DNA of 64,000 nt from Futiania mangrovi (lineage in GTDB: Bacteria > Pseudomonadota > Alphaproteobacteria > Futianiales > Futianiaceae), in assembly GCF_024158125.1 (NCBI RefSeq), contig NZ_JAMZFT010000003.1, forward strand, positions 372,001 through 436,000. Reading direction: 5' to 3'. The translations under genes were made by a program, and so were the position numbers. The notes below the pieces were generated by a model. It saw only the letters and a list, made by a program, of their open reading frames with translations. It searched no databases and was not told the origin of the DNA. This document shows positions 1 to 64,000 of this stretch, in pieces. Position 1 is the stretch's first letter, and each line of letters starts with the position of its first letter.

Positions 1-810
1 CTGTCGGCCCGGTCCGCCGCCCGCTGGACATGGCCCGGCGCGCCGCGCGGGCTCTTCGCCGCCTTTTCCCGCATCCTCGCCCAGGACGCGACGACTGCCG
101 AACGGCTGCGGGCGCTCGGTGCACGCGACGTCGCCGTACCGGGCAACCTGAAGTACGCCGCCCCGCCCCTGCCTGCCGACGCGGAAGAGGTGGCCGCCCT
201 CGACATCCAGCTTGGAAGCCGGCCGCGCTGGGTGGCGGCCAGCACGCACCCGGGCGAGGAGACGCAAGTGCTCGGCGCCCACGCGCACCTGCGCAGGACT
301 GCGCCGGACGCGCTGCTGATCCTCGTGCCCCGGCACCCCGAACGGGGGGCGGAGGTCGCGGCACTCGCGCGCGGCCAGGGCCTCGCCGTGACGCTGCGGT
401 CGGCGGGCGAGGCGATCGGCCCCGCAACTGCCGTCCATGTCGCCGACACGCTGGGCGAGCTTGGGCTTTTCTACCGCACGGCGGCACTCGCCTTCCTGGG
501 CGGCTCGCTGGTGCCGCACGGCGGGCAGAACGCGCTGGAGGCAGCGCGCCTCGGCTGTGCCATCCTGCACGGCCCCCACGTCGGCAATTTCGCCGAGATC
601 TACGCCCGTCTCGATGAAGCGGGCGGGGCCGCGACGGTGGCGGACGCCGATGCGCTCGCGACACGGATCGCGGAGTTCGCCGCAGCGCCCGACATCTTGG
701 CGCGCATGGGCGACGCGGCCCGCGCGCTGGCCGTCGACGAAAGCAGCGTCGTGGACCGGATCGTTTCGGCGCTGGCTCCGCTCCTGCCCGCACCGGAACC
801 GGGCCCATGA
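1..810 (+). CDS. waaA: 3-deoxy-D-manno-octulosonic acid transferase, C-terminal part (partial)
   Basis: This is the 3' part of a Kdo transferase gene; the frame is open from base 1 and the N-terminus lies outside the window. The enzyme moves Kdo from CMP-Kdo to lipid IVA at the inner face of the cytoplasmic membrane during lipopolysaccharide assembly. The 269 visible residues are the C-terminal GT-B half. They include GNLKYA, the STHPGEE segment, the PRHPER motif, and GGSLVPHGGQN followed by LEAA, all typical of WaaA/KdtA. The stop overlaps the lpxK start by four bases (ATGA), so the two lipid A-Kdo genes are translationally coupled. The identification is strong; only the missing 5' end limits it. 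Confidence 0.93.
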   Translation: MSARSAARWTWPGAPRGLFAAFSRILAQDATTAERLRALGARDVAVPGNLKYAAPPLPADAEEVAALDIQLGSRPRWVAASTHPGEETQVLGAHAHLRRTAPDALLILVPRHPERGAEVAALARGQGLAVTLRSAGEAIGPATAVHVADTLGELGLFYRTAALAFLGGSLVPHGGQNALEAARLGCAILHGPHVGNFAEIYARLDEAGGAATVADADALATRIAEFAAAPDILARMGDAARALAVDESSVVDRIVSALAPLLPAPEPGP

Positions 811-1808
811 AGGCCCCGGGCTTCTGGTATCCGCCGGAGGAAGCCGGCATGCCGCTGGCCGCGCGGCTGCTGGCGCCTGTCTCGGCGCTCTGGTCGCTCG
901 CGGGCAGGCTCCGGTTCCGTGGTGCAGGCGGATACGAGGGCCGCGCGCCTGTCGTCTGCATCGGCAATGCGGTCGCGGGCGGCGCTGGCAAGACGCCCAC
1001 GGCCATCGCCATCGGCCGCCGGCTGATGGAGCGCGGGCACGCCGTGCATTTCCTCTCCCGCGGGCATGGCGGCTCGGAAACGGGACCGCTGCAGGTCGAC
1101 CCCATCGCGCACACCGCCGCAGAGGTGGGCGACGAACCGCTGCTGCTCGCCGCCTACGCCCCCACCTGGATCGCGAAGGACAGGGTCGCGGGCGCGAAGG
1201 CCGCCGATGCAGCCGGGGCAGACGTCATCGTCATGGACGACGGGCTGCAGAACCATCCGAGCCTGCGCCGCGACCTCGCGATCCTCGTGGTGGACGCGGC
1301 CCAGGGCTTCGGAAATGGCCGCGTGATGCCGTCGGGGCCCTTGCGGGAACCGGCCGCCGCCGCGCTCGCCAAGGCGCACGGGATCGTGCTGATCGGCGCT
1401 GGGCATGTGCCGCCCCCGCTCGATCCGCGCGACCCGCGCCTCATGCGTGGGCGCCTCGCCCCGCTCGCCCAGGGCATGTCGTTGACAGGCGTGTCCGTCC
1501 TCGCCTTCGCCGGGATCGGGCGGCCGGAGAAGTTCTTCGCGACGCTGAAGGCGATGGGCGCGCGCCTTGTCCGCACGATCCCCTTCCCCGACCACCATCC
1601 CTACAGCCGCCTGATCGTGGAACGCCTGGTGCGCGAGGCCCAGGACCTGGGCGCCATGCCGGTGACGACGGAGAAGGACATGGTCCGCATCCCTGCGCAC
1701 CTGCGCGGCGAAGTGCGGATCGTGACGGTGGAGCTGCGCTTCGACAGCGACGACCAGGTCGAGGCGCTGCTCGACATGCTGCCCGCCCGGCACCGGACGG
1801 GCGCGTAG
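807..1808 (+). CDS. lpxK: Tetraacyldisaccharide 4'-kinase LpxK
   Basis: LpxK uses ATP to phosphorylate the 4' position of the lipid A disaccharide at the inner membrane, the step just before Kdo transfer by the upstream gene product. The 333-residue length fits the family. A P-loop-like GNAVAGGAGKTP lies near residue 53. The conserved DDGLQNHPSLRRDL segment near residue 143 and a C-terminal FPDHHPY motif are also visible. An N-terminal stretch (residues 10-35) is amphipathic, as expected for membrane association. The start overlaps the waaA stop as ATGA. The convergent DUF2093 gene ends 12 bases downstream. Confidence 0.94.
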   Translation: MKAPGFWYPPEEAGMPLAARLLAPVSALWSLAGRLRFRGAGGYEGRAPVVCIGNAVAGGAGKTPTAIAIGRRLMERGHAVHFLSRGHGGSETGPLQVDPIAHTAAEVGDEPLLLAAYAPTWIAKDRVAGAKAADAAGADVIVMDDGLQNHPSLRRDLAILVVDAAQGFGNGRVMPSGPLREPAAAALAKAHGIVLIGAGHVPPPLDPRDPRLMRGRLAPLAQGMSLTGVSVLAFAGIGRPEKFFATLKAMGARLVRTIPFPDHHPYSRLIVERLVREAQDLGAMPVTTEKDMVRIPAHLRGEVRIVTVELRFDSDDQVEALLDMLPARHRTGA

Positions 1809-1820
1809 GCCCAGGCCGCT

Positions 1821-2051
1821 TCAGCCCTCGCGCTTGCGCGCCGCCGAAAGCTCCTGCATGCGCTTCAGACCGATCGCCGCCGTGGCATAGGGCTCCTGCC
1901 GCTCCACGCTCCAGTATTTCAGCTCGGTCAGCGAGATGGGCCGCCCTGTGACGGCGCACAACACATGCGTTCCCGCCGTGCGCACATGGAATTGCCCGTC
2001 GTCGTAGATCAGTTCGGCAGCCTGGCCATGCAGGATCGGTGTGTCGTTCAT
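1821..2051 (-). CDS. DUF2093 domain protein
   Basis: This 76-residue protein is of the DUF2093 type, a family I know mainly from alphaproteobacteria and whose function is not established. The motif CAVTGRPISLTELKYWSVERQ is spread over residues 32-52 and covers most of the domain. A single cysteine is present and there is no signal peptide or membrane segment, so the product is probably cytosolic. It lies 29 bases downstream of xseA on the same strand and is probably co-transcribed with it. The C-terminus is charged and lysine/arginine rich. Confidence 0.8.
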   Translation of the reverse strand: MNDTPILHGQAAELIYDDGQFHVRTAGTHVLCAVTGRPISLTELKYWSVERQEPYATAAIGLKRMQELSAARKREG

Positions 2052-2080
2052 GTGCTCTCTGTAATCATTCCGGGCAGCAA

Positions 2081-3619
2081 TTAGAAGAGGCTGCCCTGTT
2101 GCTTTGCGGGCGTCGGTGGTTTCGGTTGCGCCTTCTGCTTCGGGAGTGTTGGTCCGCCGCCGCCCTCCGCCGTCGCCCGGACGTGTCCGTCGGCGAACTC
2201 GATGTCGAGCGCGACACCGCCGGCGATCCCTGCCGCCGCGTGCACGGGCCGCCCGTCCGCGTCGCGCACCAGCGCGAACCCTCGTGCGAGCGTCGCGCGA
2301 TAGCTCAGCGTGTCGAGCAGCTTCGCCGTCGCGGTCAGCCGCTCGGCCGATACCGCGATCCGCTGCCGCACGGCGCGGGTGCTGCGCGCCTGAAGCTCGA
2401 CGAGCCGCTGCCGGTCGCGGGCCAGCGCCTCGCGCGTGTCCGCCGCCGCGCGCCCGCGCGCGCGCGCCAGACGCGCCGCCACGTCGTCGAGGCGCGCCCG
2501 CCGATCCTCCGCCATGCGCGACAGCACCGCGGGCCGCAAAGCCCCGCGCACGCCGAGGTCCGCCCTGCCCTTGTCGAGCAACCCCTTGAGCGCCCGGGGC
2601 AACCGGTCGCGTGCGGTGTCCAGACGCTGGCTCGCCAGCGCCAGCAGGTCGTCAGGGCGCGGCAAGGCGCGGGCGAGGCCCCGCACCTTCTCCCGCCGTT
2701 CCGTCATCAGGCGCGCCGCTGCCGCATGCTGGCGCCGCGCGAAGTCGGCGACCGTCGCCAGCAGGTCCGCGCGCACCGGCACCGCCATTTCCGCCGCCGC
2801 CGTCGGCGTCGGTGCGCGCCGGTCGGAGGCGAAGTCGATCAGCGTCGTATCCGTCTCGTGCCCGACCGCCGAGATGAGCGGGATCGCGCTCTCCGCCGCA
2901 GCGCGGACCACGACCTCCTCGTTGAAGGCCCAGAGATCCTCCAGGCTGCCGCCGCCGCGCGCGACGATCAGCACGTCGGGACGGGGCACGGGCCCGGCGG
3001 GCGCGAGCGCGTTGAACCCGCGGATGGCGGCGGCCACCTGCGCCGCCGCGCCCTCCCCCTGCACAGCGACGGGCCAGACCAGCACCCGGCGCGGGAACCG
3101 GTCGTCGAGCCGGTGGAGAATGTCGCGAATCACCGCGCCCGTGGGGGAGGTCACCACCCCGATCACGCGCGGCAGAAAGGGGATCGCGCGCTTGCGGTCG
3201 GCATCGAACAGGCCTTCCGCGGCGAGCGCCTTGCGCCGCTCCTCCAGCAGCGCCATCAGTGCACCGACGCCTGCGGGCTCCAGGCTGTCGACGACGATCT
3301 GGTATTTCGACCGGCCCGGATAGGTCGTGATCTTGCCCTGCGCGATCACCTCCAGCCCGTCCTCGGGCCGGAAGCGCAGGCGTGCGGCGTTTCCCCGCCA
3401 CATCACGGCGTCGATGTTGGCGTTCTCGTCCTTCAGCGTGAAATAGCAATGGCCGGACGAATGCCGCTTGAAGCCCGAGATCTCCCCACGCAGACGCACG
3501 AAGCCGAAGGCATCCTCCAGCGTGCGCTTCAGGGCGAACGACAGCTCCGACACGCTCCATTCGGGCGCGTTGGAGGAAGACGTGGGTTCGGCAATGGGAT
3601 CGGGCGGTTGTGCGCTCAT
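2081..3619 (-). CDS. xseA: Exodeoxyribonuclease VII large subunit
   Basis: XseA is the catalytic large subunit of exonuclease VII, which degrades single-stranded DNA to short oligonucleotides together with XseB. The 512-residue product has an N-terminal OB-fold (about 25-125; [23 protein letters not shown]). The catalytic core follows, with [26 protein letters not shown] and [16 protein letters not shown] long coiled-coil-like arginine/alanine-rich helix precedes a C-terminal [11 protein letters not shown] segment. An ATG at 3619 is chosen; an in-frame ATG at 3631 would add four residues. The frame stays open far upstream over purD, but that is antisense shadow. xseB is not in the window. purD is divergent, 54 bases away. 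Confidence 0.95.
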
Positions 3620-3673
3620 GCCCGCGATCATATAGGAGGGCGGGCGCAACGGTAAGGGCAGGGACGGGCAGCC

Positions 3674-4957
3674 ATGAACGTACTCATCATCGGATCGGGC
3701 GGACGCGAGCACGCGCTGGCCTGGGCCATCTCGAAGAGCCCGCTGCTCGGCACGCTCTACGCCGCGCCCGGCAACGCCGGGATCGCCGAGGTGGCGACGT
3801 GCGTCGCGCTCGACGTCGCCGACCACGCCGCCGTCATCGGCTTCGCCCGCGCGCACGCGGTGGAACTGGTGGTGATCGGGCCTGAGGCACCGCTGGTCGC
3901 GGGCCTCGCCGACGATCTCGCGGGCGCGGGCATCCGCGCCTTCGGACCGGGGCGGGAGGCCGCGCAGCTCGAGGCGTCCAAGGGCTTCACCAAGGCGCTT
4001 TGCGACGAGGCGGGCATCCCGACCGCGGCGTACGCCCGCTTCGCCGACGCCGCCGCCGCCCGCACCTATGTCGAGGCACGGGGCGCGCCCATCGTCGTGA
4101 AGGCCGACGGGCTTGCCGCGGGCAAGGGCGTGACCGTCGCCATGACCGTCGAGGAGGCGCTCGCCGCCGTCGACGCCTGCTTTGAGGGCGCGTTCGGCGC
4201 GGCGGGTGCGGAGGTCGTGATCGAGGAATTCATGGAGGGGGAGGAAGCCTCCTTCTTCGCGCTCTGCGACGGGGAGACGGTCGTGCCCTTCGGCACCGCG
4301 CAGGACCACAAGCGCGTGGGCGACGGCGACACCGGCCCCAACACGGGCGGCATGGGCGCCTACTCGCCCGCGCCGGTGCTGACGGACGCCCTCGTCGCCG
4401 AGACGATGGAGCGGATCGTCCGCCCGACGGTCGCAACGCTCAAGGCGCGCGGCACGCCCTATGTCGGCGTGCTCTATGCCGGCCTGATGATCACGAAGGA
4501 CGGGCCGAAGCTCGTCGAATACAACGCCCGCTTCGGCGATCCGGAGGCGCAGGTGCTGATGATGCGGCTGAAGGACGACATCCTGACACTAATGCTCGCG
4601 GCCTGCGACGGCACGCTCGACCGGGTGAGCGTACGCTGGTTCGACGAGGCGGCGCTGACCGTGGTGATGGCGGCGAAGGGCTACCCCGGCGCCTATGACA
4701 AGGGGAGCGAGATCCGCGGCCTCGACGCGCTGAAGGAGATGGAGGGCGTGCGCGTCTTCCACGCGGGCACCGCGCTGAAAGACGGCCGGCTGGTCGCGAC
4801 GGGGGGCCGCGTGCTCAACGTCACCGCGCGGGGGCAGTGCGTCGCGGACGCCCAGGCCCGCGCCTATGCCGCCGTCGACCGGATCGACTGGCCGGAAGGC
4901 TTTTGCCGCCGCGACATCGGCTGGCGCGCGGTCGCGCGGGAGCGTGGGGAGAGCTAG
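3674..4957 (+). CDS. purD: Phosphoribosylamine--glycine ligase (GAR synthetase)
   Basis: PurD ligates glycine to phosphoribosylamine with ATP, the second step of purine synthesis in the cytosol. The 427-residue length is standard. An N-terminal Rossmann-like domain starts [17 protein letters not shown]. The ATP-grasp domain contains [27 protein letters not shown] and [11 protein letters not shown]. The gene is transcribed away from xseA across a 54-base spacer that must hold both promoters. The next gene starts 119 bases downstream, so purD is probably transcribed alone. Nothing in it is unusual. Confidence 0.97.
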
Positions 4958-5076
4958 CGCGCCCCACCCGCAACCCGGCCCGGCGTGCGTCGCGCCTTGC
5001 CCTCGCCCGCCCCGCCGTCGCATCCTGTCGCCCGCGATAGGCAATCACCGCGCCAGACGGGGAGGATGAACACGGG

Positions 5077-6159
5077 ATGGCGACGTCCAGGCAGGAAACA
5101 TTCAGCGGCACCAAGGAGGTTTCGGAGAACCTGGCGATAGATGCCGCCCGGCTCGAGGCCTATCTGGCGCGGCACATCGCGGGCTTTTCCGGCCCCCTGA
5201 CGATCCGCCAGTTCAAGGGCGGCCAGTCGAACCCGACCTATCTGCTGGAAACGCCCTCGCGCAAATATGTCCTGCGCCGCAAGCCGCCGGGCAAGCTTTT
5301 GCCCTCGGCCCACGCCGTCGACCGCGAATACCGCGTGATGAAGGCGCTGGGCCCGACGCCCGTGCCCGTCCCGCAGGCCCTGCACCTGTGCGAGGACGAG
5401 AGCATCGCCGGCACCATGTTCTACGTGATGTCCTTCGCCGAGGGCCGCATCTTCTGGGAGCCGCTGATGCCCGCCTCGTCGGGAGAGGAGCGCGCGGCGG
5501 TCTACGATTCCATGAACGCCGCCATTGCCGCCCTGCACACGGTCGATCCGGCGGCGGTCGGCCTCGCGGACTTCGGCAAGCCCGGCAATTATTTCGAGCG
5601 CCAGATCGGCCGCTGGTCGAAGCAGTACAAGGCGTCCGAGACCGACCCGCTCCCGGAGATGGACCGCCTGATCGACTGGCTGCCCGGCGCACTTCCCGAC
5701 GAGGCGCGCACGGAGGAAACCTGCATCGTCCACGGCGACTACCGCATCGACAACGTGGTCTTTGCGAAGGACAGCGCCGAGGCGCTGGCCATCCTCGACT
5801 GGGAACTGTCGACGCTCGGCCATCCGCTGGCCGATTTCACCTATCATCTGATGCTCTGGCGGCTGCCGGCGGAGGGCGCCTTTCCCGGCATGGCGGGCGC
5901 GGACCTGACGGCGCTCGGCATCCCGACCGAGGCCGAATATGCCGAGGCCTATTGCGCGCGCACGAAGCGCCCGATGATCCGCAACATGGATTATTTCATG
6001 GCCTACAACGCCTTCCGGATCGCGGCGATCCTGCAAGGCATCGCAGGGCGCGTCCGCGACGGCACGGCGACGAGCGACGCGGCGAAACAGACCGTGAAGG
6101 GCATCCCCGGCCTTGCGAAACTCGCGTGGGAGTTCGCACGCGCCGCCGGGGCGAAGTAG
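5077..6159 (+). CDS. APH-fold small-molecule kinase, ACAD10/11 (LvaA) type
   Basis: This 360-residue protein is of the aminoglycoside-phosphotransferase fold but belongs to the branch fused to acyl-CoA dehydrogenase in ACAD10/11. The kinase motifs are complete: a nucleotide loop near residue 47 (FKGGQSNPTYLL), the catalytic loop HGDYRIDN with Asp221, and a metal-binding LDWE with Asp241. In the family, ACAD10/11 kinase domains and Pseudomonas LvaA phosphorylate 4-hydroxyacyl-CoA. A role in 4-hydroxyacyl-CoA breakdown is therefore inferred, supported by the convergent dehydrogenase 76 bases away. It is not an antibiotic-resistance gene on this evidence. A GGGGAGG sequence precedes the ATG by 11 bases. 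Confidence 0.85.
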   Translation: MATSRQETFSGTKEVSENLAIDAARLEAYLARHIAGFSGPLTIRQFKGGQSNPTYLLETPSRKYVLRRKPPGKLLPSAHAVDREYRVMKALGPTPVPVPQALHLCEDESIAGTMFYVMSFAEGRIFWEPLMPASSGEERAAVYDSMNAAIAALHTVDPAAVGLADFGKPGNYFERQIGRWSKQYKASETDPLPEMDRLIDWLPGALPDEARTEETCIVHGDYRIDNVVFAKDSAEALAILDWELSTLGHPLADFTYHLMLWRLPAEGAFPGMAGADLTALGIPTEAEYAEAYCARTKRPMIRNMDYFMAYNAFRIAAILQGIAGRVRDGTATSDAAKQTVKGIPGLAKLAWEFARAAGAK

Positions 6160-6183
6160 CCCCCTCTCCCCAAGAAACACGAC

Positions 6184-6211
6184 GGGCCGGCAGGATCGCT
6201 CCCGCCGGCCC
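6184..6211 (+). terminator. Rho-independent terminator after the APH-fold kinase gene
   Basis: A GC-rich hairpin has arms GGGCCGGC (6184-6191) and GCCGGCCC (6204-6211). The stem continues inward through GGA/TCC after one mismatch, and a TTTTT run follows at once. It lies 24 bases past the kinase stop and before the convergent acyl-CoA dehydrogenase stop. The T-run suits plus-strand transcription. Confidence 0.85.
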
Positions 6212-6235
6212 TTTTTCTTGCCCATCGATGGCTGT

Positions 6236-7471
6236 TCAGCGTCCGCGCGCGGCCTTCATGTCGACGTGCTTGCCGAACTCCAGCCGCGCGATGGTGCGGC
6301 GGTGCACCTCGTCCGGGCCGTCGGCAAAGCGCAGTGTGCGGATGTGGGCCCACATGGCGGCAAGGCCCGGGTCCTGGCTCACACCGGCCGCGCCGTGCGC
6401 CTGGATCGCGTCGTCGATCACCTTCAGCGCCATCACCGGCGCCTTCACCTTGATCATCGCGATTTCGGAGCGGGCGACCTTGTTGCCCACCGTGTCCATC
6501 ATCCACGCGGCCTTGAGGGTGAGGAGCCGCGCGCACTCGATCTCGATGCGGGCGTCGGCCACCCGCTCCTCCCAGACCGAATGCTCGCCGATCAGCTTGC
6601 CGAAGGCATGCCGCGACATCAGCCGCTTGCACATCATCTCCAGCGCGCGTTCCGCGGCGCCGATCGTGCGCATGCAGTGATGGATGCGCCCCGGGCCGAG
6701 GCGGCCTTGCGCGATCTCGAAGCCGCGCCCCTCGCCCAGCAGCATGTTGCTCGCAGGCACGCGCACGTTCTCCAGCAGCACCTCGGCATGGCCGTGCGGC
6801 GCGTGGTCGTAGCCATAGACCGTGAGGTGCCGGACGATCTTCACCCCCGGCGCGTCGCGCGGCACGAGGATCATCGACTGCTGGCGGTAGCGGTCGGCGC
6901 CCGGGTCGGTCTTGCCCATGACGATCAGCAGCTTGCAGCGCGGGTCGGGCGCGCCGGACGACCACCATTTGCGGCCGTTGATGACGTACTCGTCGCCCTC
7001 GCGCCGGATCTCGGTCTGGACATTGGTCGCGTCGGAGGAGGCGACGTCCGGCTCGGTCATCAGGAAGGCGGAGCGGATCTTGCCCTCCAGCAGGGGATCG
7101 AGCCATTCCTCCTTCTGCGCGTCGGTCGCGTAGCGTTCCAGCGTCTCCATGTTGCCGGTGTCGGGGGCGTTGCAGTTGAACACTTCCGGTGCCCAGTGGA
7201 CGCGGCCCATGATCTCGCAGATCGGCGCGTACTCGGCGTTGAGGAGGCCCGCGCCACGCTCCGATTCCGGCAGGAACAGGTTCCACAGCCCCGCCTTGCG
7301 CGCCTTGGCCTTCAGCTCGTCCACGATGGGCGGAACCTGCCAGATGTTGTCCGGCCCGAAGGCGGCGTGCTGCTCGTGATAGAGGTGCTCGTTGGGATAG
7401 ATGTGCGCGTCCATGAAATCCTGGACGCGCGTCATCAGCTCCTGCGCACGGGGGGTATAGGCGAAATCCAT
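6236..7471 (-). CDS. Acyl-CoA dehydrogenase, ACAD10/11 (LvaC) type
   Basis: This FAD enzyme of 411 residues has the acyl-CoA dehydrogenase three-domain layout: an N-terminal helical part, a middle beta domain with [15 protein letters not shown] and [10 protein letters not shown], and a C-terminal helical part with [12 protein letters not shown]. In ordinary members the base Glu sits in a YEG motif before the last helix. Here the aligned segment reads [10 protein letters not shown], with Asp384 in the Glu position, as I recall for the ACAD10/11-like branch. Those enzymes act on 4-phosphohydroxyacyl-CoA made by an APH kinase, and such a kinase gene faces this one. The ATG at 7471 is preferred because GAGGG precedes it; ATGs at 7486 and 7495 are also in frame. 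Confidence 0.88.
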
Positions 7472-7597
7472 GGGCGTCCCTCGCATATCCGGCACGAGGG
7501 AACCCGCTCGCCCCCGCGCCCTGTTCTTTCCGCGTCTTTGCGAGGCACCTTAGCGCGCGGAGCCCGAGCCGTCACCGTGACGAAGGCGCACCCCCGC

Positions 7598-8389
7598 TCA
7601 GCCCCAGGCGAAGGCCGCCATCGAGATGACGCCGTGCGCGATGCTGTGGTGCAGGACGCGCGCGGGTCCGCGCCCGTGGGCCGCGCCCAGCGCCACGAAG
7701 AAGGGCATGAAGTGTTCCGGCGTCGGGTGGTTCTCTGCCCCGAAGGGCGCCTCCTGCTGCCAGCCCAGCAGCGAAAGCCGGTCGTCGGCCTGCGTTTCGA
7801 CCATCAGCCAGTCGTGGAAGGCCTGCACGTCCTCCTGCGGGTCGGCGTCGAGCGGCTGGCCGCGCCAGCGCGAGAGATCGTGCGTCGCAGCACCCGAGCC
7901 GAGGATCAGCACCCCCTCCTCCGTCAGCGGGGCCAGCGCCCGGCCCACGCGGTAATGCCACGCCCCGCCCCGGTGCGGCTGCACCGACAGGGGCACGACG
8001 GGAATGCCGGCATCGGGCCAGGCGAGCATCAAGGGCGTCCAGACCCCGTGGTCGAGGCCGCGGCCCGCATCAACGCCTGCCGCGAACCCGCCCTCCGTCA
8101 GCAGCGCGCGCGCCCGCTCCGCCACCTCGGGCGCGCCGGGCGCGGGGTAGCGCATGTCGTAGAGCGCCTTCGGAAAGCCGCGAAAATCGTGGATCGTCTC
8201 TGGCGCGGCGTTCCCGCCCACCGTGGGCTCCGCCGTCTCCCAATGCGCCGTGGCGACGAGGATCGCCGAGGGACGCGGGATCTCGTCGCCCAGGCCCTTG
8301 AGGAAACGGGCTGCGGGGCTCTCCTCCACGACGATCATCGGGCTGCCGTGCGAGACGAAGACGGCGGGCTGCGCTGTTGTTTCGGTCAT
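7598..8389 (-). CDS. LigB-family extradiol dioxygenase (DODA/YgiD type)
   Basis: This 263-residue cytosolic protein is of the class III extradiol ring-cleavage superfamily, closest to bacterial 4,5-DOPA dioxygenases (YgiD). Likely metal-site histidines are visible in FVSHGSP near the N-terminus, in TAHWET near residue 48, in GLDHGVW near residue 110 and in LHHSIAHG near the end. The family opens catechol rings with Fe(II) or Zn(II); the real substrate cannot be read from the sequence. The ATG at 8389 gives the normal family start MTETTAQPAVFVSHGS; an upstream in-frame ATG at 8452 would add 21 residues unlike the family. It has no obvious operon partner. Confidence 0.87.
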   Translation of the reverse strand: MTETTAQPAVFVSHGSPMIVVEESPAARFLKGLGDEIPRPSAILVATAHWETAEPTVGGNAAPETIHDFRGFPKALYDMRYPAPGAPEVAERARALLTEGGFAAGVDAGRGLDHGVWTPLMLAWPDAGIPVVPLSVQPHRGGAWHYRVGRALAPLTEEGVLILGSGAATHDLSRWRGQPLDADPQEDVQAFHDWLMVETQADDRLSLLGWQQEAPFGAENHPTPEHFMPFFVALGAAHGRGPARVLHHSIAHGVISMAAFAWG

Positions 8390-8469
8390 GGTTCGGCCCC
8401 TGTGCGGCGGACTGTGAAACTGGCATATGCCCCGCCCGCAATCGGGAAACAATGCCCTTTACTTCGAAC

Positions 8470-8904
8470 TCAGCGTTTCCCGGAAAAGAACGACCGCAGC
8501 AGGTCGGCGGCCCGCAGCGCGCCGATGCCGCCATAAACCTCCGGCACGTGATGGCAGGTCGGGTGGGAGAAGACGCGGGGGCCGTGGTCGACCCCGCCGC
8601 CCTTGGGGTCCTCCGCGCCATAATAGACGCGCGCGATGCGGGCGAACGAGATCGCGCCCGCGCACATCGGGCACGGCTCGAGCGTTACGTAGAGGTCGTG
8701 CCCGGCCAGCCGCTCCGACCCCAGTTTCGCGGCGGCCGCGCGGATCGCCAGCATCTCCGCGTGCGCCGTCGGATCCTTCAGTTCGAGCGTGCGGTTGCCG
8801 TCGGCGGCGATCACCTCCCGCGTCGCGGGGTCGACGATTGCCGCGCCCACGGGCACCTCGCCCCGCGCGCCCGCGGCCTCGGCTTGCGCGAACGCGGCCC
8901 GCAT
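8470..8904 (-). CDS. tadA: tRNA-specific adenosine deaminase TadA
   Basis: TadA converts the wobble adenosine of tRNA-Arg(ACG) to inosine. The zinc-dependent cytidine-deaminase-fold signature is intact: PTAHAEM supplies the His ligand and the catalytic Glu, and [10 protein letters not shown] supplies both Cys ligands. [11 protein letters not shown] marks the N-terminal strand. I place the start at ATG 8904, giving 144 residues and an AGGCGG sequence seven bases upstream. ATGs at 8946 and 8985 are also in frame; the latter would overlap the divergent glyoxalase start. A guanine-deaminase role is possible for this fold, but PCPMC with this spacing is typical of TadA. Confidence 0.88.
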
Positions 8905-8983
8905 GCCCGTTCCGCCTGTCCAGGGGTGGCCAGCGTGCGCCTCCATGCCTAGCTTGTCATCCGAATCCACCGGAGGAGTTCTC

Positions 8984-9424
8984 ATGCGCTACCTGCACAC
9001 CATGATCCGCGTGTCGGACGTCGACAAGACGCTCGACTTCTTCTGCAACAAGCTTGGCCTTGCCGAGGTGATGCGCAAGGAGTCCGAGGCCGGCCGCTTC
9101 ACCCTCATCTTCCTTGCCGCGCCCGAGGATGTCGAGGCGGCGAAGCAGAACCGCGCGCCCATGGTCGAGCTGACCTACAACTGGGATCCGGAAACCTATG
9201 GCGGCGGGCGCAATTTCGGCCACCTCGCCTATGAGGTCGACGACATCTACGCGGCCTGCCAGCGCCTGATGGACGGCGGCGTCACGATCAACCGCCCGCC
9301 GCGCGACGGGCGCATGGCGTTCGTGCGTTCCCCCGACGGAATCTCGATCGAGCTGCTCCAGAAGGGCGACGCCCTGCCCAAGGCCGAGCCGTGGGCGAGC
9401 ATGGAGAACACCGGAAGCTGGTGA
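8984..9424 (+). CDS. gloA: Lactoylglutathione lyase (glyoxalase I)
   Basis: Glyoxalase I isomerises the hemithioacetal of methylglyoxal and glutathione to S-lactoylglutathione in the cytosol. The 146-residue protein has the paired beta-alpha-beta-beta-beta modules of the VOC fold. The metal ligands appear in the expected order: His5 (RYLHTMIRV), a Glu in PMVELTYN, His in NFGHLAYEV and Glu in ISIELLQ. A strong GGAGGAG at 8972-8978 fixes the ATG at 8984. It is convergent with the flavoenzyme gene, whose stop lies 12 bases downstream. Confidence 0.93.
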
Positions 9425-9436
9425 GGTTCTGCGCCC

Positions 9437-10567
9437 TCACGCGCCCGGCGCAAACGGCATCGCGACCGCCTCCCCCGCCGCCCAGCGGGGGATGGCGTCC
9501 GCGTCCGCTGCCCCGTGGAACGCGGCGGCAACCGCCTCGCCCAGCAGCGGGCCGAACTTGAAGCCGTGGCCGGAGAAGCCGGCCATCACCCAGGCCTTTT
9601 CGCCCAGGGGCTCGACCACGAAGCGTTCCTCCGGCGCGACCGTGTAGAAGCATGCCTTCGACGCCGTCACGCGATAGCTGCCAAAGTCGCGGATGCGCTG
9701 GCGGGCGAGCGCGAGGATCGCCTCCACCTCGGCCTCTGCCGCTGCACGGTCGGCGTCCGGATCGCCGGTCATCGCAAAGCTGTGGTCGCCGAGCTTGATC
9801 TGCCCCTGCGCGTTCGGCGGCACGGCGTAGAAACCCCTGCCCGGGGCGATGTCGATCAGCAGCGGCGCGCGCGCCCACTCGTCGCGCCACGCGTCAGGTA
9901 CCTGCAGCCAGACGCTGACCTGGCGGGAGGGGATGGCACGCGGCGCGAGCGACGGCAGCAGCTTTGCGGCCCACGGCCCGCAAGCGATCACCAGCGAGTC
10001 GGCGGAGAGCGTGCCCTCGCCCGCCAACGTCACCGTGCCCTTGCCCGGATCGAGGTCCGTCACCTGTGCGCCCATCCGGATGCGGGCGCGCTTGGCCACC
10101 CAGCGCGCGAGGTCCGCCACGATCTCCCGCGCCTCCAGGATGCCGCCGGTCGGCGTCGTGAAGGCGGCGTGGATGTCGCCCATGTCGAACTGGGGATAGA
10201 GCCCCTCCAGCTCCGGCCCCGTGCGGCGCGAATAGGTGATGCCGCGGTCGCACATGAGGCCCTCGGCGCGGTGCGTCCAGTCCCCGTCCTCGAACGAGAG
10301 GCAGAGCGTGCCGCGCTCGGTGTAGTGCGTGCGGCCGATGTCCTGCCACACCCGGTCCCAGGCGGCGAAGGCGTCCTCCACCATGGCCGTGTAGCCCGCT
10401 TCCGCGCCATAGGGGTAGCGGATGAGCCGGCTTTCGTCGACGGAGGAGCCCGCCTCGTTCGGCACGCTGGCCGCCTGCTCCAGCACAGTCACCTCGGCGC
10501 CGCGCTGGATCAGCGCGCGCGCAGCGGACAGCCCCATGATCCCTGCACCGATGACGATCGCGCGCAT
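9437..10567 (-). CDS. Sarcosine oxidase / N-methyltryptophan oxidase-like flavoenzyme
   Basis: This 376-residue FAD-dependent amine oxidase of the monomeric sarcosine oxidase family starts with the dinucleotide fold VIGAGIMGLSAARAL. The segment KACFYTVAPEERFVVEPL matches the site that carries the covalently bound FAD cysteine, and SGHGFKFGPLLG near the C-terminus is the conserved flavin-contact motif. The enzyme would oxidise an N-methylated amino acid to the demethylated amine, formaldehyde and hydrogen peroxide; which one is unknown. The ATG lies one base from the stop of the upstream threonine aldolase gene, so the two are probably one transcript. Confidence 0.85.
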   Translation of the reverse strand: MRAIVIGAGIMGLSAARALIQRGAEVTVLEQAASVPNEAGSSVDESRLIRYPYGAEAGYTAMVEDAFAAWDRVWQDIGRTHYTERGTLCLSFEDGDWTHRAEGLMCDRGITYSRRTGPELEGLYPQFDMGDIHAAFTTPTGGILEAREIVADLARWVAKRARIRMGAQVTDLDPGKGTVTLAGEGTLSADSLVIACGPWAAKLLPSLAPRAIPSRQVSVWLQVPDAWRDEWARAPLLIDIAPGRGFYAVPPNAQGQIKLGDHSFAMTGDPDADRAAAEAEVEAILALARQRIRDFGSYRVTASKACFYTVAPEERFVVEPLGEKAWVMAGFSGHGFKFGPLLGEAVAAAFHGAADADAIPRWAAGEAVAMPFAPGA

Positions 10568-10568
10568 G

Positions 10569-11603
10569 TCAGGCAGCCTTCCTCATCCTGCGCACCTCGG
10601 CGACGAGCGCATCCACATCCTCCTCCCGCGTGGCGAAGGACGTGACGAAGCGGCGCACCTTCGCCCCGAACGGCCAGTCGTAGAAGACCGCGCCCGCGGC
10701 GCGCAGGGCGTCGGCCTCCTTCTGCTCCATGAGCGCGAAGACCTCGTTCGCCTCGACCGGCGCGGCGAAGCGCACGCCCGCCCCCTCCAGGCCCCGGGCC
10801 AGCCGGGCCGCGCGCGCGTTCGCCGTCGTGGCGAGGTCCTGCCACAGGCCGCCTTCGAGATAGGCGTCCATCTGCGCCGCCAGGAACCGCATCTTGGAGA
10901 ACAGGTGCCCGCCCCGCTTGCGCCGGAAGGCGAAGTCCGCCGCCTTCGTCTTGTCGAAGAAGACGACCGCCTCGACCCCCATGCAGCCGTTCTTGGTGCC
11001 GCCGACGACGACCGCGTCGACACCCGCCTTCCACGTCATCTCCGCGGGCGTGCAGCCGAGTGCGGCGACCGCGTTCGCAAAGCGCGCGCCGTCCATGTGG
11101 ACGGCCATGCCGGCGGCTTTCGCCCGGTCGGTGAGCGCGCGGATCCGGTCGAGCGAATAGACCGTGCCCCACTCCGTCACCTGGGTCAGCGACAGTACCG
11201 CCGGCTGCGGATTATGGACGTTGCCGCGCTGCAGATAGGTCAGAACATGGTCGAGCGCGGCCGGGTCGATCCGCCCCGCCTCACCCGGCAGCGGCCAGAG
11301 TTTCGCGCCACCGGTGTAGAACTCCGGCGCGCCCGCCTCGTCCACCTGGATGTGTGCGTGGTCGTGGCAATAGACGACACCGTAGGGCGGCGTCAGTACC
11401 GACAGCGCCAGCCCGTTCGCGGACGACCCCGTCGCGACCAGAAATGCCGTCACCTCGCGCTCGAACATCTCCGACAGGCGCGCCTCGACCCGCTTCGTCA
11501 GCGCGTCGGCGCCATAGCCGGACGTGTAGCCCGCGTTCGCGGCCACGATGGCGTCGAGGATCTGCGGGGCCACCCCGCTCGAATTGTCGCTCGCAAAGAA
11601 CAA
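10569..11603 (-). CDS. Low-specificity L-threonine aldolase
   Basis: This PLP enzyme of the beta-eliminating lyase family cleaves L-threonine or L-allo-threonine to glycine and acetaldehyde. Family marks are FASDNSSG at the N-terminus, AHIQVDEAGAPEF, HMDGARFANA, and the PLP lysine in VVVGGTKNGCMG. I choose a TTG start at 11603 because GGAGGG lies nine bases upstream and the protein then begins LFFASDN, as family members do (344 residues). An ATG at 11654 is in frame but would add 17 residues without resemblance to the family. The product glycine side and the downstream sarcosine-oxidase-like gene suggest linked one-carbon/amine metabolism (inference). Confidence 0.87.
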   Translation of the reverse strand: MFFASDNSSGVAPQILDAIVAANAGYTSGYGADALTKRVEARLSEMFEREVTAFLVATGSSANGLALSVLTPPYGVVYCHDHAHIQVDEAGAPEFYTGGAKLWPLPGEAGRIDPAALDHVLTYLQRGNVHNPQPAVLSLTQVTEWGTVYSLDRIRALTDRAKAAGMAVHMDGARFANAVAALGCTPAEMTWKAGVDAVVVGGTKNGCMGVEAVVFFDKTKAADFAFRRKRGGHLFSKMRFLAAQMDAYLEGGLWQDLATTANARAARLARGLEGAGVRFAAPVEANEVFALMEQKEADALRAAGAVFYDWPFGAKVRRFVTSFATREEDVDALVAEVRRMRKAA

Positions 11604-11745
11604 GGGGACGCACCCTCCGGAGACCGGGAAAACAGCCACGGCATGACGGCTCATGCGCATCCATGCCGCTTCAGAACACAGGACCGGTGGCGCCAGTGTC
11701 AACCGCGCCCCGGTTCGCGCCTGCCATGCGGGAGGCGCCTGCGCC

Positions 11746-12192
11746 TCAGCCCAGGCTCTCGTCGACATAGCGGGCAAGCCGGTGCTCGGGCACGCCGCGT
11801 TCGCTGCGCACGCGCCCGCGCACGCTCGCGCCGGCGCGATGCACGCTCTCGGGGTCGCCCGTCACCAGCGGGTGCCAGTCCGGCAGGTTCCTGCCCTCCG
11901 ACAGCAGCCGGTAGGCGCACGTCGACGGCATCCAGGAGAGGTCGCCGATCTTCTCCGGCGTCAGCACCACGCACCCCGGCACCCGGCGGGCACGGTTGGC
12001 GTAGTCCGTGCAGCGGCACGCGGCGATGTCGAGCAGGCGGCAGGCAAGGCGCGTGTAGGCGATCTCGCCCGTGTCCTCGTCCTCCAGCTTGACGAGGCAG
12101 CACTTGGCGCAGCCGTCGCAGAGCGACTCCCACTCCGCGCGCGTCATCTCGCCGAGGCGCTTCGTCCGCCAGAAGGGCTCGTTCGTGGTCAT
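11746..12192 (-). CDS. YcgN/UPF0260-type cysteine-cluster protein
   Basis: This 148-residue protein of the UPF0260 (YcgN) family carries a cysteine cluster of the YkgJ type. Cysteines occur in [15 protein letters not shown] near residue 25, then in [18 protein letters not shown] and [10 protein letters not shown], a pattern suited to binding iron-sulfur or zinc. The family function is not established. The last 30 residues are arginine rich and lack cysteines. Its upstream neighbour is divergent and its downstream neighbour starts after a 142-base gap, so it is probably transcribed alone. Confidence 0.86.
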
Positions 12193-12320
12193 GCGCCCTC
12201 ACCTACCCCATCGGGACCCCGCTGCGTAAGCCCCGGCGCGCGCCCCCTTGGACAGGACGGCGCGGAACCCTATAACCGCCAAGGCATCAGGTGGCGGCAA
12301 CGCAAGGGAGCCCGCGCGGC

Positions 12321-13343
12321 ATGAGCGATACCCACACGACCGACGTGCTGATCGTGGGCGCAGGCCCGGTGGGCCTGTTCGCGATCTTCCAGTGCGGCAT
12401 GCTCGGCATGCGCTGCCATGTGGTGGACGCACTCGACGCCGCAGGCGGCCAGTGCACAGCGCTCTATCCCGAGAAGCCGATCTACGACATTCCGGGCTAT
12501 CCGCGGATCGAGGCGGGTGCGCTGGTCGACGAACTCGTGGCCCAGGCCGCGCCGTTCGAGCCCGTCTATCATCTCGGCCAGCAGGTCGTCGCGCTGGAGA
12601 AGCAGGCCGGCGGCGGCTTCCTTGCCGCGACCAACGCGGGCGCGCGGATTGCAGCGCGGGCTGTGATCGTCGCGGCGGGCGCGGGCGCGTTCGGCCCGAA
12701 CCGTCCGCCGCTGAACGACCTCGAGACCTTTGAGGCGACGGGTGCGGTGCGCTATTTCGTCACCCGCCGGGCGGATTTCGCGGGCAAGCGCGTCGTCGTC
12801 GCTGGCGGCGGCGATTCCGCGGTCGATTGGGCGGTGTCGCTGGCCGAGGTCGCTGCCCATGTCGCCATCGTCCACAGGCGCGACAAGTTCCGCGCCGCGC
12901 CGGAAATGGTCAGCCGCCTGCGCGGCCTCGCCGAAGCCGGCAAGGTGGAGATGGTCGTGCCCTTCCAGCTTTCCCGTCTGGAGGGGGAGAACGGAACGCT
13001 CGACACCGTGATCGTGAAGGATCTGGCGGGCGAGGAGCGGCGGCTCGTGGCCGATGTACTCCTGCCCTTCTACGGCCTTGCCATGACGCTGGGACCGATC
13101 GCGGATTGGGGTCTCGGGCTCGAGCGCAACCACGTGCTGATCGACCAGGCGACGGCCGAGACCAATGTGCCCGGCATCTTCGCGGTCGGCGACATCGCAA
13201 CCTATCCGCACAAGCTGAAGCTGATCCTCACGGGCTTCGCCGAGGCGGCGTCCGCCGCGCACGCCATCCATCCGCTCGTCCATCCGGGCGAGGCGCTGCA
13301 CTTCGAATATTCGACCACGAAGGGCGTACCAGGCGCGGCCTGA
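12321..13343 (+). CDS. Ferredoxin/flavodoxin--NADP+ reductase, thioredoxin-reductase-like type
   Basis: This 340-residue flavoprotein has two nucleotide folds: an FAD site VLIVGAGPVGLFAIFQCG at residues 9-26 and an NADPH site VVVAGGGDSAVDWAVS near residue 161. The C-terminal FAVGDIATYPHKLKL segment is the second FAD contact. The redox CxxC of thioredoxin reductase is absent, which places it in the YumC/Fnr2 group that moves electrons between NADPH and ferredoxin or flavodoxin. An ATG at 12321 fits family starts. The stop abuts the stop of the convergent maoC gene within a TGATCA sequence. Confidence 0.9.
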   Translation: MSDTHTTDVLIVGAGPVGLFAIFQCGMLGMRCHVVDALDAAGGQCTALYPEKPIYDIPGYPRIEAGALVDELVAQAAPFEPVYHLGQQVVALEKQAGGGFLAATNAGARIAARAVIVAAGAGAFGPNRPPLNDLETFEATGAVRYFVTRRADFAGKRVVVAGGGDSAVDWAVSLAEVAAHVAIVHRRDKFRAAPEMVSRLRGLAEAGKVEMVVPFQLSRLEGENGTLDTVIVKDLAGEERRLVADVLLPFYGLAMTLGPIADWGLGLERNHVLIDQATAETNVPGIFAVGDIATYPHKLKLILTGFAEAASAAHAIHPLVHPGEALHFEYSTTKGVPGAA

Positions 13344-13769
13344 TCAGGCGTTGCGCGAGGGCACCATCACGGTCGCCTCGCCCTCGGTCACCGGCTTGCC
13401 GCCGACAAGGCAGACGCAGTCCATGACCACGCGGCGCTTCTCCGCCACGATCTCGCGCACCGTGCAGCGCGCCGTCACCTCGTCGCCGATGCGGATGGGA
13501 GCGCGGAACTTCAGCGTCTGGCCGAGGTAGATCGTGCCCGGCCCGGGCAGCTTCGTGCCGAGAATGGTGGAGATGAACGCCCCCGACAGCATGCCGTGCG
13601 CGATGCGCCCGCCGAATGGCGTCGCCTTGGCGTACTCCTCGTCGAGGTGCACCGGGTTCGTGTCGCCGGAGACGCGGGCGAATGCCTCGATGTCCTCCGC
13701 CGTGACCGTGCGCACATAGTCGGCGCTCTGACCGACCTTCATGTCCTCGATGAACCAGCCGCCGCTCAT
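13344..13769 (-). CDS. MaoC-family (R)-specific enoyl-CoA hydratase
   Basis: This 141-residue hot-dog-fold hydratase of the MaoC/PhaJ type carries the hydratase-2 signature with catalytic Asp and His: SGDTNPVHLDEEYAKATPF, then GGRIAHGMLSG. The family hydrates trans-2-enoyl-CoA to (R)-3-hydroxyacyl-CoA. That can feed polyhydroxyalkanoate synthesis or beta-oxidation. The ATG at 13769 gives the family start; the frame remains open upstream to 13895 without homology. It ends directly against the reductase gene. Phasin and acetoacetyl-CoA ligase genes elsewhere in the window make a polyhydroxyalkanoate role plausible but not shown. Confidence 0.88.
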   Translation of the reverse strand: MSGGWFIEDMKVGQSADYVRTVTAEDIEAFARVSGDTNPVHLDEEYAKATPFGGRIAHGMLSGAFISTILGTKLPGPGTIYLGQTLKFRAPIRIGDEVTARCTVREIVAEKRRVVMDCVCLVGGKPVTEGEATVMVPSRNA

Positions 13770-13821
13770 GTTCCCTGCCCCTTCGATCTGGCGTTTCGCG
13801 CAGCGCCAGCCCGCAACAGGC

Positions 13822-13836
13822 TTAACCGTTTCTTCA
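13822..13836 (+). promoter_or_regulatory. Possible CtrA-like site upstream of cheY
   Basis: TTAA-CCGTTTC-TTCA matches seven of eight bases of the alphaproteobacterial CtrA consensus TTAA-N7-TTAA. It lies 61 to 76 bases before the cheY ATG. CtrA controls motility genes in many alphaproteobacteria, which is why the match is worth recording. One degenerate match is weak evidence. Confidence 0.3.
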
Positions 13837-13897
13837 AGCGGCGCTCCGTAACCTTTCGCACAGGATTTGACCGGCATCCAGACGCGACGGGACAAGA

Positions 13898-14284
13898 ATG
13901 ACCGTAGATACCTCCCTGCCGATCCTGGTGGTGGACGATTACCGCACGATGGTGCGGATCATCCGCAACCTGCTGAAGCAGATCGGGTTCGAGAACGTGG
14001 ACGAGGCGTCCGACGGCTCCGAGGCGCTGGAGAAGCTGAAGACCCGTCCCTTCGGCCTCGTCATTTCCGACTGGAACATGGCGCCCATGACCGGCCTGGA
14101 CCTGCTCAAGGCAGTGCGCGCCGAGGCCGCGCTGACGCGCCTTCCCTTCATCATGGTGACGGCCGAGAGCAAGGCCGACAACGTCATTGCCGCCAAGCAG
14201 GCCGGCGTCTCCAACTACATCGTCAAGCCGTTCAACGCGGCGACGCTCAAGGCGAAGATCCATGCCGTCCTCGGCGAGGGCTGA
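13898..14284 (+). CDS. cheY: Chemotaxis response regulator CheY
   Basis: This is a stand-alone receiver domain of 128 residues. The acid pocket is Asp13-Asp14 (LVVDDYRTM), the phosphoacceptor is Asp58 (VISDWNMAPMTG), the switch Thr lies in FIMVTAES, and the Lys in NYIVKPFNA completes the set. Phosphorylated CheY binds the flagellar switch. The next gene is a CheZ phosphatase whose start overlaps this gene by 23 bases, which supports a chemotaxis role over a generic single-domain regulator. No other che gene is in the window. Confidence 0.92.
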   Translation: MTVDTSLPILVVDDYRTMVRIIRNLLKQIGFENVDEASDGSEALEKLKTRPFGLVISDWNMAPMTGLDLLKAVRAEAALTRLPFIMVTAESKADNVIAAKQAGVSNYIVKPFNAATLKAKIHAVLGEG

Positions 14285-14933
14285 GACAGCCACCGGCCAC
14301 GTGCTGCGCGACCACGTCGCGGCGCTGGCGGACCATCTGCGCGCCAACCGCGCCGCACCGGTCTCCGTGGCCGAGGTGGCGGGCATCGCGGAGGTACTGA
14401 TCGGCTCGCTGCAAGCCTTCCTCGGCGGCCTCGACACGCGCCTCTATGCCGAATTCCGGGACATGGCGGACTATGTGGCGCGCGCGAAGGCGGAAATTCT
14501 AGCGCTTCAGCCGCGCGACCTGAAGGAGGAACAGCTACCCCGCGCCGGCCGCGAACTGACCGCCATCGTGTCGCAGACCGAGCAGGCGACCCATGCGATC
14601 ATGGAAGCCGCCGAAGCCCTGATGAACGCCCGGGCCGAGACGGTGGACGACTACCGCGCCCTGATCGACGCCAAGGTGACGGAAATCTTCGAGGCCTGCT
14701 CCTTCCAGGACATCACCGGACAGCGCATCGCCAAGGTCATCGAGACGCTCGACCACATCGACAGCCGCCTGACGGATCTGGTCCGCGTCACGTCCGAGAG
14801 CGGGGATGCGCCCGCCCCGCACGTACCTTCCGCACCTTCTGCCGGGACCGCCGCAAGGGTTTCCCTCCTGAACGGCCCCGCGCTTGACGGCGACGGGGTG
14901 AGCCAGGCACAGGTCGACGCCCTGCTGGGCTAG
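14262..14933 (+). CDS. cheZ: Protein phosphatase CheZ
   Basis: CheZ dephosphorylates CheY-P and so ends the signal at the flagellar motor. The 223-residue product has the long helical core and the catalytic segment ACSFQDITGQRIAKV. There Asp150 and Gln154 correspond to the Asp and the catalytic Gln of enterobacterial CheZ. The C-terminal SQAQVDALLG resembles the CheY-P-binding helix, joined by a proline/alanine-rich linker (about 178-205). The ATG at 14262 lies inside cheY and AAGGCGAAG precedes it. An in-frame GTG near 14301 is a possible shorter start. A convergent HAD gene ends three bases past the stop. Confidence 0.88.
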   Translation: MPSSARAETATGHVLRDHVAALADHLRANRAAPVSVAEVAGIAEVLIGSLQAFLGGLDTRLYAEFRDMADYVARAKAEILALQPRDLKEEQLPRAGRELTAIVSQTEQATHAIMEAAEALMNARAETVDDYRALIDAKVTEIFEACSFQDITGQRIAKVIETLDHIDSRLTDLVRVTSESGDAPAPHVPSAPSAGTAARVSLLNGPALDGDGVSQAQVDALLG

Positions 14934-14936
14934 GCG

Positions 14937-15830
14937 CTACCACGCAAGCCGGGCAAGAAAGCCCAGCGGCCGCGCGCCGATGTCCGCGCATGCCCGCGCC
15001 ACGCGCGCCGCGTCGGGCGTCTCCGCGCCGCCGAACTCCTCGGCATGCAGGCCGCCGGTGACGAGCACCGCGTCGATGCCCGCATCCCGCGCGCCCGCAA
15101 TGTCGGTGTGCAGGCCGTCGCCGATGGCGAGCAGGCGCGCACGGGGAACGGTCCCCCCGGGCAATTCGGCCAGCACCTCTTCCACCATCGCGTAAGCCTT
15201 GGGATAGGGCTTGCCGAGCCAGGCCACCTCACCGCCCATGCGCTCGTAAAGCTCGGCGATCGCGCCTGCGCAATAGACGACGCGGTCGCCGCGCATCACG
15301 CGCCGGTCGGGGTTCGCGCACAGCATCGGCAGCTTGCGCGCGAGCGCGGCCTCCAGCCTGTCGCGGTAGTCTTCGGGCCCTTCCGCCTCGTCGTCGTCGA
15401 GGCCGGAGCAGACGAGCGCCTGCGCCTCCTCCAGCCGGACGAGCGCGACGTCGAGGCCTTCGAAGATCGCGAGGTCGCGGTCCGGTCCGATGTGGTGAAC
15501 CTGCGCGCCCGGCCGCACTGCAAGCTCGGCGCGGGTAAGGTCGCCGGAAGAGACGATGGCGTCCCACGCGCCCCGGTCCACGCCGATGCGGGCAAGCTGC
15601 GCCGCCACCGAGCCGCGCGGCCGCGGTGCGTTCGACAGGAGCACCACACGTCCCCCGCCGGCACGGAAGCGGATCAGCGCGTCGACCGCGCTCTCATGGG
15701 GCGCGATGCCGTCGTGCACGACGCCCCAGAGATCGCAGACAAGCGCGTCGTAGCGACCCGCAAGGCTGGCGATGCCCGTCAGCGCGGGAACGGCAAATGG
15801 GGTGGAGGAAGGGTGTTCGGAAATGGTCAT
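14937..15830 (-). CDS. HAD-superfamily class IIA hydrolase (TIGR01459 type)
   Basis: This 297-residue HAD phosphatase is of the NagD-like class IIA group. Motif I reads VCDLWGVVHDG: the nucleophile Asp is present, but the usual second Asp of DxD is replaced by Trp. As I recall, this is normal for this alphaproteobacterial subfamily. Motif II is VVLLSNAPRPR, WLGKPYPKAY supplies the Lys, and AIGDGLHTDIAGARDAG is the C-terminal acidic motif. The substrate is unknown. The ATG at 15830 is preferred over 15839. It is convergent with cheZ, and the EAL-type gene ends 60 bases upstream on the same strand. Confidence 0.87.
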   Translation of the reverse strand: MTISEHPSSTPFAVPALTGIASLAGRYDALVCDLWGVVHDGIAPHESAVDALIRFRAGGGRVVLLSNAPRPRGSVAAQLARIGVDRGAWDAIVSSGDLTRAELAVRPGAQVHHIGPDRDLAIFEGLDVALVRLEEAQALVCSGLDDDEAEGPEDYRDRLEAALARKLPMLCANPDRRVMRGDRVVYCAGAIAELYERMGGEVAWLGKPYPKAYAMVEEVLAELPGGTVPRARLLAIGDGLHTDIAGARDAGIDAVLVTGGLHAEEFGGAETPDAARVARACADIGARPLGFLARLAW

Positions 15831-15890
15831 GGGGCGCACATAGACCCTTGCGCCCCATGCCTCGTCAAGTGTGTCGGGCGGAAGCCGGGA

Positions 15891-18743
15891 TCAGCCCAGC
15901 TCGCCCTCGTCGATCCTCTCGGGCGCACCGAACAGATAGCCCTGGGCATAGTCCACGTGGCAGGCGAGCACCCGCTTGAACGTGTCCTCGTCCTCGATCT
16001 TTTCGACGATGAGCGAGATGCCGCGCTGGTGCAGCTTGTCGCGCAGTTCGTTCGGGCGGATCATCGCGCCATTGTCGGCCATGCCGCGCAGCGCGGTCGC
16101 CGCATCCACCTTGATGAAGCGGAAGCCGCGGCGGGCCAGCAGGCCGAAGTCGATCACCCAGTCCGAGACATTGTCCATGGAGAGCGGGAAGCCGAGGCGG
16201 ACAAGCTCGCGCACGCGCTCCCACTCCTCCTCGCCAGCCTCCTTCACGGTCGCCTGCGTCATCTCGAAGATGACCGAGCGGGCGAGATCGCGGTTCTCGC
16301 GCATGAAGGTCAGGAATTCCTCGAAGAACACCTCGTCCTTCAGCGTGTTGCCCGAGATGTTGCAGAACACGCCGATGTCGCGGCCCGCGCGCTTCATCGC
16401 GCGCACGAGCTGCATGCAGCGCGACAGCATCAGGTTGTCGATCGTGCCGATCAGGCCCGACTCGGCCGCGGGCTTCAGGTAGCGATCGGGCATCAAGTAC
16501 TGCCCGTCGGGCGCACGCACGCGGCTGAAGCCTTCGAAATAATGCACCTTGCGCTCCGGCACCTTGATGACCGGCTGCAGGAACAGGTCGACGGCGTTCT
16601 GGCTGATCGCCCAGTTGAGCGTGTCGATCACGTCGAGACGGATCTGCGGCGGCGCAGCCGGCGTCTTCGGCTCCACCTGCTTCCGTGGCGGCTGCGGCGC
16701 GGATACCGGCTGTGCGGGTACGCGCTCTTGGGCGGTCGCCTGGGGAGCGGGTGCGTTCTGCGCAGGCGCTTGTGCGGATGCCGCCGGCGGCGCAGCCGGG
16801 CGGCCGCGGCGTCCGAACGCGCTCGCCGTCCGGCGCACGCCTTCGACCGGCAGGTCGTCCTCGTCGAATGTCGCGCTCTCTTCCGCAGGCGCGCCCAGCA
16901 CCTCGCCCAGGCTCGGCAGGGCAGCCGGCGCCGGGGTGGGCACGGCGGATGCGGCCGGGGTCTGCTGCGGTTCGCCCGCATAGACCGTCTCGTCGCCGGC
17001 ATAGGAATCGGAGTCCGGCGCATCCCAGGCACTGTCATCCCAGGCAGACGCACTGTCCGGCGTGTCGGTCCACTCCTCGGTGGCCGAGCGCAGAGCCGGC
17101 TTCTCGGCGCCGTTCTGGCTCTCGATGCCCTGCATCCATGCGCTGAGGGACGGCGCCAGCGTGTCTGATGCAGGCTCCTCGTCAGCCGTTGTCTCGAAGG
17201 GCTGGGGCGCCTGCGCGGCCGGCTGCGGCTGCGGTGCGGGCGTGCCCGCCTGCGGCCCGGCCTCGGCAGGAACCTCCGCCGCGGGTGTCGCGGCCAGCAT
17301 GTCGAGATCGAGCTCGCGGCCCGAATAGTGGGCGGTCACGTCAACGAAGTCGCCGTCGTCCTCCGCATCGAAATCGAGCGGCAGGCCCAGAGTGCTGTCG
17401 CGCGGTTCGTCCTCGACGGACTCGAACGCAGCGGACCGGACGGGCTCGGCCGCGAAGCTCTGCGCGGATTCCTCGGCGCGTGCGGGCCGGTTGAGCGCCG
17501 ACGCGATGCGGCTGCGCAGTCCGGCTGCCTCGCCCTCCAGCGGCGGCTGGGGTGCGGGCGCTGCAACCGGGACCTCGCGGGCCGGGCTTGCCGCCTGCCG
17601 CGGCGGCTGTTGCACGGGCTGCGGCGCAAGCGCCCTTTCCGGCTGGGGTGCGGGCGCCTGCGGTGCGCGCGGGGCCTGGGCGCGCGGTGCGGGCGTTTGC
17701 GGTGCAGTCGCTCGCGGAGCCTCGGCCTCCGGCGCAGGCGCCTGCGGTGGCGGCGTGCGCGTCAGGATGACGGCGTCATCCTCGCGCTCCAGTTCGTCGA
17801 GGATGGAGGCCAGCGCATCCCGGCTTGCCCGGTGGTCGGCCGCGGGTGCGGCGGCGGCCTCCGGCTCGTCGAGGAAGGCGAAGGGATCGACACGGGCCGG
17901 GCCGCCACGGTCGGGCTGGCCCCGTTCGGCCTGAAGTTCCTCGGCGGTTTCGCGCAGCGCGGAGGCCAGCGAAGGGGTTTCCATCGGCGGCACCTGCTCG
18001 GTCGGATCGTCGAGCAGATCGCCGCCGAAATCGTCGTCGAAGTCATCGTCGAACGCAGGGACTGCGGGCGCGGCCTGCGCGGGTGCCGTGCGCTCCGGCG
18101 CCGTGCGGCTGCGCGGCGCGGTCATGCCATAGCGGGCTCCGCCGCCGGCGACGAGCCGCGTTTCTTCCTCCGCTTCGTCATGAAAGGCCTGCGGTGCGGC
18201 AGGCGCAGGGCTGGACCAGCCCGCGCCCTCGTCGAGCGAGAGCATGGCGTCGAGGTTCGACGTCGCTGTCGGCGTCTGCATGCCGCCGACCGGGACTTCG
18301 GCGCGGGCGGTCTCGCGGGTCACGGCGGGTGCGGGTTCGGCTGCGGCCATGCCGGAGGGACGCTCCTGCCGGGGCATGCGCGGCTGGGCGGCCGGTCCGG
18401 CGTCGGCGCGGGCGACCGGCTCGGCGGGTGCGCTCGGCAGGTCGCGCTGACGGATCACGTCCTCCAGCGAGTCTGCCAGTTGGTTGAGCAGCGTGCGCGT
18501 GACCTTGAATTCCTTCTTGAACGCCGTCAGCAGCTCGTCCTGCGCGGCGACGCGCCGGCGCAAGGTGCGCACCTGGCTGCGTGCGCTCAGGACCGACTGC
18601 ACGAGGCAGGCCAGCGCGAACGCGGCAAGAAACACCGCGAAGGCCGCTGCACCCGACCCGCCCATCCAGTGCGCCAGCGCCGCGACGGCGCCTGCGATGA
18701 TGGCGTTCAGAACGATGAATACTCCGTGGGAGACCGGAACCAT
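15891..18743 (-). CDS. Membrane-anchored degenerate EAL-domain protein (TipF-like)
   Basis: This 950-residue protein has two N-terminal membrane segments (about 8-25 and 32-50), a short coiled coil with KKEFKVTRTLLNQLADSLED, and an Ala/Pro/Glu-rich disordered linker of some 550 residues. A C-terminal EAL-type domain (about 700-945) follows. The EAL motif reads EGF, DDFG is replaced by DNVS, and the Asn, Glu and Lys sites of CNIS, FEMTQ and IKVDA remain. Loss of the second metal-binding Asp argues against phosphodiesterase activity and for a c-di-GMP receptor. Membrane anchor, coiled coil and C-terminal EAL match Caulobacter TipF, a flagellum positioning factor. Nearby cheY-cheZ supports a motility role; the linker is far longer than in TipF. 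Confidence 0.8.
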   Translation of the reverse strand: MVPVSHGVFIVLNAIIAGAVAALAHWMGGSGAAAFAVFLAAFALACLVQSVLSARSQVRTLRRRVAAQDELLTAFKKEFKVTRTLLNQLADSLEDVIRQRDLPSAPAEPVARADAGPAAQPRMPRQERPSGMAAAEPAPAVTRETARAEVPVGGMQTPTATSNLDAMLSLDEGAGWSSPAPAAPQAFHDEAEEETRLVAGGGARYGMTAPRSRTAPERTAPAQAAPAVPAFDDDFDDDFGGDLLDDPTEQVPPMETPSLASALRETAEELQAERGQPDRGGPARVDPFAFLDEPEAAAAPAADHRASRDALASILDELEREDDAVILTRTPPPQAPAPEAEAPRATAPQTPAPRAQAPRAPQAPAPQPERALAPQPVQQPPRQAASPAREVPVAAPAPQPPLEGEAAGLRSRIASALNRPARAEESAQSFAAEPVRSAAFESVEDEPRDSTLGLPLDFDAEDDGDFVDVTAHYSGRELDLDMLAATPAAEVPAEAGPQAGTPAPQPQPAAQAPQPFETTADEEPASDTLAPSLSAWMQGIESQNGAEKPALRSATEEWTDTPDSASAWDDSAWDAPDSDSYAGDETVYAGEPQQTPAASAVPTPAPAALPSLGEVLGAPAEESATFDEDDLPVEGVRRTASAFGRRGRPAAPPAASAQAPAQNAPAPQATAQERVPAQPVSAPQPPRKQVEPKTPAAPPQIRLDVIDTLNWAISQNAVDLFLQPVIKVPERKVHYFEGFSRVRAPDGQYLMPDRYLKPAAESGLIGTIDNLMLSRCMQLVRAMKRAGRDIGVFCNISGNTLKDEVFFEEFLTFMRENRDLARSVIFEMTQATVKEAGEEEWERVRELVRLGFPLSMDNVSDWVIDFGLLARRGFRFIKVDAATALRGMADNGAMIRPNELRDKLHQRGISLIVEKIEDEDTFKRVLACHVDYAQGYLFGAPERIDEGELG

Positions 18744-18948
18744 GACGCTCGACTCTGCCCCTTGCTCGAACCCTCGGCCGGCCGCTTTCTGAGACCGGCG
18801 GGCATGGGTCCGCCGCGAAGGCGGCAGACCTGTCCCGGCACCAGCATCGCCGCGAGGTCTTGCGATACGGTTAACCAATGGTGGCGCAACCGGGTTAACA
18901 CGCTGGGCAAGTCATGGCGCCGGGGGTCCTTGTATCGCCCCCTTTGTC

Positions 18949-20307
18949 TCAGCCTCCGTCGAGCGACGTCAGGATCGCGCGGATCGCTTCGACCGACTGG
19001 CCGATCTGGTCCTCCGTCACGATGAAGGGAGGCGAGACGGCGATGGTGTCGGCGGTGATGCGCAACATGATGTCGTGGTCGAAATAGCCGCGCTTCATGG
19101 ACTCGAAGCCGCGCAGGCCCGGGCTGCCCGGTTGCGGCACGATGTCGACCGCCGCGGCCAGCCCGCAATTGCGAATGTCGGCGACCAGCGGGTGGCCCTT
19201 CAGCGTGTGGATCGCATCCTCCAGCACCTTCGCCATCTGGCCCGCCCGCTCGAACAGGCCCTCGTCGCGATAGACGTCCAGACTCGCCAGCGCCGCAGCG
19301 CAGGCCAGCGGATGCGCCGTGTAGGTATAGCCGTGGAACAGGTCGATGGCGTGGTCGGCCCCGGTCTGGAACGCCTCGTAGATGTGCTTGCGCACCACGA
19401 CGCCGCCCATCGGGACCGTGCCGCTCGTCACGCCCTTGGCGAACGTCATGATGTCGGGCTGAACGCCCCAGTATTCCGCGCCGAACGCCGTGCCCATGCG
19501 GCCGAAGCCGGTGATGACCTCGTCGAAGATCAGCACGATGCCGTGCTTGTCGCAGATCTCCCGCAGCCGCTTGAGATAGCCTTTCGGCGGCGGCAGCACG
19601 CCGGTCGAGCCCGCGAACGGTTCAACGATCACCGCGGCGATGGTGGACGCATCGTGCAGCGCCACCAGGTCCTCCAGCCGGTCGGCCAGGTGCGCGCCAT
19701 GCTCCGGCTCTCCGCGCGTGAAACGGTTCTCGGGCAGGTGGGTGTGCGGCAGATGGTCGGCACCGGCGAGCAGCGGGCCGAAGAACTTGCGGTTGTTCGG
19801 CATGCCGCCGACGCTGATGCCGCCGAAGCCCGTACCGTGATAGCCCCGTTCCCGCCCGATCAGGCGCACGCGCGTCCCTTCGCCGCGCGACCGCTGGTAG
19901 GCGAGCGCGATCTTCAGCGCGGTGTCCGCGGCTTCAGAGCCCGAATTGGCGAAGAACACGTGGTCGAGGTCGCCGGGCGCAAGCTGCGCGATCCGGCTCG
20001 CAACCTCGAACCCCTTCGGATGGGCGAACTGGAACGACGGCGAGAAATCCAGTTCCGCCGCCTGTTCCTGGATCGCGCGCACGATCGGCTCGCGGCAATG
20101 GCCGGCGTTGGAGCACCAGAGGCCCGCCGTCGCGTCCAGGATCGCGCGCCCCTCGGGCGTGTAGAAGTGCATGTCCTTCGCGCGCGAGATCATGCGCGGC
20201 TCGCGCTTGAACTGCCGGTTCGGGGTGAAGGGCAGCCACAGCGCCTCCAGGTCGTTCGGCACGGTGCCGCCCCCGCTGCGCGCGTCCGCCATGTCCTTGT
20301 CCAGCAT
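18949..20307 (-). CDS. Class III PLP aminotransferase, omega-amino acid:pyruvate type
   Basis: This 452-residue aminotransferase of subgroup III has a domain order close to beta-alanine/omega-amino-acid:pyruvate transaminases. Visible marks are [31 protein letters not shown] (PLP phosphate contact), [23 protein letters not shown], and the PLP lysine in [15 protein letters not shown]. It would move the amino group of an omega-amino acid or amine to pyruvate. Beta-alanine, polyamine-derived or taurine-like substrates are all possible. An ATG at 20307 is used; one at 20292 is also in frame. It is divergent from groES. Confidence 0.9.
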
Positions 20308-20477
20308 CCCCTGGGTCTCCCTCTCATCCCCGCACGGGCATGCAGGGGTATCATCCTCGTTGCGATCAGGTTATCAGAGCGCGCGCGGCCTCACCAGTGA
20401 CCGCACCGCCGGGCAAGACCGGCCCCCGCGCGGCCCTGCCGTGTGCGCCGGAAAGCGATTTTCTCACAAATCCCCTC

Positions 20478-20506
20478 TTGACGGTTTTTGCCGCGCTCCT
20501 TAACTC
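20478..20506 (+). promoter_or_regulatory. groES-groEL promoter
   Basis: A sigma-70-like -35 box TTGACG (20478-20483) is followed, after 17 bases, by TAACTC (20501-20506) as a -10 box. The CIRCE operator begins 12 bases after it, so the transcription start falls at or just before the operator. The boxes were found by eye. Confidence 0.6.
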
Positions 20507-20517
20507 CGCGGACGACG

Positions 20518-20544
20518 TTGGCACTCACCGTGAGGGAGTGCTAA
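20518..20544 (+). promoter_or_regulatory. CIRCE operator (HrcA site) upstream of groES
   Basis: TTGGCACTC, nine spacer bases and GAGTGCTAA match the CIRCE consensus TTAGCACTC-N9-GAGTGCTAA with one mismatch. The inverted repeat starts 51 bases before the groES ATG. In alphaproteobacteria CIRCE is bound by the repressor HrcA, which is not encoded in this window. The site implies heat-shock derepression of groESL. Confidence 0.93.
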
Positions 20545-20594
20545 CAGGGCATCAACAAGCGCAGTCAATGCGATCATCTCGAAGGAGGCTCATC

Positions 20595-20909
20595 ATGGCT
20601 TTCCGTCCGTTGCACGACCGGGTTCTGGTCCGGCGCATCGAAAGCGACACCAAGACCGCCGGCGGAATCATCATTCCGGACACCGCGAAGGAGAAGCCGC
20701 AGGAAGGCGAGATCGTCGCCGTGGGCAGCGGCCAGGTCCGCGAGGACGGCTCGGTGCGCGCGCTCGACGTCAAGGCCGGCGACCGCGTTCTGTTCGGCAA
20801 GTGGTCCGGCACCGAGGTGAAGGTCGACGGCGAAGAGCTGCTGATCATGAAGGAAGCCGACATCCTCGGCATCATCGAAGGTGGCGACAAGGCGAAGAAG
20901 GCGGCCTGA
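20595..20909 (+). CDS. groES: Co-chaperonin GroES
   Basis: This 104-residue GroES forms the heptameric lid on the GroEL cage. It begins [17 protein letters not shown] mobile-loop region ([20 protein letters not shown], residues 15-34) and the later [15 protein letters not shown] are visible. GAAGGAGG lies eight bases upstream of the ATG. The C-terminal tail is lysine/alanine rich. It lies 67 bases upstream of groEL in the usual operon and is controlled by the CIRCE site. Confidence 0.97.
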
Positions 20910-20964
20910 GCCTTCGGGCGCCGCATCCTTCGCCGAGATCCTGTTGGAACACGAAAAGAAATAG

Positions 20965-22620
<1,656 letters not shown>

Positions 22621-22649
22621 GTTCGGCCGGACACGTCCTGGAAACGCGG

Positions 22650-22677
22650 AAAGGGCGGACCCGAGGGTCCGCCCTTT
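22650..22677 (+). terminator. Rho-independent terminator after groEL
   Basis: A perfect 12-base-pair hairpin has arms AAAGGGCGGACC (22650-22661) and GGTCCGCCCTTT (22666-22677), with a four-base loop. It lies 30 bases past the groEL stop. The A-rich and T-rich ends make it usable from both sides, which would also end the convergent glycosyltransferase transcript. Confidence 0.88.
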
Positions 22678-22708
22678 CTCATTGCGCGCTCCCGCGGCAG
22701 GACGCCGC

Positions 22709-23815
22709 TCAGACGTTCCCCTCCCACAGCGTCCGCCAGCTTTCGACCATCGCGTCGAGGGAATAGTCGCGTTCACACTTCTCCCGGTTCGCCGCACCGA
22801 TGCGCGCGCGAAGGGCCTCGTCGGCCAGCAGCGCTAGCGCCGAGCGGGCCAGCGCGCCCGCGTCCTTCGCCACCAGATAGGGCCGGTTTTGCGGCGCCAC
22901 CATCTGCGCGATGTCGCCCACGTCGGTGGTGGCAACGGCAAGGCCGCTCGCCATGGCTTCGAGCACGCTCACGGGCATCTGCTCGGTATCCGAGGACAAG
23001 AGGAAGAGGTCGAACGCCCCCACGACGCTCGCCGGGTCGGCGACATAGCCGGTGAAGAAGACGCGGGTCCCCACACCCAGCTTGCGCGCCGTCTCCTCGG
23101 CAGCCTCGCGCATCCTGCCCTCCCCCGCGATGGCCAGGCGGCAGGGCCGTTCGGCATTGACCTTCGCGAACGCCTCGACCAGGCGCGGCAGGTTCTTCTC
23201 CGGCCGCAGCGCCGCGATGGTGCCGAGCAGCGGCCCCATGGCCGGATCGCCCATCTTCGCCAGAAGCTCGGGCGCAGGCGTGCCCGGAAAGCGCGCCACG
23301 TCGACGCCGTTGGGGACGAGGCGCAGGCGGTCCTCCGGCAGCCGCCAGATGTCCCGGGCGATCCGGTAGAGGGTGTGGGAGGGCAGCAGCACCGTCTTGC
23401 CGCGCAGCGCGATCCGCCGCATCCACACCCGGCGCGGGATCTGCCCCGTCGCCTCCTCCGGCCCGAACCCGTCCTCGAAATGCAGGTGCGGCACGAGGCG
23501 CGGCGTGTTCGCCAGCGCCCATTCGATCGAGCCCCAGTTGCAGGTCAGCAGCAGGTCGGGCCGCATCTCCTTCAGCACGGCGCGGAAGCGCCTGCGGTTG
23601 CCGAGCGTATCGCCCTTGGTGACGGACACGTCCTTCAGCAGCGTCACGTCGAGCGCCGGATCGAGCCGCGCCGCGCACGCATAGTCCCCGTCCATCGCCA
23701 GGATCGAATGCCGAAAGCCCGCCCCCATCGCCTTGGCCAGGCTCAGGAACCGGACCTGCGGGCCGCCGACTGCGAATGTGGCATATACGTGCAGCAGGTG
23801 ACGTGGGCCTGTCAT
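22709..23815 (-). CDS. Family 4-type glycosyltransferase
   Basis: This 368-residue GT-B glycosyltransferase has an N-terminal acceptor domain starting HLLHVYATFAVGGPQVRFL and a C-terminal nucleotide-sugar domain with LVPNGVDVARFPG, GTIAALRPEKNLPRLVEAF and FFTGYVADP. The donor-site motif EQMPVSVLEAMASGLAVATT carries the E-x7-E pair of family GT4. Donor and acceptor are unknown. The gene lies 17 bases after the fused oxidoreductase gene on the same strand, so the two may build one cell-surface glycan. Its base composition is like the rest of the window, unlike that neighbour. Confidence 0.88.
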   Translation of the reverse strand: MTGPRHLLHVYATFAVGGPQVRFLSLAKAMGAGFRHSILAMDGDYACAARLDPALDVTLLKDVSVTKGDTLGNRRRFRAVLKEMRPDLLLTCNWGSIEWALANTPRLVPHLHFEDGFGPEEATGQIPRRVWMRRIALRGKTVLLPSHTLYRIARDIWRLPEDRLRLVPNGVDVARFPGTPAPELLAKMGDPAMGPLLGTIAALRPEKNLPRLVEAFAKVNAERPCRLAIAGEGRMREAAEETARKLGVGTRVFFTGYVADPASVVGAFDLFLLSSDTEQMPVSVLEAMASGLAVATTDVGDIAQMVAPQNRPYLVAKDAGALARSALALLADEALRARIGAANREKCERDYSLDAMVESWRTLWEGNV

Positions 23816-23832
23816 GTCTCGACGTCCTGCGA

Positions 23833-25935
23833 TTAGGCGCCCGGACGCGGAAGTGCCCGCTCATAAAAAACGGTTAGCTCACTCACAGGCGACCAATCGA
23901 GATCGGCCTTGGCCGCACCGCAATCAAATATGGCATAGAGGCCACGGGATACGACATCCCGGCGCGAGGGCAATGCCACACGCCTGCCACCAATCCGCTT
24001 GATCATCCACTTTGCCACATCGGTCAGCCACAACCGAGTAGGTGAACCTGAGTGATAGACGAGCGGACGTCCCGAAACGCGAGCATATTGCTCCAGGAAC
24101 TCGCGCGCCGAAGGGCGGGCATCGCCTACCAGATTATAGGTCTTGCCATCGATACCGCGTGCCTCGAGCGCCTGGACAATGGCGCTCGCGACATCCTCGG
24201 CGAGGATCCAAGGAAGCGGATGCCGCCCACTGCTCCAGCCAATACAGTGCTGTTCATTGTTGAAAATGCCGAGGCCCCCGTGGAATGGAGAGGTACCCTC
24301 ACCGACGACAAGCCCCGGGCGCAGGATGACGACAGGAAGCCCATCTGTTTTGTGTGCATCGAGCAGCCAGGTATCGGTCTCCGCCTTCACCCGGGCATAG
24401 TCGTTGCGCGCCTCCGGATATGGGTCCGAGGGCGTGTCGTCGCGCACGATCCCGGCGTCCGGCCCCAGATAGAGCGAGGCGATCGACCCAACGTGCAGCA
24501 GTCGCTCGACCTTCTTTTCGCGGCAGATATTGGCAACCGATTGCGCGCTGCCCAGCATCGCCGCACGGATTTGGTCGAGGTTGGCGCCACCGCCGCCATG
24601 GGCGAGATTGACCACGAAACGGGCAGGGCCGATGGCACGTGAGATATCGTCGGGGTTCTTGACGTCGCCTCGAAGGACCCGAACGTTCGGATGCGAGAAG
24701 ATGGGGTCGAGATTAACGGTGTTGCGCGCCATCACGCCAACGCGCCAGCCCCGGTCGACCAGCGCACGCACCGTATGCGTCCCAATGAATCCGGTACCGC
24801 CGAGCACGGCCACATCCCACGCTTCCGGCCCCTCAGCGGCGACTGCCGTAGCCTCTGCAGGGGCGGGCGCGATCTCGTGCGCGATCTCTTCGCATACCCG
24901 GACGAGTTCTGCGCCAAACGCTCCATTGGTTTCCGGCACCTGCTGACTGGCAAGACAATCGTAGAAATCCGCGACGGATGACGCCATTGATTCAAAGAAC
25001 ACATCTGACCGGCGCACGAGTTTTATCTGCGAGAGGCTATATCGGATTGTGCGACCGACCGTATCGGCGATCATGCTCGAAGCAGTCCGCAGCGCCGTCA
25101 GCGGCAAGTCAACCGGTTCCATCCAGCGCGTGCGACCAGTGACGTAACACTGGCCACGATACATGTCGGCAATTGCGATCCCGTCGGAGCCATAGGCGGT
25201 CAACTGCCACACGGGAAAGTCGGCACCCACTTCGAAATGCAGGCTGACCGGGCACCGCTCCGCCTCGAACATCACGTCGGCTTGTCTCAGCAGGGGAATG
25301 TCCGAACCGATCTTGTCGACCCTGCCTGCGCGCGTCACAAAGCCTCCAAGCGGCCCGACCAGGGCCCGGACTTGCGACAACGGATGCACCGCTTGCTCCA
25401 ACAGGATGTTCACCGGTTTGCGGAACATCCAGTGGCCGAACTGGCGCGAGGCCAGCTGGCGCAAGGGTGCCCGGTAGACACACGCAACATGGCTGATCGG
25501 CCCGATCGCCCCCGACTCCATTAGGGCGCGCAACTTTCTGAACGAGGGGTGATGCACGAAATTCTGGTTGACGGCGAGCGTTGCGCGACCCGCTTCAGCT
25601 GCCTGGATCAGAGCGTCACACTCCGCCGTCGAGACCGCGAGCGGCTTCTCCACGAGCGTCGGCAGCCCGGCAGCGAGGGTAGCAAGCGCGGGCGCGCTGT
25701 GATGATCGGGCGGAGTGAGAATATGTGCGGCATCGAAACTACCTGACGCGAGTGCCTGCTCGACATTCGCAAACGCCCCCTCTGCGCCCCACTTGGCAGC
25801 AAAGGCTGTGCGCGCAGCTTCCGAAGGGTCCACCGCCGCACCAATCCGGACGCCATCAATACCCTTCAGGGCCTCGGCATGAGCCGCGGCGATATTTCCG
25901 GTCCCGACAATGCACACTCGCCACGTACGCGCCAT
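23833..25935 (-). CDS. Fused Gfo/Idh/MocA oxidoreductase - SDR epimerase/dehydratase protein
   Basis: This single frame of 700 residues joins two NAD(P)-dependent sugar-type enzymes. Residues 1-340 are a Gfo/Idh/MocA oxidoreductase: a Rossmann start VCIVGTGNIAAAHAEALKG and the VEKPLAVS motif that holds the catalytic Lys. About 365-690 is an extended SDR with GGTGFIGTHTVRAL, HVGSIASLYLG and the YxxxK pair in NDYARVKAE. Such pairs act on nucleotide-sugar or cyclitol substrates; the exact one is unknown. GC is much lower than the neighbours (31 of 60 bases in 25021-25080), which suggests recent transfer. An ATG at 25935 is chosen because the fold starts there. A glycosyltransferase follows 17 bases downstream. 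Confidence 0.82.
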   Translation of the reverse strand: MARTWRVCIVGTGNIAAAHAEALKGIDGVRIGAAVDPSEAARTAFAAKWGAEGAFANVEQALASGSFDAAHILTPPDHHSAPALATLAAGLPTLVEKPLAVSTAECDALIQAAEAGRATLAVNQNFVHHPSFRKLRALMESGAIGPISHVACVYRAPLRQLASRQFGHWMFRKPVNILLEQAVHPLSQVRALVGPLGGFVTRAGRVDKIGSDIPLLRQADVMFEAERCPVSLHFEVGADFPVWQLTAYGSDGIAIADMYRGQCYVTGRTRWMEPVDLPLTALRTASSMIADTVGRTIRYSLSQIKLVRRSDVFFESMASSVADFYDCLASQQVPETNGAFGAELVRVCEEIAHEIAPAPAEATAVAAEGPEAWDVAVLGGTGFIGTHTVRALVDRGWRVGVMARNTVNLDPIFSHPNVRVLRGDVKNPDDISRAIGPARFVVNLAHGGGGANLDQIRAAMLGSAQSVANICREKKVERLLHVGSIASLYLGPDAGIVRDDTPSDPYPEARNDYARVKAETDTWLLDAHKTDGLPVVILRPGLVVGEGTSPFHGGLGIFNNEQHCIGWSSGRHPLPWILAEDVASAIVQALEARGIDGKTYNLVGDARPSAREFLEQYARVSGRPLVYHSGSPTRLWLTDVAKWMIKRIGGRRVALPSRRDVVSRGLYAIFDCGAAKADLDWSPVSELTVFYERALPRPGA

Positions 25936-26021
25936 AAGACCTGCTCGCTCCAGTTCGCCGTCTCCGTGTTGCAGCGCACTTTGCGCCACCCGGCTTACGG
26001 TGAGGTAAACCGCCGCGACAG

Positions 26022-26990
26022 TTAACGACCGAGGGACACCCGAAAGCGATCTAACACAGGCGCAGCAGTATGAAACACCGCTTCCGCCTCGCGCACGACG
26101 ACCGGGTCGGCGCCGCCCGCGCGCAACACGTCCGCGATGTCAGCCAACGCATCCGCGCGCGCGAGGCCGACGAGACGGCCCTCCCCGCTCGCGATGACCG
26201 AGAGACCTGCGTCTTCGAGCCGCGCCAGAAGATCGGCGGACGGGGCGCTCTTCGGCCAGGCTTCAACGATCCGCTCCCGGCGCCCGGTCTCGTCCGCGGC
26301 GACGAGGTCGAGGATGCGGGCGAGCGCGGCCAGCGCCCCCTCCCCCCACGCCGCCTTCAGCGACGCGCCGAGCACGGCCTGCGAGCGCAGGATGACCCCG
26401 TCGTTCAGGATCTTCAGATTGTTCGCGGCGAGCGTCGCGCCCGTCGAGGTGATGTCGACCACGATCTCCGCAGTGCCGGACGCGGGCGCACCCTCGGTCG
26501 CGCCGAGGCTCTCCACGATCCGGTAGTCGGAGACGGCATGGCGCACGAAGAAGCCGTGCGTCAGCTTCAGGTACTTGGTCGCCACGCGCAGCCGCCGCCC
26601 ATGCCGCGCGCGATAGCCCGCCGCGACCTCGTCCAGGTCGGCCATGGTGTCCACGTCGATCCAGGTCTTCGGCACGGCGACCACGAGGTCGGCACGCCCG
26701 AAGCCCAGCGGCTTCAGGATCTCCACCTTCTCGCCGGGCGTCGCCTCGTGCTCGTGCAGCAGATCCTCGCCCGTGATGCCGAGATGCACGGTCCCGTCGC
26801 GCAGCCGGTCGGCGATCTCGGCGGCCTGCAGGAACAGTACCTCCACGCCGTCGAGCCCACCCAGCCGGCCGACATAGTCGCGCGCGCCGCCCGCCGTCTC
26901 GATGGGCGTGCCGATCTGCGCGAAGAAGCCGATGGCCTTCTCCTGAAGCCGCCCCTTCGACGGCACCGCGATGGTCAGGCGCGCGCTCAT
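26022..26990 (-). CDS. hisG: ATP phosphoribosyltransferase catalytic subunit HisG
   Basis: HisG joins ATP and PRPP in the first step of histidine synthesis. The catalytic core (about 1-230) shows [40 protein letters not shown] and the PRPP loop [16 protein letters not shown]. At 322 residues it is longer than the short HisG forms that need HisZ. The extra C-terminal 90 residues (from about 230) do not read like the usual regulatory domain of long HisG. The start overlaps the hisZ stop as ATGA, so both are translated together. As I recall, Caulobacter HisG is about this long, so the length may be lineage-typical. Confidence 0.93.
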
Positions 26991-28129
26991 GCCCAGTCTC
27001 CCTGACCAAGCCGGGCCAGATCGTCGATACGGATGGCGCAGCCGACCGCTGGCGTCTCCACCTCCGCCCCCAGTTCGCGCAGCAGCCGGTCGTAGCGCCC
27101 GCCGCCGGCGAGCGCCACGTCCTCGCCGCCACGCACGGCGACGACCTCGAACATGAAGCCCGTGTAGTATTCGAGCCGCCGCCCGAAATCGGCGGAGAAG
27201 CGCATGGAGGCCGTGTCGAGTCCCGCCGCCTCCATCCGGTCGAGCCGCCGGGTAAAGGCGTCCGCCGCAGCATCGATCGAGAGAGCGGCGCCGCGCGCGA
27301 TCTCCAGCACGCGGTCGAGCGCGGGCCGCGGCGCGCCGTCGACCTCCAGCACTGCCTCGATGGTAGCGCGGGCGCGGGCGTCCAGCGGCTCGGCCGTTGC
27401 GTCCGCCGCCTGGTCGAGGAACCGGCGCGCGATCTCGCCCGGCGTCCGCCCGCCGGTCTGCGGGATCCCTGCCAACTCCAGCACGCCCTCGATCATGGAT
27501 TGCGCCGCGTCGCGGTCGAGACGGGAAAGTGCGGCCAGAAACGCGCGCCGGTCCGCCGCGTTGGGCGCGGTGTCGCCATCCGCCAGCCGGTCGAGCAGCG
27601 CGCGGAACTTGCCGCCCTGCCAGAAGGTCCGCTTCAGCGCGGCGCGCCAGCGCTCGGGCATGTCAAGGCCATCGATCACCCCGTGCAGCAGCCCCAGGTC
27701 GCCGAGGTCGAGACGCGCGTCCGCAACACCGCCCGCGCGCACGCCCTCGACCGCGAGGCCGAGGATTTCCACGTCCGCCGAGGCCGCGTCCACCTCGCCG
27801 AAGCATTCGAAGCCGACCTGCGCGATCTCGCGCGGGCGGGTCGAGCCTGCAAGCTGCTGGCGGAATACCTTGCCCGCATAGGCGAAGCGCGCAGGCAGCC
27901 CCGCGCGGTCCGCATCGCCCAGATAGGCGAGCGCGGTGGGGATCGTCAGGTCGGGACGCAGGCAGAGCCGTTCGCCGCCCGTGTCGTCCAGCAGGAACAG
28001 GCGGCGGCGAATGTCCTCGCCCGACAGATCGAGGAACACATCGGCCGGCTGCAGCACGGGCGGGTCCACGCGGACATAGGCCCCCGCGCCGGCGATGCCG
28101 ATCAGCCGTTCGGAAAGTGCGCGCGACAT
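26987..28129 (-). CDS. hisZ: ATP phosphoribosyltransferase regulatory subunit HisZ
   Basis: HisZ is a HisRS paralogue without aminoacylation activity that forms a complex with HisG and gives histidine feedback control. The 380-residue product shows class II synthetase-like remnants: [40 protein letters not shown] and [15 protein letters not shown], with [12 protein letters not shown]. The anticodon-binding domain of HisRS is lacking. The ATG at 28129 is five bases past the hisS stop. The gene order hisS-hisZ-hisG on one transcript puts histidine charging and synthesis together. Confidence 0.9.
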
Positions 28130-28134
28130 CTGGG

Positions 28135-29640
28135 CTATCCCTCCTGGCGCGCGGCCTGCGCCGCCAGCATCTGACGGACGCTGGCCACCAGGTCGCCGCG
28201 CGGCACGGTCACCTGCGACGGATGCTCCTTCCACTTGTCGTGGCTTTCGATGGACTTCGCAAGCTCGGCGCCGAGTTTGAGGTCCTTCAGCGTGATCTCG
28301 CCCTTCTCGCGCTCGTCCGTGCCCTCGATCACCGCAATCGGCGCGGTGCGGCGGTCGGCGTACTTCAGCTGGGCGCGCATGCCGGAGGTGCCGAGATACA
28401 TTTCCGCGCGGATCCCCGCGGCGCGCAGTTCCGCCGTCATCGCCTGGGCGCGCGCGATCTCGCCCCGGTCGAGGACGAGAACCAGAACGGGCCCATCCTC
28501 GGAATCGGTGCGCACGAGGCCGCGGCTGACCAGCGCCGTCAGCAGCCGGTCGACGCCGATGGAGATGCCTGTCGCCGGCACCTCCTGGCCTGTGAAGCGC
28601 TTCACGAGGTCGTCGTAGCGCCCGCCGCCCGCAACCGCGCCGAACTGCACGGTTTCCCCGCGCTCGTTCTGGACGGGGAAGGTCAGCGCCCCCTCGAAAA
28701 CCGGGCCGGTGTAGTAGGCAAGCCCGCGCACCACGCTGGGATCGATCAGGATGCGGTCCTCGGCGAAGCCCGCCGCATCGACGAGGGCCGCGATCTCCTC
28801 AAGCTCTGCCACGCCTTCTGCGCCGACCGCACTGCCGCCGACGAGGTCGCGCAGTTTTTGCAGCGTTTCCGCGTTCGTGCCCGCCCCCGCCGCGACGAAG
28901 GCCAGGACCGTCCCGATCTGCGCCTCGCCCAGGTGTGCGCCCTGGGTGAAGTCGCCCGACTCGTCGCGGCGCCCCTTGCCGAGCAGCAGGCGCACCCCGT
29001 CCGCCCCCAGTCGGTCGAGCTTGTCGATGGCGCGCAGCACCGTTCCGCGCTGGGCCGCGTCGCCATCCTCGCCGAGGCCGATCGCCTCCAGCACGCCGGA
29101 GAGGACCTTGCGGTTGTTGACACGGACGACATAGTCGCCGCGCGGGATGCCCAGCGCCTCGAACGTCGCGGAGACCATCATGGTCAGTTCCGCATCGGCG
29201 GCCATGACCGGCGTGCCGACCGTGTCGGCGTCGAACTGGAAGAACTCGCAGAACCGGCCCGGGCCCGGCTTCTCGTTCCGATAGACGGGCCCCACCTGGT
29301 AGCGGCGATAAGGCTTGGTAAGCCGGTCGCCCGCCATCGCCACCATGCGCGCGAGCGGCGCGGTCAGGTCGTAGCGCAGCGCCAGCCAGTCGCCGTCCTC
29401 GTCCTGGAAGCCGAACACACCGCCCATCGGGCGGTCCACATCCGGCAGATACTTGCCGAGCGCGTCGAGATACTCGATCGCCGGGGTTTCAAGCGCGGAG
29501 AAGCCGTGCCGCTCGTACACCTCCCGGATGGTGGCGAGCATCGCGCCGCGCGCACGCACGTCGCCAGCGGGAATGTCGCGGAATCCGCGCGGCAGGCGGG
29601 CCTGCGGCCGGGTCTCTTCCTGGTCGGTGATCTTCGGCAT
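28135..29640 (-). CDS. hisS: Histidyl-tRNA synthetase, divergent alphaproteobacterial type
   Basis: This 501-residue class II synthetase charges tRNA-His. Motif 2 reads [20 protein letters not shown] (117-136), unlike the RHERPQ form of E. coli HisRS. Histidine-specific [12 protein letters not shown], motif 3 [11 protein letters not shown] and a C-terminal anticodon-binding domain (about 380-501) are present. The tRNA-His gene lies 1.5 kb away and has A73 and U72 in place of C73. This pairing is known from Caulobacter, whose HisRS does not need G-1. An ATG at 29640 fits family starts. Leader length or attenuation was not seen. Confidence 0.95.
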
Positions 29641-29834
29641 GGGTGTATCAGAACCGCGTGAATGGCGCAGAACGGCTGGCGTTTCGGCGCCGTTCCTACC
29701 CCATCGCGTCGGCGGCCACAAGCGCGCTGACCCGCCACACCCCGGCAAGAAATTGCAAGGCCTCTTGCATGGTTATTATTCGTTAAACATAGAATTTCAC
29801 GTAATTTTATCTTCTAGAGTTTTCAGTATTTTCA

Positions 29835-29858
29835 GTTTGACAAAGAAGAGTGTCAAAC
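29835..29858 (+). promoter_or_regulatory. Inverted repeat over a -35 box, upstream of the DUF2336 gene
   Basis: GTTTGACA (29835-29842), eight bases, then TGTCAAAC (29851-29858) form a perfect inverted repeat. It contains a consensus TTGACA at 29837-29842. It lies in an AT-rich island: 39 G or C in the 120 bases 29761-29880, against about 70% around it. This looks like an operator covering a promoter 60-83 bases before the ATG at 29918. A -10 box at the right distance is poor. Confidence 0.6.
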
Positions 29859-29917
29859 CAACATTTGTTGTGAACCAGAGTCCCTTCGGGCCTTTCGTGC
29901 GTGACGGAGTATGCAGA

Positions 29918-31054
29918 ATGCCAAGCCCGCTCGACCGCGATCCGGCCGCCCTTTTTCCCCCGCTTGCGCGGGCGGACGTGGCCTCGCTCGTTGAACTGTC
30001 GCGCGACCGTGCCGAGGACGCGCGCAGCGAACTCGCGCAACATCTCGTGCGCTTCGCGACCGCGGATGCCGCGTTGAGCGACGACGAATGGCGCCTGCTC
30101 GACGACATTCTCGTGCGCCTGATCGGCCACATGGAGACAACGCTGCGCCGGACGCTTTCGGAACGGGTCGCAGACATGGAGATGCCGCCGGCGCAGATCC
30201 TGCGGGCGCTTGCCTTCGACGAGGCGGAGGTGGCACAACCCGTGCTGTCCCGCGGACAGGGGCTGTCGGACGTCGATCTCGTCGACATCGTCCGCCGCCT
30301 GACCGTGGAGCATCGGATGGCCGTGGCAGAACGGCGCAACATCTCCGCCCCCGTCTCGGCAGCCCTGGTCGAACAGGGCGAAGCGCCCGTCGTCCGGACG
30401 CTTCTGGAGAACCGCTCCGCCCGCATCTCGCGCAGCACCTTCCGCCGCATCTGCCGCACGAGCGAGGGAGATGCCGACCTCCAAAAACTCATGATCGCCC
30501 GCCAGGACGCGCCGCGCAACCTGCTGGCGGACCTGTTCTGGGCGGTGGCGAGCGAATATCGGCGCAAGATCCTCGACAGGTTCGACCTCGACCTCGAAGT
30601 CCTGAAGCGGCGGTTCCAGGAAGGGGCCGAGGACGCGCTCTATGAATTGCAGGCCGACCCGGTCGCGGCGGCCGCCGTCAACACGTTGCGCGACCAGCCG
30701 GTCTACGGGCAGTCGGGTGCCGATGCACTGGCCACCGCTATCCGTTCCGGCCGGATCGAGGCGGTCGTCGACGCGGTTGCCCGCACGGCGCGGGTCTCGC
30801 GCGAGACGGCGCGTCGCATGGCCCATGACGAGAGCGGCGAGGCACTTGCCCTGCTTGCGAAATCGCTCGGCATGCAGAAGACACAGTTCGTGCAGCTTTT
30901 CCTTGCGCTCGACCGGGTGCGCGGCGGCGCGCCGAAGCCGTTCTCGCACGCCGACAACCTCGGCCGCCTGTTCGACCAGATCAAGTGGGAGGGGGCGGAA
31001 TTCCTGATGCGTTACTGGGCGGATCCGTCGACCGTAAAGCAGACCGCCCATTGA
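29918..31054 (+). CDS. DUF2336 domain protein
   Basis: This 378-residue, mostly helical protein is of the DUF2336 type found in alphaproteobacteria; the function is not established. It has no signal peptide, membrane segment or known catalytic motif. Repeated helix pairs such as LSDDEWRLLDDILVRLIGHM and VARTARVSRETARRMAHDES suggest a HEAT-like or scaffold fold. The ATG at 29918 follows an AT-rich promoter region with an inverted repeat; the frame is open further upstream only as shadow over the hisS leader. A strong terminator follows, so it is monocistronic. Confidence 0.78.
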   Translation: MPSPLDRDPAALFPPLARADVASLVELSRDRAEDARSELAQHLVRFATADAALSDDEWRLLDDILVRLIGHMETTLRRTLSERVADMEMPPAQILRALAFDEAEVAQPVLSRGQGLSDVDLVDIVRRLTVEHRMAVAERRNISAPVSAALVEQGEAPVVRTLLENRSARISRSTFRRICRTSEGDADLQKLMIARQDAPRNLLADLFWAVASEYRRKILDRFDLDLEVLKRRFQEGAEDALYELQADPVAAAAVNTLRDQPVYGQSGADALATAIRSGRIEAVVDAVARTARVSRETARRMAHDESGEALALLAKSLGMQKTQFVQLFLALDRVRGGAPKPFSHADNLGRLFDQIKWEGAEFLMRYWADPSTVKQTAH

Positions 31055-31105
31055 CGGCACCGCCCCTGCCCGCGCCATGCGCAGGCGGCACAGACCGGAA
31101 ACGGC

Positions 31106-31129
31106 AAAGGCGCCCCACGGGGCGCCTTT
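31106..31129 (+). terminator. Rho-independent terminator after the DUF2336 gene
   Basis: AAAGGCGCCCC (31106-31116), a two-base loop and GGGGCGCCTTT (31119-31129) form a perfect 11-base-pair hairpin ending in TTT. It lies 52 bases past the DUF2336 stop. From the other strand it sits 35 bases past the tRNA-His 3' end and could end that transcript too. Confidence 0.82.
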
Positions 31130-31164
31130 CGCGTTTCGTGCCGGCCGAACGTCACGCTGGGAGA

Positions 31165-31241
31165 TGGTACACCCGCCCCGGCTCGAACGGGGGACCTCCA
31201 GATCCACAATCTGGCGCTCTAACCAACTGAGCTACGGGTGC
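31165..31241 (-). tRNA. tRNA-His(GTG) with A73 and U72
   Basis: Read on the minus strand, the cloverleaf is complete: acceptor GCACCCG pairs with CGGGTGT, the D-stem is GCTC/GAGC, the anticodon stem CCAGA/TCTGG holds the loop TTGTGGA with anticodon GTG, and the T-arm is CCCCG-TTCGAGC-CGGGG. CCA is encoded. The discriminator is A73 and the top pair is G1-U72, not the usual G-1:C73 of bacterial tRNA-His. Both features are known identity elements in Caulobacter, whose HisRS is divergent. Confidence 0.97.
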
Positions 31242-31310
31242 CCGGCAACGCGGACCCGGAAACTATAACCGGGCCCGCGGGAATTCAAGCGTCTCTCGAC
31301 GCGGCATCCG

Positions 31311-32096
31311 TCAGCGGCGGACGGTTTCGGCGATTTGCGCGTAGGACGCCGTCATCGCGGCACGGATCGGGGCCGCACTTTCCTCCGCCAGGCGTGTGGC
31401 CTCGCCGGTGAGGGTGCGCACCTGCGCCAGGTAGGCGCGCGCTGCGTCCTGCAGGAAGTCCGCATGCACCCGCGCCGCTTCGGCCGGCGTGCCGGCCGTC
31501 ATCGTGTCGCGCATGGCGGCGATGCCGGCATTTACACGGTCCTGCGCAAAGCCCAGAACCTGGCGATTGAGGTCGCGCACGCCCGTCTGTGCGGCGCTCT
31601 GTGCCTCGGCCAGGCTCTCGCGCGTCTCGCGGGCTGCCGCCTGCATCGCGTCCGCCATGCGGCGCAGCGACTCGACCCCTTTCCGGGAGCCGGCAAACGG
31701 ATCGAAGGGCAGTGCCTGGGCGGCCTCGCCGCGGACATCGGCGGGAACAGCGGACTTTACAGTCTTTACAGCGGCCGGCGCCTTGCGCGGGCTGCGGACG
31801 GCCGGACGCGGCGCCGGACGGGCGGCCTTGGCCTTGCGCGGAGCGGGCCCGGAAGAGGCTGCGGCCTTCGCAGGCGCAGCAGATTCAGATGTCTTCGCGG
31901 CCGTGCGCGACTTGGCCTTCGGTTGCGCCTTGGCCTGAGCCTTCGGCTGCGCCTTGGGCTGAGCCTTCGGTCGGGCCTTAGGCTCGGATACGGCTTCCGC
32001 CGCGGGCCCGGCTTGCGGCGCCTCTGCGGCGGCAATGTTCGCCGGGGCAGCGTCTGTTTCGGGGGTTTCGTTCACGGTCTGCGGCTGGTCGCTCAT
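31311..32096 (-). CDS. Phasin-like protein with N-terminal Lys/Ala/Pro-rich region
   Basis: This 261-residue protein is probably a phasin coating polyhydroxyalkanoate granules. Residues 130-261 hold the helical phasin part: FDPFAGSRKGVESLRRMADA, RDLNRQVLGFAQDRVNAG, and AGTPAEAARVHADFLQDAA. Residues 39-120 are a basic, low-complexity region with KAQP-type repeats, like the histone-like tail of Pseudomonas PhaF but at the N-terminus. That region could bind DNA. The ATG at 32096 begins MSDQPQTVNE. TGCTGCAC repeats upstream may be regulatory. Acetoacetyl-CoA ligase and a MaoC hydratase in the window fit polyhydroxybutyrate metabolism. Confidence 0.75.
   Translation of the reverse strand: MSDQPQTVNETPETDAAPANIAAAEAPQAGPAAEAVSEPKARPKAQPKAQPKAQAKAQPKAKSRTAAKTSESAAPAKAAASSGPAPRKAKAARPAPRPAVRSPRKAPAAVKTVKSAVPADVRGEAAQALPFDPFAGSRKGVESLRRMADAMQAAARETRESLAEAQSAAQTGVRDLNRQVLGFAQDRVNAGIAAMRDTMTAGTPAEAARVHADFLQDAARAYLAQVRTLTGEATRLAEESAAPIRAAMTASYAQIAETVRR
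31919..31981 (-). repeat. KAQP-type coding repeat inside the phasin gene
   Basis: About 63 bases encode tandem units of the KAQP/KAKA kind (protein residues 39-60), written with near-identical 12- to 15-base DNA units. It is a coding low-complexity repeat, not a CRISPR or intergenic element, and may vary in copy number between strains. Confidence 0.7.
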
Positions 32097-32149
32097 CTGT
32101 TTCAGGCTCCGATGGCTGGATTCCGCGGATGGCGCGGCGCACGGCAACG

Positions 32150-32171
32150 TGCTGCACGCGCTCTGCTGCAC
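32150..32171 (-). promoter_or_regulatory. TGCTGCAC direct repeats upstream of the phasin gene
   Basis: TGCTGCAC occurs at 32150-32157 and again at 32164-32171, 54 to 75 bases before the phasin ATG. The polyhydroxyalkanoate regulator PhaR of Paracoccus and Rhodobacter binds TGC-rich sites upstream of phasin genes, which makes this a candidate operator. The match is by eye and the exact PhaR motif was not scored. Confidence 0.4.
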
Positions 32172-32340
32172 TGCAATAACAAAGGGCGCGGCGACGATCA
32201 AGCGCGCGCATGCCCTCTTCCGCGCACGCGCGCTTTGCGCCAATGGTACGAGGCTTGCAGCCCTTCCGGCGAAGCACCTCGTCACGTCCCGACATGGGAC
32301 GCCCGCAGACACGAAGCACGTCAGAGAGAGAACCGCGCGC

Positions 32341-34476
32341 GTGAGCCTGAAACCCGCACAAGACGCGATCCGCGCCTTCGAGGCCGACCCCCGGCCTGCA
32401 TGGCTTTGGGATCCGGTGCGCGCACGCATCCTTTGGGCGAACAGGCCTGCGCTCGACTTCTGGCGCGAGGAGTCGGCCGCCGACCTGGGGGTACGGGACT
32501 TCGGCAGCGAAGATCCGGCAGCCCGTCTCATCGCGGCGTCCCGCGCCGCCTTGTCCGAAGGCAAGATCGTTGCCCGCCGGGCGACGATCCTGCGCGACGG
32601 CGAGGCCATTCCCGCCGCCCTGCAACTGGCGGGGGTCACGCTTTCGTCGGGCCGCGAGGTGGTCTTCGTGCTGGCCGAACCCGATACGAGCCGCGCCCCG
32701 GAAGTGCTGCGGCTCGAGGCTCTCGTGCGGCTCTCTCCGGTCCCGATGACCGTCTACTCGGCCGAGGGGCGCGCCCGCTTCCAGACCGAGGAGGCCGACC
32801 GCCTGTTCGGCCCGGCCTCCCGCGGGCATCTGACGCGGCGCATCATGAACCCGGAGCGGACGCGCACGCTGCTCGCCAGCGCACTGTCGAACGGCTCGGC
32901 GGCGCGTGTCTGCGTCGTCATGACCGAGGTGGGCCCTGCGCGGATGCGGGTCGCCATGCGCCGTTTCACGGATCCCAAGACCGGCGAGACGTCGATCATC
33001 GCGGTGTTCGAGGAGGCAGGCGCCGCCCCGGCGGCCTATGCCGTCGGCACCGATACCCTCCGCACAGCGGAGACAGGCGCACCCGCACCCGTCATGACTG
33101 CCCGGACGGCCGGCGACGCGCCGGACGACGCCGGACCGGACGCCGCCGAGGCGGAGGCGGACGGCGCCGGGACAGAGGTCCTGTCCCGCAGCACGGCAGC
33201 GCAGGCCGCCCGTTCCGCCACCCGCGCCGAGGCACCGGCCTCGCCATTCGGCGCGCTGACGCCCGGTTCCGGCCTGCCGCCGCTGGGCTCCCTCCTGGGG
33301 GAAGCCGCGGCCCCGCAGGAAGAGGCGGCCGCCGCACGTCCCGCCCCGGCGGCGGAGACCGGCGAGGCTGCGACGCAGCAGGCGATCATGTCCGCGCTCG
33401 ACGCCGCCGGGACGGGCATCCTCACGCTCGATGCCGCGGGCGACGTGGTGGCGATCAGTCACGGTGCGGCGCACCTGTTCCGCATCGATGCCGAGGATGC
33501 GATCGGGCGGCGCTTTGCCAGCTTCCTGAACGAGCCCTCGGCCCGCCGTCTCGACAGCTTCCTCCGCTTCGGTCCGGTCATGGCACCGACCAATTTCGAA
33601 AGCGGCGGCGAAGTGCAGGGCGTCCGCCTCGACGGAACCACGCTGCCCCTCTCGCTCGTCCTGCGGCGGATCGAGGGCAAGGGCGCCGAGCGGCTGGTCG
33701 CCGTCGTCCGCGACATGTCGGAGCAGAAGCGGCTTGTCGACCAGCTCGACCAGGCGCGGGTGATGGGTGGCGGCTTCCAGGGTAATTTCCTCGCCAATGT
33801 CAGCCACGAGATCCGCACCCCGCTCAACGCCATGATCGGCTTCACCGACCTGATGCTGAAGGAAACCTTCGGCCCGGTGGGCAACGCGAAATACGTGGAG
33901 TATCTCAACGACGTGCACGACAGCGGCCTGCACGTCCTCAGCCTCGTCAACGACCTGCTGGACCTGTCGAAGGCGCAGGCGGGCCGCCTCGACCTGCATC
34001 TCGAACCGCTCGACGTCGGCGAGGTGGTCAAGGCCAGCGAACGCTTCGTAAGCCCGCAGGCGATGGCCGGCAAGGTCGCGCTGGAGACCCGCGTCGTCGA
34101 CGGCCTGCCGCTGATCCGCGCGGACGAGCGCAGCCTGCGCCAGATCATCATCAACCTCGCCTCGAACGCGGTTAAGTTCACCCGCGAAGGCGGCCGCGTG
34201 TCCATGTGGGTGCGCCGGGCGGAAGGCGGCGGCGTCGAGATCGTGGTGCGCGACACCGGCATCGGCATGACGCCGGAGGAACTGCGCGAGGCGCTGGAGC
34301 CCTATGGACAGGTCAAGAGCGACGTGCGCCGCGACCAGGCGGGCACCGGGCTGGGCCTCCCCCTTGCCCGCGCGCTGGCGGAGGCGATGAAGGCGCGCTT
34401 CCAGATCGAGAGCGAGAAGGGCAAGGGCACCGCCGTGCATATCATCTTCGGGCCGGAGTGCGTGGCCGGCGTCTGA
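32341..34476 (+). CDS. PAS-domain sensor histidine kinase (PleC/DivJ/PdhS-like)
   Basis: This 711-residue histidine kinase has no clear membrane segment. An N-terminal PAS-like region (about 1-220), an Ala/Pro-rich linker (about 240-340) and a second PAS (345-465) precede the dimerisation helix SHEIRTPLNAMIGF with His489. The ATP-binding domain follows, with IIINLASNAVKFT, DTGIGM and GTGLGLPLARAL. The C-terminal GLPL-ARAL pattern resembles the PleC/DivJ/PdhS kinases that control the DivK/CtrA pathway; this is inference. I choose a GTG start at 32341 with GAGAGAG upstream; no in-frame ATG gives a better fit. No response regulator is adjacent. Confidence 0.83.
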   Translation: MSLKPAQDAIRAFEADPRPAWLWDPVRARILWANRPALDFWREESAADLGVRDFGSEDPAARLIAASRAALSEGKIVARRATILRDGEAIPAALQLAGVTLSSGREVVFVLAEPDTSRAPEVLRLEALVRLSPVPMTVYSAEGRARFQTEEADRLFGPASRGHLTRRIMNPERTRTLLASALSNGSAARVCVVMTEVGPARMRVAMRRFTDPKTGETSIIAVFEEAGAAPAAYAVGTDTLRTAETGAPAPVMTARTAGDAPDDAGPDAAEAEADGAGTEVLSRSTAAQAARSATRAEAPASPFGALTPGSGLPPLGSLLGEAAAPQEEAAAARPAPAAETGEAATQQAIMSALDAAGTGILTLDAAGDVVAISHGAAHLFRIDAEDAIGRRFASFLNEPSARRLDSFLRFGPVMAPTNFESGGEVQGVRLDGTTLPLSLVLRRIEGKGAERLVAVVRDMSEQKRLVDQLDQARVMGGGFQGNFLANVSHEIRTPLNAMIGFTDLMLKETFGPVGNAKYVEYLNDVHDSGLHVLSLVNDLLDLSKAQAGRLDLHLEPLDVGEVVKASERFVSPQAMAGKVALETRVVDGLPLIRADERSLRQIIINLASNAVKFTREGGRVSMWVRRAEGGGVEIVVRDTGIGMTPEELREALEPYGQVKSDVRRDQAGTGLGLPLARALAEAMKARFQIESEKGKGTAVHIIFGPECVAGV

Positions 34477-34549
34477 TCCCCGCACCCTCCGCAACGCAGT
34501 CCCGCGGTATCAAGGCACTCGACAGATCGCGTGCGCGGGCCTAAGTGCT

Positions 34550-34570
34550 GTTTGCGAATGTTTCTCAAAC
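34550..34570 (+). promoter_or_regulatory. 21-base palindrome upstream of the ABC permease gene
   Basis: GTTTGCGAA, three bases and TTCTCAAAC form an inverted repeat with eight of nine pairs matching. It ends 28 bases before the permease ATG, where a repressor would block transcription. It does not match the Fur, Irr or RirA consensus patterns I know closely enough to name a regulator. Confidence 0.45.
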
Positions 34571-34598
34571 GCAGCAGGGTTCCCCTGCCGGGAGCGCC

Positions 34599-36326
34599 AT
34601 GACGCTTGCCGCCGATCCGAACCTCGAGACGCTGGACCCTGCGTGGCGGCGGGCAGCGGTGCGTGCCGGTACAGGTGCGGCGGCGCGCGTGGGGCTGTTC
34701 GGACCGGTCCTGCTGGTAACGGCCCTTGCCCTCCTGCCGCTTGGCGCCGTCGTCTGGATCGCGCTGACGCCGGCGGAGAACATCTGGCCGCACCTCGCCT
34801 CGACGGTTCTTCCCACCTATGTGACGACGACGCTGGCGCTCATGCTGGGCGTGGCGCTGACGACGCTCGTCCTCGGCATCGGGACGGCGTGGCTGGTCAC
34901 GATGTTCCGTTTCCCGGGCCGCGGAGTGTTCGACGTGGCGATGCTGCTGCCGCTCGCCATGCCGAGCTACATCGTCGCCTATGCGGCGGTCAGCATGTTC
35001 GACTATGCCGGTCCGGTGCAGAGCCTCCTGCGCGATCTCTTCGGGTGGGAGAGTGCGCGTGACTACTGGTTCCCGCAGGTGCGCAGCCTGTGGGGTGCGA
35101 TTGCGGTGATGGGCGTCACGCTCTACCCATACGTCTATCTCGCGGCCCGCTCGGCCTTCCTGGAGCAATCGGTCTGCGTGCTTGAGGTTGCCCGCACCCT
35201 GGGGCTCGGGCCCTGGCGGAGGTTCCTGAGGGTCGCGCTGCCGCTGGCGCGCCCGTCCATCGTCGTCGGGGTGGCGCTCGCGCTCATGGAGTGCCTGAAC
35301 GACTATGGCACGGTGGAACATTTCGCGGTGCCGACGCTGACGCGCGGCGTGTTCGACGTGTGGATGGGGATGGGCAATGCCGCGGGCGCGGCACAGATCG
35401 CGCTGGTGCTGCTCGCTTTCGTGCTGGTGTTGCTGCTGGCCGAGCGGGCCTCGCGGCGCGGCCGCCAGTACCACCACACCACGGGCCGCCGGCAGGCGAT
35501 CCCGCGCAGCGCGCTGGGCCCGGTCGCCCGCTGGCTCGCGTTTCTCGCCTGCGCGCTGCCTGTGGCCCTGGGCTTCGTCGCGCCGGTGGCCATGCTGGTT
35601 TCGCTGTCGCGGGCGGGCGATCCGTCGCGCTGGCTCTCCGACATCGTGCCGCTGGCGGGCGCCAGCCTGACGGTCGCGACTCTGACCGCGGCGGCAGCCA
35701 TCGCGGCGGGGCTGCTGCTTGCCTATGCGAGCCGCCTGAGCCCACGCGGCCCGCTGCGCTGGGCGGTGCGGATCGCGACACTCGGCTACGCAGTGCCGGG
35801 CGCTGTGCTGGCGGTGGGCGTTCTGATCCCGCTCGCGGCCTTCGACAACGCGCTCGATGCCTGGATGCGGGCGACCTTCGGGCTGTCCACGGGACTGCTG
35901 CTGACGGGCGGCGTGGCGGCGCTGGTCTTTGCGCTGACCGTGCGGTTCATGGCGCTGTCCTACGGCACTGCGGAAGCGGGCCTGACGCGCGTGACCGCCT
36001 CGATGGACATGGCGGCGCGCACGCTCGGCCGCGGTCCGTTCCGCGTGCTGCGCGAGGTGCATCTGCCGCTCATTCGCGGGTCGCTTCTGACGGGCGCCCT
36101 GATCGTCTTCGTCGACGCGATGAAGGAATTGCCGGCGACCCTGCTGCTCCGCCCGTTCGGGCTGGAGACGCTGGCGACGCACGTCTATGTCTTCGCCTCG
36201 CTGGAACAGATCGAGCGCGCGGCCCCTGCCGCCCTGATGATCGTGGCGGCGGGCATCCTGCCTGTGCTGCTGCTGGCGCGCGCCAGCGGGCGCACGCGCG
36301 AGGTGCGGCGCGCGCCCGGCGCCTGA
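34599..36326 (+). CDS. Ferric-iron-type ABC transporter permease (FbpB/SfuB-like)
   Basis: This 575-residue inner-membrane permease is made of two similar halves, each with about six membrane segments, as in FbpB-type ferric transporters. Each half has an EAA loop for the ATPase: ARTLGLGPWRRFLRVALPL (near 210) and ARTLGRGPFRVLREVHLPL (near 470). The family imports Fe3+ taken from a periplasmic binding protein; thiamine or phosphonate are alternative substrates. No binding protein or ATPase gene is next to it, so partners must lie elsewhere. The ATG at 34599 follows GGGAG; ATG 34545 would overlap the palindromic operator candidate. Confidence 0.85.
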   Translation: MTLAADPNLETLDPAWRRAAVRAGTGAAARVGLFGPVLLVTALALLPLGAVVWIALTPAENIWPHLASTVLPTYVTTTLALMLGVALTTLVLGIGTAWLVTMFRFPGRGVFDVAMLLPLAMPSYIVAYAAVSMFDYAGPVQSLLRDLFGWESARDYWFPQVRSLWGAIAVMGVTLYPYVYLAARSAFLEQSVCVLEVARTLGLGPWRRFLRVALPLARPSIVVGVALALMECLNDYGTVEHFAVPTLTRGVFDVWMGMGNAAGAAQIALVLLAFVLVLLLAERASRRGRQYHHTTGRRQAIPRSALGPVARWLAFLACALPVALGFVAPVAMLVSLSRAGDPSRWLSDIVPLAGASLTVATLTAAAAIAAGLLLAYASRLSPRGPLRWAVRIATLGYAVPGAVLAVGVLIPLAAFDNALDAWMRATFGLSTGLLLTGGVAALVFALTVRFMALSYGTAEAGLTRVTASMDMAARTLGRGPFRVLREVHLPLIRGSLLTGALIVFVDAMKELPATLLLRPFGLETLATHVYVFASLEQIERAAPAALMIVAAGILPVLLLARASGRTREVRRAPGA

Positions 36327-36338
36327 GGCCCCGCGCCG

Positions 36339-38294
<1,956 letters not shown>

Positions 38295-38496
38295 GGCGGC
38301 GGCATCCTCCCCGGCTCTTGCTGGCGCGACGGTTCCCTTGCGCTCCTTTATGGCCTCGCGCCCCCGCTGCCCGCAAGGCCCCCGGGGGATGGCGGGGCGC
38401 ATGGGCCGGGCTTACGGAAGAACACGGCCCGCCGTTGTTTCGCCATCCCGATTGTGCATAGCTTTCCGGCAAGATACGCGAAGGGGAGTCGCAGCC

Positions 38497-41292
38497 ATGC
38501 TCAAGCGGATTCTGATCGGCCTCGGCATTCTGGTGGTGGTGCTGATCGCAGGCGTGGTGGCGCTGCCCTTCCTCATCCCGGCGGAGACGATCAAGACGCA
38601 AGTGGCGTCTGCGGTCGAACGCGCCACCGGCCGCACCCTGACGATCAGTGGCGACGTCGCGCCGTCCGTCTTCCCCAGTCTCGGGGTCGAGGCGGGCGGA
38701 ATCACCCTCTCCAACGCGGAGGGGGCAAGCGATCCCGACATGATTGCGGCGGAACAGATCACCGCAAAGCTCGCGCTCATGCCGCTGCTGACCGGCGAGG
38801 TGAAGGTTGAGGGTTTCCGGCTGGTGAAGCCCGTCATTCATCTCGAGGTGGCCGAGGACGGCACCCCCAACTGGATGTTCGGCAAGCCCGGCGGCGAAGG
38901 GGGCACGGCCGGGCGTCAGGCACCCGCTGGCGAGGGCCGCGGCGATGCATCGGAGGGGGCGGGCCAGCTTCCCCGGAACATCTCGCTGGAAAACGTCGAG
39001 ATCGTGGACGGTCTCGTCACATTCACGGACCGGCGCACCGGAGAGCGGCGCGAGGCGAGCGAAATCAATCTTGCGGTGTCGCTGCCCGCCATCGACCAGC
39101 CGCTGACCGCCAAGGGCGGCCTGCGCCTCGACGGGGAGCAGGCGGACATCGACGTCACGCTCGACACGCTTGCGTCGGCGCAGGCGGGCGAACGCACGCG
39201 CATCGAGGCGCGCCTCGCCTCGCAGCTTGCGACCATCGCGTTTGCGGGAACGGTGCAGCCGGGCGGGCCCCTGCCCGCCGTCGACGGCACGTTCGAACTC
39301 AAGGTCCCGTCCACCGACGCGCTGGCGGAATGGACCGGTCAGAGCCTGCCGGACGACGCGGCCCCGCTCGAAAGCATCGACGTGACAGGACGGCTGCGCG
39401 CGGACGCGGACGGCGTCGACACCGAGGTGAAGGGCGCTGCCGGCTGGAACGGACGGCAGATGACGGTGGATGTCACCGCGCGCGGCGAGGGCGATCCGCG
39501 CAGCGGCGCGCCGGTCGCGCTGGACGCGAAGGTCACCTCCGACCTGTTGAGCGCGAGCTATGCGGGCACGGTCGCCATGACCGACGCCCTGCCGCTTCTC
39601 GATGGCACCTACAGCCTCGGCGTGCCCGCGCCTGCCGACCTCGGCACCTGGCTGGGCCAGCCGGTCAGCCCGACGCTCGCCGCGCTGTCCGGCATTTCGT
39701 TCCAGGGCCGCGTGAAGCGCACGGATGCTGCGCTGGAGGCAACGAGCGAGGGGGCACTCACCTGGCGTGGGGAGCCGTTCGCCATCACGCTGACAGCCAA
39801 CGCGGCGGGCGACCCGATGGCGGGCGTTCCCATCGCGATCGACGCGGCCGTCGCCTCGCCGAAGGTCACCACGACGTTCAAGGGCACGGGCACGGCGGGC
39901 AACGCCCCGGCGGTGAAGGGCCGATTGACCGTCGACAGCCCGTCGGTGCGCGATCTTCTCGCCTGGCTCGAGATCCCGGTGGAGACGCCGCAGGGCACTC
40001 TGGGTGCGCTCGCGCTGCAGACGGGCGTGGACGCGACGCCCGCGCGCGTCGCGCTGGAGGCGCTGACGCTTAACCTGGACGAGGCGAGCGTCACGGGCGA
40101 CATCCGCGCCGCGGGCCTCAACGGCCGGCCGGACGTGAAGGGCACACTGGCACTCGCCAATCTCAACGTGGACGCGTTTGCCGGTGCGGCTGGCGGCGGA
40201 GACGCGCCGGCACAGGCAAAGCCCGCTGAGGACGGATGGAGCGACGCACCCATCGACCTGTCGGCCCTGTCTCTCGCCGACGCGGACCTGAAACTGACAG
40301 CGGCGAACGTGCGGGCAGGCGGGCTCAAGCTCGACAAGGCCGCATCGCGCCTGCTGTTGAAGGACGGCACGCTGCGGCTCGACCTCAGCGACCTGGGCCT
40401 ATATGGCGGGACCGGCGGCGGGCGCATCACGCTGGCCGCGGGCGGGGCGGCACCGCAGCTTGCGAGCGCGCTGAAACTGGCCGGCGTGCAGCTTGGCCCC
40501 CTCCTCAAGGACGCGGCCGACTTCACCCGCCTGGAAGGCACCGGCAATGTCGAGATGGACGTGACGACGGCGGGCGGCAGCGTGAAGCAGATGGTGTCCG
40601 CGCTGGGCGGCAAGGGCGCGATCGACGTGCGCGACGGCGCCATAGTCGGGATCAACCTGGCGGCGATGGTGCGAAATGCCGCGAACGCCTTCCTCGATTC
40701 CTCGGCGCGCGAGACGCAGAAGACCGACTTCGCGGCGCTGACCGCGACCTACACCATCGCGAAGGGCATCGTGACCAACAACGACCTCGCGCTCGTTGGG
40801 CCGCTGCTGCGGGTTACGGGTGCCGGCACGGTCGACCTTCCCGCGCGCACTGTCGATTACCGGATCGAGCCCAAGGCGGTGGCGAGCCTTCAGGGGCAGG
40901 GCGGCCAGGGTGACCTCAAGGGCATCGTCGTGCCCGTGGTCGTGTCTGGCCCGTGGTCGAACCTCTCCTACCGGCCCGACCTCACGGGCGCCATCACGGG
41001 TGCGCTGCGCGATCCGCAGGCCCTGCAACAGGGGCTGGAGGGGCTGAAGGGCGGCGGAACGGATGCGATCCGCAGCCTGCTCGGCGGCGGCGGAACGTCG
41101 GAGGGCGGGACCACCGAAGGCACGAAGAGTCCGCTGGGCGGCGTGCTCGACAAGGTGCTTGGCGGCAGCCAGACGCAGCAAGCACCCGCGCAGGAGAGCC
41201 CGTCCGGCACGACGACGACGCAGGAGGAGCCGGCACCCTCCTCGTCGCCACCATCTCCGAAAGATCTGCTGCGGGGGCTGCTGAACCGCTGA
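38497..41292 (+). CDS. AsmA-family protein
   Basis: This 931-residue protein is of the AsmA type, bridge-like proteins thought to help lipid transport between the inner and outer membranes. One N-terminal membrane segment (ILIGLGILVVVLIAGVVALP, 5-24) is followed by the AsmA start with TGRTLTISGDVAPSVFPSLG. A long beta-rich periplasmic domain made of repeated strands follows, then an AsmA_2-like C-terminal part with VPVVVSGPWSNLSYRPDL. The last 90 residues are glycine/proline/glutamate rich. AAGGGGAG precedes the ATG at 38497. The gene stands alone; the divergent spacer of 202 bases to the ligase gene holds both promoters. Confidence 0.9.
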   Translation: MLKRILIGLGILVVVLIAGVVALPFLIPAETIKTQVASAVERATGRTLTISGDVAPSVFPSLGVEAGGITLSNAEGASDPDMIAAEQITAKLALMPLLTGEVKVEGFRLVKPVIHLEVAEDGTPNWMFGKPGGEGGTAGRQAPAGEGRGDASEGAGQLPRNISLENVEIVDGLVTFTDRRTGERREASEINLAVSLPAIDQPLTAKGGLRLDGEQADIDVTLDTLASAQAGERTRIEARLASQLATIAFAGTVQPGGPLPAVDGTFELKVPSTDALAEWTGQSLPDDAAPLESIDVTGRLRADADGVDTEVKGAAGWNGRQMTVDVTARGEGDPRSGAPVALDAKVTSDLLSASYAGTVAMTDALPLLDGTYSLGVPAPADLGTWLGQPVSPTLAALSGISFQGRVKRTDAALEATSEGALTWRGEPFAITLTANAAGDPMAGVPIAIDAAVASPKVTTTFKGTGTAGNAPAVKGRLTVDSPSVRDLLAWLEIPVETPQGTLGALALQTGVDATPARVALEALTLNLDEASVTGDIRAAGLNGRPDVKGTLALANLNVDAFAGAAGGGDAPAQAKPAEDGWSDAPIDLSALSLADADLKLTAANVRAGGLKLDKAASRLLLKDGTLRLDLSDLGLYGGTGGGRITLAAGGAAPQLASALKLAGVQLGPLLKDAADFTRLEGTGNVEMDVTTAGGSVKQMVSALGGKGAIDVRDGAIVGINLAAMVRNAANAFLDSSARETQKTDFAALTATYTIAKGIVTNNDLALVGPLLRVTGAGTVDLPARTVDYRIEPKAVASLQGQGGQGDLKGIVVPVVVSGPWSNLSYRPDLTGAITGALRDPQALQQGLEGLKGGGTDAIRSLLGGGGTSEGGTTEGTKSPLGGVLDKVLGGSQTQQAPAQESPSGTTTTQEEPAPSSSPPSPKDLLRGLLNR

Positions 41293-41376
41293 CGGTGCGG
41301 TCCCCGTCAATCTCCCCTTAAGATTCGCCGTGGTCTTATCAAGTGACCTAACGGCCTTTCAGGGATGGGACCGAAC

Positions 41377-41877
41377 ATGTCAGGTCAAACGATCCGTGCC
41401 GCGGGCGCGGAGGACGCTCAGGCCCTCGCCTATATCGTCCTCAAGATGCTGTCTGAGACAGAGGGCGGCGACGGGATCGAGCGCGACAAGGTCGCCGAGC
41501 GCCTGAAGGAGGACGGACCCGGCGGAAAGGGCCTGTTCGAGTGCCTGATCGGATTCCATCGGGCCCGCCCGTCGGGCATGCTGATGTATTCTCACACCTA
41601 CGACCCCTACACCATGTCGGCCGGGGCGCAGGTGCAGACGATCTATGTCACCGAGGCGGCGGGCGCGGATGGCCTGGCCGAAGACCTCGTGAACGGCCTC
41701 TTCCACATCGCGGCCAAGCAGAAATGGTCGCATATCGACTGGCCGGTCGACCGTACCGACAAGGACGCCGTCGCCTTCTTCAAGGACGAGGTGGGCGCGA
41801 CCTGCGGCCACTATGGCTTCCGCGTCTCGCGCAAGAACATCGAGAACTGGATCAGGTCGGGGCGGGCGGCGGCGTAA
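41377..41877 (+). CDS. GNAT-family N-acetyltransferase
   Basis: This 166-residue protein has a GNAT-like layout: TIRAAGAEDAQALAYIVLKM at the start, a beta strand QVQTIYVTEAAGADGLAEDL that reads like the strand-4/acetyl-CoA loop (with a degenerate R/Q-x-x-G-x-G/A motif), and a C-terminal KDEVGATCGHYGFRVS. The substrate is unknown and the acetyl-CoA motif is not canonical, so activity is uncertain. ATGs at 41365 and 41377 are both possible; the second has the better spaced GGGA. The convergent RodZ-like gene ends 128 bases away. Confidence 0.7.
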   Translation: MSGQTIRAAGAEDAQALAYIVLKMLSETEGGDGIERDKVAERLKEDGPGGKGLFECLIGFHRARPSGMLMYSHTYDPYTMSAGAQVQTIYVTEAAGADGLAEDLVNGLFHIAAKQKWSHIDWPVDRTDKDAVAFFKDEVGATCGHYGFRVSRKNIENWIRSGRAAA

Positions 41878-42005
41878 GGCGCCGCGCGCGCCCTGCCGCG
41901 CACATGCCCAAGGCCGCACGCTCACCGGGGCACGCAAGCGTACAGCCGCGAAATGGCCCGCGCGCGGGCTCATCCTTCCTCACGCCGTTCAGCGGCTGAA
42001 GCGTC

Positions 42006-42497
42006 TCAGAAGATGGTAACGGCAGCCAGCGCTGCCACGCTCGCCAGCACCACGACGGCGGCGAGCGACAGGCCGACGATGGCCGCCGCCCCGATACGGA
42101 ACCTCTTGCGCGGAGCGCGGCGTTCCGCCTCCCCCTTCGGCAGTTCCATCTCCTCGGTCCGGCCGGCCTGCTCCAGTTCGGCCTTCACGCGGCCCGCGAC
42201 CTCGTCGGCGTCGAGGCCGAGGTGGCGGGCATAGGCGCGGGCATAGCCAACCGTGTAGCAGGCGGCCGGCAGCCGGTCGTAGGCGCCTTCTTCCAGCGCG
42301 AAGAGATAGGTCTTGGTCAGGCAGAGCTTGGATGCGGTGTCGTGCGCGTCCTCGTTGCGGCCGATCCGGCGTTCGCGCAGGACGGCGCCGATCGGCTTGT
42401 CCGGATCGCGTTCGGGGCGGCCGCCGCGGCGCATCGTGCCGCCGGAGACGCGCGTGGCATCGCGAAACTCTGCGATGGCGAGGTGACGTACGGACAT
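42006..42497 (-). CDS. RodZ-like helix-turn-helix protein with one membrane segment
   Basis: This 163-residue protein has a basic N-terminus, a RodZ/HTH_25-type domain (about 36-110; PIGAVLRERRIGRNEDAHDT, YLFALEEGAYDRLPA, YTVGYARAYARHLGLDADEV) and a single C-terminal membrane segment (about 138-160) near the end of the chain. In RodZ the helix-turn-helix binds MreB and a periplasmic part follows the membrane segment; here almost nothing lies beyond it. A structural or regulatory role at the membrane is inferred. AGGGG precedes the ATG at 42497. The upstream 188 bases to the next gene hold its promoter. Confidence 0.78.
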   Translation of the reverse strand: MSVRHLAIAEFRDATRVSGGTMRRGGRPERDPDKPIGAVLRERRIGRNEDAHDTASKLCLTKTYLFALEEGAYDRLPAACYTVGYARAYARHLGLDADEVAGRVKAELEQAGRTEEMELPKGEAERRAPRKRFRIGAAAIVGLSLAAVVVLASVAALAAVTIF

Positions 42498-42685
42498 GGT
42501 GACCCCTTGCTGGCTGCGTCCGAAGTGCCCCAAAGAAACCCTTTACAATTGAAGCAACGTTCTTAACGAGACTCAACAAGTGATTCGTTTACGGGCGCGA
42601 TTCCGCATCGCTTTTCCCGGTTCCCGAACTTTAGGGCAGAAGGGTGAAGAGGGCGTAAACCAGCCCCTTCGGCCCGCCATAGTCC

Positions 42686-43816
42686 TCAGTTTTCGTGGAA
42701 AATGCGGTAGATCGCGCCCGCGTAGTCGTCCCCGATCAGCAGCGATCCATCGGGCAGCAGCGCCAGTTGCGCGGGCTTGCCCCAGGCCGTGCGCGAGCTT
42801 TGCCCGGCGAGGAAACCGTCGGCGAAGATCTCCAGCCGCTCGAAGCCGCCATCGGCGGAAAAGCGTGCGCGCAGAAGCTGATAGCCGGAGGGGTCCATCG
42901 GATCGCGGTTCCAGCTGCCCTGTAGCGCGATGAAGGCGTCGTTGCGGTACTCCTCCGGGAACATGGCGCCCGTGTAGAACACCATGCCGAGCGCGCCCGC
43001 ATGCGCCTCGATCTCGGCGAGCGGCGTAACCGTGCCTTCGGGCGGCGTCGCATCGGCGAACTGCGGATAGGGCTTTTCCGCCTTGCCCCAGACGAAGGGA
43101 AAGCCGAAGTGCTGGCCCGGCGCGTCGAGCCGATTCAGCTCGTCCGGCGGGATATGGTCGCCCATGTTGTCGCCGCCATTGTCGGTGAAATGGAGGACGC
43201 CCGTCTCCGGATGCCAGTCGAACCCGACCGAATTGCGCACGCCGCGCGCGATCGTCTCGGGCTCCCAGGTCCGGGGATCGAAGCGGACGAGGGTCGCCGC
43301 GAGCCCCTCCACCGCGCAGATGTTGCAGGGCGCGCCGACAGCCGCGTAGAGCAGCCCGTCCGGCCCGAACTCGGCGGCGCGCCAGCCGTGGTGCCGCCGG
43401 TCGATCAGCCCCTCGTGCAGCATTTCTCCGGGCCCCGGCTCGCGCGGCCAGGTCTCGCTGAGGGCGAAGCGCCGGACCCGGTGCGTCTCGACGACATAGA
43501 GGCGGCCGTCCGGACCGATGTCGATGCCGTGCGGCATCTTGCCGTCCGTGATGACGGCGGTGCGCGCGTCGGGCCGCCCGTCGCCGTCCACGTCGTCCAG
43601 CCGCCATACCGTCTCGCCGCGCGTGGAGACGAAGATCGTGCGTCCGTCGTCCATCACGGCCATCTCGCGCGCGCCCGGCACCTCGGCGAAGAGTTCCGCC
43701 TTGAAGCCGTCGGGCAGGCGCAGGCTCGCGACCTGTTCGGGCGTGGCGGCAGATGCCGCGGCAGGCACGATGGCAAGCGCGGCGGCGGCAGCGGCGGCAA
43801 GGCGGGCGAGGGTCAT
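42686..43816 (-). CDS. Secreted PQQ-type sugar/sorbosone dehydrogenase-like beta-propeller
   Basis: This 376-residue protein has an N-terminal signal peptide (MTLARLAAAAAAALAIVPAA, cut near ASA-ATP), so it acts in the periplasm. It has the six-bladed GSDH/sorbosone dehydrogenase layout: LRLPDGFKAELFAEVPGARE, GLIDRRHHGWRAAEFGPDG, RGVRNSVGFDWHPETG, LHFTDNGGDN and LIGDDYAGAIYRI. Such proteins oxidise sugars with bound PQQ and calcium. PQQ synthesis genes are not in the window, and substrate and cofactor are inferred. It lies 98 bases after coxM on the same strand. Confidence 0.85.
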   Translation of the reverse strand: MTLARLAAAAAAALAIVPAAASAATPEQVASLRLPDGFKAELFAEVPGAREMAVMDDGRTIFVSTRGETVWRLDDVDGDGRPDARTAVITDGKMPHGIDIGPDGRLYVVETHRVRRFALSETWPREPGPGEMLHEGLIDRRHHGWRAAEFGPDGLLYAAVGAPCNICAVEGLAATLVRFDPRTWEPETIARGVRNSVGFDWHPETGVLHFTDNGGDNMGDHIPPDELNRLDAPGQHFGFPFVWGKAEKPYPQFADATPPEGTVTPLAEIEAHAGALGMVFYTGAMFPEEYRNDAFIALQGSWNRDPMDPSGYQLLRARFSADGGFERLEIFADGFLAGQSSRTAWGKPAQLALLPDGSLLIGDDYAGAIYRIFHEN

Positions 43817-43914
43817 CGGTCGGGCCTCCCTTGAACGGCATCAGGCGGGGATCGCCCCCCGCCTGACATGGGTTCGAAGGGGCCGCGCGTCCAGCCGAAC
43901 GCGCCGGGACCGCC

Positions 43915-44715
43915 TCAGCCGGCAGCCGCCACCGCGCGCTTCGCCATCACGGTGACGAGATGGGCGCGATACTCCGGCGAGCCATGGATGTCGCCGTTCA
44001 CGTCGTCCGGCGACACCTTCACATTGGCGACGGCATCGGCGGAGAAGTTGCCCGCGAGCGCCTTTTCCATCTCGGCTACACGAAAGACGCCGCTCGCGCC
44101 AGCGCCGGTGATCGCCACGCGCACCGAGCCGTCCTTCATCTGCGCGACGAAGGCGCCGACGAGGGAATAGCGCGAGGCCGGGTTCGGGAACTTGGCGTAA
44201 GCCGCCTTGGCCGGGATCGGGAAGGAGATCTTCGTGATGATCTCCCCATCCTCCAGCGCCGTCTCGAAGATGCCCTTGAAGAAGTCGTCCGCAGCGATCT
44301 GGCGGGCGTCGGTGTACACGGTCGCGCCGAGGCCCAGCACCGCGCCCGGATAGTCCGCAGCCGGGTCGTTGTTCGCGACCGAGCCGCCGAGCGTGCCGCG
44401 ATGGCGCACGTGCGGGTCGCCGATGTGCGAGGCGAGATCGGCGAGCGCGGGGATCGCCTTGCGCACCTCCGCCGAGGAGGCGACGTCGGCGTGCCGCACC
44501 GCCGCCCCGATCACGACGGCGTCGCCCGTGACCTCGATGCCCTGAAGCTCGGCAACCTGGGCGAGGTCGACCAGGTCGGAGGGCATGGCAAGGCGTTGCT
44601 TCATCGTCGGCAGCAGCGTCTGCCCGCCGGCCAGCAGCTTGCCGTCCTCCGCCCCGCCGAGCAGGGACTTGGCCTCCGACAGGCTCGTGGGCCGGTGATA
44701 GGTGAAGGAATACAT
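43915..44715 (-). CDS. coxM: Molybdenum hydroxylase FAD subunit CoxM
   Basis: This 266-residue medium subunit of an aerobic carbon-monoxide-dehydrogenase-type molybdenum hydroxylase binds FAD and passes electrons from the iron-sulfur subunit. The FAD motifs are AGGQTLLPTMKQRLAMP near 29-45 and HIGDPHVRHRGTLGGSVANN near 100-120. The gene comes third in transcription order after coxS and coxL, 82 bases past coxL. This S-L-M order is common for form II enzymes. The ATG at 44715 begins MYSFTYHRP, typical of the family. Confidence 0.92.
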   Translation of the reverse strand: MYSFTYHRPTSLSEAKSLLGGAEDGKLLAGGQTLLPTMKQRLAMPSDLVDLAQVAELQGIEVTGDAVVIGAAVRHADVASSAEVRKAIPALADLASHIGDPHVRHRGTLGGSVANNDPAADYPGAVLGLGATVYTDARQIAADDFFKGIFETALEDGEIITKISFPIPAKAAYAKFPNPASRYSLVGAFVAQMKDGSVRVAITGAGASGVFRVAEMEKALAGNFSADAVANVKVSPDDVNGDIHGSPEYRAHLVTVMAKRAVAAAG

Positions 44716-44797
44716 GGTTCTCGTTTCTCCCTGATGTTCGTGCGGGCCGCCCGCCCCCACCCCGCCGGTCGCGGCGGGACGGAGAGAGGCACCCGGA

Positions 44798-47140
<2,343 letters not shown>

Positions 47141-47171
47141 GATCTTCCTCCCTGTCGATCCCTGTCGGCGA

Positions 47172-47660
47172 TTATTCGGCGGCTTGGGCGCCGCTCATCT
47201 TCGCGTTCGCGTCGAGGATCGCCTTGACGATGTTGTGATAGCCCGTGCAGCGGCAGATGTTGCCCTCAAGCTCCTCGCGGACGGTCTTCTCGTCGAGGTT
47301 CGGCCCGCCCTTGCGGTTCACGATGTCGATGCCCGCCATGATCATGCCCGGCGTGCAGAAGCCGCACTGGAGCCCGTGATGCTCGCGGAAGGCGGCCTGC
47401 ATCGGGTGCAGTTCATCGCCCTTGGCCAGCCCCTCGATGGTCGTCACGTTGCTGCCGTCGGCCTGCGCCGCCAGCATCGTGCAGGACTTGACCGCGAGCC
47501 CGTCGACGTGAACGACGCAGGCGCCGCACTGCGAGGTGTCACAGCCGACATGCGTGCCGGTAAGACCCAGGTTCTCCCGCAGGAAATGCACCAGCAGAGT
47601 GCGATCCTCACACTCGCCGGAGACCTGGCGACCGTTCACACTCATAGTAACTTTTGGCAT
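47172..47660 (-). CDS. coxS: Molybdenum hydroxylase 2Fe-2S subunit CoxS
   Basis: This 162-residue small subunit carries two [2Fe-2S] clusters. Cys40, 45, 48 and 60 form the plant-ferredoxin-type site; Cys99, 102, 136 and 138 ([15 protein letters not shown]) form the helical site next to the molybdenum centre. GGGAGG six bases before the ATG at 47660 fixes the start. It is the first gene of the coxSLM operon, so the 190 bases before it hold the promoter; a perfect palindrome lies there at 47768-47784. Confidence 0.94.
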
Positions 47661-47767
47661 TAAAAGCCTCCCACCTGAAAAATTGGCCCCGTAGTCGTTG
47701 GGCTCGCTTGCACGATGTTGCTTGGGCGCCGGCGCGCCGCGGGCCGTCCGGAACGGCGGCCCGATTG

Positions 47768-47784
47768 CGGGTCAGCGTGACCCG
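47768..47784 (-). promoter_or_regulatory. Perfect palindrome upstream of coxS
   Basis: CGGGTCA-GCG-TGACCCG is a perfect inverted repeat with seven-base arms. It lies 108 to 124 bases before the coxS ATG and 66 bases downstream of the DUF4149 stop. It is not followed by a T-run, so an operator is more likely than a terminator. I do not know the binding protein. Confidence 0.45.
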
Positions 47785-47849
47785 AAATCGCCGCGTCCGC
47801 AAGATGGCTGCATGCGCGACATATCCACCTTTCTGCCTAGTCCCAGCAC

Positions 47850-48272
47850 TCAGCTTCCGGCGACCCGCGCGAGTGCGGCCAGAACGCCCAGAAGCTGAAC
47901 GGCGTTGAGCGTGACGGACCAGCGGTGCAGGTACCTGAAACGCCGCCCCGCTGCTGCGTCGCCGCCCTGTTCGGCGTCCCGTGCCGCGTTGATCTGCGGC
48001 ATCAGGACCTGGCGTGCATAGACGAAGAGACCGGCCACCAGCGCCACGACGACGGCGAGCGTGATGTTGACCGCGAACATGAGCACGGCGCACGCCGCCG
48101 CCGTCAGCGCGCCATAGAGGTAGTAGAAGGGAAACAGCGCCCGGATGAAGCGGGCCGCCTCCTGCTCCGGCAGCTTGACGAACACGAGCGGCGCGACGAC
48201 GGCGGAGAAGAAAACCATCCCGCCGAGCAGCAGTCCGCCAGACACGACCGTACCGGCCATGATCCAGTCCAT
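47850..48272 (-). CDS. DUF4149-type small membrane protein
   Basis: This 140-residue protein has four membrane segments (about 3-22, 38-58, 66-86 and 118-138) and the DUF4149/TMEM205-like layout: VVSGGLLLGGMVFFSAVVAP, RALFPFYYLYGALTA and a loop with VLMPQINAARD. The function is unknown. I choose the ATG at 48272 because GGAGGGG lies six bases upstream; the ATG at 48278 would follow that site with no spacing. It is divergent from the DUF2256 gene. Confidence 0.75.
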   Translation of the reverse strand: MDWIMAGTVVSGGLLLGGMVFFSAVVAPLVFVKLPEQEAARFIRALFPFYYLYGALTAAACAVLMFAVNITLAVVVALVAGLFVYARQVLMPQINAARDAEQGGDAAAGRRFRYLHRWSVTLNAVQLLGVLAALARVAGS

Positions 48273-48378
48273 GTGCATCCCCTCCCGCGGACGCGCCGGG
48301 CGCATGCTCGCCCGTTCCGCCGCTGCGAACCATATAGGGCCGGTGGCAACGCGGGCGACCCCCGCACGCGAGGTGACG

Positions 48379-48561
48379 ATGGCCCGGATGAGACGCAGGT
48401 CCGACCTGCCGCAGAAGACCTGCGCGGCCTGCGGGCGCCCCTTCGCGTGGCGGCGCAAATGGGCCGACGTCTGGGACGAGGTGCGCTATTGCTCCGACGC
48501 CTGCCGGCGCGCGCGCCCTAGAGGAAAGGTGCCGCCGCCCCCGTCAGCAGCAGAAGACTGA
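48379..48561 (+). CDS. DUF2256 small zinc-ribbon-like protein
   Basis: This 60-residue DUF2256 protein has four cysteines in two pairs, TCAACGRPFAWRRKW and RYCSDACRRARP, which suits a zinc-ribbon. The function is unknown. CGAGGTG precedes the ATG at 48379. The 3' end overlaps the convergent DUF3429 gene by 44 bases, an unusual but clear overlap since both proteins match their families over these bases. Confidence 0.8.
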   Translation: MARMRRRSDLPQKTCAACGRPFAWRRKWADVWDEVRYCSDACRRARPRGKVPPPPSAAED

Positions 48562-48967
48562 CGGTCGCGGTCAGCGCGATCCGCAGGCGCGGGTACCAGG
48601 CGGGCGCAAGCCCGTCGCGCGCAAGGCCGATGTCCACGACAAGCACACCCCAGAAGCCCGCGATCAACACCCACAGCCCCTGCGGCCCGAGCAGCAGCGC
48701 GCCGAAGGCCGCGAGCGCGGGCACAACCGAGAGCGTGAGGCGGCGGGCGATCCCCGGCTCATGGTGCATGGACGCGCCCCATTGCGCGCCACCCATGAAA
48801 GCGAGGATCACCGCGCCATAACCCAGCAGCACATGCCCGCCCACCGTCCGCCAGACCGGGTCGCCCAGCAGCGCCGCGCCCGCCCCGAACGCGAAGGGCA
48901 GCAGCCCCAGGCCCCCGAGCCAGGCCGCCGCGCGCGGGATCTCCGCCGTTTCTGCCGTCCTGCTCAT
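48518..48967 (-). CDS. DUF3429 membrane protein
   Basis: This 149-residue DUF3429 protein has about four to five membrane segments and the conserved GYGAVILAFMGGAQWG followed by HHEPG. The function is not established. Its start overlaps the stop of the upstream aminotransferase gene as ATGA (48964-48967), so it is translated with that operon. Its 3' end overlaps the DUF2256 gene on the other strand. Confidence 0.82.
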   Translation of the reverse strand: MSRTAETAEIPRAAAWLGGLGLLPFAFGAGAALLGDPVWRTVGGHVLLGYGAVILAFMGGAQWGASMHHEPGIARRLTLSVVPALAAFGALLLGPQGLWVLIAGFWGVLVVDIGLARDGLAPAWYPRLRIALTATVSLLLLTGAAAPFL

Positions 48968-50148
48968 GCCGTTTTATCCCTTTCGCCCAGGAAATCGCCG
49001 ATGCGGCCCAGCGCACGCTCGATGTTCTCCAGCGAGTTCGCGTAGGAGATGCGGATGTAGCCTTCGCCGTGGATGCCGAAGTCGGGTCCGCCGATGGTGG
49101 CCACGCCCGCCTCCTCCAGCAGGGCCGAGGCGAGCGGCTTCGCCTTCCAGCCGGTCCCGGAGATGTTGGGGAAGGCATAGAACGCGCCCTTGGGCGTCGC
49201 GCAGGTGACATGCGGCAGCGCATTGAGCCCTGCGACCACCGCCTTGCGGCGCGCGTCGAAGGCCGCCAGCATCTCGGCGACGGCGTCCTGCGGGCCTTCG
49301 AGCGCGGCCTTGCCCGCCCATTGCGCGGGCGCGTTCACGCAGGAATGCGCGTTGACGCAGAGCTTGCGCGCATGGCCCACAAGCTGGTCGGGCCACACGG
49401 CGTAGCCGAGACGCCAGCCGGTCATGGCATAGGTCTTGGACCAGCCGTCCAGCATGATCAGCTGGTCGCGGATCTCCGGGTACTTCAGAAGGCTCTCGTG
49501 CGCCTCCCCGTCATAGGTCATGCAGGAATAGATCTCGTCCGAGAGGATCGCCACGTCGGGCCGCTGCGCCAGACCGGCGGCGAGCTTTGCCACCTCCGCC
49601 TTCGGCATCACGCCGCCGCACGGATTGCCGGGCGAGTTGACGATCACGAGGCGCGTCGCGGGCGTCAGCCGCGACAGCACGTCGTCCGCCGTCGCGCCGA
49701 AGCCCGTCTCCTCGCGCAGGGGTACCGGGACGGGGCGCGCGCCCGTGAACTCGATCATCGAGCGGTAGATAGGAAAACCGGGGTCGGGATAGAGGATGTC
49801 CGCGCCCGGCCGGCCGAACATCAGGATGGCGAAGAACATCGTCACCTTGCCGCCCGGCACCACGACCACATTGTCGGGGCTCACCTCGACGCCGTGGCGT
49901 CGGTGCAGGTCGGCGGAGACGGCCTCGCGCAGCGGCAGGATACCGGTCGCGGGCGTGTAGCCGTGATGCCCGTCGCGCAGCGCCTTGACCGCGGCCTCGA
50001 CGATGTGCGGCGGCGTCGGGAAGTCGGGCTGGCCGATCCCCAGGTTGACGATGTCGCGGCCCTGGGTCGCCAGTTGCGTCGCCCGGGCGAGAACGGCGAA
50101 GGCGTTCTCCTCCCCGATGCGGTCCATGCCCTCGATCGGTTGCAGCAT
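48964..50148 (-). CDS. Class I/II PLP aminotransferase (aspartate/aromatic type)
   Basis: This 394-residue fold-type I aminotransferase shows NLGIGQPDFPTPPHIVEAAV, VVVVPGGKVTMFFAIL, IVNSPGNPCGGVMPKAEV, AILSDEIYSCMTYDG and the PLP lysine in LDGWSKTYAMTGWRLGY. It is of the aspartate/aromatic class; the keto acid partner is unknown. GGAGG lies nine bases before the ATG at 50148. The frame upstream stays open over two other genes but is shadow. It is the third of three genes in a row: a second aminotransferase, a D-hydroxyacid dehydrogenase, then this. Confidence 0.9.
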   Translation of the reverse strand: MLQPIEGMDRIGEENAFAVLARATQLATQGRDIVNLGIGQPDFPTPPHIVEAAVKALRDGHHGYTPATGILPLREAVSADLHRRHGVEVSPDNVVVVPGGKVTMFFAILMFGRPGADILYPDPGFPIYRSMIEFTGARPVPVPLREETGFGATADDVLSRLTPATRLVIVNSPGNPCGGVMPKAEVAKLAAGLAQRPDVAILSDEIYSCMTYDGEAHESLLKYPEIRDQLIMLDGWSKTYAMTGWRLGYAVWPDQLVGHARKLCVNAHSCVNAPAQWAGKAALEGPQDAVAEMLAAFDARRKAVVAGLNALPHVTCATPKGAFYAFPNISGTGWKAKPLASALLEEAGVATIGGPDFGIHGEGYIRISYANSLENIERALGRIGDFLGERDKTA

Positions 50149-50177
50149 CCCAAGAGACCTCCTTCGGCCTGTTCTTC

Positions 50178-51152
50178 TTACGACCAGCCTGAAAACGGCG
50201 TCTCGGCCACCGGCGTCGGCGGCGGGCGCCCCTCCTCCCACGCCACGAGATTGTCGACGACGATGTCCGCCATTGCCTCGCGCGTGGCCTGCGTGCTGGA
50301 GCCTACGTGCGGGAAGAGCACGGCATTGTCGAGCGACATGAGCTCCGCAGGCACCTGCGGCTCGTCCGTGTAGACGTCGAGACCGGCGGCCGCGATGCGG
50401 CCCTCCTTCAGCGCGGCGATCAGCGCCTCCTGGTCGACGACGGACCCACGCGCGATGTTCACGAGCACGCCCCGCGGACCCAGCGCGTCGAGCACGCGCG
50501 CATCGACGAGGTTCTGCGTCTCCGGCCCGCCCGGCGTCGCCAGCACGAGGGTGTCGACCGCCGCAGCCAGCGAGAGGATGTCCGGGTAATAGGCATAAGG
50601 CACGTCCGGCTTGGGCGTGCGCGCGGTGTAGGCGACCTCGACGTCGGACGCCGCCGCCCGACGCGCGATCGCCCCCCCGATACGGCCGAGGCCCGCGACC
50701 CCCACGGTCCGCCCCAGCATCGACAGGGGCGACAGCGGAAAGGGGCCGGTGCGTTCCCATTTCCCCTCGCGCAGCCAGCGTTCCGCATGGCCGAACCGGC
50801 GCACGGCCATCAGCACCAGCGCCCAGGCGGTGTCCGCCGTTTCCTGCGACAGCACGTCGGGCGTGTTGGTGACGATCAGGCCGCGCCGGCTCGCGTGGGC
50901 CACGTCCACCGTGTCGTAGCCGACGCCGAAGTTCGCCACGATCGAAAGACCTGGCAGCCGGTCGATCAGCGCCGCCGTCACGGGATCGCACATCGGGCAG
51001 GCTACCACCGCGCCGATCCGGTCCGCGACCGCGTCGAGCGCGGCGTCGGGGTCGGCCGTCTCCCAGGGACGGTGCACGGTGAAGCGGGCGTCGAGCGCGC
51101 GGCCGACATAGTCGGGCAGACGCGGAAGTACCAGAACGTCGCGTGCCGGCAT
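50178..51152 (-). CDS. D-2-hydroxyacid dehydrogenase (glyoxylate/hydroxypyruvate reductase type)
   Basis: This 324-residue NAD(P)-dependent enzyme of the 2-hydroxyacid dehydrogenase family reduces a 2-oxoacid. The nucleotide fold is VGVAGLGRIGGAIARRAA near 148. The catalytic set is complete: Arg in VNIARGSVVDQEAL, Glu in YTDEPQVP and His in FPHVGSSTQATR. The substrate pocket NFGVGYDTVD resembles glyoxylate/hydroxypyruvate reductases. It lies 29 bases upstream of one aminotransferase gene and 18 bases downstream of another, suggesting that it uses the 2-oxoacid made by transamination (inference). Confidence 0.9.
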   Translation of the reverse strand: MPARDVLVLPRLPDYVGRALDARFTVHRPWETADPDAALDAVADRIGAVVACPMCDPVTAALIDRLPGLSIVANFGVGYDTVDVAHASRRGLIVTNTPDVLSQETADTAWALVLMAVRRFGHAERWLREGKWERTGPFPLSPLSMLGRTVGVAGLGRIGGAIARRAAASDVEVAYTARTPKPDVPYAYYPDILSLAAAVDTLVLATPGGPETQNLVDARVLDALGPRGVLVNIARGSVVDQEALIAALKEGRIAAAGLDVYTDEPQVPAELMSLDNAVLFPHVGSSTQATREAMADIVVDNLVAWEEGRPPPTPVAETPFSGWS

Positions 51153-51170
51153 GTCCTTCCCCCTCCCCGC

Positions 51171-52319
51171 TCAGGCAGCCTTGGCCACGAAGGCCGCGAG
51201 CCGGTCGAGCGCAGCGTCGAGCGTGGCCGGCGACTTCGCAAAGCACAGCCGCGCGGTCCCGCGCTGCGGATCGTGCCCGGCGTAGAAATGGCTGACCGGG
51301 ATCGCCGCGACACCTCCCTGCCGCACGAGACGCTCGCAAAAGGCCACGTCGTCCTCGCCGCGGGTGTCGATGGTCAGGAAGTAGGTGCCCGCGCACGGGT
51401 TCACCCGGAAGCCCAGCCGTTCCAGCCCGCCCGCGAAACGGTCGCGCCGCCCCTGCAGCATGGCGCGTGTCTCCGCGATGCTGCCCCGCCCCTCGCCGAG
51501 CCCGAAGGCCACCGCCGCCTGCAGGTTGGGCGGGGTCGTGAAGGTCAGGAACTGGTGCGCGCGGGCAAGCTGCGCGGTCAGCGCCGGCGCGGCGCACACC
51601 CAGCCGACCTTCCAGCCGGTGAGCGAGAAGAGCTTGCCCGCCGAGCCGATCTTCACCGCGCTGTGGCGCAAGGCGTCGATGTGCAGGACGCTGGTGAAGG
51701 GCGCGTCGTCGTAGACCGTCCCCTCCCACACCTCGTCGGAGACGACGATGGCGCCTGCATCCGCCGTGAGCGCGCCCAGAAGTTCCAGGTCCTCGCGCGG
51801 GATCAGTGTGCCCGACGGATTGACCGGGTTGTTCAGCAGGACGACGCGGGTCTTCGGCGTGAACGCCTTGCGCAGCACGTCTGCATCGAAGCGCCAGGAC
51901 GGCGGCTCCAGCGGCACGAAGACGGGCACGCCGCCCGCCCGCTTCACCAGCGGCAGGTAGGCGTCGTACATGGGCGGGAAGAGGATCACCTCGTCGCCCG
52001 GCTCGATCAGGCTGAACATGGCTGCCGCCAGCGCCTCGGTCGCGCCCGACGTGACCATCACCTCCGCCCGCCAGTCGAGCGCGATGCCCTGCTCGGCGGC
52101 GTAGAATGCCGCCAGTGCTTCCCGCGCCGCATCGAGGCCCATCATGGGCGGATACTGGTTCCACCCGTCCACCACGGCATCGGCGGCCGCGCGGCGCACC
52201 GCCTCCGGCCCCGGATCGTCCGGGAACCCCTGGCCGAGGTTGATCGCATCATGCTCCCGCGCGAGGCAGGACATGGTCTCGAAAACGGTGGTGGGCAAGG
52301 CCGAAAACAGGCGATTCAT
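51171..52319 (-). CDS. Class I/II PLP aminotransferase (YbdL/kynurenine aminotransferase-like)
   Basis: This 382-residue aminotransferase resembles the methionine/kynurenine aminotransferase group: INLGQGFPDDPGPEAVRRAA, NQYPPMMGLDAAREALAAFY, VTSGATEALAAAMFSL, NNPVNPSGT, VSDEVWEG and the PLP lysine in SAGKLFSLTGWKVGW. It would deaminate methionine, glutamine or aromatic amino acids. It opens a three-gene row with the dehydrogenase and the second aminotransferase. The ATG at 52319 gives the family start MNRLFSALPTTVFETMSCLA. Confidence 0.9.
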   Translation of the reverse strand: MNRLFSALPTTVFETMSCLAREHDAINLGQGFPDDPGPEAVRRAAADAVVDGWNQYPPMMGLDAAREALAAFYAAEQGIALDWRAEVMVTSGATEALAAAMFSLIEPGDEVILFPPMYDAYLPLVKRAGGVPVFVPLEPPSWRFDADVLRKAFTPKTRVVLLNNPVNPSGTLIPREDLELLGALTADAGAIVVSDEVWEGTVYDDAPFTSVLHIDALRHSAVKIGSAGKLFSLTGWKVGWVCAAPALTAQLARAHQFLTFTTPPNLQAAVAFGLGEGRGSIAETRAMLQGRRDRFAGGLERLGFRVNPCAGTYFLTIDTRGEDDVAFCERLVRQGGVAAIPVSHFYAGHDPQRGTARLCFAKSPATLDAALDRLAAFVAKAA

Positions 52320-52399
52320 GGCGGCGAGGATCCCCCGGCAGGCGAAAGCGACAGGCCGCGGACATTAGCCCGCACCGCGCGCCCGCGCAAAGCCCACGC

Positions 52400-53284
52400 T
52401 CACGCGTTGTAGGCGACCGCGCCGGTGACCGATATGTCGTAGTGGCCGAGCGCGTCGGCCTGGCGCGCGAACACCGGCGTGCGCGCGAAGGCGAAGAGCG
52501 CCTGCAAGGGCGGCTCGAACCAGTCGCGGCGGCGGCAGGCGATGTCGAAATGCTCCCACGCGAGCGGCACGAAGCCGACACCGCGTCCCCTTGCGACCGC
52601 GCCGACGGCAAGTCCGCAATCGGCCGCGCCGGAGACGACTGCGCTCGCCACGTCCGCCTCGGTCAGCGCATGGCCCTCTGCAGGCGTCAGCGTGTCGGGG
52701 TCGATACCCTCCGCTTCCAGCAGCCGGCCGAGCAGCATCTGCGCCCCCGCGCCCGCCTGTCGCATCACCATGCGCGCACCCGTCCGCGCCACGTCGGCGA
52801 GCGTGGCAAGTCCCTTCGGATTGCCGGCGGGCACGACCAGCCCTTGCTGGCGCCGCGCCCAGCGGATCAGCACGAGATCCGTGATGTCCGAGAGCGTGCG
52901 CACGGCCTCCAGGTTGAAGGTGGCGGCAGAACGGTCGGGCACGTGCAGGCCGACCGCCATCGCCTCGCCGCCCGCCAAGCGCGCGAGTCCCGCCGACGAG
53001 CCCTCGTAGAGCGCCGCGAGCCCCGCCCCGGACTCCCGCAGCGCCCAGTCGAGCAGCGGATCGCTCGACCCCGCCAAGATGGGCGGCGGCGTCACCGGCA
53101 CGCGCCCCGTCATCTCCACCGCGTCCTCCACCCAACGGTCGACCAGCCGGCGCGGGAAAAGAAGCTTGCCCGTCACGCGCGAACACGGGATCGCCCGGCG
53201 CGCCACGAGGTCATAGATCGTCCGCTCCTTGAGGCGGAGATAGGCCGCGACCTCGGCCGTCGTCAGATAGCCTTTTGCCTGCAT
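52400..53284 (-). CDS. Excisionase-type HTH regulator with substrate-binding domain (tup regulator)
   Basis: This 294-residue regulator joins an N-terminal helix-turn-helix of the excisionase/MerR type (1-60; YLTTAEVAAYLRLKERTIYD, RVTGKLLFPRRLVDRW) to a periplasmic-binding-protein-like domain (about 85-290; GLVVPAGNPKGLATLADVAR, ADCGLAVGAVARGRGVGFVP). The second part resembles the molybdate/tungstate binding fold, with no signal peptide, so it is a cytosolic sensor. It is divergent from tupBCA across 84 bases and probably controls them in response to the oxyanion. The excisionase likeness is only in the DNA-binding fold; there is no phage context. Confidence 0.85.
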   Translation of the reverse strand: MQAKGYLTTAEVAAYLRLKERTIYDLVARRAIPCSRVTGKLLFPRRLVDRWVEDAVEMTGRVPVTPPPILAGSSDPLLDWALRESGAGLAALYEGSSAGLARLAGGEAMAVGLHVPDRSAATFNLEAVRTLSDITDLVLIRWARRQQGLVVPAGNPKGLATLADVARTGARMVMRQAGAGAQMLLGRLLEAEGIDPDTLTPAEGHALTEADVASAVVSGAADCGLAVGAVARGRGVGFVPLAWEHFDIACRRRDWFEPPLQALFAFARTPVFARQADALGHYDISVTGAVAYNA

Positions 53285-53368
53285 TTTAATGCGCTGTATT
53301 GCGAGGATTACGGATATTTGAAAAAGGCTACACCAGACCCATAATTGCCGCAAGGAACAGGGAGCCTC

Positions 53369-54070
53369 ATGCAGGACAACGCCTTCGCCACCGCCGTCGC
53401 GCTCGTTCTCTCCGGCGATCCGCAATTGGCGCAGATCGTCGCGCTGTCGCTGAGCGTCACGCTGTCGGCGCTGGGGATCGCGCTGCTCATTGGCCTTCCG
53501 GCGGGTGCGGCGCTGGCACTGGCAAGATTTCCTGGGCGCAACGTGGTGGTGGTGGTGGTCAACGCCCTGATGGGCCTGCCGCCGGTGGTGGCGGGGCTTG
53601 CCGTCTATCTGCTGCTGTCGCGGGCCGGGCCTCTGGGCTTTCTGGGGCTTCTGTTCACGCCGGAAGCGATGGTGGCTGCACAGACCATCCTGATTCTGCC
53701 CATCATCGTCTCGCTGACGCGCCAGACGGTCGAGGATCTCTGGGCGGAGTATGCGGAGCATCTGCGCGCGCTGGGCATGAGCCGGATGCGGGCGATCCCC
53801 ACCCTTCTGTGGGACGGGCGGTTCAGCCTTGTCACCGGCATCCTCGCGGGCTTCGGGCGGGCGAGCGCGGAGGTGGGTGCGGTGCTGATCGTCGGCGGCA
53901 ACATCGCGGGCCACACGCGCACCATGACCACGGCCATCGCGCTGGAGACGTCGAAGGGCGATCTCGCGCTCGCGCTCGGCCTCGGCATCATCCTTCTGGC
54001 GATCACGCTGGGCCTCAACGCAGCGGCTTTTGCAACGGCGCGCGTCGCGCAACGGATCGCGGGAGGGTGA
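53369..54070 (+). CDS. tupB: Tungstate/molybdate ABC transporter permease TupB
   Basis: This 233-residue inner-membrane permease has about five to six membrane segments. It carries the ATPase-contact EAA loop EHLRALGMSRMRAIPTLLWD near 130. The gene order permease, ATPase, binding protein next to a TupA-like binding protein gives the Tup assignment. AGGGAG lies five bases before the ATG at 53369. It is divergent from its regulator, and tupC starts five bases after its stop or overlaps it by a GTGA alternative. Confidence 0.87.
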   Translation: MQDNAFATAVALVLSGDPQLAQIVALSLSVTLSALGIALLIGLPAGAALALARFPGRNVVVVVVNALMGLPPVVAGLAVYLLLSRAGPLGFLGLLFTPEAMVAAQTILILPIIVSLTRQTVEDLWAEYAEHLRALGMSRMRAIPTLLWDGRFSLVTGILAGFGRASAEVGAVLIVGGNIAGHTRTMTTAIALETSKGDLALALGLGIILLAITLGLNAAAFATARVAQRIAGG

Positions 54071-54075
54071 CGGCG

Positions 54076-54801
54076 ATGCACGGCCCCCTCGGCGTCCTGC
54101 CGCTCTACGTCCGCGGCCTCTCCTTCGAGGCGGGGGGCGCCCGCCTGCTCGACGGGGTGAGCTTCGATCTGCAGCCGGGCGAGCGCCTGGTCGTGATCGG
54201 CCCCAACGGCGCGGGCAAGAGCCTGCTGCTGCGGCTCTGCCACGGGCTGCTGACACCTGCTTCGGGCAGCGTCTCGTGGGGGACGGCGCCCGGAGCCCTG
54301 GCGCTGAAGCGCCGCGCAATGGTCTTCCAGCGCCCGCTGATGCTGCGCCGCTCCGCGCTCGCCAACATCACGCACGCGCTGGGCGCGCAGGGCATGGCCC
54401 GCCCGGAGCGCGAGGAGCGCGCGGCCACCTCGCTCGCCCGCTTCGGACTCACGCACCTTGCCCGCCGCCCGGCGCGGGTGCTGTCGGGCGGGGAGCAGCA
54501 GCGGCTTGCCATCGCGCGCGCCTGGGCGATGCGGCCGGAGGTGCTGCTGCTGGACGAACCGACGTCGGCGCTCGACCCCACCGCCACGCGCGCGATCGAG
54601 GAGATGATCATGGCCTGTCACGCCGATGGCATGACCATCGTGATGACGACACATGAGATGGGGCAGGCCCGGCGCATGGCCGACCGGATCCTGTTCCTGA
54701 ACAAGGGGCGCCTGGTGGAGGAGGCACCGGCGGAGCGGTTCTTCACCGCGCCCGCGACGCAGGACGCGCGCCGCTTCCTGAACGGCGACCTGCTCTCGTG
54801 A
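54076..54801 (+). CDS. tupC: Tungstate/molybdate ABC transporter ATPase TupC
   Basis: This 241-residue ATP-binding cassette has a Walker A GPNGAGKSLLLRLC, Q-loop VFQRPLMLRR, signature LSGGEQQRLAIARAW, Walker B VLLLDEPTSALDP and H-loop MTTHEMGQ. It powers TupB. I use the ATG at 54076; an in-frame GTG at 54067 would add three residues and overlap the tupB stop as GTGA, which is a fair alternative. tupA follows 38 bases later. Confidence 0.9.
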   Translation: MHGPLGVLPLYVRGLSFEAGGARLLDGVSFDLQPGERLVVIGPNGAGKSLLLRLCHGLLTPASGSVSWGTAPGALALKRRAMVFQRPLMLRRSALANITHALGAQGMARPEREERAATSLARFGLTHLARRPARVLSGGEQQRLAIARAWAMRPEVLLLDEPTSALDPTATRAIEEMIMACHADGMTIVMTTHEMGQARRMADRILFLNKGRLVEEAPAERFFTAPATQDARRFLNGDLLS

Positions 54802-54839
54802 GCCATCCGACACAACATGCCGCAAAGGGAAGAAAACGC

Positions 54840-55673
54840 ATGCTGACCTTGACCCGCCGCACAGCGGTCGCTGCCCTGGCCAGCCTCGCGGCGCTTGCCG
54901 TCGTTCCGGCGACGGCCGCCGACCGCTTCATCACCGTCGCCTCGACGACCTCGACGGCGAACTCCGGCCTGTTCGAGCATATCCTGCCGTTGTTCAAGAA
55001 GAAGACCGGGATCGAGGTGCGCGTGATCGCGCAGGGCACCGGCCAGGCGCTGGAGACCGGGCGGCGCGGCGACGCCGACGTGGTGTTCGTCCACGCGCCT
55101 GCCGCGGAAAAGAAGTTCGTCGCCGAGGGCTACGGCGTCGTCCGCAACGAGGTGATGTACAACGACTTCGTGATCGCCGGGCCGGCGGCCGACCCGGCCG
55201 GCGTCAAGGGCATGTCCGACGCCGCGGCGGCGCTGACGAAGATCGCGGAAGCCTCCGCCACCTTCGCCTCCCGCGGCGACGATTCCGGCACCCACAAGGC
55301 CGAGTTGCACCTGTGGAAGGCGGCGGGCATCGAGCCCAAGGGGAGTTGGTACCGCGAGACGGGCTCCGGCATGGGCGCGACGCTGAACACCGCCGCCCAG
55401 CTTCCCGCCTATGCGCTGACCGACCGCGGCACCTGGATCAGCTTCAAGAACAAGGCCGACCTGGAAATCGCGGTCGAGGGAGATCCAGCGCTCTTCAACC
55501 AGTACGGCGTGATCCTCGTGAACCCGAAGAAGCACGCACACGTGAAGAAGGACGACGGCCAGGCCTTCATCGACTGGCTGATCTCTGCCGAGGGGCAGAA
55601 GGCCATCGCCGACTACAAGCTCGACGGCCAGCAGCTGTTCTTCCCGAACGCGAAGTCCGGCAGCAGCAGCTAG
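54840..55673 (+). CDS. tupA: Tungstate/molybdate substrate-binding protein TupA
   Basis: This 277-residue periplasmic binding protein has a signal peptide (about 1-28, cut near ATA-ADR). The oxyanion-binding motif VASTTSTANSGLFEH at the mature N-terminus is typical of TupA, which prefers tungstate over molybdate. SRGDDSGTHKAELHLWK and YRETGSGMGATLNTA follow. ATG 54840 is preceded by AAAGGGAAG. The TAG stop shares the bases CTAG with the stop of phnN on the other strand. Confidence 0.92.
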   Translation: MLTLTRRTAVAALASLAALAVVPATAADRFITVASTTSTANSGLFEHILPLFKKKTGIEVRVIAQGTGQALETGRRGDADVVFVHAPAAEKKFVAEGYGVVRNEVMYNDFVIAGPAADPAGVKGMSDAAAALTKIAEASATFASRGDDSGTHKAELHLWKAAGIEPKGSWYRETGSGMGATLNTAAQLPAYALTDRGTWISFKNKADLEIAVEGDPALFNQYGVILVNPKKHAHVKKDDGQAFIDWLISAEGQKAIADYKLDGQQLFFPNAKSGSSS

Positions 55674-56245
55674 GACCGCACCGCCCGCAGGGCCTCCACG
55701 AGGGCGGCAATCCCGTCCTCGGGAACCCCGTCGTTGAGGATGCGCACGTCGGGGGCGAAGACCGCCTCGCCTTCCGCCGCGCGGGCCAGCCGGTCGCGCA
55801 GGGCCTGGCCGCCCTCGCGGCCCCGTTCCGCCAGCCTGCGGGCGAGGATGTCGGGCGAGGCCGTGACGAGCACCGCCAGAACGCGGGGCCAGCGCGCCCG
55901 CGCCTCGTCCGCGACAGTGCGGGAGACGTTCGCCACCACCACGCGCCCCGCCGCGAGATCGTCCCCGATCGCGGCGGGCAGACCGTACGCAAGCCCGTGC
56001 GCCCGCCACGACAGCGCGAAGGCGCCCGCCGCCTCCGCATCGGCAAAGGCTTCGGGCGTCATGGCGTCATGCGCCTCCCCGCCAGCGTCCGGGGCCCGCG
56101 TGATCGTGCGGCGGACGAAGACGAAGCCCTGATCGTGCGCCAGGCTGGCCCGCGCGCCTGCAAGCAGCGTATCCTTGCCGGCACCCGACGGCCCGGCCAC
56201 GAGAACCAGCGTGCCCGCCACCGGCGTTGCGTCGTCTCCCGTCAC
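55670..56245 (-). CDS. phnN: Ribose 1,5-bisphosphate phosphokinase PhnN
   Basis: PhnN turns ribose 1,5-bisphosphate into PRPP, a step in phosphonate breakdown. The 191-residue product has a Walker A VLVAGPSGAGKDTLL and the guanylate-kinase-like fold (RRTITRAPDAGGEAHDAMT). GLAYGLPAAIGDDLAAGR and VLVTASPDILARRLAERGRE also match PhnN. I choose a GTG start at 56245 because GGAGG lies nine bases upstream; an in-frame ATG at 56275 is possible but unlike the family. No other phn gene is near. The stop overlaps tupA in CTAG. Confidence 0.87.
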   Translation of the reverse strand: MTGDDATPVAGTLVLVAGPSGAGKDTLLAGARASLAHDQGFVFVRRTITRAPDAGGEAHDAMTPEAFADAEAAGAFALSWRAHGLAYGLPAAIGDDLAAGRVVVANVSRTVADEARARWPRVLAVLVTASPDILARRLAERGREGGQALRDRLARAAEGEAVFAPDVRILNDGVPEDGIAALVEALRAVRS

Positions 56246-56290
56246 GGCCTGTCCTCCGCACCTGCCCCTGTCCATCACGAAGGCGACCTG

Positions 56291-56935
56291 ATGCCCCTCC
56301 TCGAATATTTCTATTCCGCCCATTCCGCCTTTGCCTACCTCGGATCGGCCCGGCTCATGGAGATCGCGGGCGCGGCGGGCGTGAAGATCGTCCACCGCCC
56401 GATGGACCTGCGCCGCGTCGTGGCGGCGGCGAGCCCCGTGCCCTTCCGCGACCGCAGCCCCGCACACATGGCCTATTTCTTCGGGCGCGAGATCGTCCGC
56501 TGGGCGGAGGAGCGCAACGCACCCGTTATGGACGGCTTCCCAACGCACCACGCCAACGATATCGGGCTGCCGAACTGCCTGCTGATCGCCGCGATGGAGA
56601 CGGGGCACACCATCGACCGCCTCGCGCACCGGATGCTGGAGGCGCATTGGCGCGACGACGCCGACCTCGCCGACGCCCCGACGCTAGCGCGCCTCGCGCG
56701 CGAATGCGGGCTCGACCCCGCCCCCCTGCTCGCCGCGGCGGACACAGCGCAAGTGCGCGCGGTCTACGATGCCAACACGGCGGACGCCATCGCCCGCTCG
56801 GTCTTCGGCTCGCCCACCTATGTCGTCGACTGCGACATGTTCTACGGCCAGGACCGGCTGGAGATGGTGGCCCGCGCGCTGGCGAAGCCTTACGCGGGCA
56901 CGCCCTTCAACGGCCCTCCACCGGCCCGGACCTGA
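56291..56935 (+). CDS. 2-hydroxychromene-2-carboxylate isomerase-like (DsbA/kappa-GST fold)
   Basis: This 214-residue thioredoxin-fold protein resembles HCCA isomerases of naphthalene breakdown and kappa-class glutathione transferases. EYFYSAHSAFAYLGSARL replaces the usual FDFxSPxSY; the active-site Ser lies in YSAHSAFAY. HRPMDLRRVV, HANDIGLPNCLLIAAM and the C-terminal VFGSPTYVVDCDMFYGQDRL also match. It probably uses glutathione; the substrate is unknown. ATG 56291 follows AAGGCGACC. The divergent phnN start is 45 bases away. Confidence 0.85.
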   Translation: MPLLEYFYSAHSAFAYLGSARLMEIAGAAGVKIVHRPMDLRRVVAAASPVPFRDRSPAHMAYFFGREIVRWAEERNAPVMDGFPTHHANDIGLPNCLLIAAMETGHTIDRLAHRMLEAHWRDDADLADAPTLARLARECGLDPAPLLAAADTAQVRAVYDANTADAIARSVFGSPTYVVDCDMFYGQDRLEMVARALAKPYAGTPFNGPPPART

Positions 56936-57124
56936 CCGATGCTGACACAGGCGTCACGTCTCGTTGACACATCGCCCGCGCCACGGGCCCGGCGTTAACC
57001 ATATAACCGCCCATGGAACGGGCGGTTTCCTGCCATGCGATGCGCTTGGCACGAACCCTGCTTTTTTCATCGGCGCCCGGCAATCGCCGGGGGGATCCGA
57101 CAAGAACGCAGGGAATACCCAGGG

Positions 57125-57844
57125 GTGACACGCATCAAGACCATTGCGGCCGCGCTCGTGCTGGCGCTCGGAACGGTCGCGGCTGCCGAGGCCGCGCCGG
57201 TCAGGACCGACATCAACCATTGGATCAGCGGCTCGACGAGCCGCACCTACGACATCAACGGCGACGGCATCGACGACGTCCGTTTCGACAAGTCCTACGG
57301 CTATTCTTCCTACTATTCGCGCTGGTCGGACCTCCATGTGACCGGGCTCAACGGCGCGCAGATCGCGACCGGCGGACCGCTGTCGGCGGGCGATGCGATC
57401 GACGCCGCGCTCGGCTTCACCAGCACACGGCATCTGGCCGACTACAACTACTCCTACTCTCCGGGCGGCTGCTCGGGCAGCTGGTTCCGCCGCAGCTGCT
57501 GGCCGAGCCGAACCTACATCTCCTACAATGGCGAGTGGAACGCAGGCACGGCCATTGCCGACGGCTTCCTCGGCATCATGCTGGCGACCGCGACCGATAC
57601 GCTCTTCGGCTGGTTCGACCTGCGCATGGATGCGCAGGGCAACGCGCTGGTGCGGGCCATGGGATACGACGACGCGGGCGGCACGAGCTATGCCGGGGAG
57701 GAAACGCTGGTCGTGTCCGAGAGCCGCGAGAGCGAACCTCTGACCCAGGCGCAACCGGGCACGCAGGTTCCCGCGCCCGCGCCGCTTACCCTTCTGGCGC
57801 TCGGCCTCGCCGCGCTGGGCCTCAGCCGCCGGCGCACTGCCTGA
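57125..57844 (+). CDS. Secreted VPxPA-CTERM surface protein
   Basis: This 239-residue exported protein starts with a signal peptide (RIKTIAAALVLALGTVAAAE, cut near AEA-APV) and ends with a PEP-CTERM-like sorting tail: VPAPAPLTLLALGLAALGLS followed by RRRTA. The tail has the short Pro motif, a membrane segment and a basic end that exosortase/archaeosortase systems cut. The mature part is rich in Tyr, Ser and Gly with two cysteines (GGCSGSWFRRSCW) and a DINGDGIDDVRFD segment that may bind calcium. I choose a GTG at 57125 because it opens the signal peptide; an ATG at 57035 would put 30 residues before it. No exosortase gene is here. Confidence 0.72.
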   Translation: MTRIKTIAAALVLALGTVAAAEAAPVRTDINHWISGSTSRTYDINGDGIDDVRFDKSYGYSSYYSRWSDLHVTGLNGAQIATGGPLSAGDAIDAALGFTSTRHLADYNYSYSPGGCSGSWFRRSCWPSRTYISYNGEWNAGTAIADGFLGIMLATATDTLFGWFDLRMDAQGNALVRAMGYDDAGGTSYAGEETLVVSESRESEPLTQAQPGTQVPAPAPLTLLALGLAALGLSRRRTA

Positions 57845-57859
57845 CAGGCAAGCCAATGG

Positions 57860-57884
57860 GCCGGGGGCAATTTGCGCTCCCGGC
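57860..57884 (+). terminator. Possible hairpin between the CTERM and crcB genes
   Basis: GCCGGG (57860-57865) and CCCGGC (57879-57884) form a hairpin with GC/GC pairing inside the loop. It lies 15 bases past the CTERM gene stop and ends just where the convergent crcB stop begins. There is no T-run, so termination is uncertain. Confidence 0.35.
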
Positions 57885-58289
57885 TCACGCGCCTGCGGGC
57901 GGGCGGCCCGAAAGCCCCTTGCCCAGCCGGAACCCGGCCCACACACCGCCAAGCCAGAGCGCGACGGACAGCGCAACGGCACCTGCTGCGAGGCCCGCAC
58001 GGCCCGATATCAGCATCTCCAGCGCTTCGAGGCTGAAGATGGAGAAGGTGGTGAACCCTCCGCAAAGCCCCGTGATGACGAACTGGCGCGCGACCGGCGA
58101 GGGCTCGTAGCGCCCGCCGGGAACGGTCAGCCCCGCGAACAGGCCGATGGCCACCGACCCCAGCACATTGGCGGCCAGCGTGCCCGCAAGCAGCCCGCCA
58201 CCCAGCGCCGCGCCCAGTCCTGCGCGCGCCACCGCGCCCAACGCCGCACCGGCTGCAATGGCACCATGGCGGGCGAGCGCGCCATCCAT
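57885..58289 (-). CDS. crcB: CrcB/Fluc fluoride channel, second copy
   Basis: This 134-residue CrcB/Fluc protein exports fluoride as a dimer. It has four membrane segments and the conserved GGGLLAGTLAANVLGSVAIG and FVITGLCGGFTTFSIFSLEA. It starts directly after the TAG of the upstream crcB (0-base spacing). Two different crcB genes in tandem suggest a heterodimeric channel, as is known for some bacteria; each copy could also work alone. Confidence 0.9.
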   Translation of the reverse strand: MDGALARHGAIAAGAALGAVARAGLGAALGGGLLAGTLAANVLGSVAIGLFAGLTVPGGRYEPSPVARQFVITGLCGGFTTFSIFSLEALEMLISGRAGLAAGAVALSVALWLGGVWAGFRLGKGLSGRPPAGA

Positions 58290-58682
58290 CTAGGACAGCC
58301 CCAGCGCCGGCGCGGCCTGCCAGCCCGCTGCCGCCGCCCCGATGCATCCGCCAAGCGACACCGCGACATTTGCACCCGCGCGCGGCCAGTCGCCCGCCTG
58401 CATCAGCGCCAGCGTCTGCAGGCTGAATGAGGAGACCGTCGTGTAGCTTCCGAGCAGACCCGTGGCGAGCAAGGTCCAGAGGGTTGCCGCCTCTGGACGG
58501 CCCGCCAGAACAGCTGCCAGCAGGCCGATCAGGAACGAGCCCGTCAGGTTCACGCTGAGCGTACCCCAAGGGAACCGTTCCCCCACGCCACGCGCCACCG
58601 CGCCGGAGACCGCTGCGCGGGCTACGCCCCCCAGCGCGCCGCCCGCCGCGACCGCAAGCAGTCCGGTTGCCGTAAGGCTCAT
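58290..58682 (-). CDS. crcB: CrcB/Fluc fluoride channel, first copy
   Basis: This 130-residue CrcB/Fluc homologue has four membrane segments and FPWGTLSVNLTGSFLIGLLA followed by ATGLLGSYTTVSSFSLQTLA, where the Asn and the TTVSSFS track line the fluoride pore. It shares layout with the downstream copy but differs in sequence. It lies 11 bases downstream of ridA. I do not see a convincing fluoride riboswitch before ridA, though a covariance search would be needed. Confidence 0.9.
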   Translation of the reverse strand: MSLTATGLLAVAAGGALGGVARAAVSGAVARGVGERFPWGTLSVNLTGSFLIGLLAAVLAGRPEAATLWTLLATGLLGSYTTVSSFSLQTLALMQAGDWPRAGANVAVSLGGCIGAAAAGWQAAPALGLS

Positions 58683-58693
58683 CGCCGCAAAGG

Positions 58694-59035
58694 TCAGAGC
58701 GCCGCGACGACCAGGAACTCGACCTTGTAGTGCGGCTGGACGAGTTTCGATTCGCCGCAGGCACGCGCCGGCTTGTTGTCCGGGTCGATCCAGGCGTCGT
58801 AGACGGCGTTCATCTCCGCCACGTCGGCCACGTCGGCGACCCAGACCTGCACCGACAGCAGCTTCGACTTCGACGTGCCCGCCTTCTTGAGCAGGCTGTC
58901 GACGCGGGCGAGTGCGTCCTGCGTCTGCTCCGTCACGGTCGCGCCTTCGCCCACCTGGCCGGCGAGCCAGACGAGGCCGTTGTGGATGACGGCCTGGCTC
59001 ATGCGCGGGCCCTGGTCGATGCGGGTGATGGTCAT
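58694..59035 (-). CDS. RidA-family protein
   Basis: This 113-residue protein of the RidA/YjgF family forms trimers and hydrolyses reactive enamine/imine intermediates from PLP enzymes. GLVWLAGQVGEGATVTEQTQ and the C-terminal PARACGESKLVQP are visible; the Arg that binds the carboxylate in active RidA is present in the latter. HYKVEFLVVAAL closes the chain. It is first of a likely transcript with the two crcB genes. The start MTITRIDQGPRMSQAV fits the family. Confidence 0.87.
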   Translation of the reverse strand: MTITRIDQGPRMSQAVIHNGLVWLAGQVGEGATVTEQTQDALARVDSLLKKAGTSKSKLLSVQVWVADVADVAEMNAVYDAWIDPDNKPARACGESKLVQPHYKVEFLVVAAL

Positions 59036-59118
59036 GGGATCGGTCCTTTCTGCTGAAGACAGCCGCAGAGAGTGCCGACCCCGCCCGGTCCGTCAAGGGC
59101 GCATGGGGCGTGCGCGCC

Positions 59119-60159
59119 TCAGCCCTGCTTCCCGTGCGCGTCCCGGAAACGGGTGAGGAAGGACGCGAGGTTGTCGCCCAGTTCGTCGCTCAGGTAGCCG
59201 CCCTCCTGGATCAGCACGCTGGGCAGGCCGAGCGCCGCGATGGCCGCGCCGATCCGTCCGAAGCCTTCCGTGGTGATCGCGAGGCCCTGGAACGGGTCGC
59301 CCGCATAGGCATCGAGGCCGAGCGCGACCACCAGCGCATCGGGCGCGAAGGCGCGGATGCGCTTCAGCGCCGCCTCCAGCGCTTCCAGGTAGGCGTCGTC
59401 AGCGGTCCCTCGCGGCAGAGGAATGTTGAGGTTCGCGCCGAGGCCCGCCCCCTCGCCCCGCTCCTCCGCATAGCCCCAGAAGAACGGGTAGAAGCGCACC
59501 GGGTCGGCGTGGAGCGAGACGGTCAGCACGTCTCCCCGGTCGTAGAAGATGCCCTGCGTGCCGTTGCCGTGATGCACGTCGACGTCGAGGATGGCGACCC
59601 GCGCTGCCCCCTTCGCGCGCAGACGCTCCGCGGCGATCGCGGAATTGTTCAGGTAGCAGAAGCCGCCCGCGAGATCCTTGAACGCATGGTGCCCCGGCGG
59701 ACGGCAGAGGCCGTAGGCGGCAGGCGCGCCACCCGCCACCTCGTCCGCGGCCGTGACCGCGGTCCAGGCGCTGACCTTCGCGCTCTCCCATGTATGCTCG
59801 GAGATCGGGCAGGCCGTGTCCGCCAGGTGATAGCCCGCCTGCCCCACGGCAGACGCCGGATAGGCCCCTCCGCGCCGGTCGGGGTGGATGTTGGGGATCA
59901 CCTCTTCCGAGGCGCCGTCGATGCGCGCCCAACGCTCCCGGATCGTGTCGAGGAACTGGATGTATTCGGCCGTGTGCACCGCCGCGATGGGACCGAGGCC
60001 ATGCTCGACGGGCTCCATGCGCGCGAGCCCCGCCGCCTTCGCCCCTGCCAGCAGGCGGTCGACACGGGCCGGCTGCTCCGGGTTCGGGCGCGGGGCGCCG
60101 CTCGACAGGAAGAACTTCGGGTCGTGCCGACGCTGGGCGTCGTTGAAGATGACCTTCAT
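59119..60159 (-). CDS. Histone-deacetylase-family amidohydrolase (acetylpolyamine type)
   Basis: This 346-residue zinc hydrolase of the deacetylase superfamily shows YGLCRPPGHHAFKDLAGGFC with the catalytic His pair, and LDVDVHHGNGTQGIFYD with zinc-binding Asp and His. The third zinc Asp lies in ALGLDAYAGDPFQ, and GGYLSDELGDNL is present. Its length and the SLHADPVRFYPFFWGYAEE segment match bacterial acetylpolyamine amidohydrolases. It would release acetate from acetylated polyamines. ATG 60159 begins MKVIFNDAQRRHDP, the family start. It follows an ABC importer on the same strand after 201 bases. Confidence 0.88.
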   Translation of the reverse strand: MKVIFNDAQRRHDPKFFLSSGAPRPNPEQPARVDRLLAGAKAAGLARMEPVEHGLGPIAAVHTAEYIQFLDTIRERWARIDGASEEVIPNIHPDRRGGAYPASAVGQAGYHLADTACPISEHTWESAKVSAWTAVTAADEVAGGAPAAYGLCRPPGHHAFKDLAGGFCYLNNSAIAAERLRAKGAARVAILDVDVHHGNGTQGIFYDRGDVLTVSLHADPVRFYPFFWGYAEERGEGAGLGANLNIPLPRGTADDAYLEALEAALKRIRAFAPDALVVALGLDAYAGDPFQGLAITTEGFGRIGAAIAALGLPSVLIQEGGYLSDELGDNLASFLTRFRDAHGKQG

Positions 60160-60316
60160 CGTGATGCGCGCTCTCTCATCCCTGGGGCCGGAGTTTCGTC
60201 CGGGCGGTCTTTCGGTGCGCGCGCGGACCGCGGAAAGGGACGCGGGGCCGGCGCAGGTACCCGAAGGTCGCGCCACAGGACGCCCCGTTCAAATAGAAAT
60301 TCGGAATGTAGATCAT

Positions 60317-60341
60317 CGGCCAGACCGATGACGGCTGGCCG
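60317..60341 (-). repeat. Inverted repeat between the permease and amidohydrolase genes
   Basis: CGGCCAG (60317-60323) and CTGGCCG (60335-60341) form a seven-pair stem. It lies 20 bases past the permease stop in the 201-base gap. There is no T-run on the minus strand, so it may be a weak terminator or a 3' stabilising stem. Nothing else is evident in this gap. Confidence 0.4.
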
Positions 60342-60360
60342 GGGCGAGGGGCGCGCGGCC

Positions 60361-61203
60361 TCAGGCCGGCTTGCGGCGGGTGGCAGCGCGGGCCGCGTCG
60401 CGCCCGCCGAACAGTTCCGCCACCGCGATGATCGCGCAGGTGATCGCCATCAGCACGACCGAGATCGCCGCCGCCGCAGGGAAGTCCGATCCGGTCTCCG
60501 AGATTTTCGAATAGAGCACCAGCGGCAGGATGTTGACCTGCGTACCCACCAGCGCGAGCGCCGTGCCATAGGCCCCGATCGCCACCGCCGAGGTCAGGCA
60601 GAACGCGGTCAGCAGCGAGGGAAAGATCTGCGGGATAAGAATGTCGAGATAGGCGCGCAGATTGCCCGCGCCGAGCGACCGCGCGGCGGCAAGCTGCGCA
60701 TGGTCGAAGTTCTGCACGACAGGCAGAACCACCATCACGACGCGCGGGATGAGGTAGTAGGAATAGGCGAAGCCGAGGCCGAGCGGCGAGTAGATGAAAC
60801 CGCCGACGACCGCCGGGTCCGCGCCCAGCTTGGCCACCGACATCGTGAAGAAGCCCGCGCGCCCGAACACCAGGATGAAGCCATAGGCGACGATCAGGCC
60901 GGAAAAGGTGAGCGGCAGCGAGATCACGAACAGCAGCGTGGTCCGCGCCCCTTCGCCCAGCCGCGCGAGATAGAGCGCGACGCACAGGCCCACGAGGACG
61001 GAGAAGAGCGGCGCCGCGACGCCGAGGACGAGACTGCCCTGCAGCCCCTTCCAGAACACCGGATCGGCAACCAGCCGCCCGTACGCGGCCCCGCCGCCCT
61101 CCCAGGATTCGACCACCAGGACCGAGAGCGGGAGCACGAAGAAGAGAAACAGGAAGACGGCGGCCGGCAGGCTCAGCCAGATCAGGATGTGCCGCGGTGT
61201 CAT
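60361..61203 (-). CDS. ABC importer permease (PotC/thiamine/Fe3+ class)
   Basis: This 280-residue permease has six membrane segments and the ATPase-contact loop AAARSLGAGNLRAYLDILIP near 175. Other recognisable stretches are LPLTFSGLIVAYGFILVFGR and SYYLIPRVVMVVLPVVQNFD. Together with the binding protein, the ATPase and the other permease it makes a four-gene importer. GGGAGA precedes the ATG at 61203. The substrate is not fixed by the sequence. Confidence 0.87.
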   Translation of the reverse strand: MTPRHILIWLSLPAAVFLFLFFVLPLSVLVVESWEGGGAAYGRLVADPVFWKGLQGSLVLGVAAPLFSVLVGLCVALYLARLGEGARTTLLFVISLPLTFSGLIVAYGFILVFGRAGFFTMSVAKLGADPAVVGGFIYSPLGLGFAYSYYLIPRVVMVVLPVVQNFDHAQLAAARSLGAGNLRAYLDILIPQIFPSLLTAFCLTSAVAIGAYGTALALVGTQVNILPLVLYSKISETGSDFPAAAAISVVLMAITCAIIAVAELFGGRDAARAATRRKPA

Positions 61204-61233
61204 GCCCGCCGTCTCCCTTGCTTCACGTGACGC

Positions 61234-62304
61234 TTACTGGCCGAGAACGGCCTTGGCCCAGGCCGTGTCGATCTCGGCCTTCTTCGCCTTCGCCTTCGCC
61301 ACGTCGAGCGGCTGAAGCTGCGGCGCGGCCGGCATCTTGTCGGCCACCGCTTCCGGCAGCGTCACACCCGGCACGGACGGACGCACGAAGCCGTCGGCAA
61401 AGGTCGCCTGGCCCACCTCGGTCATGATGTAGTTGAGCCAGAGCTTGCCGGCGTTCGGGTTCGGCGCACCCTTGACGAGGCTGATCGCATAGGGCGCGGC
61501 CGCGGAGGCTTCCGCCGGGATCACGACCGCGATGTCGTCGCCCATGCCGTCCCGGTACTTCGCCTTGAGGCCGTCGTTCTCGTAGCCGATCCAGATCGGG
61601 ATCTCGCCCTTCAGGAACTGGGCGTAGGGCGTGGTGCCCACGACGCGCAGCACATTGCCCGCCTGGTGCAGCTTGGCGAGGTAGTCGATGCCCGGCTGCA
61701 CGTCGTCCATGCTGCCGCCGTTACCGAAGGCCGCACCGAACGTCACCACCTGGCCCTGTCCCGTCGAACGCGGGTCGAGATAGACGATGGCATTCTTGTA
61801 CTCGTCCTTCATCAGGTCGGCCCAGCTCGTCGGCACGTTCTTGACGAGCTTGGTGTTCACAAGGAACGCGACATTGAGCGTGTGGATCGTGAACCACTTG
61901 CCTTCCGGGTGCTTGAACGCAGCCGGCAGCTTGTCGAAGTTCACCGGCTCGAAAGGCGCGACGACGTCCTTGTCGACCGCATCGAGCGCAGAACCGGCGA
62001 AGTAGTAGGCCGTGTCGGCCTGCGGACGGTTGCGCGACTTGTCGAGCGCAACGACCGTCGCTGCCGAGCCGAGGTCGTTGTAGACCATCTCGACACCCGG
62101 ATAGCGCTGCTTGAAGGCCTTGAACTGGGCAGCCCAGTTGGCCCAGGTCGGACCGGTGTCGAACGACACCACCAGACCTTCCGCGGCCGCAGCTTCGTAG
62201 AGGGCCTTCTCGCCCTCGTAAAGCTCTGGCCCTTCGAATGCGTGCGCCGCGAACGGCACCGTCATCATGGCCGCAAGACCGGCCCCGATCATCCAAGTCC
62301 GCAT
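61234..62304 (-). CDS. ABC importer substrate-binding protein (family 1)
   Basis: This 356-residue periplasmic binding protein has a signal peptide cut near AHA-FEG. It is of the type that binds Fe3+, thiamine, polyamines or phosphonates: VSFDTGPTWANWAAQFKAFK, DTAYYFAGSALDAV, IHTLNVAFLVNTKLVKNVPT, and WIGYENDGLKAKY. No conserved Tyr-Tyr iron motif is clear. The amidohydrolase downstream hints at polyamines (inference). GGGGAGG before the ATG at 62304 fixes the start. It lies 33 bases past the ATPase stop. Confidence 0.87.
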   Translation of the reverse strand: MRTWMIGAGLAAMMTVPFAAHAFEGPELYEGEKALYEAAAAEGLVVSFDTGPTWANWAAQFKAFKQRYPGVEMVYNDLGSAATVVALDKSRNRPQADTAYYFAGSALDAVDKDVVAPFEPVNFDKLPAAFKHPEGKWFTIHTLNVAFLVNTKLVKNVPTSWADLMKDEYKNAIVYLDPRSTGQGQVVTFGAAFGNGGSMDDVQPGIDYLAKLHQAGNVLRVVGTTPYAQFLKGEIPIWIGYENDGLKAKYRDGMGDDIAVVIPAEASAAAPYAISLVKGAPNPNAGKLWLNYIMTEVGQATFADGFVRPSVPGVTLPEAVADKMPAAPQLQPLDVAKAKAKKAEIDTAWAKAVLGQ

Positions 62305-62337
62305 GATTTTGCCTCCCCAGGCTGAAAGCGCAGACGA

Positions 62338-63381
62338 TTACACCACAGGCGGTAGAAGCCGGACGTGTTCCGGCGGTATCGAGACGGCGGTAAGCGCGTC
62401 CCGATTTCGTGTCTCGCCACGGATCTTCCCCCCCGCGACAGCAAGGTCGAAGCGGCGCACGGCGCCGAGGAAGCGGTCGTGGTCGAGCATTCCGTCAAAG
62501 AGGTTGGCCGCCCCGGCAGCCGCGACCGCGTCCGCGTGGGCGATCACGTGCTCGGGCCGGACGAGAACCGTCACGGGCTGGCCGGCCCGGTAGCCGCCCG
62601 TGTCGCAGGTGAGCGGGCCAACGGGCGTCATGACCGTGCCGCCCTCGCCCACCGTTCCGTCCCACAGGTTTGCGTGGCCGACGAAGGCCGCGACCGTGCG
62701 GTCCACGGGGTTGTCGTACAGTTCCTTGGGCGCGGCAAGCTGCAGCAGGCGGCCCGAATGCATCACCGCGACCCGGTGCGCGATGGAGAGCGCTTCCTCC
62801 TGGTCGTGGGTGACGTGCAGCGTGGCGATGCCCGCTTGCTGCTGTACCCGCATGATCTCGTCGCGCATGTCCTCCCGCGTGTTGGCGTCCAGGGCGGACA
62901 GGGGCTCGTCGAGCAGGAGCGCGCGCGGCTCGAACACCAGCGCGCGGGCCAGCGCGACGCGCTGCTGCTGGCCGCCCGAGAGGTTGCGCGGCGGCCGCTC
63001 CGCGAAGGCTGCGAGCCCCACCGCTTCGAGCGCCTTGAGTGCGCGGGCCTTGCGCTCCTCCACCGCCATGCCGCGCACCTTCAGCGGATAGGCGACGTTC
63101 TGCCACGAGGTCATGTGGGGGAAGAGTGCGTAGGACTGGAACACCACGCCCACGCCGCGCGCCCGCGGCGGCAGATCGGTGATGTCCACGCCATCGATGA
63201 GGATGCGCCCCGCGTCCGGCTTCATGAAGCCCACGAGCAGGTTGAGAATCGTGCTCTTGCCCGAACCGGACGGGCCGATGACGGCAAGCAGCTCCCCCGG
63301 CGCCATGTCGAAGGAGATGTTGCTGACCCCGTTCTCCGTGCCCGGGTAGGTGTAGCTGACGTTCTGGAAGGAAACCGACAA
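62338..63381 (-). CDS. ABC importer ATPase (PotA/UgpC-like)
   Basis: This 347-residue ATPase has a Walker A GPSGSGKSTILNLL, Q-loop FQSYALFPHM, signature LSGGQQQRVALARAL, Walker B ALLLDEPLSALDA and H-loop LHVTHDQEEAL. A C-terminal TOBE-type domain (about 240-347) follows. I choose a TTG start at 63381 because GGAGGG lies six bases before it and the protein begins SVSFQNVSYTYPG; the frame continues upstream as shadow over the permease gene. The permease stop is 16 bases upstream. Confidence 0.88.
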   Translation of the reverse strand: MSVSFQNVSYTYPGTENGVSNISFDMAPGELLAVIGPSGSGKSTILNLLVGFMKPDAGRILIDGVDITDLPPRARGVGVVFQSYALFPHMTSWQNVAYPLKVRGMAVEERKARALKALEAVGLAAFAERPPRNLSGGQQQRVALARALVFEPRALLLDEPLSALDANTREDMRDEIMRVQQQAGIATLHVTHDQEEALSIAHRVAVMHSGRLLQLAAPKELYDNPVDRTVAAFVGHANLWDGTVGEGGTVMTPVGPLTCDTGGYRAGQPVTVLVRPEHVIAHADAVAAAGAANLFDGMLDHDRFLGAVRRFDLAVAGGKIRGETRNRDALTAVSIPPEHVRLLPPVV

Positions 63382-63397
63382 GAACCGCCCTCCCCGC

Positions 63398-64000
63398 TCA
63401 GCGCGCGTGGCCGGCGCGGGCGGCAAGCGCCCCGCCGCCGGCTGCCACGAACGCCAGCACCAGCAGAACGACCGTCGCCGCGCAGGCGAAGCCGGTCGCG
63501 CCGTAGAACGCCTGCAACAGCACCACCGGATAGGTGCGCGAAAGGAAGCCCGCGACCAGGTTGGAGATCTGGAACTCCCCGATCGAGATCGCCGCCACCA
63601 TGATGAGGCCCGACAGCAGGCTGTAGCGCAGCGACGGCAGGACGATGTCGAAGAAGCGGTTCGCGAAGCTCGCGCCGAGGGTGTCGGCCACGCGCTCCAT
63701 CTCGCCGAGGCCCAGGTGGCGCATGTCGGCAAGCAGCGTGTTCAGAAGGTAAGGCAATGTCACCACCACATGGGCCGCGATCAGCAGCCAGACGCTGCCG
63801 AGGAAGGGCAGCGTGTCACTCGAAAACACAAGGATGAAGCCGAAAGCCAGCACCAGTTCCGGCACCGCGATCGGCAGCAGCGACATGATCCGGGCCGCGA
63901 CCTGCACGCCCCGGTGGGCGGCGGCGAAGATCGCGTAGGCGAGCGGCACGCCAAGCAGCGCGTTGATGAGGCACGTCGCCGCAACGACCTGCAGGCTGGT
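63398..64000 (-). CDS. ABC importer permease, 5' end outside the window (partial)
   Basis: The last 200 residues of a second permease for the importer downstream are visible; the reading frame is open to the window edge, so the N-terminus is missing. Membrane segments and the conserved ATPase-contact loop GEMERVADTLGASFANRFFD (near the middle) are present. It is followed by SLRYSLLSGLIMVAAISIGE. The order permease, ATPase, binding protein, permease is that of a full importer. Confidence 0.85.
   Translation of the reverse strand, partial: TSLQVVAATCLINALLGVPLAYAIFAAAHRGVQVAARIMSLLPIAVPELVLAFGFILVFSSDTLPFLGSVWLLIAAHVVVTLPYLLNTLLADMRHLGLGEMERVADTLGASFANRFFDIVLPSLRYSLLSGLIMVAAISIGEFQISNLVAGFLSRTYPVVLLQAFYGATGFACAATVVLLVLAFVAAGGGALAARAGHAR

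Follow-up and report, generated by a model that had tools for sequence, protein, structure and literature searches.

A conserved fusion of a Gfo/Idh/MocA oxidoreductase with an extended SDR enzyme, paired with a glycosyltransferase and largely tied to exosortase A exopolysaccharide loci

The window analysed here is a stretch of 64,000 nucleotides from Futiania mangrovi, in which one gene encodes two enzyme domains in a single chain and is followed by a glycosyltransferase (GT) gene. The features, with coordinates counted within the window, are:

23833..25935, minus strand: fusion gene, 700 aa, with its ATG at 25935 and its stop ending at 23833
24862..25935, minus strand: Gfo/Idh/MocA half, residues 1-358, placed by Pfam, model and structural matches; GxGxxA nucleotide-binding loop and Asp36 after strand 2
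25642..25650, minus strand: EKP, residues 96-98, catalytic Lys motif; invariant in 58/58 alignment rows
25384..25386, minus strand: His184 within the LLEQAVHP motif, invariant; the equivalent stretch of WlbA is NQASH
24820..24861, minus strand: linker, residues 359-372 (about 15 residues), placed by alignment and model
23836..24819, minus strand: extended SDR half, residues 373-700, placed by Pfam, models and fold/profile matches
24781..24801, minus strand: GGTGFIG nucleotide-binding loop, residues 379-385, invariant
24385..24399, minus strand: catalytic pair Tyr513-xxx-Lys517, invariant
22709..23815, minus strand: GT4-type glycosyltransferase (PF00534/PF13692), starting 17 bases past the fusion stop
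26022..26990, minus strand: hisG, upstream neighbour outside the two-gene module (TIGR00070 above cut-off)

The original prediction had described a single 700-residue frame without stating its strand; the frame is real and lies on the minus strand, with GGAG directly 5' of its ATG (25935), and the plus strand contains stop codons across the same interval. The motifs on which that prediction relied (GTGNIAAAHAEALKG, VEKPLA, GGTGFIGTHTVRAL and YARVK) are all found in the 700-aa translation, and its reading of two intact enzymes in one chain agrees with the Pfam domains, namely GFO_IDH_MocA at residues 6-123 (2.4e-21), GFO_IDH_MocA_C3 at 132-253 (1.9e-7) and Epimerase at 375-602 (2.9e-28), and with invariant active sites in both halves. 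The AlphaFold model of the whole chain, proposed at the time as a check, has a mean pLDDT of 92.0 and a pTM of 0.86, with pLDDT below 50 solely at residues 360-365 in the linker and at 698-700. The stretch from Cys348 to Gly379 measures 28-32 residues in 46 of the 58 alignment rows. RefSeq labels the fused protein only as 'NAD-dependent epimerase/dehydratase family protein'.

Relatives of the fusion number 62 in our collection of genome contigs, and 53 of them carry both halves in one uninterrupted open reading frame, which rules out a sequencing or assembly merge of two genes; the other nine are cut by a contig end, frameshifted (e.g. L081, L093 and L094) or partial matches. Another search added four further fusions, and L004 is a duplicate of L042, so that 56 distinct full-length fusions other than the window's own are known (57 with it, or 58 alignment rows with the duplicate), at 29-55% identity to the window's protein. 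Because these 56, in the domain order that the prediction had asked to be sought in other genomes, exist, the fusion is not an assembly artefact. Fusions recovered in class-wide and phylum-wide samples likewise exclude that the homologues are always separate genes, and thus neither of the two outcomes named beforehand as fatal to the idea, a merging error or separate homologues throughout, was found. By record title the carriers are mainly Alphaproteobacteria, together with Hydrogenophaga, Nevskia and a Magnetococcales MAG. The class-wide sample contains the fusion in 18 of 385 genomes and the phylum-wide sample a match at 1e-35 in 12 of 398, one of them to part of the Gfo half only. More distant fusions of the same order occur in G022 and five other members of another alphaproteobacterial family, elsewhere in the phylum (G572, G641 and G743) and on a planctomycete plasmid (34.6% identity). 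Seven plasmid records match the fusion at 27-35% identity, and the search for phage carriage gave no phage match. Altogether, the fusion is real, old, widespread and generically annotated. In Hankyongella ginsenosidimutans (L094, 10183-12114) the fusion region is spread over several frames, reflecting decay or assembly errors.

The glycosyltransferase that had been noted 17 bases downstream is indeed present at that spacing. It scores 162 bits against TIGR03088, the XrtA-system glycosyltransferase (cut-off 409.05), and hence is a relative only. Downstream sequence of 600 bp or more is available at 56 of the 58 loci, and in 52 of these 56 (the window included) an orthologous GT4 follows the fusion, mostly at a spacing of -14 to +32 bp and often with a 4-bp overlap; it is missing at L007, at L060 and at L004 and L042, which are one and the same gene. 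Fusions of a further group (group B) have a different GT directly upstream instead, of GT2 type in L133, and in L137 a GT1/GT4-type enzyme lies downstream. The fusion and the orthologous GT4 form a two-gene module. On the plus strand, a 549-aa cpn60/TCP-1 family protein (PF00118) is encoded at 20971-22620 of the window, between an aminotransferase and the glycosyltransferase.

The surroundings of this module link it to a known surface system. At least one core marker of exosortase A (XrtA) loci is found in 34 of 53 fusion loci, with the TIGR03108 amidotransferase in 22, and the conserved neighbours are parts of the XrtA system: TIGR03108, XrtA, FemAB, a deacetylase, an ATPase, stp1, PrsK, PrsR, PrsT, a tyrosine kinase and EpsB2. 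Some copies fall slightly below their cut-offs (TIGR03108 in L033, 811 vs 816.9 bits; XrtA in L055, 198 vs 208 bits). Amidotransferase, fusion and GT are consecutive, with few bases between them, in L033, L035 and L036. Within the sequence stretches examined, 19 of the 53 loci show no XrtA marker; control loci lacking the fusion show none in 27, a weak control of 95 kb in total vs 855 kb. Across the class-wide sample, an XrtA-like exosortase (1e-30) occurs in 44 of 385 genomes, divided into 13 of the 18 with the fusion vs 31 of the 367 others (Fisher p 5.6e-10, a value that is too small because related genomes are treated as independent), and fusion and exosortase lie within 30 kb on one contig in 7 of the 13 genomes with both. 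The TIGR03108 amidotransferase exceeds its cut-off in 28 of 385 genomes, of which a comparison of the lists places 11 among the fusion carriers. The fusion is thus largely tied to XrtA/PEP-CTERM exopolysaccharide loci.

It is, however, not present whenever XrtA is. XrtA exceeds its cut-off in 11 of the 18 fusion genomes, and five (G022, G123, G130, G313 and G315) have no XrtA match; conversely, only 11 of the 30 genomes with XrtA over cut-off contain the fusion. Together with the 19 loci that show no marker, these counts make the fusion an accessory and not a core part of the system: fusion and GT lie within, or co-occur with, XrtA/PEP-CTERM clusters in many genomes, yet the fusion is absent from most XrtA genomes. 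Split halves replacing it in such loci were ruled out, since neither half was found in any of 14 XrtA loci lacking the fusion (20 kb each, E 1e-5). As regards the original suggestion of an unusual surface sugar, the context and the glycosyltransferase partner were borne out, while the link to XrtA/PEP-CTERM loci had been missed.

The N-terminal half belongs to the Gfo/Idh/MocA family, scoring 77.1 bits with the Rossmann domain PF01408 (gathering threshold 24) and 31.5 bits with the C-terminal domain PF22725 (threshold 27), and its EKP motif and catalytic His are present in all 58 alignment rows, in which Gly11, Gly13, Asp36, EKP96-98, Glu180 and His184 are invariant. Its profile matches include KanD2 (2.1e-34), scyllo-inositol dehydrogenase (7.9e-30) and WlbA (3q2i, 7e-29), and structural matches at Z 31.7-36.5 comprise levoglucosan dehydrogenase, scyllo-inositol dehydrogenase, WlbA, KanD2 and GnnA. 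At the catalytic stretch, EQAVH of the fusion aligns with NQASH of WlbA and DLGCH of inositol dehydrogenase. The UDP-GlcNAcA 3-dehydrogenases WlbA and WbpB share with this half the fold, the EKP motif, the (E/N)QAxH stretch and a polysaccharide context; unlike the fusion, they are stand-alone proteins that supply a 3-aminotransferase, with 18-19% identity to the Gfo half. KanD2 (6jw6), from kanamycin synthesis, is the top profile match (25% identity over 305 residues), but is a single-domain enzyme with a natural-product substrate.

The C-terminal half is an extended SDR (PF01370, 99.4 bits vs a gathering threshold of 20.9) with invariant GxxGxxG and YxxxK motifs; GGTGFIG379-385, Arg404, Tyr513 and Lys517 are conserved in 58/58 rows, and at position 484, which probably holds the catalytic Ser/Thr, 51 rows have Ser and seven have Thr. 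Profile searches retrieve 8vr2, named Pcryo_0617 oxidoreductase/decarboxylase (5.5e-23), and gox2253 (4.1e-22), and the structural matches, at Z 27.4-29.2, are nearly tied between gox2253, UDP-sugar epimerases/dehydratases and plant NADPH reductases. Whole-domain fold (Z 27.5-29.2), YxxxK and GxxGxxG are shared with gox2253 (3wj7) and with UDP-sugar 4-epimerases (6wjb, 6zlk), yet identity to these enzymes is only ~20%. The counterpart of Arg404 is Arg in cinnamoyl-CoA reductase and gox2253, but Asp in the UDP-GlcNAc 4-epimerase 6wjb, and so the acidic residue after strand 2 that marks NAD-retaining UDP-sugar 4-epimerases is replaced by Arg in all 58 rows. Hence, the epimerisation or dehydration originally envisaged for this half is favoured in part only, with Arg404 resembling an NADPH reductase and not the Asp of an NAD-retaining epimerase.

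As a rule, Asp after strand 2 goes with NAD and Arg with NADP. With Asp36 and Arg404 each invariant in 58/58 rows, one signature residue per half suggests that the first half performs an NAD-dependent oxidation and the second an NADPH-dependent reduction. Indirect support for the idea that one half passes its product to the other as substrate comes from the conservation of the fusion and from separate, adjacent Gfo and SDR genes that occur in the fusion's cluster in four distant loci (L145, 3735-5767; also L133, L134 and L135). In one of the four, on a Shinella zoogloeoides plasmid, genes for a Gfo/Idh/MocA protein and an NAD(P)-dependent oxidoreductase (SDR) overlap within the fusion's polysaccharide cluster. 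The four separate Gfo copies are 60-67% identical to one another and about 22-34% identical to the Gfo halves of the fusions. Trees were built of the Gfo half (45 rows) and of the SDR half (36 rows), with group A sampled as the window plus every fourth of its remaining rows. In both trees, groups A, B and P form a common cluster of fusions, as would be expected from a single ancient fusion. Group C (L137-L139) is less easily accommodated: its members, whose N-terminal extensions look like out-of-frame reading and were trimmed, join the other fusions with their Gfo half (98/92) but the separate-pair SDRs with their SDR half (98/95), a discrepancy that points to an exchange of domains or to a second fusion.

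Gfo/Idh/MocA and SDR proteins are common, and members of both families are hard to assign. For the fusion, no NCBIfam equivalog exceeds its cut-off (the best are TIGR04380 with 75.4 vs 355 and HpnA with 61.4 vs 367.65), so that no characterised family supplies a substrate. The conserved single chain argues for coupled reactions, which would narrow the chemistry to a keto-sugar relay. On balance, we favour the fusion being a bifunctional sugar-modifying enzyme of exopolysaccharide synthesis; since it lies beside a GT in many bacteria and often in slime-layer clusters, it probably makes one unusual sugar for the protein-decorated slime layer. In the mechanism that we propose, the substrate would be a nucleotide-activated hexose, which may be a uronic or an amino sugar; the Gfo half would use NAD+ to oxidise one of its ring hydroxyls, most likely the one at C3, and hand the reactive keto sugar within the chain to the SDR half. 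This half would reduce it with NADPH, either on the other face or at an adjacent carbon, yielding an inverted or rearranged sugar for the GT4 partner to attach to the growing polysaccharide. Drawing on opposite cofactor pools, with NAD+ and NADPH both entering, could pull an otherwise reversible inversion forward, and in XrtA loci the adjoining AsnB-like amidotransferase may then amidate the sugar.

We consider it unlikely, though worth weighing, that the two halves share one sugar without working in sequence, for example as a Gfo C3-ketoreductase and an SDR C4-ketoreductase working on different keto groups of a 4-keto-6-deoxy precursor. Actinobacterial deoxysugar pathways use such pairs of C3- and C4-ketoreductases, the profile matches of the Gfo half include sugar 3-ketoreductases (3rbv), and the SDR half bears the Arg of NADPH reductases; however, Asp36 points to NAD, which would be less expected in a ketoreductase, the Gfo half is matched most closely by oxidising dehydrogenases, and no 4,6-dehydratase is a conserved neighbour among the annotated clusters, which cover a subset of the neighbours. 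In L033, however, a 325-aa SDR of the sugar-nucleotide epimerase/dehydratase type is encoded about 5.8 kb further downstream than the fusion. Less probable still is an action on a lipid- or polymer-linked sugar, during or after transfer by the GT, in place of a nucleotide sugar: judged by the titles of their structures, KanD2 and the levoglucosan- and glycoside-processing Gfo dehydrogenases do use sugars that are not nucleotide-bound, yet of the sugar enzymes whose fold is nearest to that of the SDR half, most work on UDP- or dTDP-sugars. That one half alone is catalytic in vivo and the other a scaffold or regulator, as is the case in some fused proteins, is very improbable, as we found nothing in its favour and the catalytic residues of both halves are invariant in 57 distinct sequences with 29-55% identity to the window's protein.

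Returning to the preferred relay, a uronic-acid-type substrate would be in keeping, by analogy, with the relevant parts of two studies. The linking sugar of P. gingivalis is a uronamide produced by an AsnB-like amidotransferase, according to the sections of Veith 2020 (PMC7468200) on this pathway, and in Rubrivivax, mutation of a WbpS-like amidotransferase of the PEP-CTERM polysaccharide cluster altered growth mode and colony form, as stated in the part of PMC3684757 that treats this mutant. As laid out in those sections of PMC7468200, the Wbp/Vim pathway of type IX secretion resembles the XrtA loci in combining a Gfo-type dehydrogenase (WbpB), an AsnB-like amidotransferase, a FemAB/VimA-like protein and a sorting enzyme; in contrast to what we propose for the fusion, the keto sugar is aminated there and not reduced, and these sections mention no SDR fusion. 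The same pages speculate that exosortase loci, in which related FemAB and TIGR03108 proteins occur, give rise to a sugar modified with an amino acid. The words oxidoreductase, dehydrogenase and epimerase are absent from the full text of Haft 2006 (PMC1569441), the literature searched contained no description of the structure or the protein-anchoring sugar of the XrtA-type exopolysaccharide, and an open search, part of which could miss the slashed spelling Gfo/Idh/MocA, returned no paper on a Gfo-SDR fusion. New here are the two-gene module with the GT4 and its tie to XrtA/PEP-CTERM loci; this dedicated GT and this link provide a concrete, testable gene for exopolysaccharide composition. As a long shot, the fusion might, in the lineages that carry it, make the very sugar on which exosortase A depends, a rare sugar of uronamide type formed by NAD-dependent oxidation and NADPH-dependent reduction, amidated by TIGR03108, aminoacylated by the FemAB-like protein and used by XrtA as acceptor for PEP-CTERM proteins, as a counterpart of the linking sugar that the Wbp/Vim pathway provides for type IX secretion.

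In the window's own genome, XrtA (323.6 bits) and TIGR03108 (835.7 bits) are direct neighbours on contig C1, with the full XrtA gene set; fusion and GT follow the his genes on a different contig (C3). The fusion has a third-position GC of 0.70 (0.70 and 0.69 for its halves), whereas the GT reaches 0.90 and the genes of the XrtA locus range over 0.81-0.90; this difference hints that the fusion was acquired separately. PEP-CTERM motifs over the cut-off number 12 in this genome, one of them in the window: a PEP-CTERM protein is encoded at 57035-57844 on the plus strand, with its motif at 57764-57832 (22.1 bits, over the PF07589 cut-off), so that the exosortase system has a likely substrate there. 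A second XrtA-like exosortase, with 186 vs 208 bits below the XrtA cut-off, is present at C4:111804-112574 of the genome (L103, 6151-7989, minus strand).
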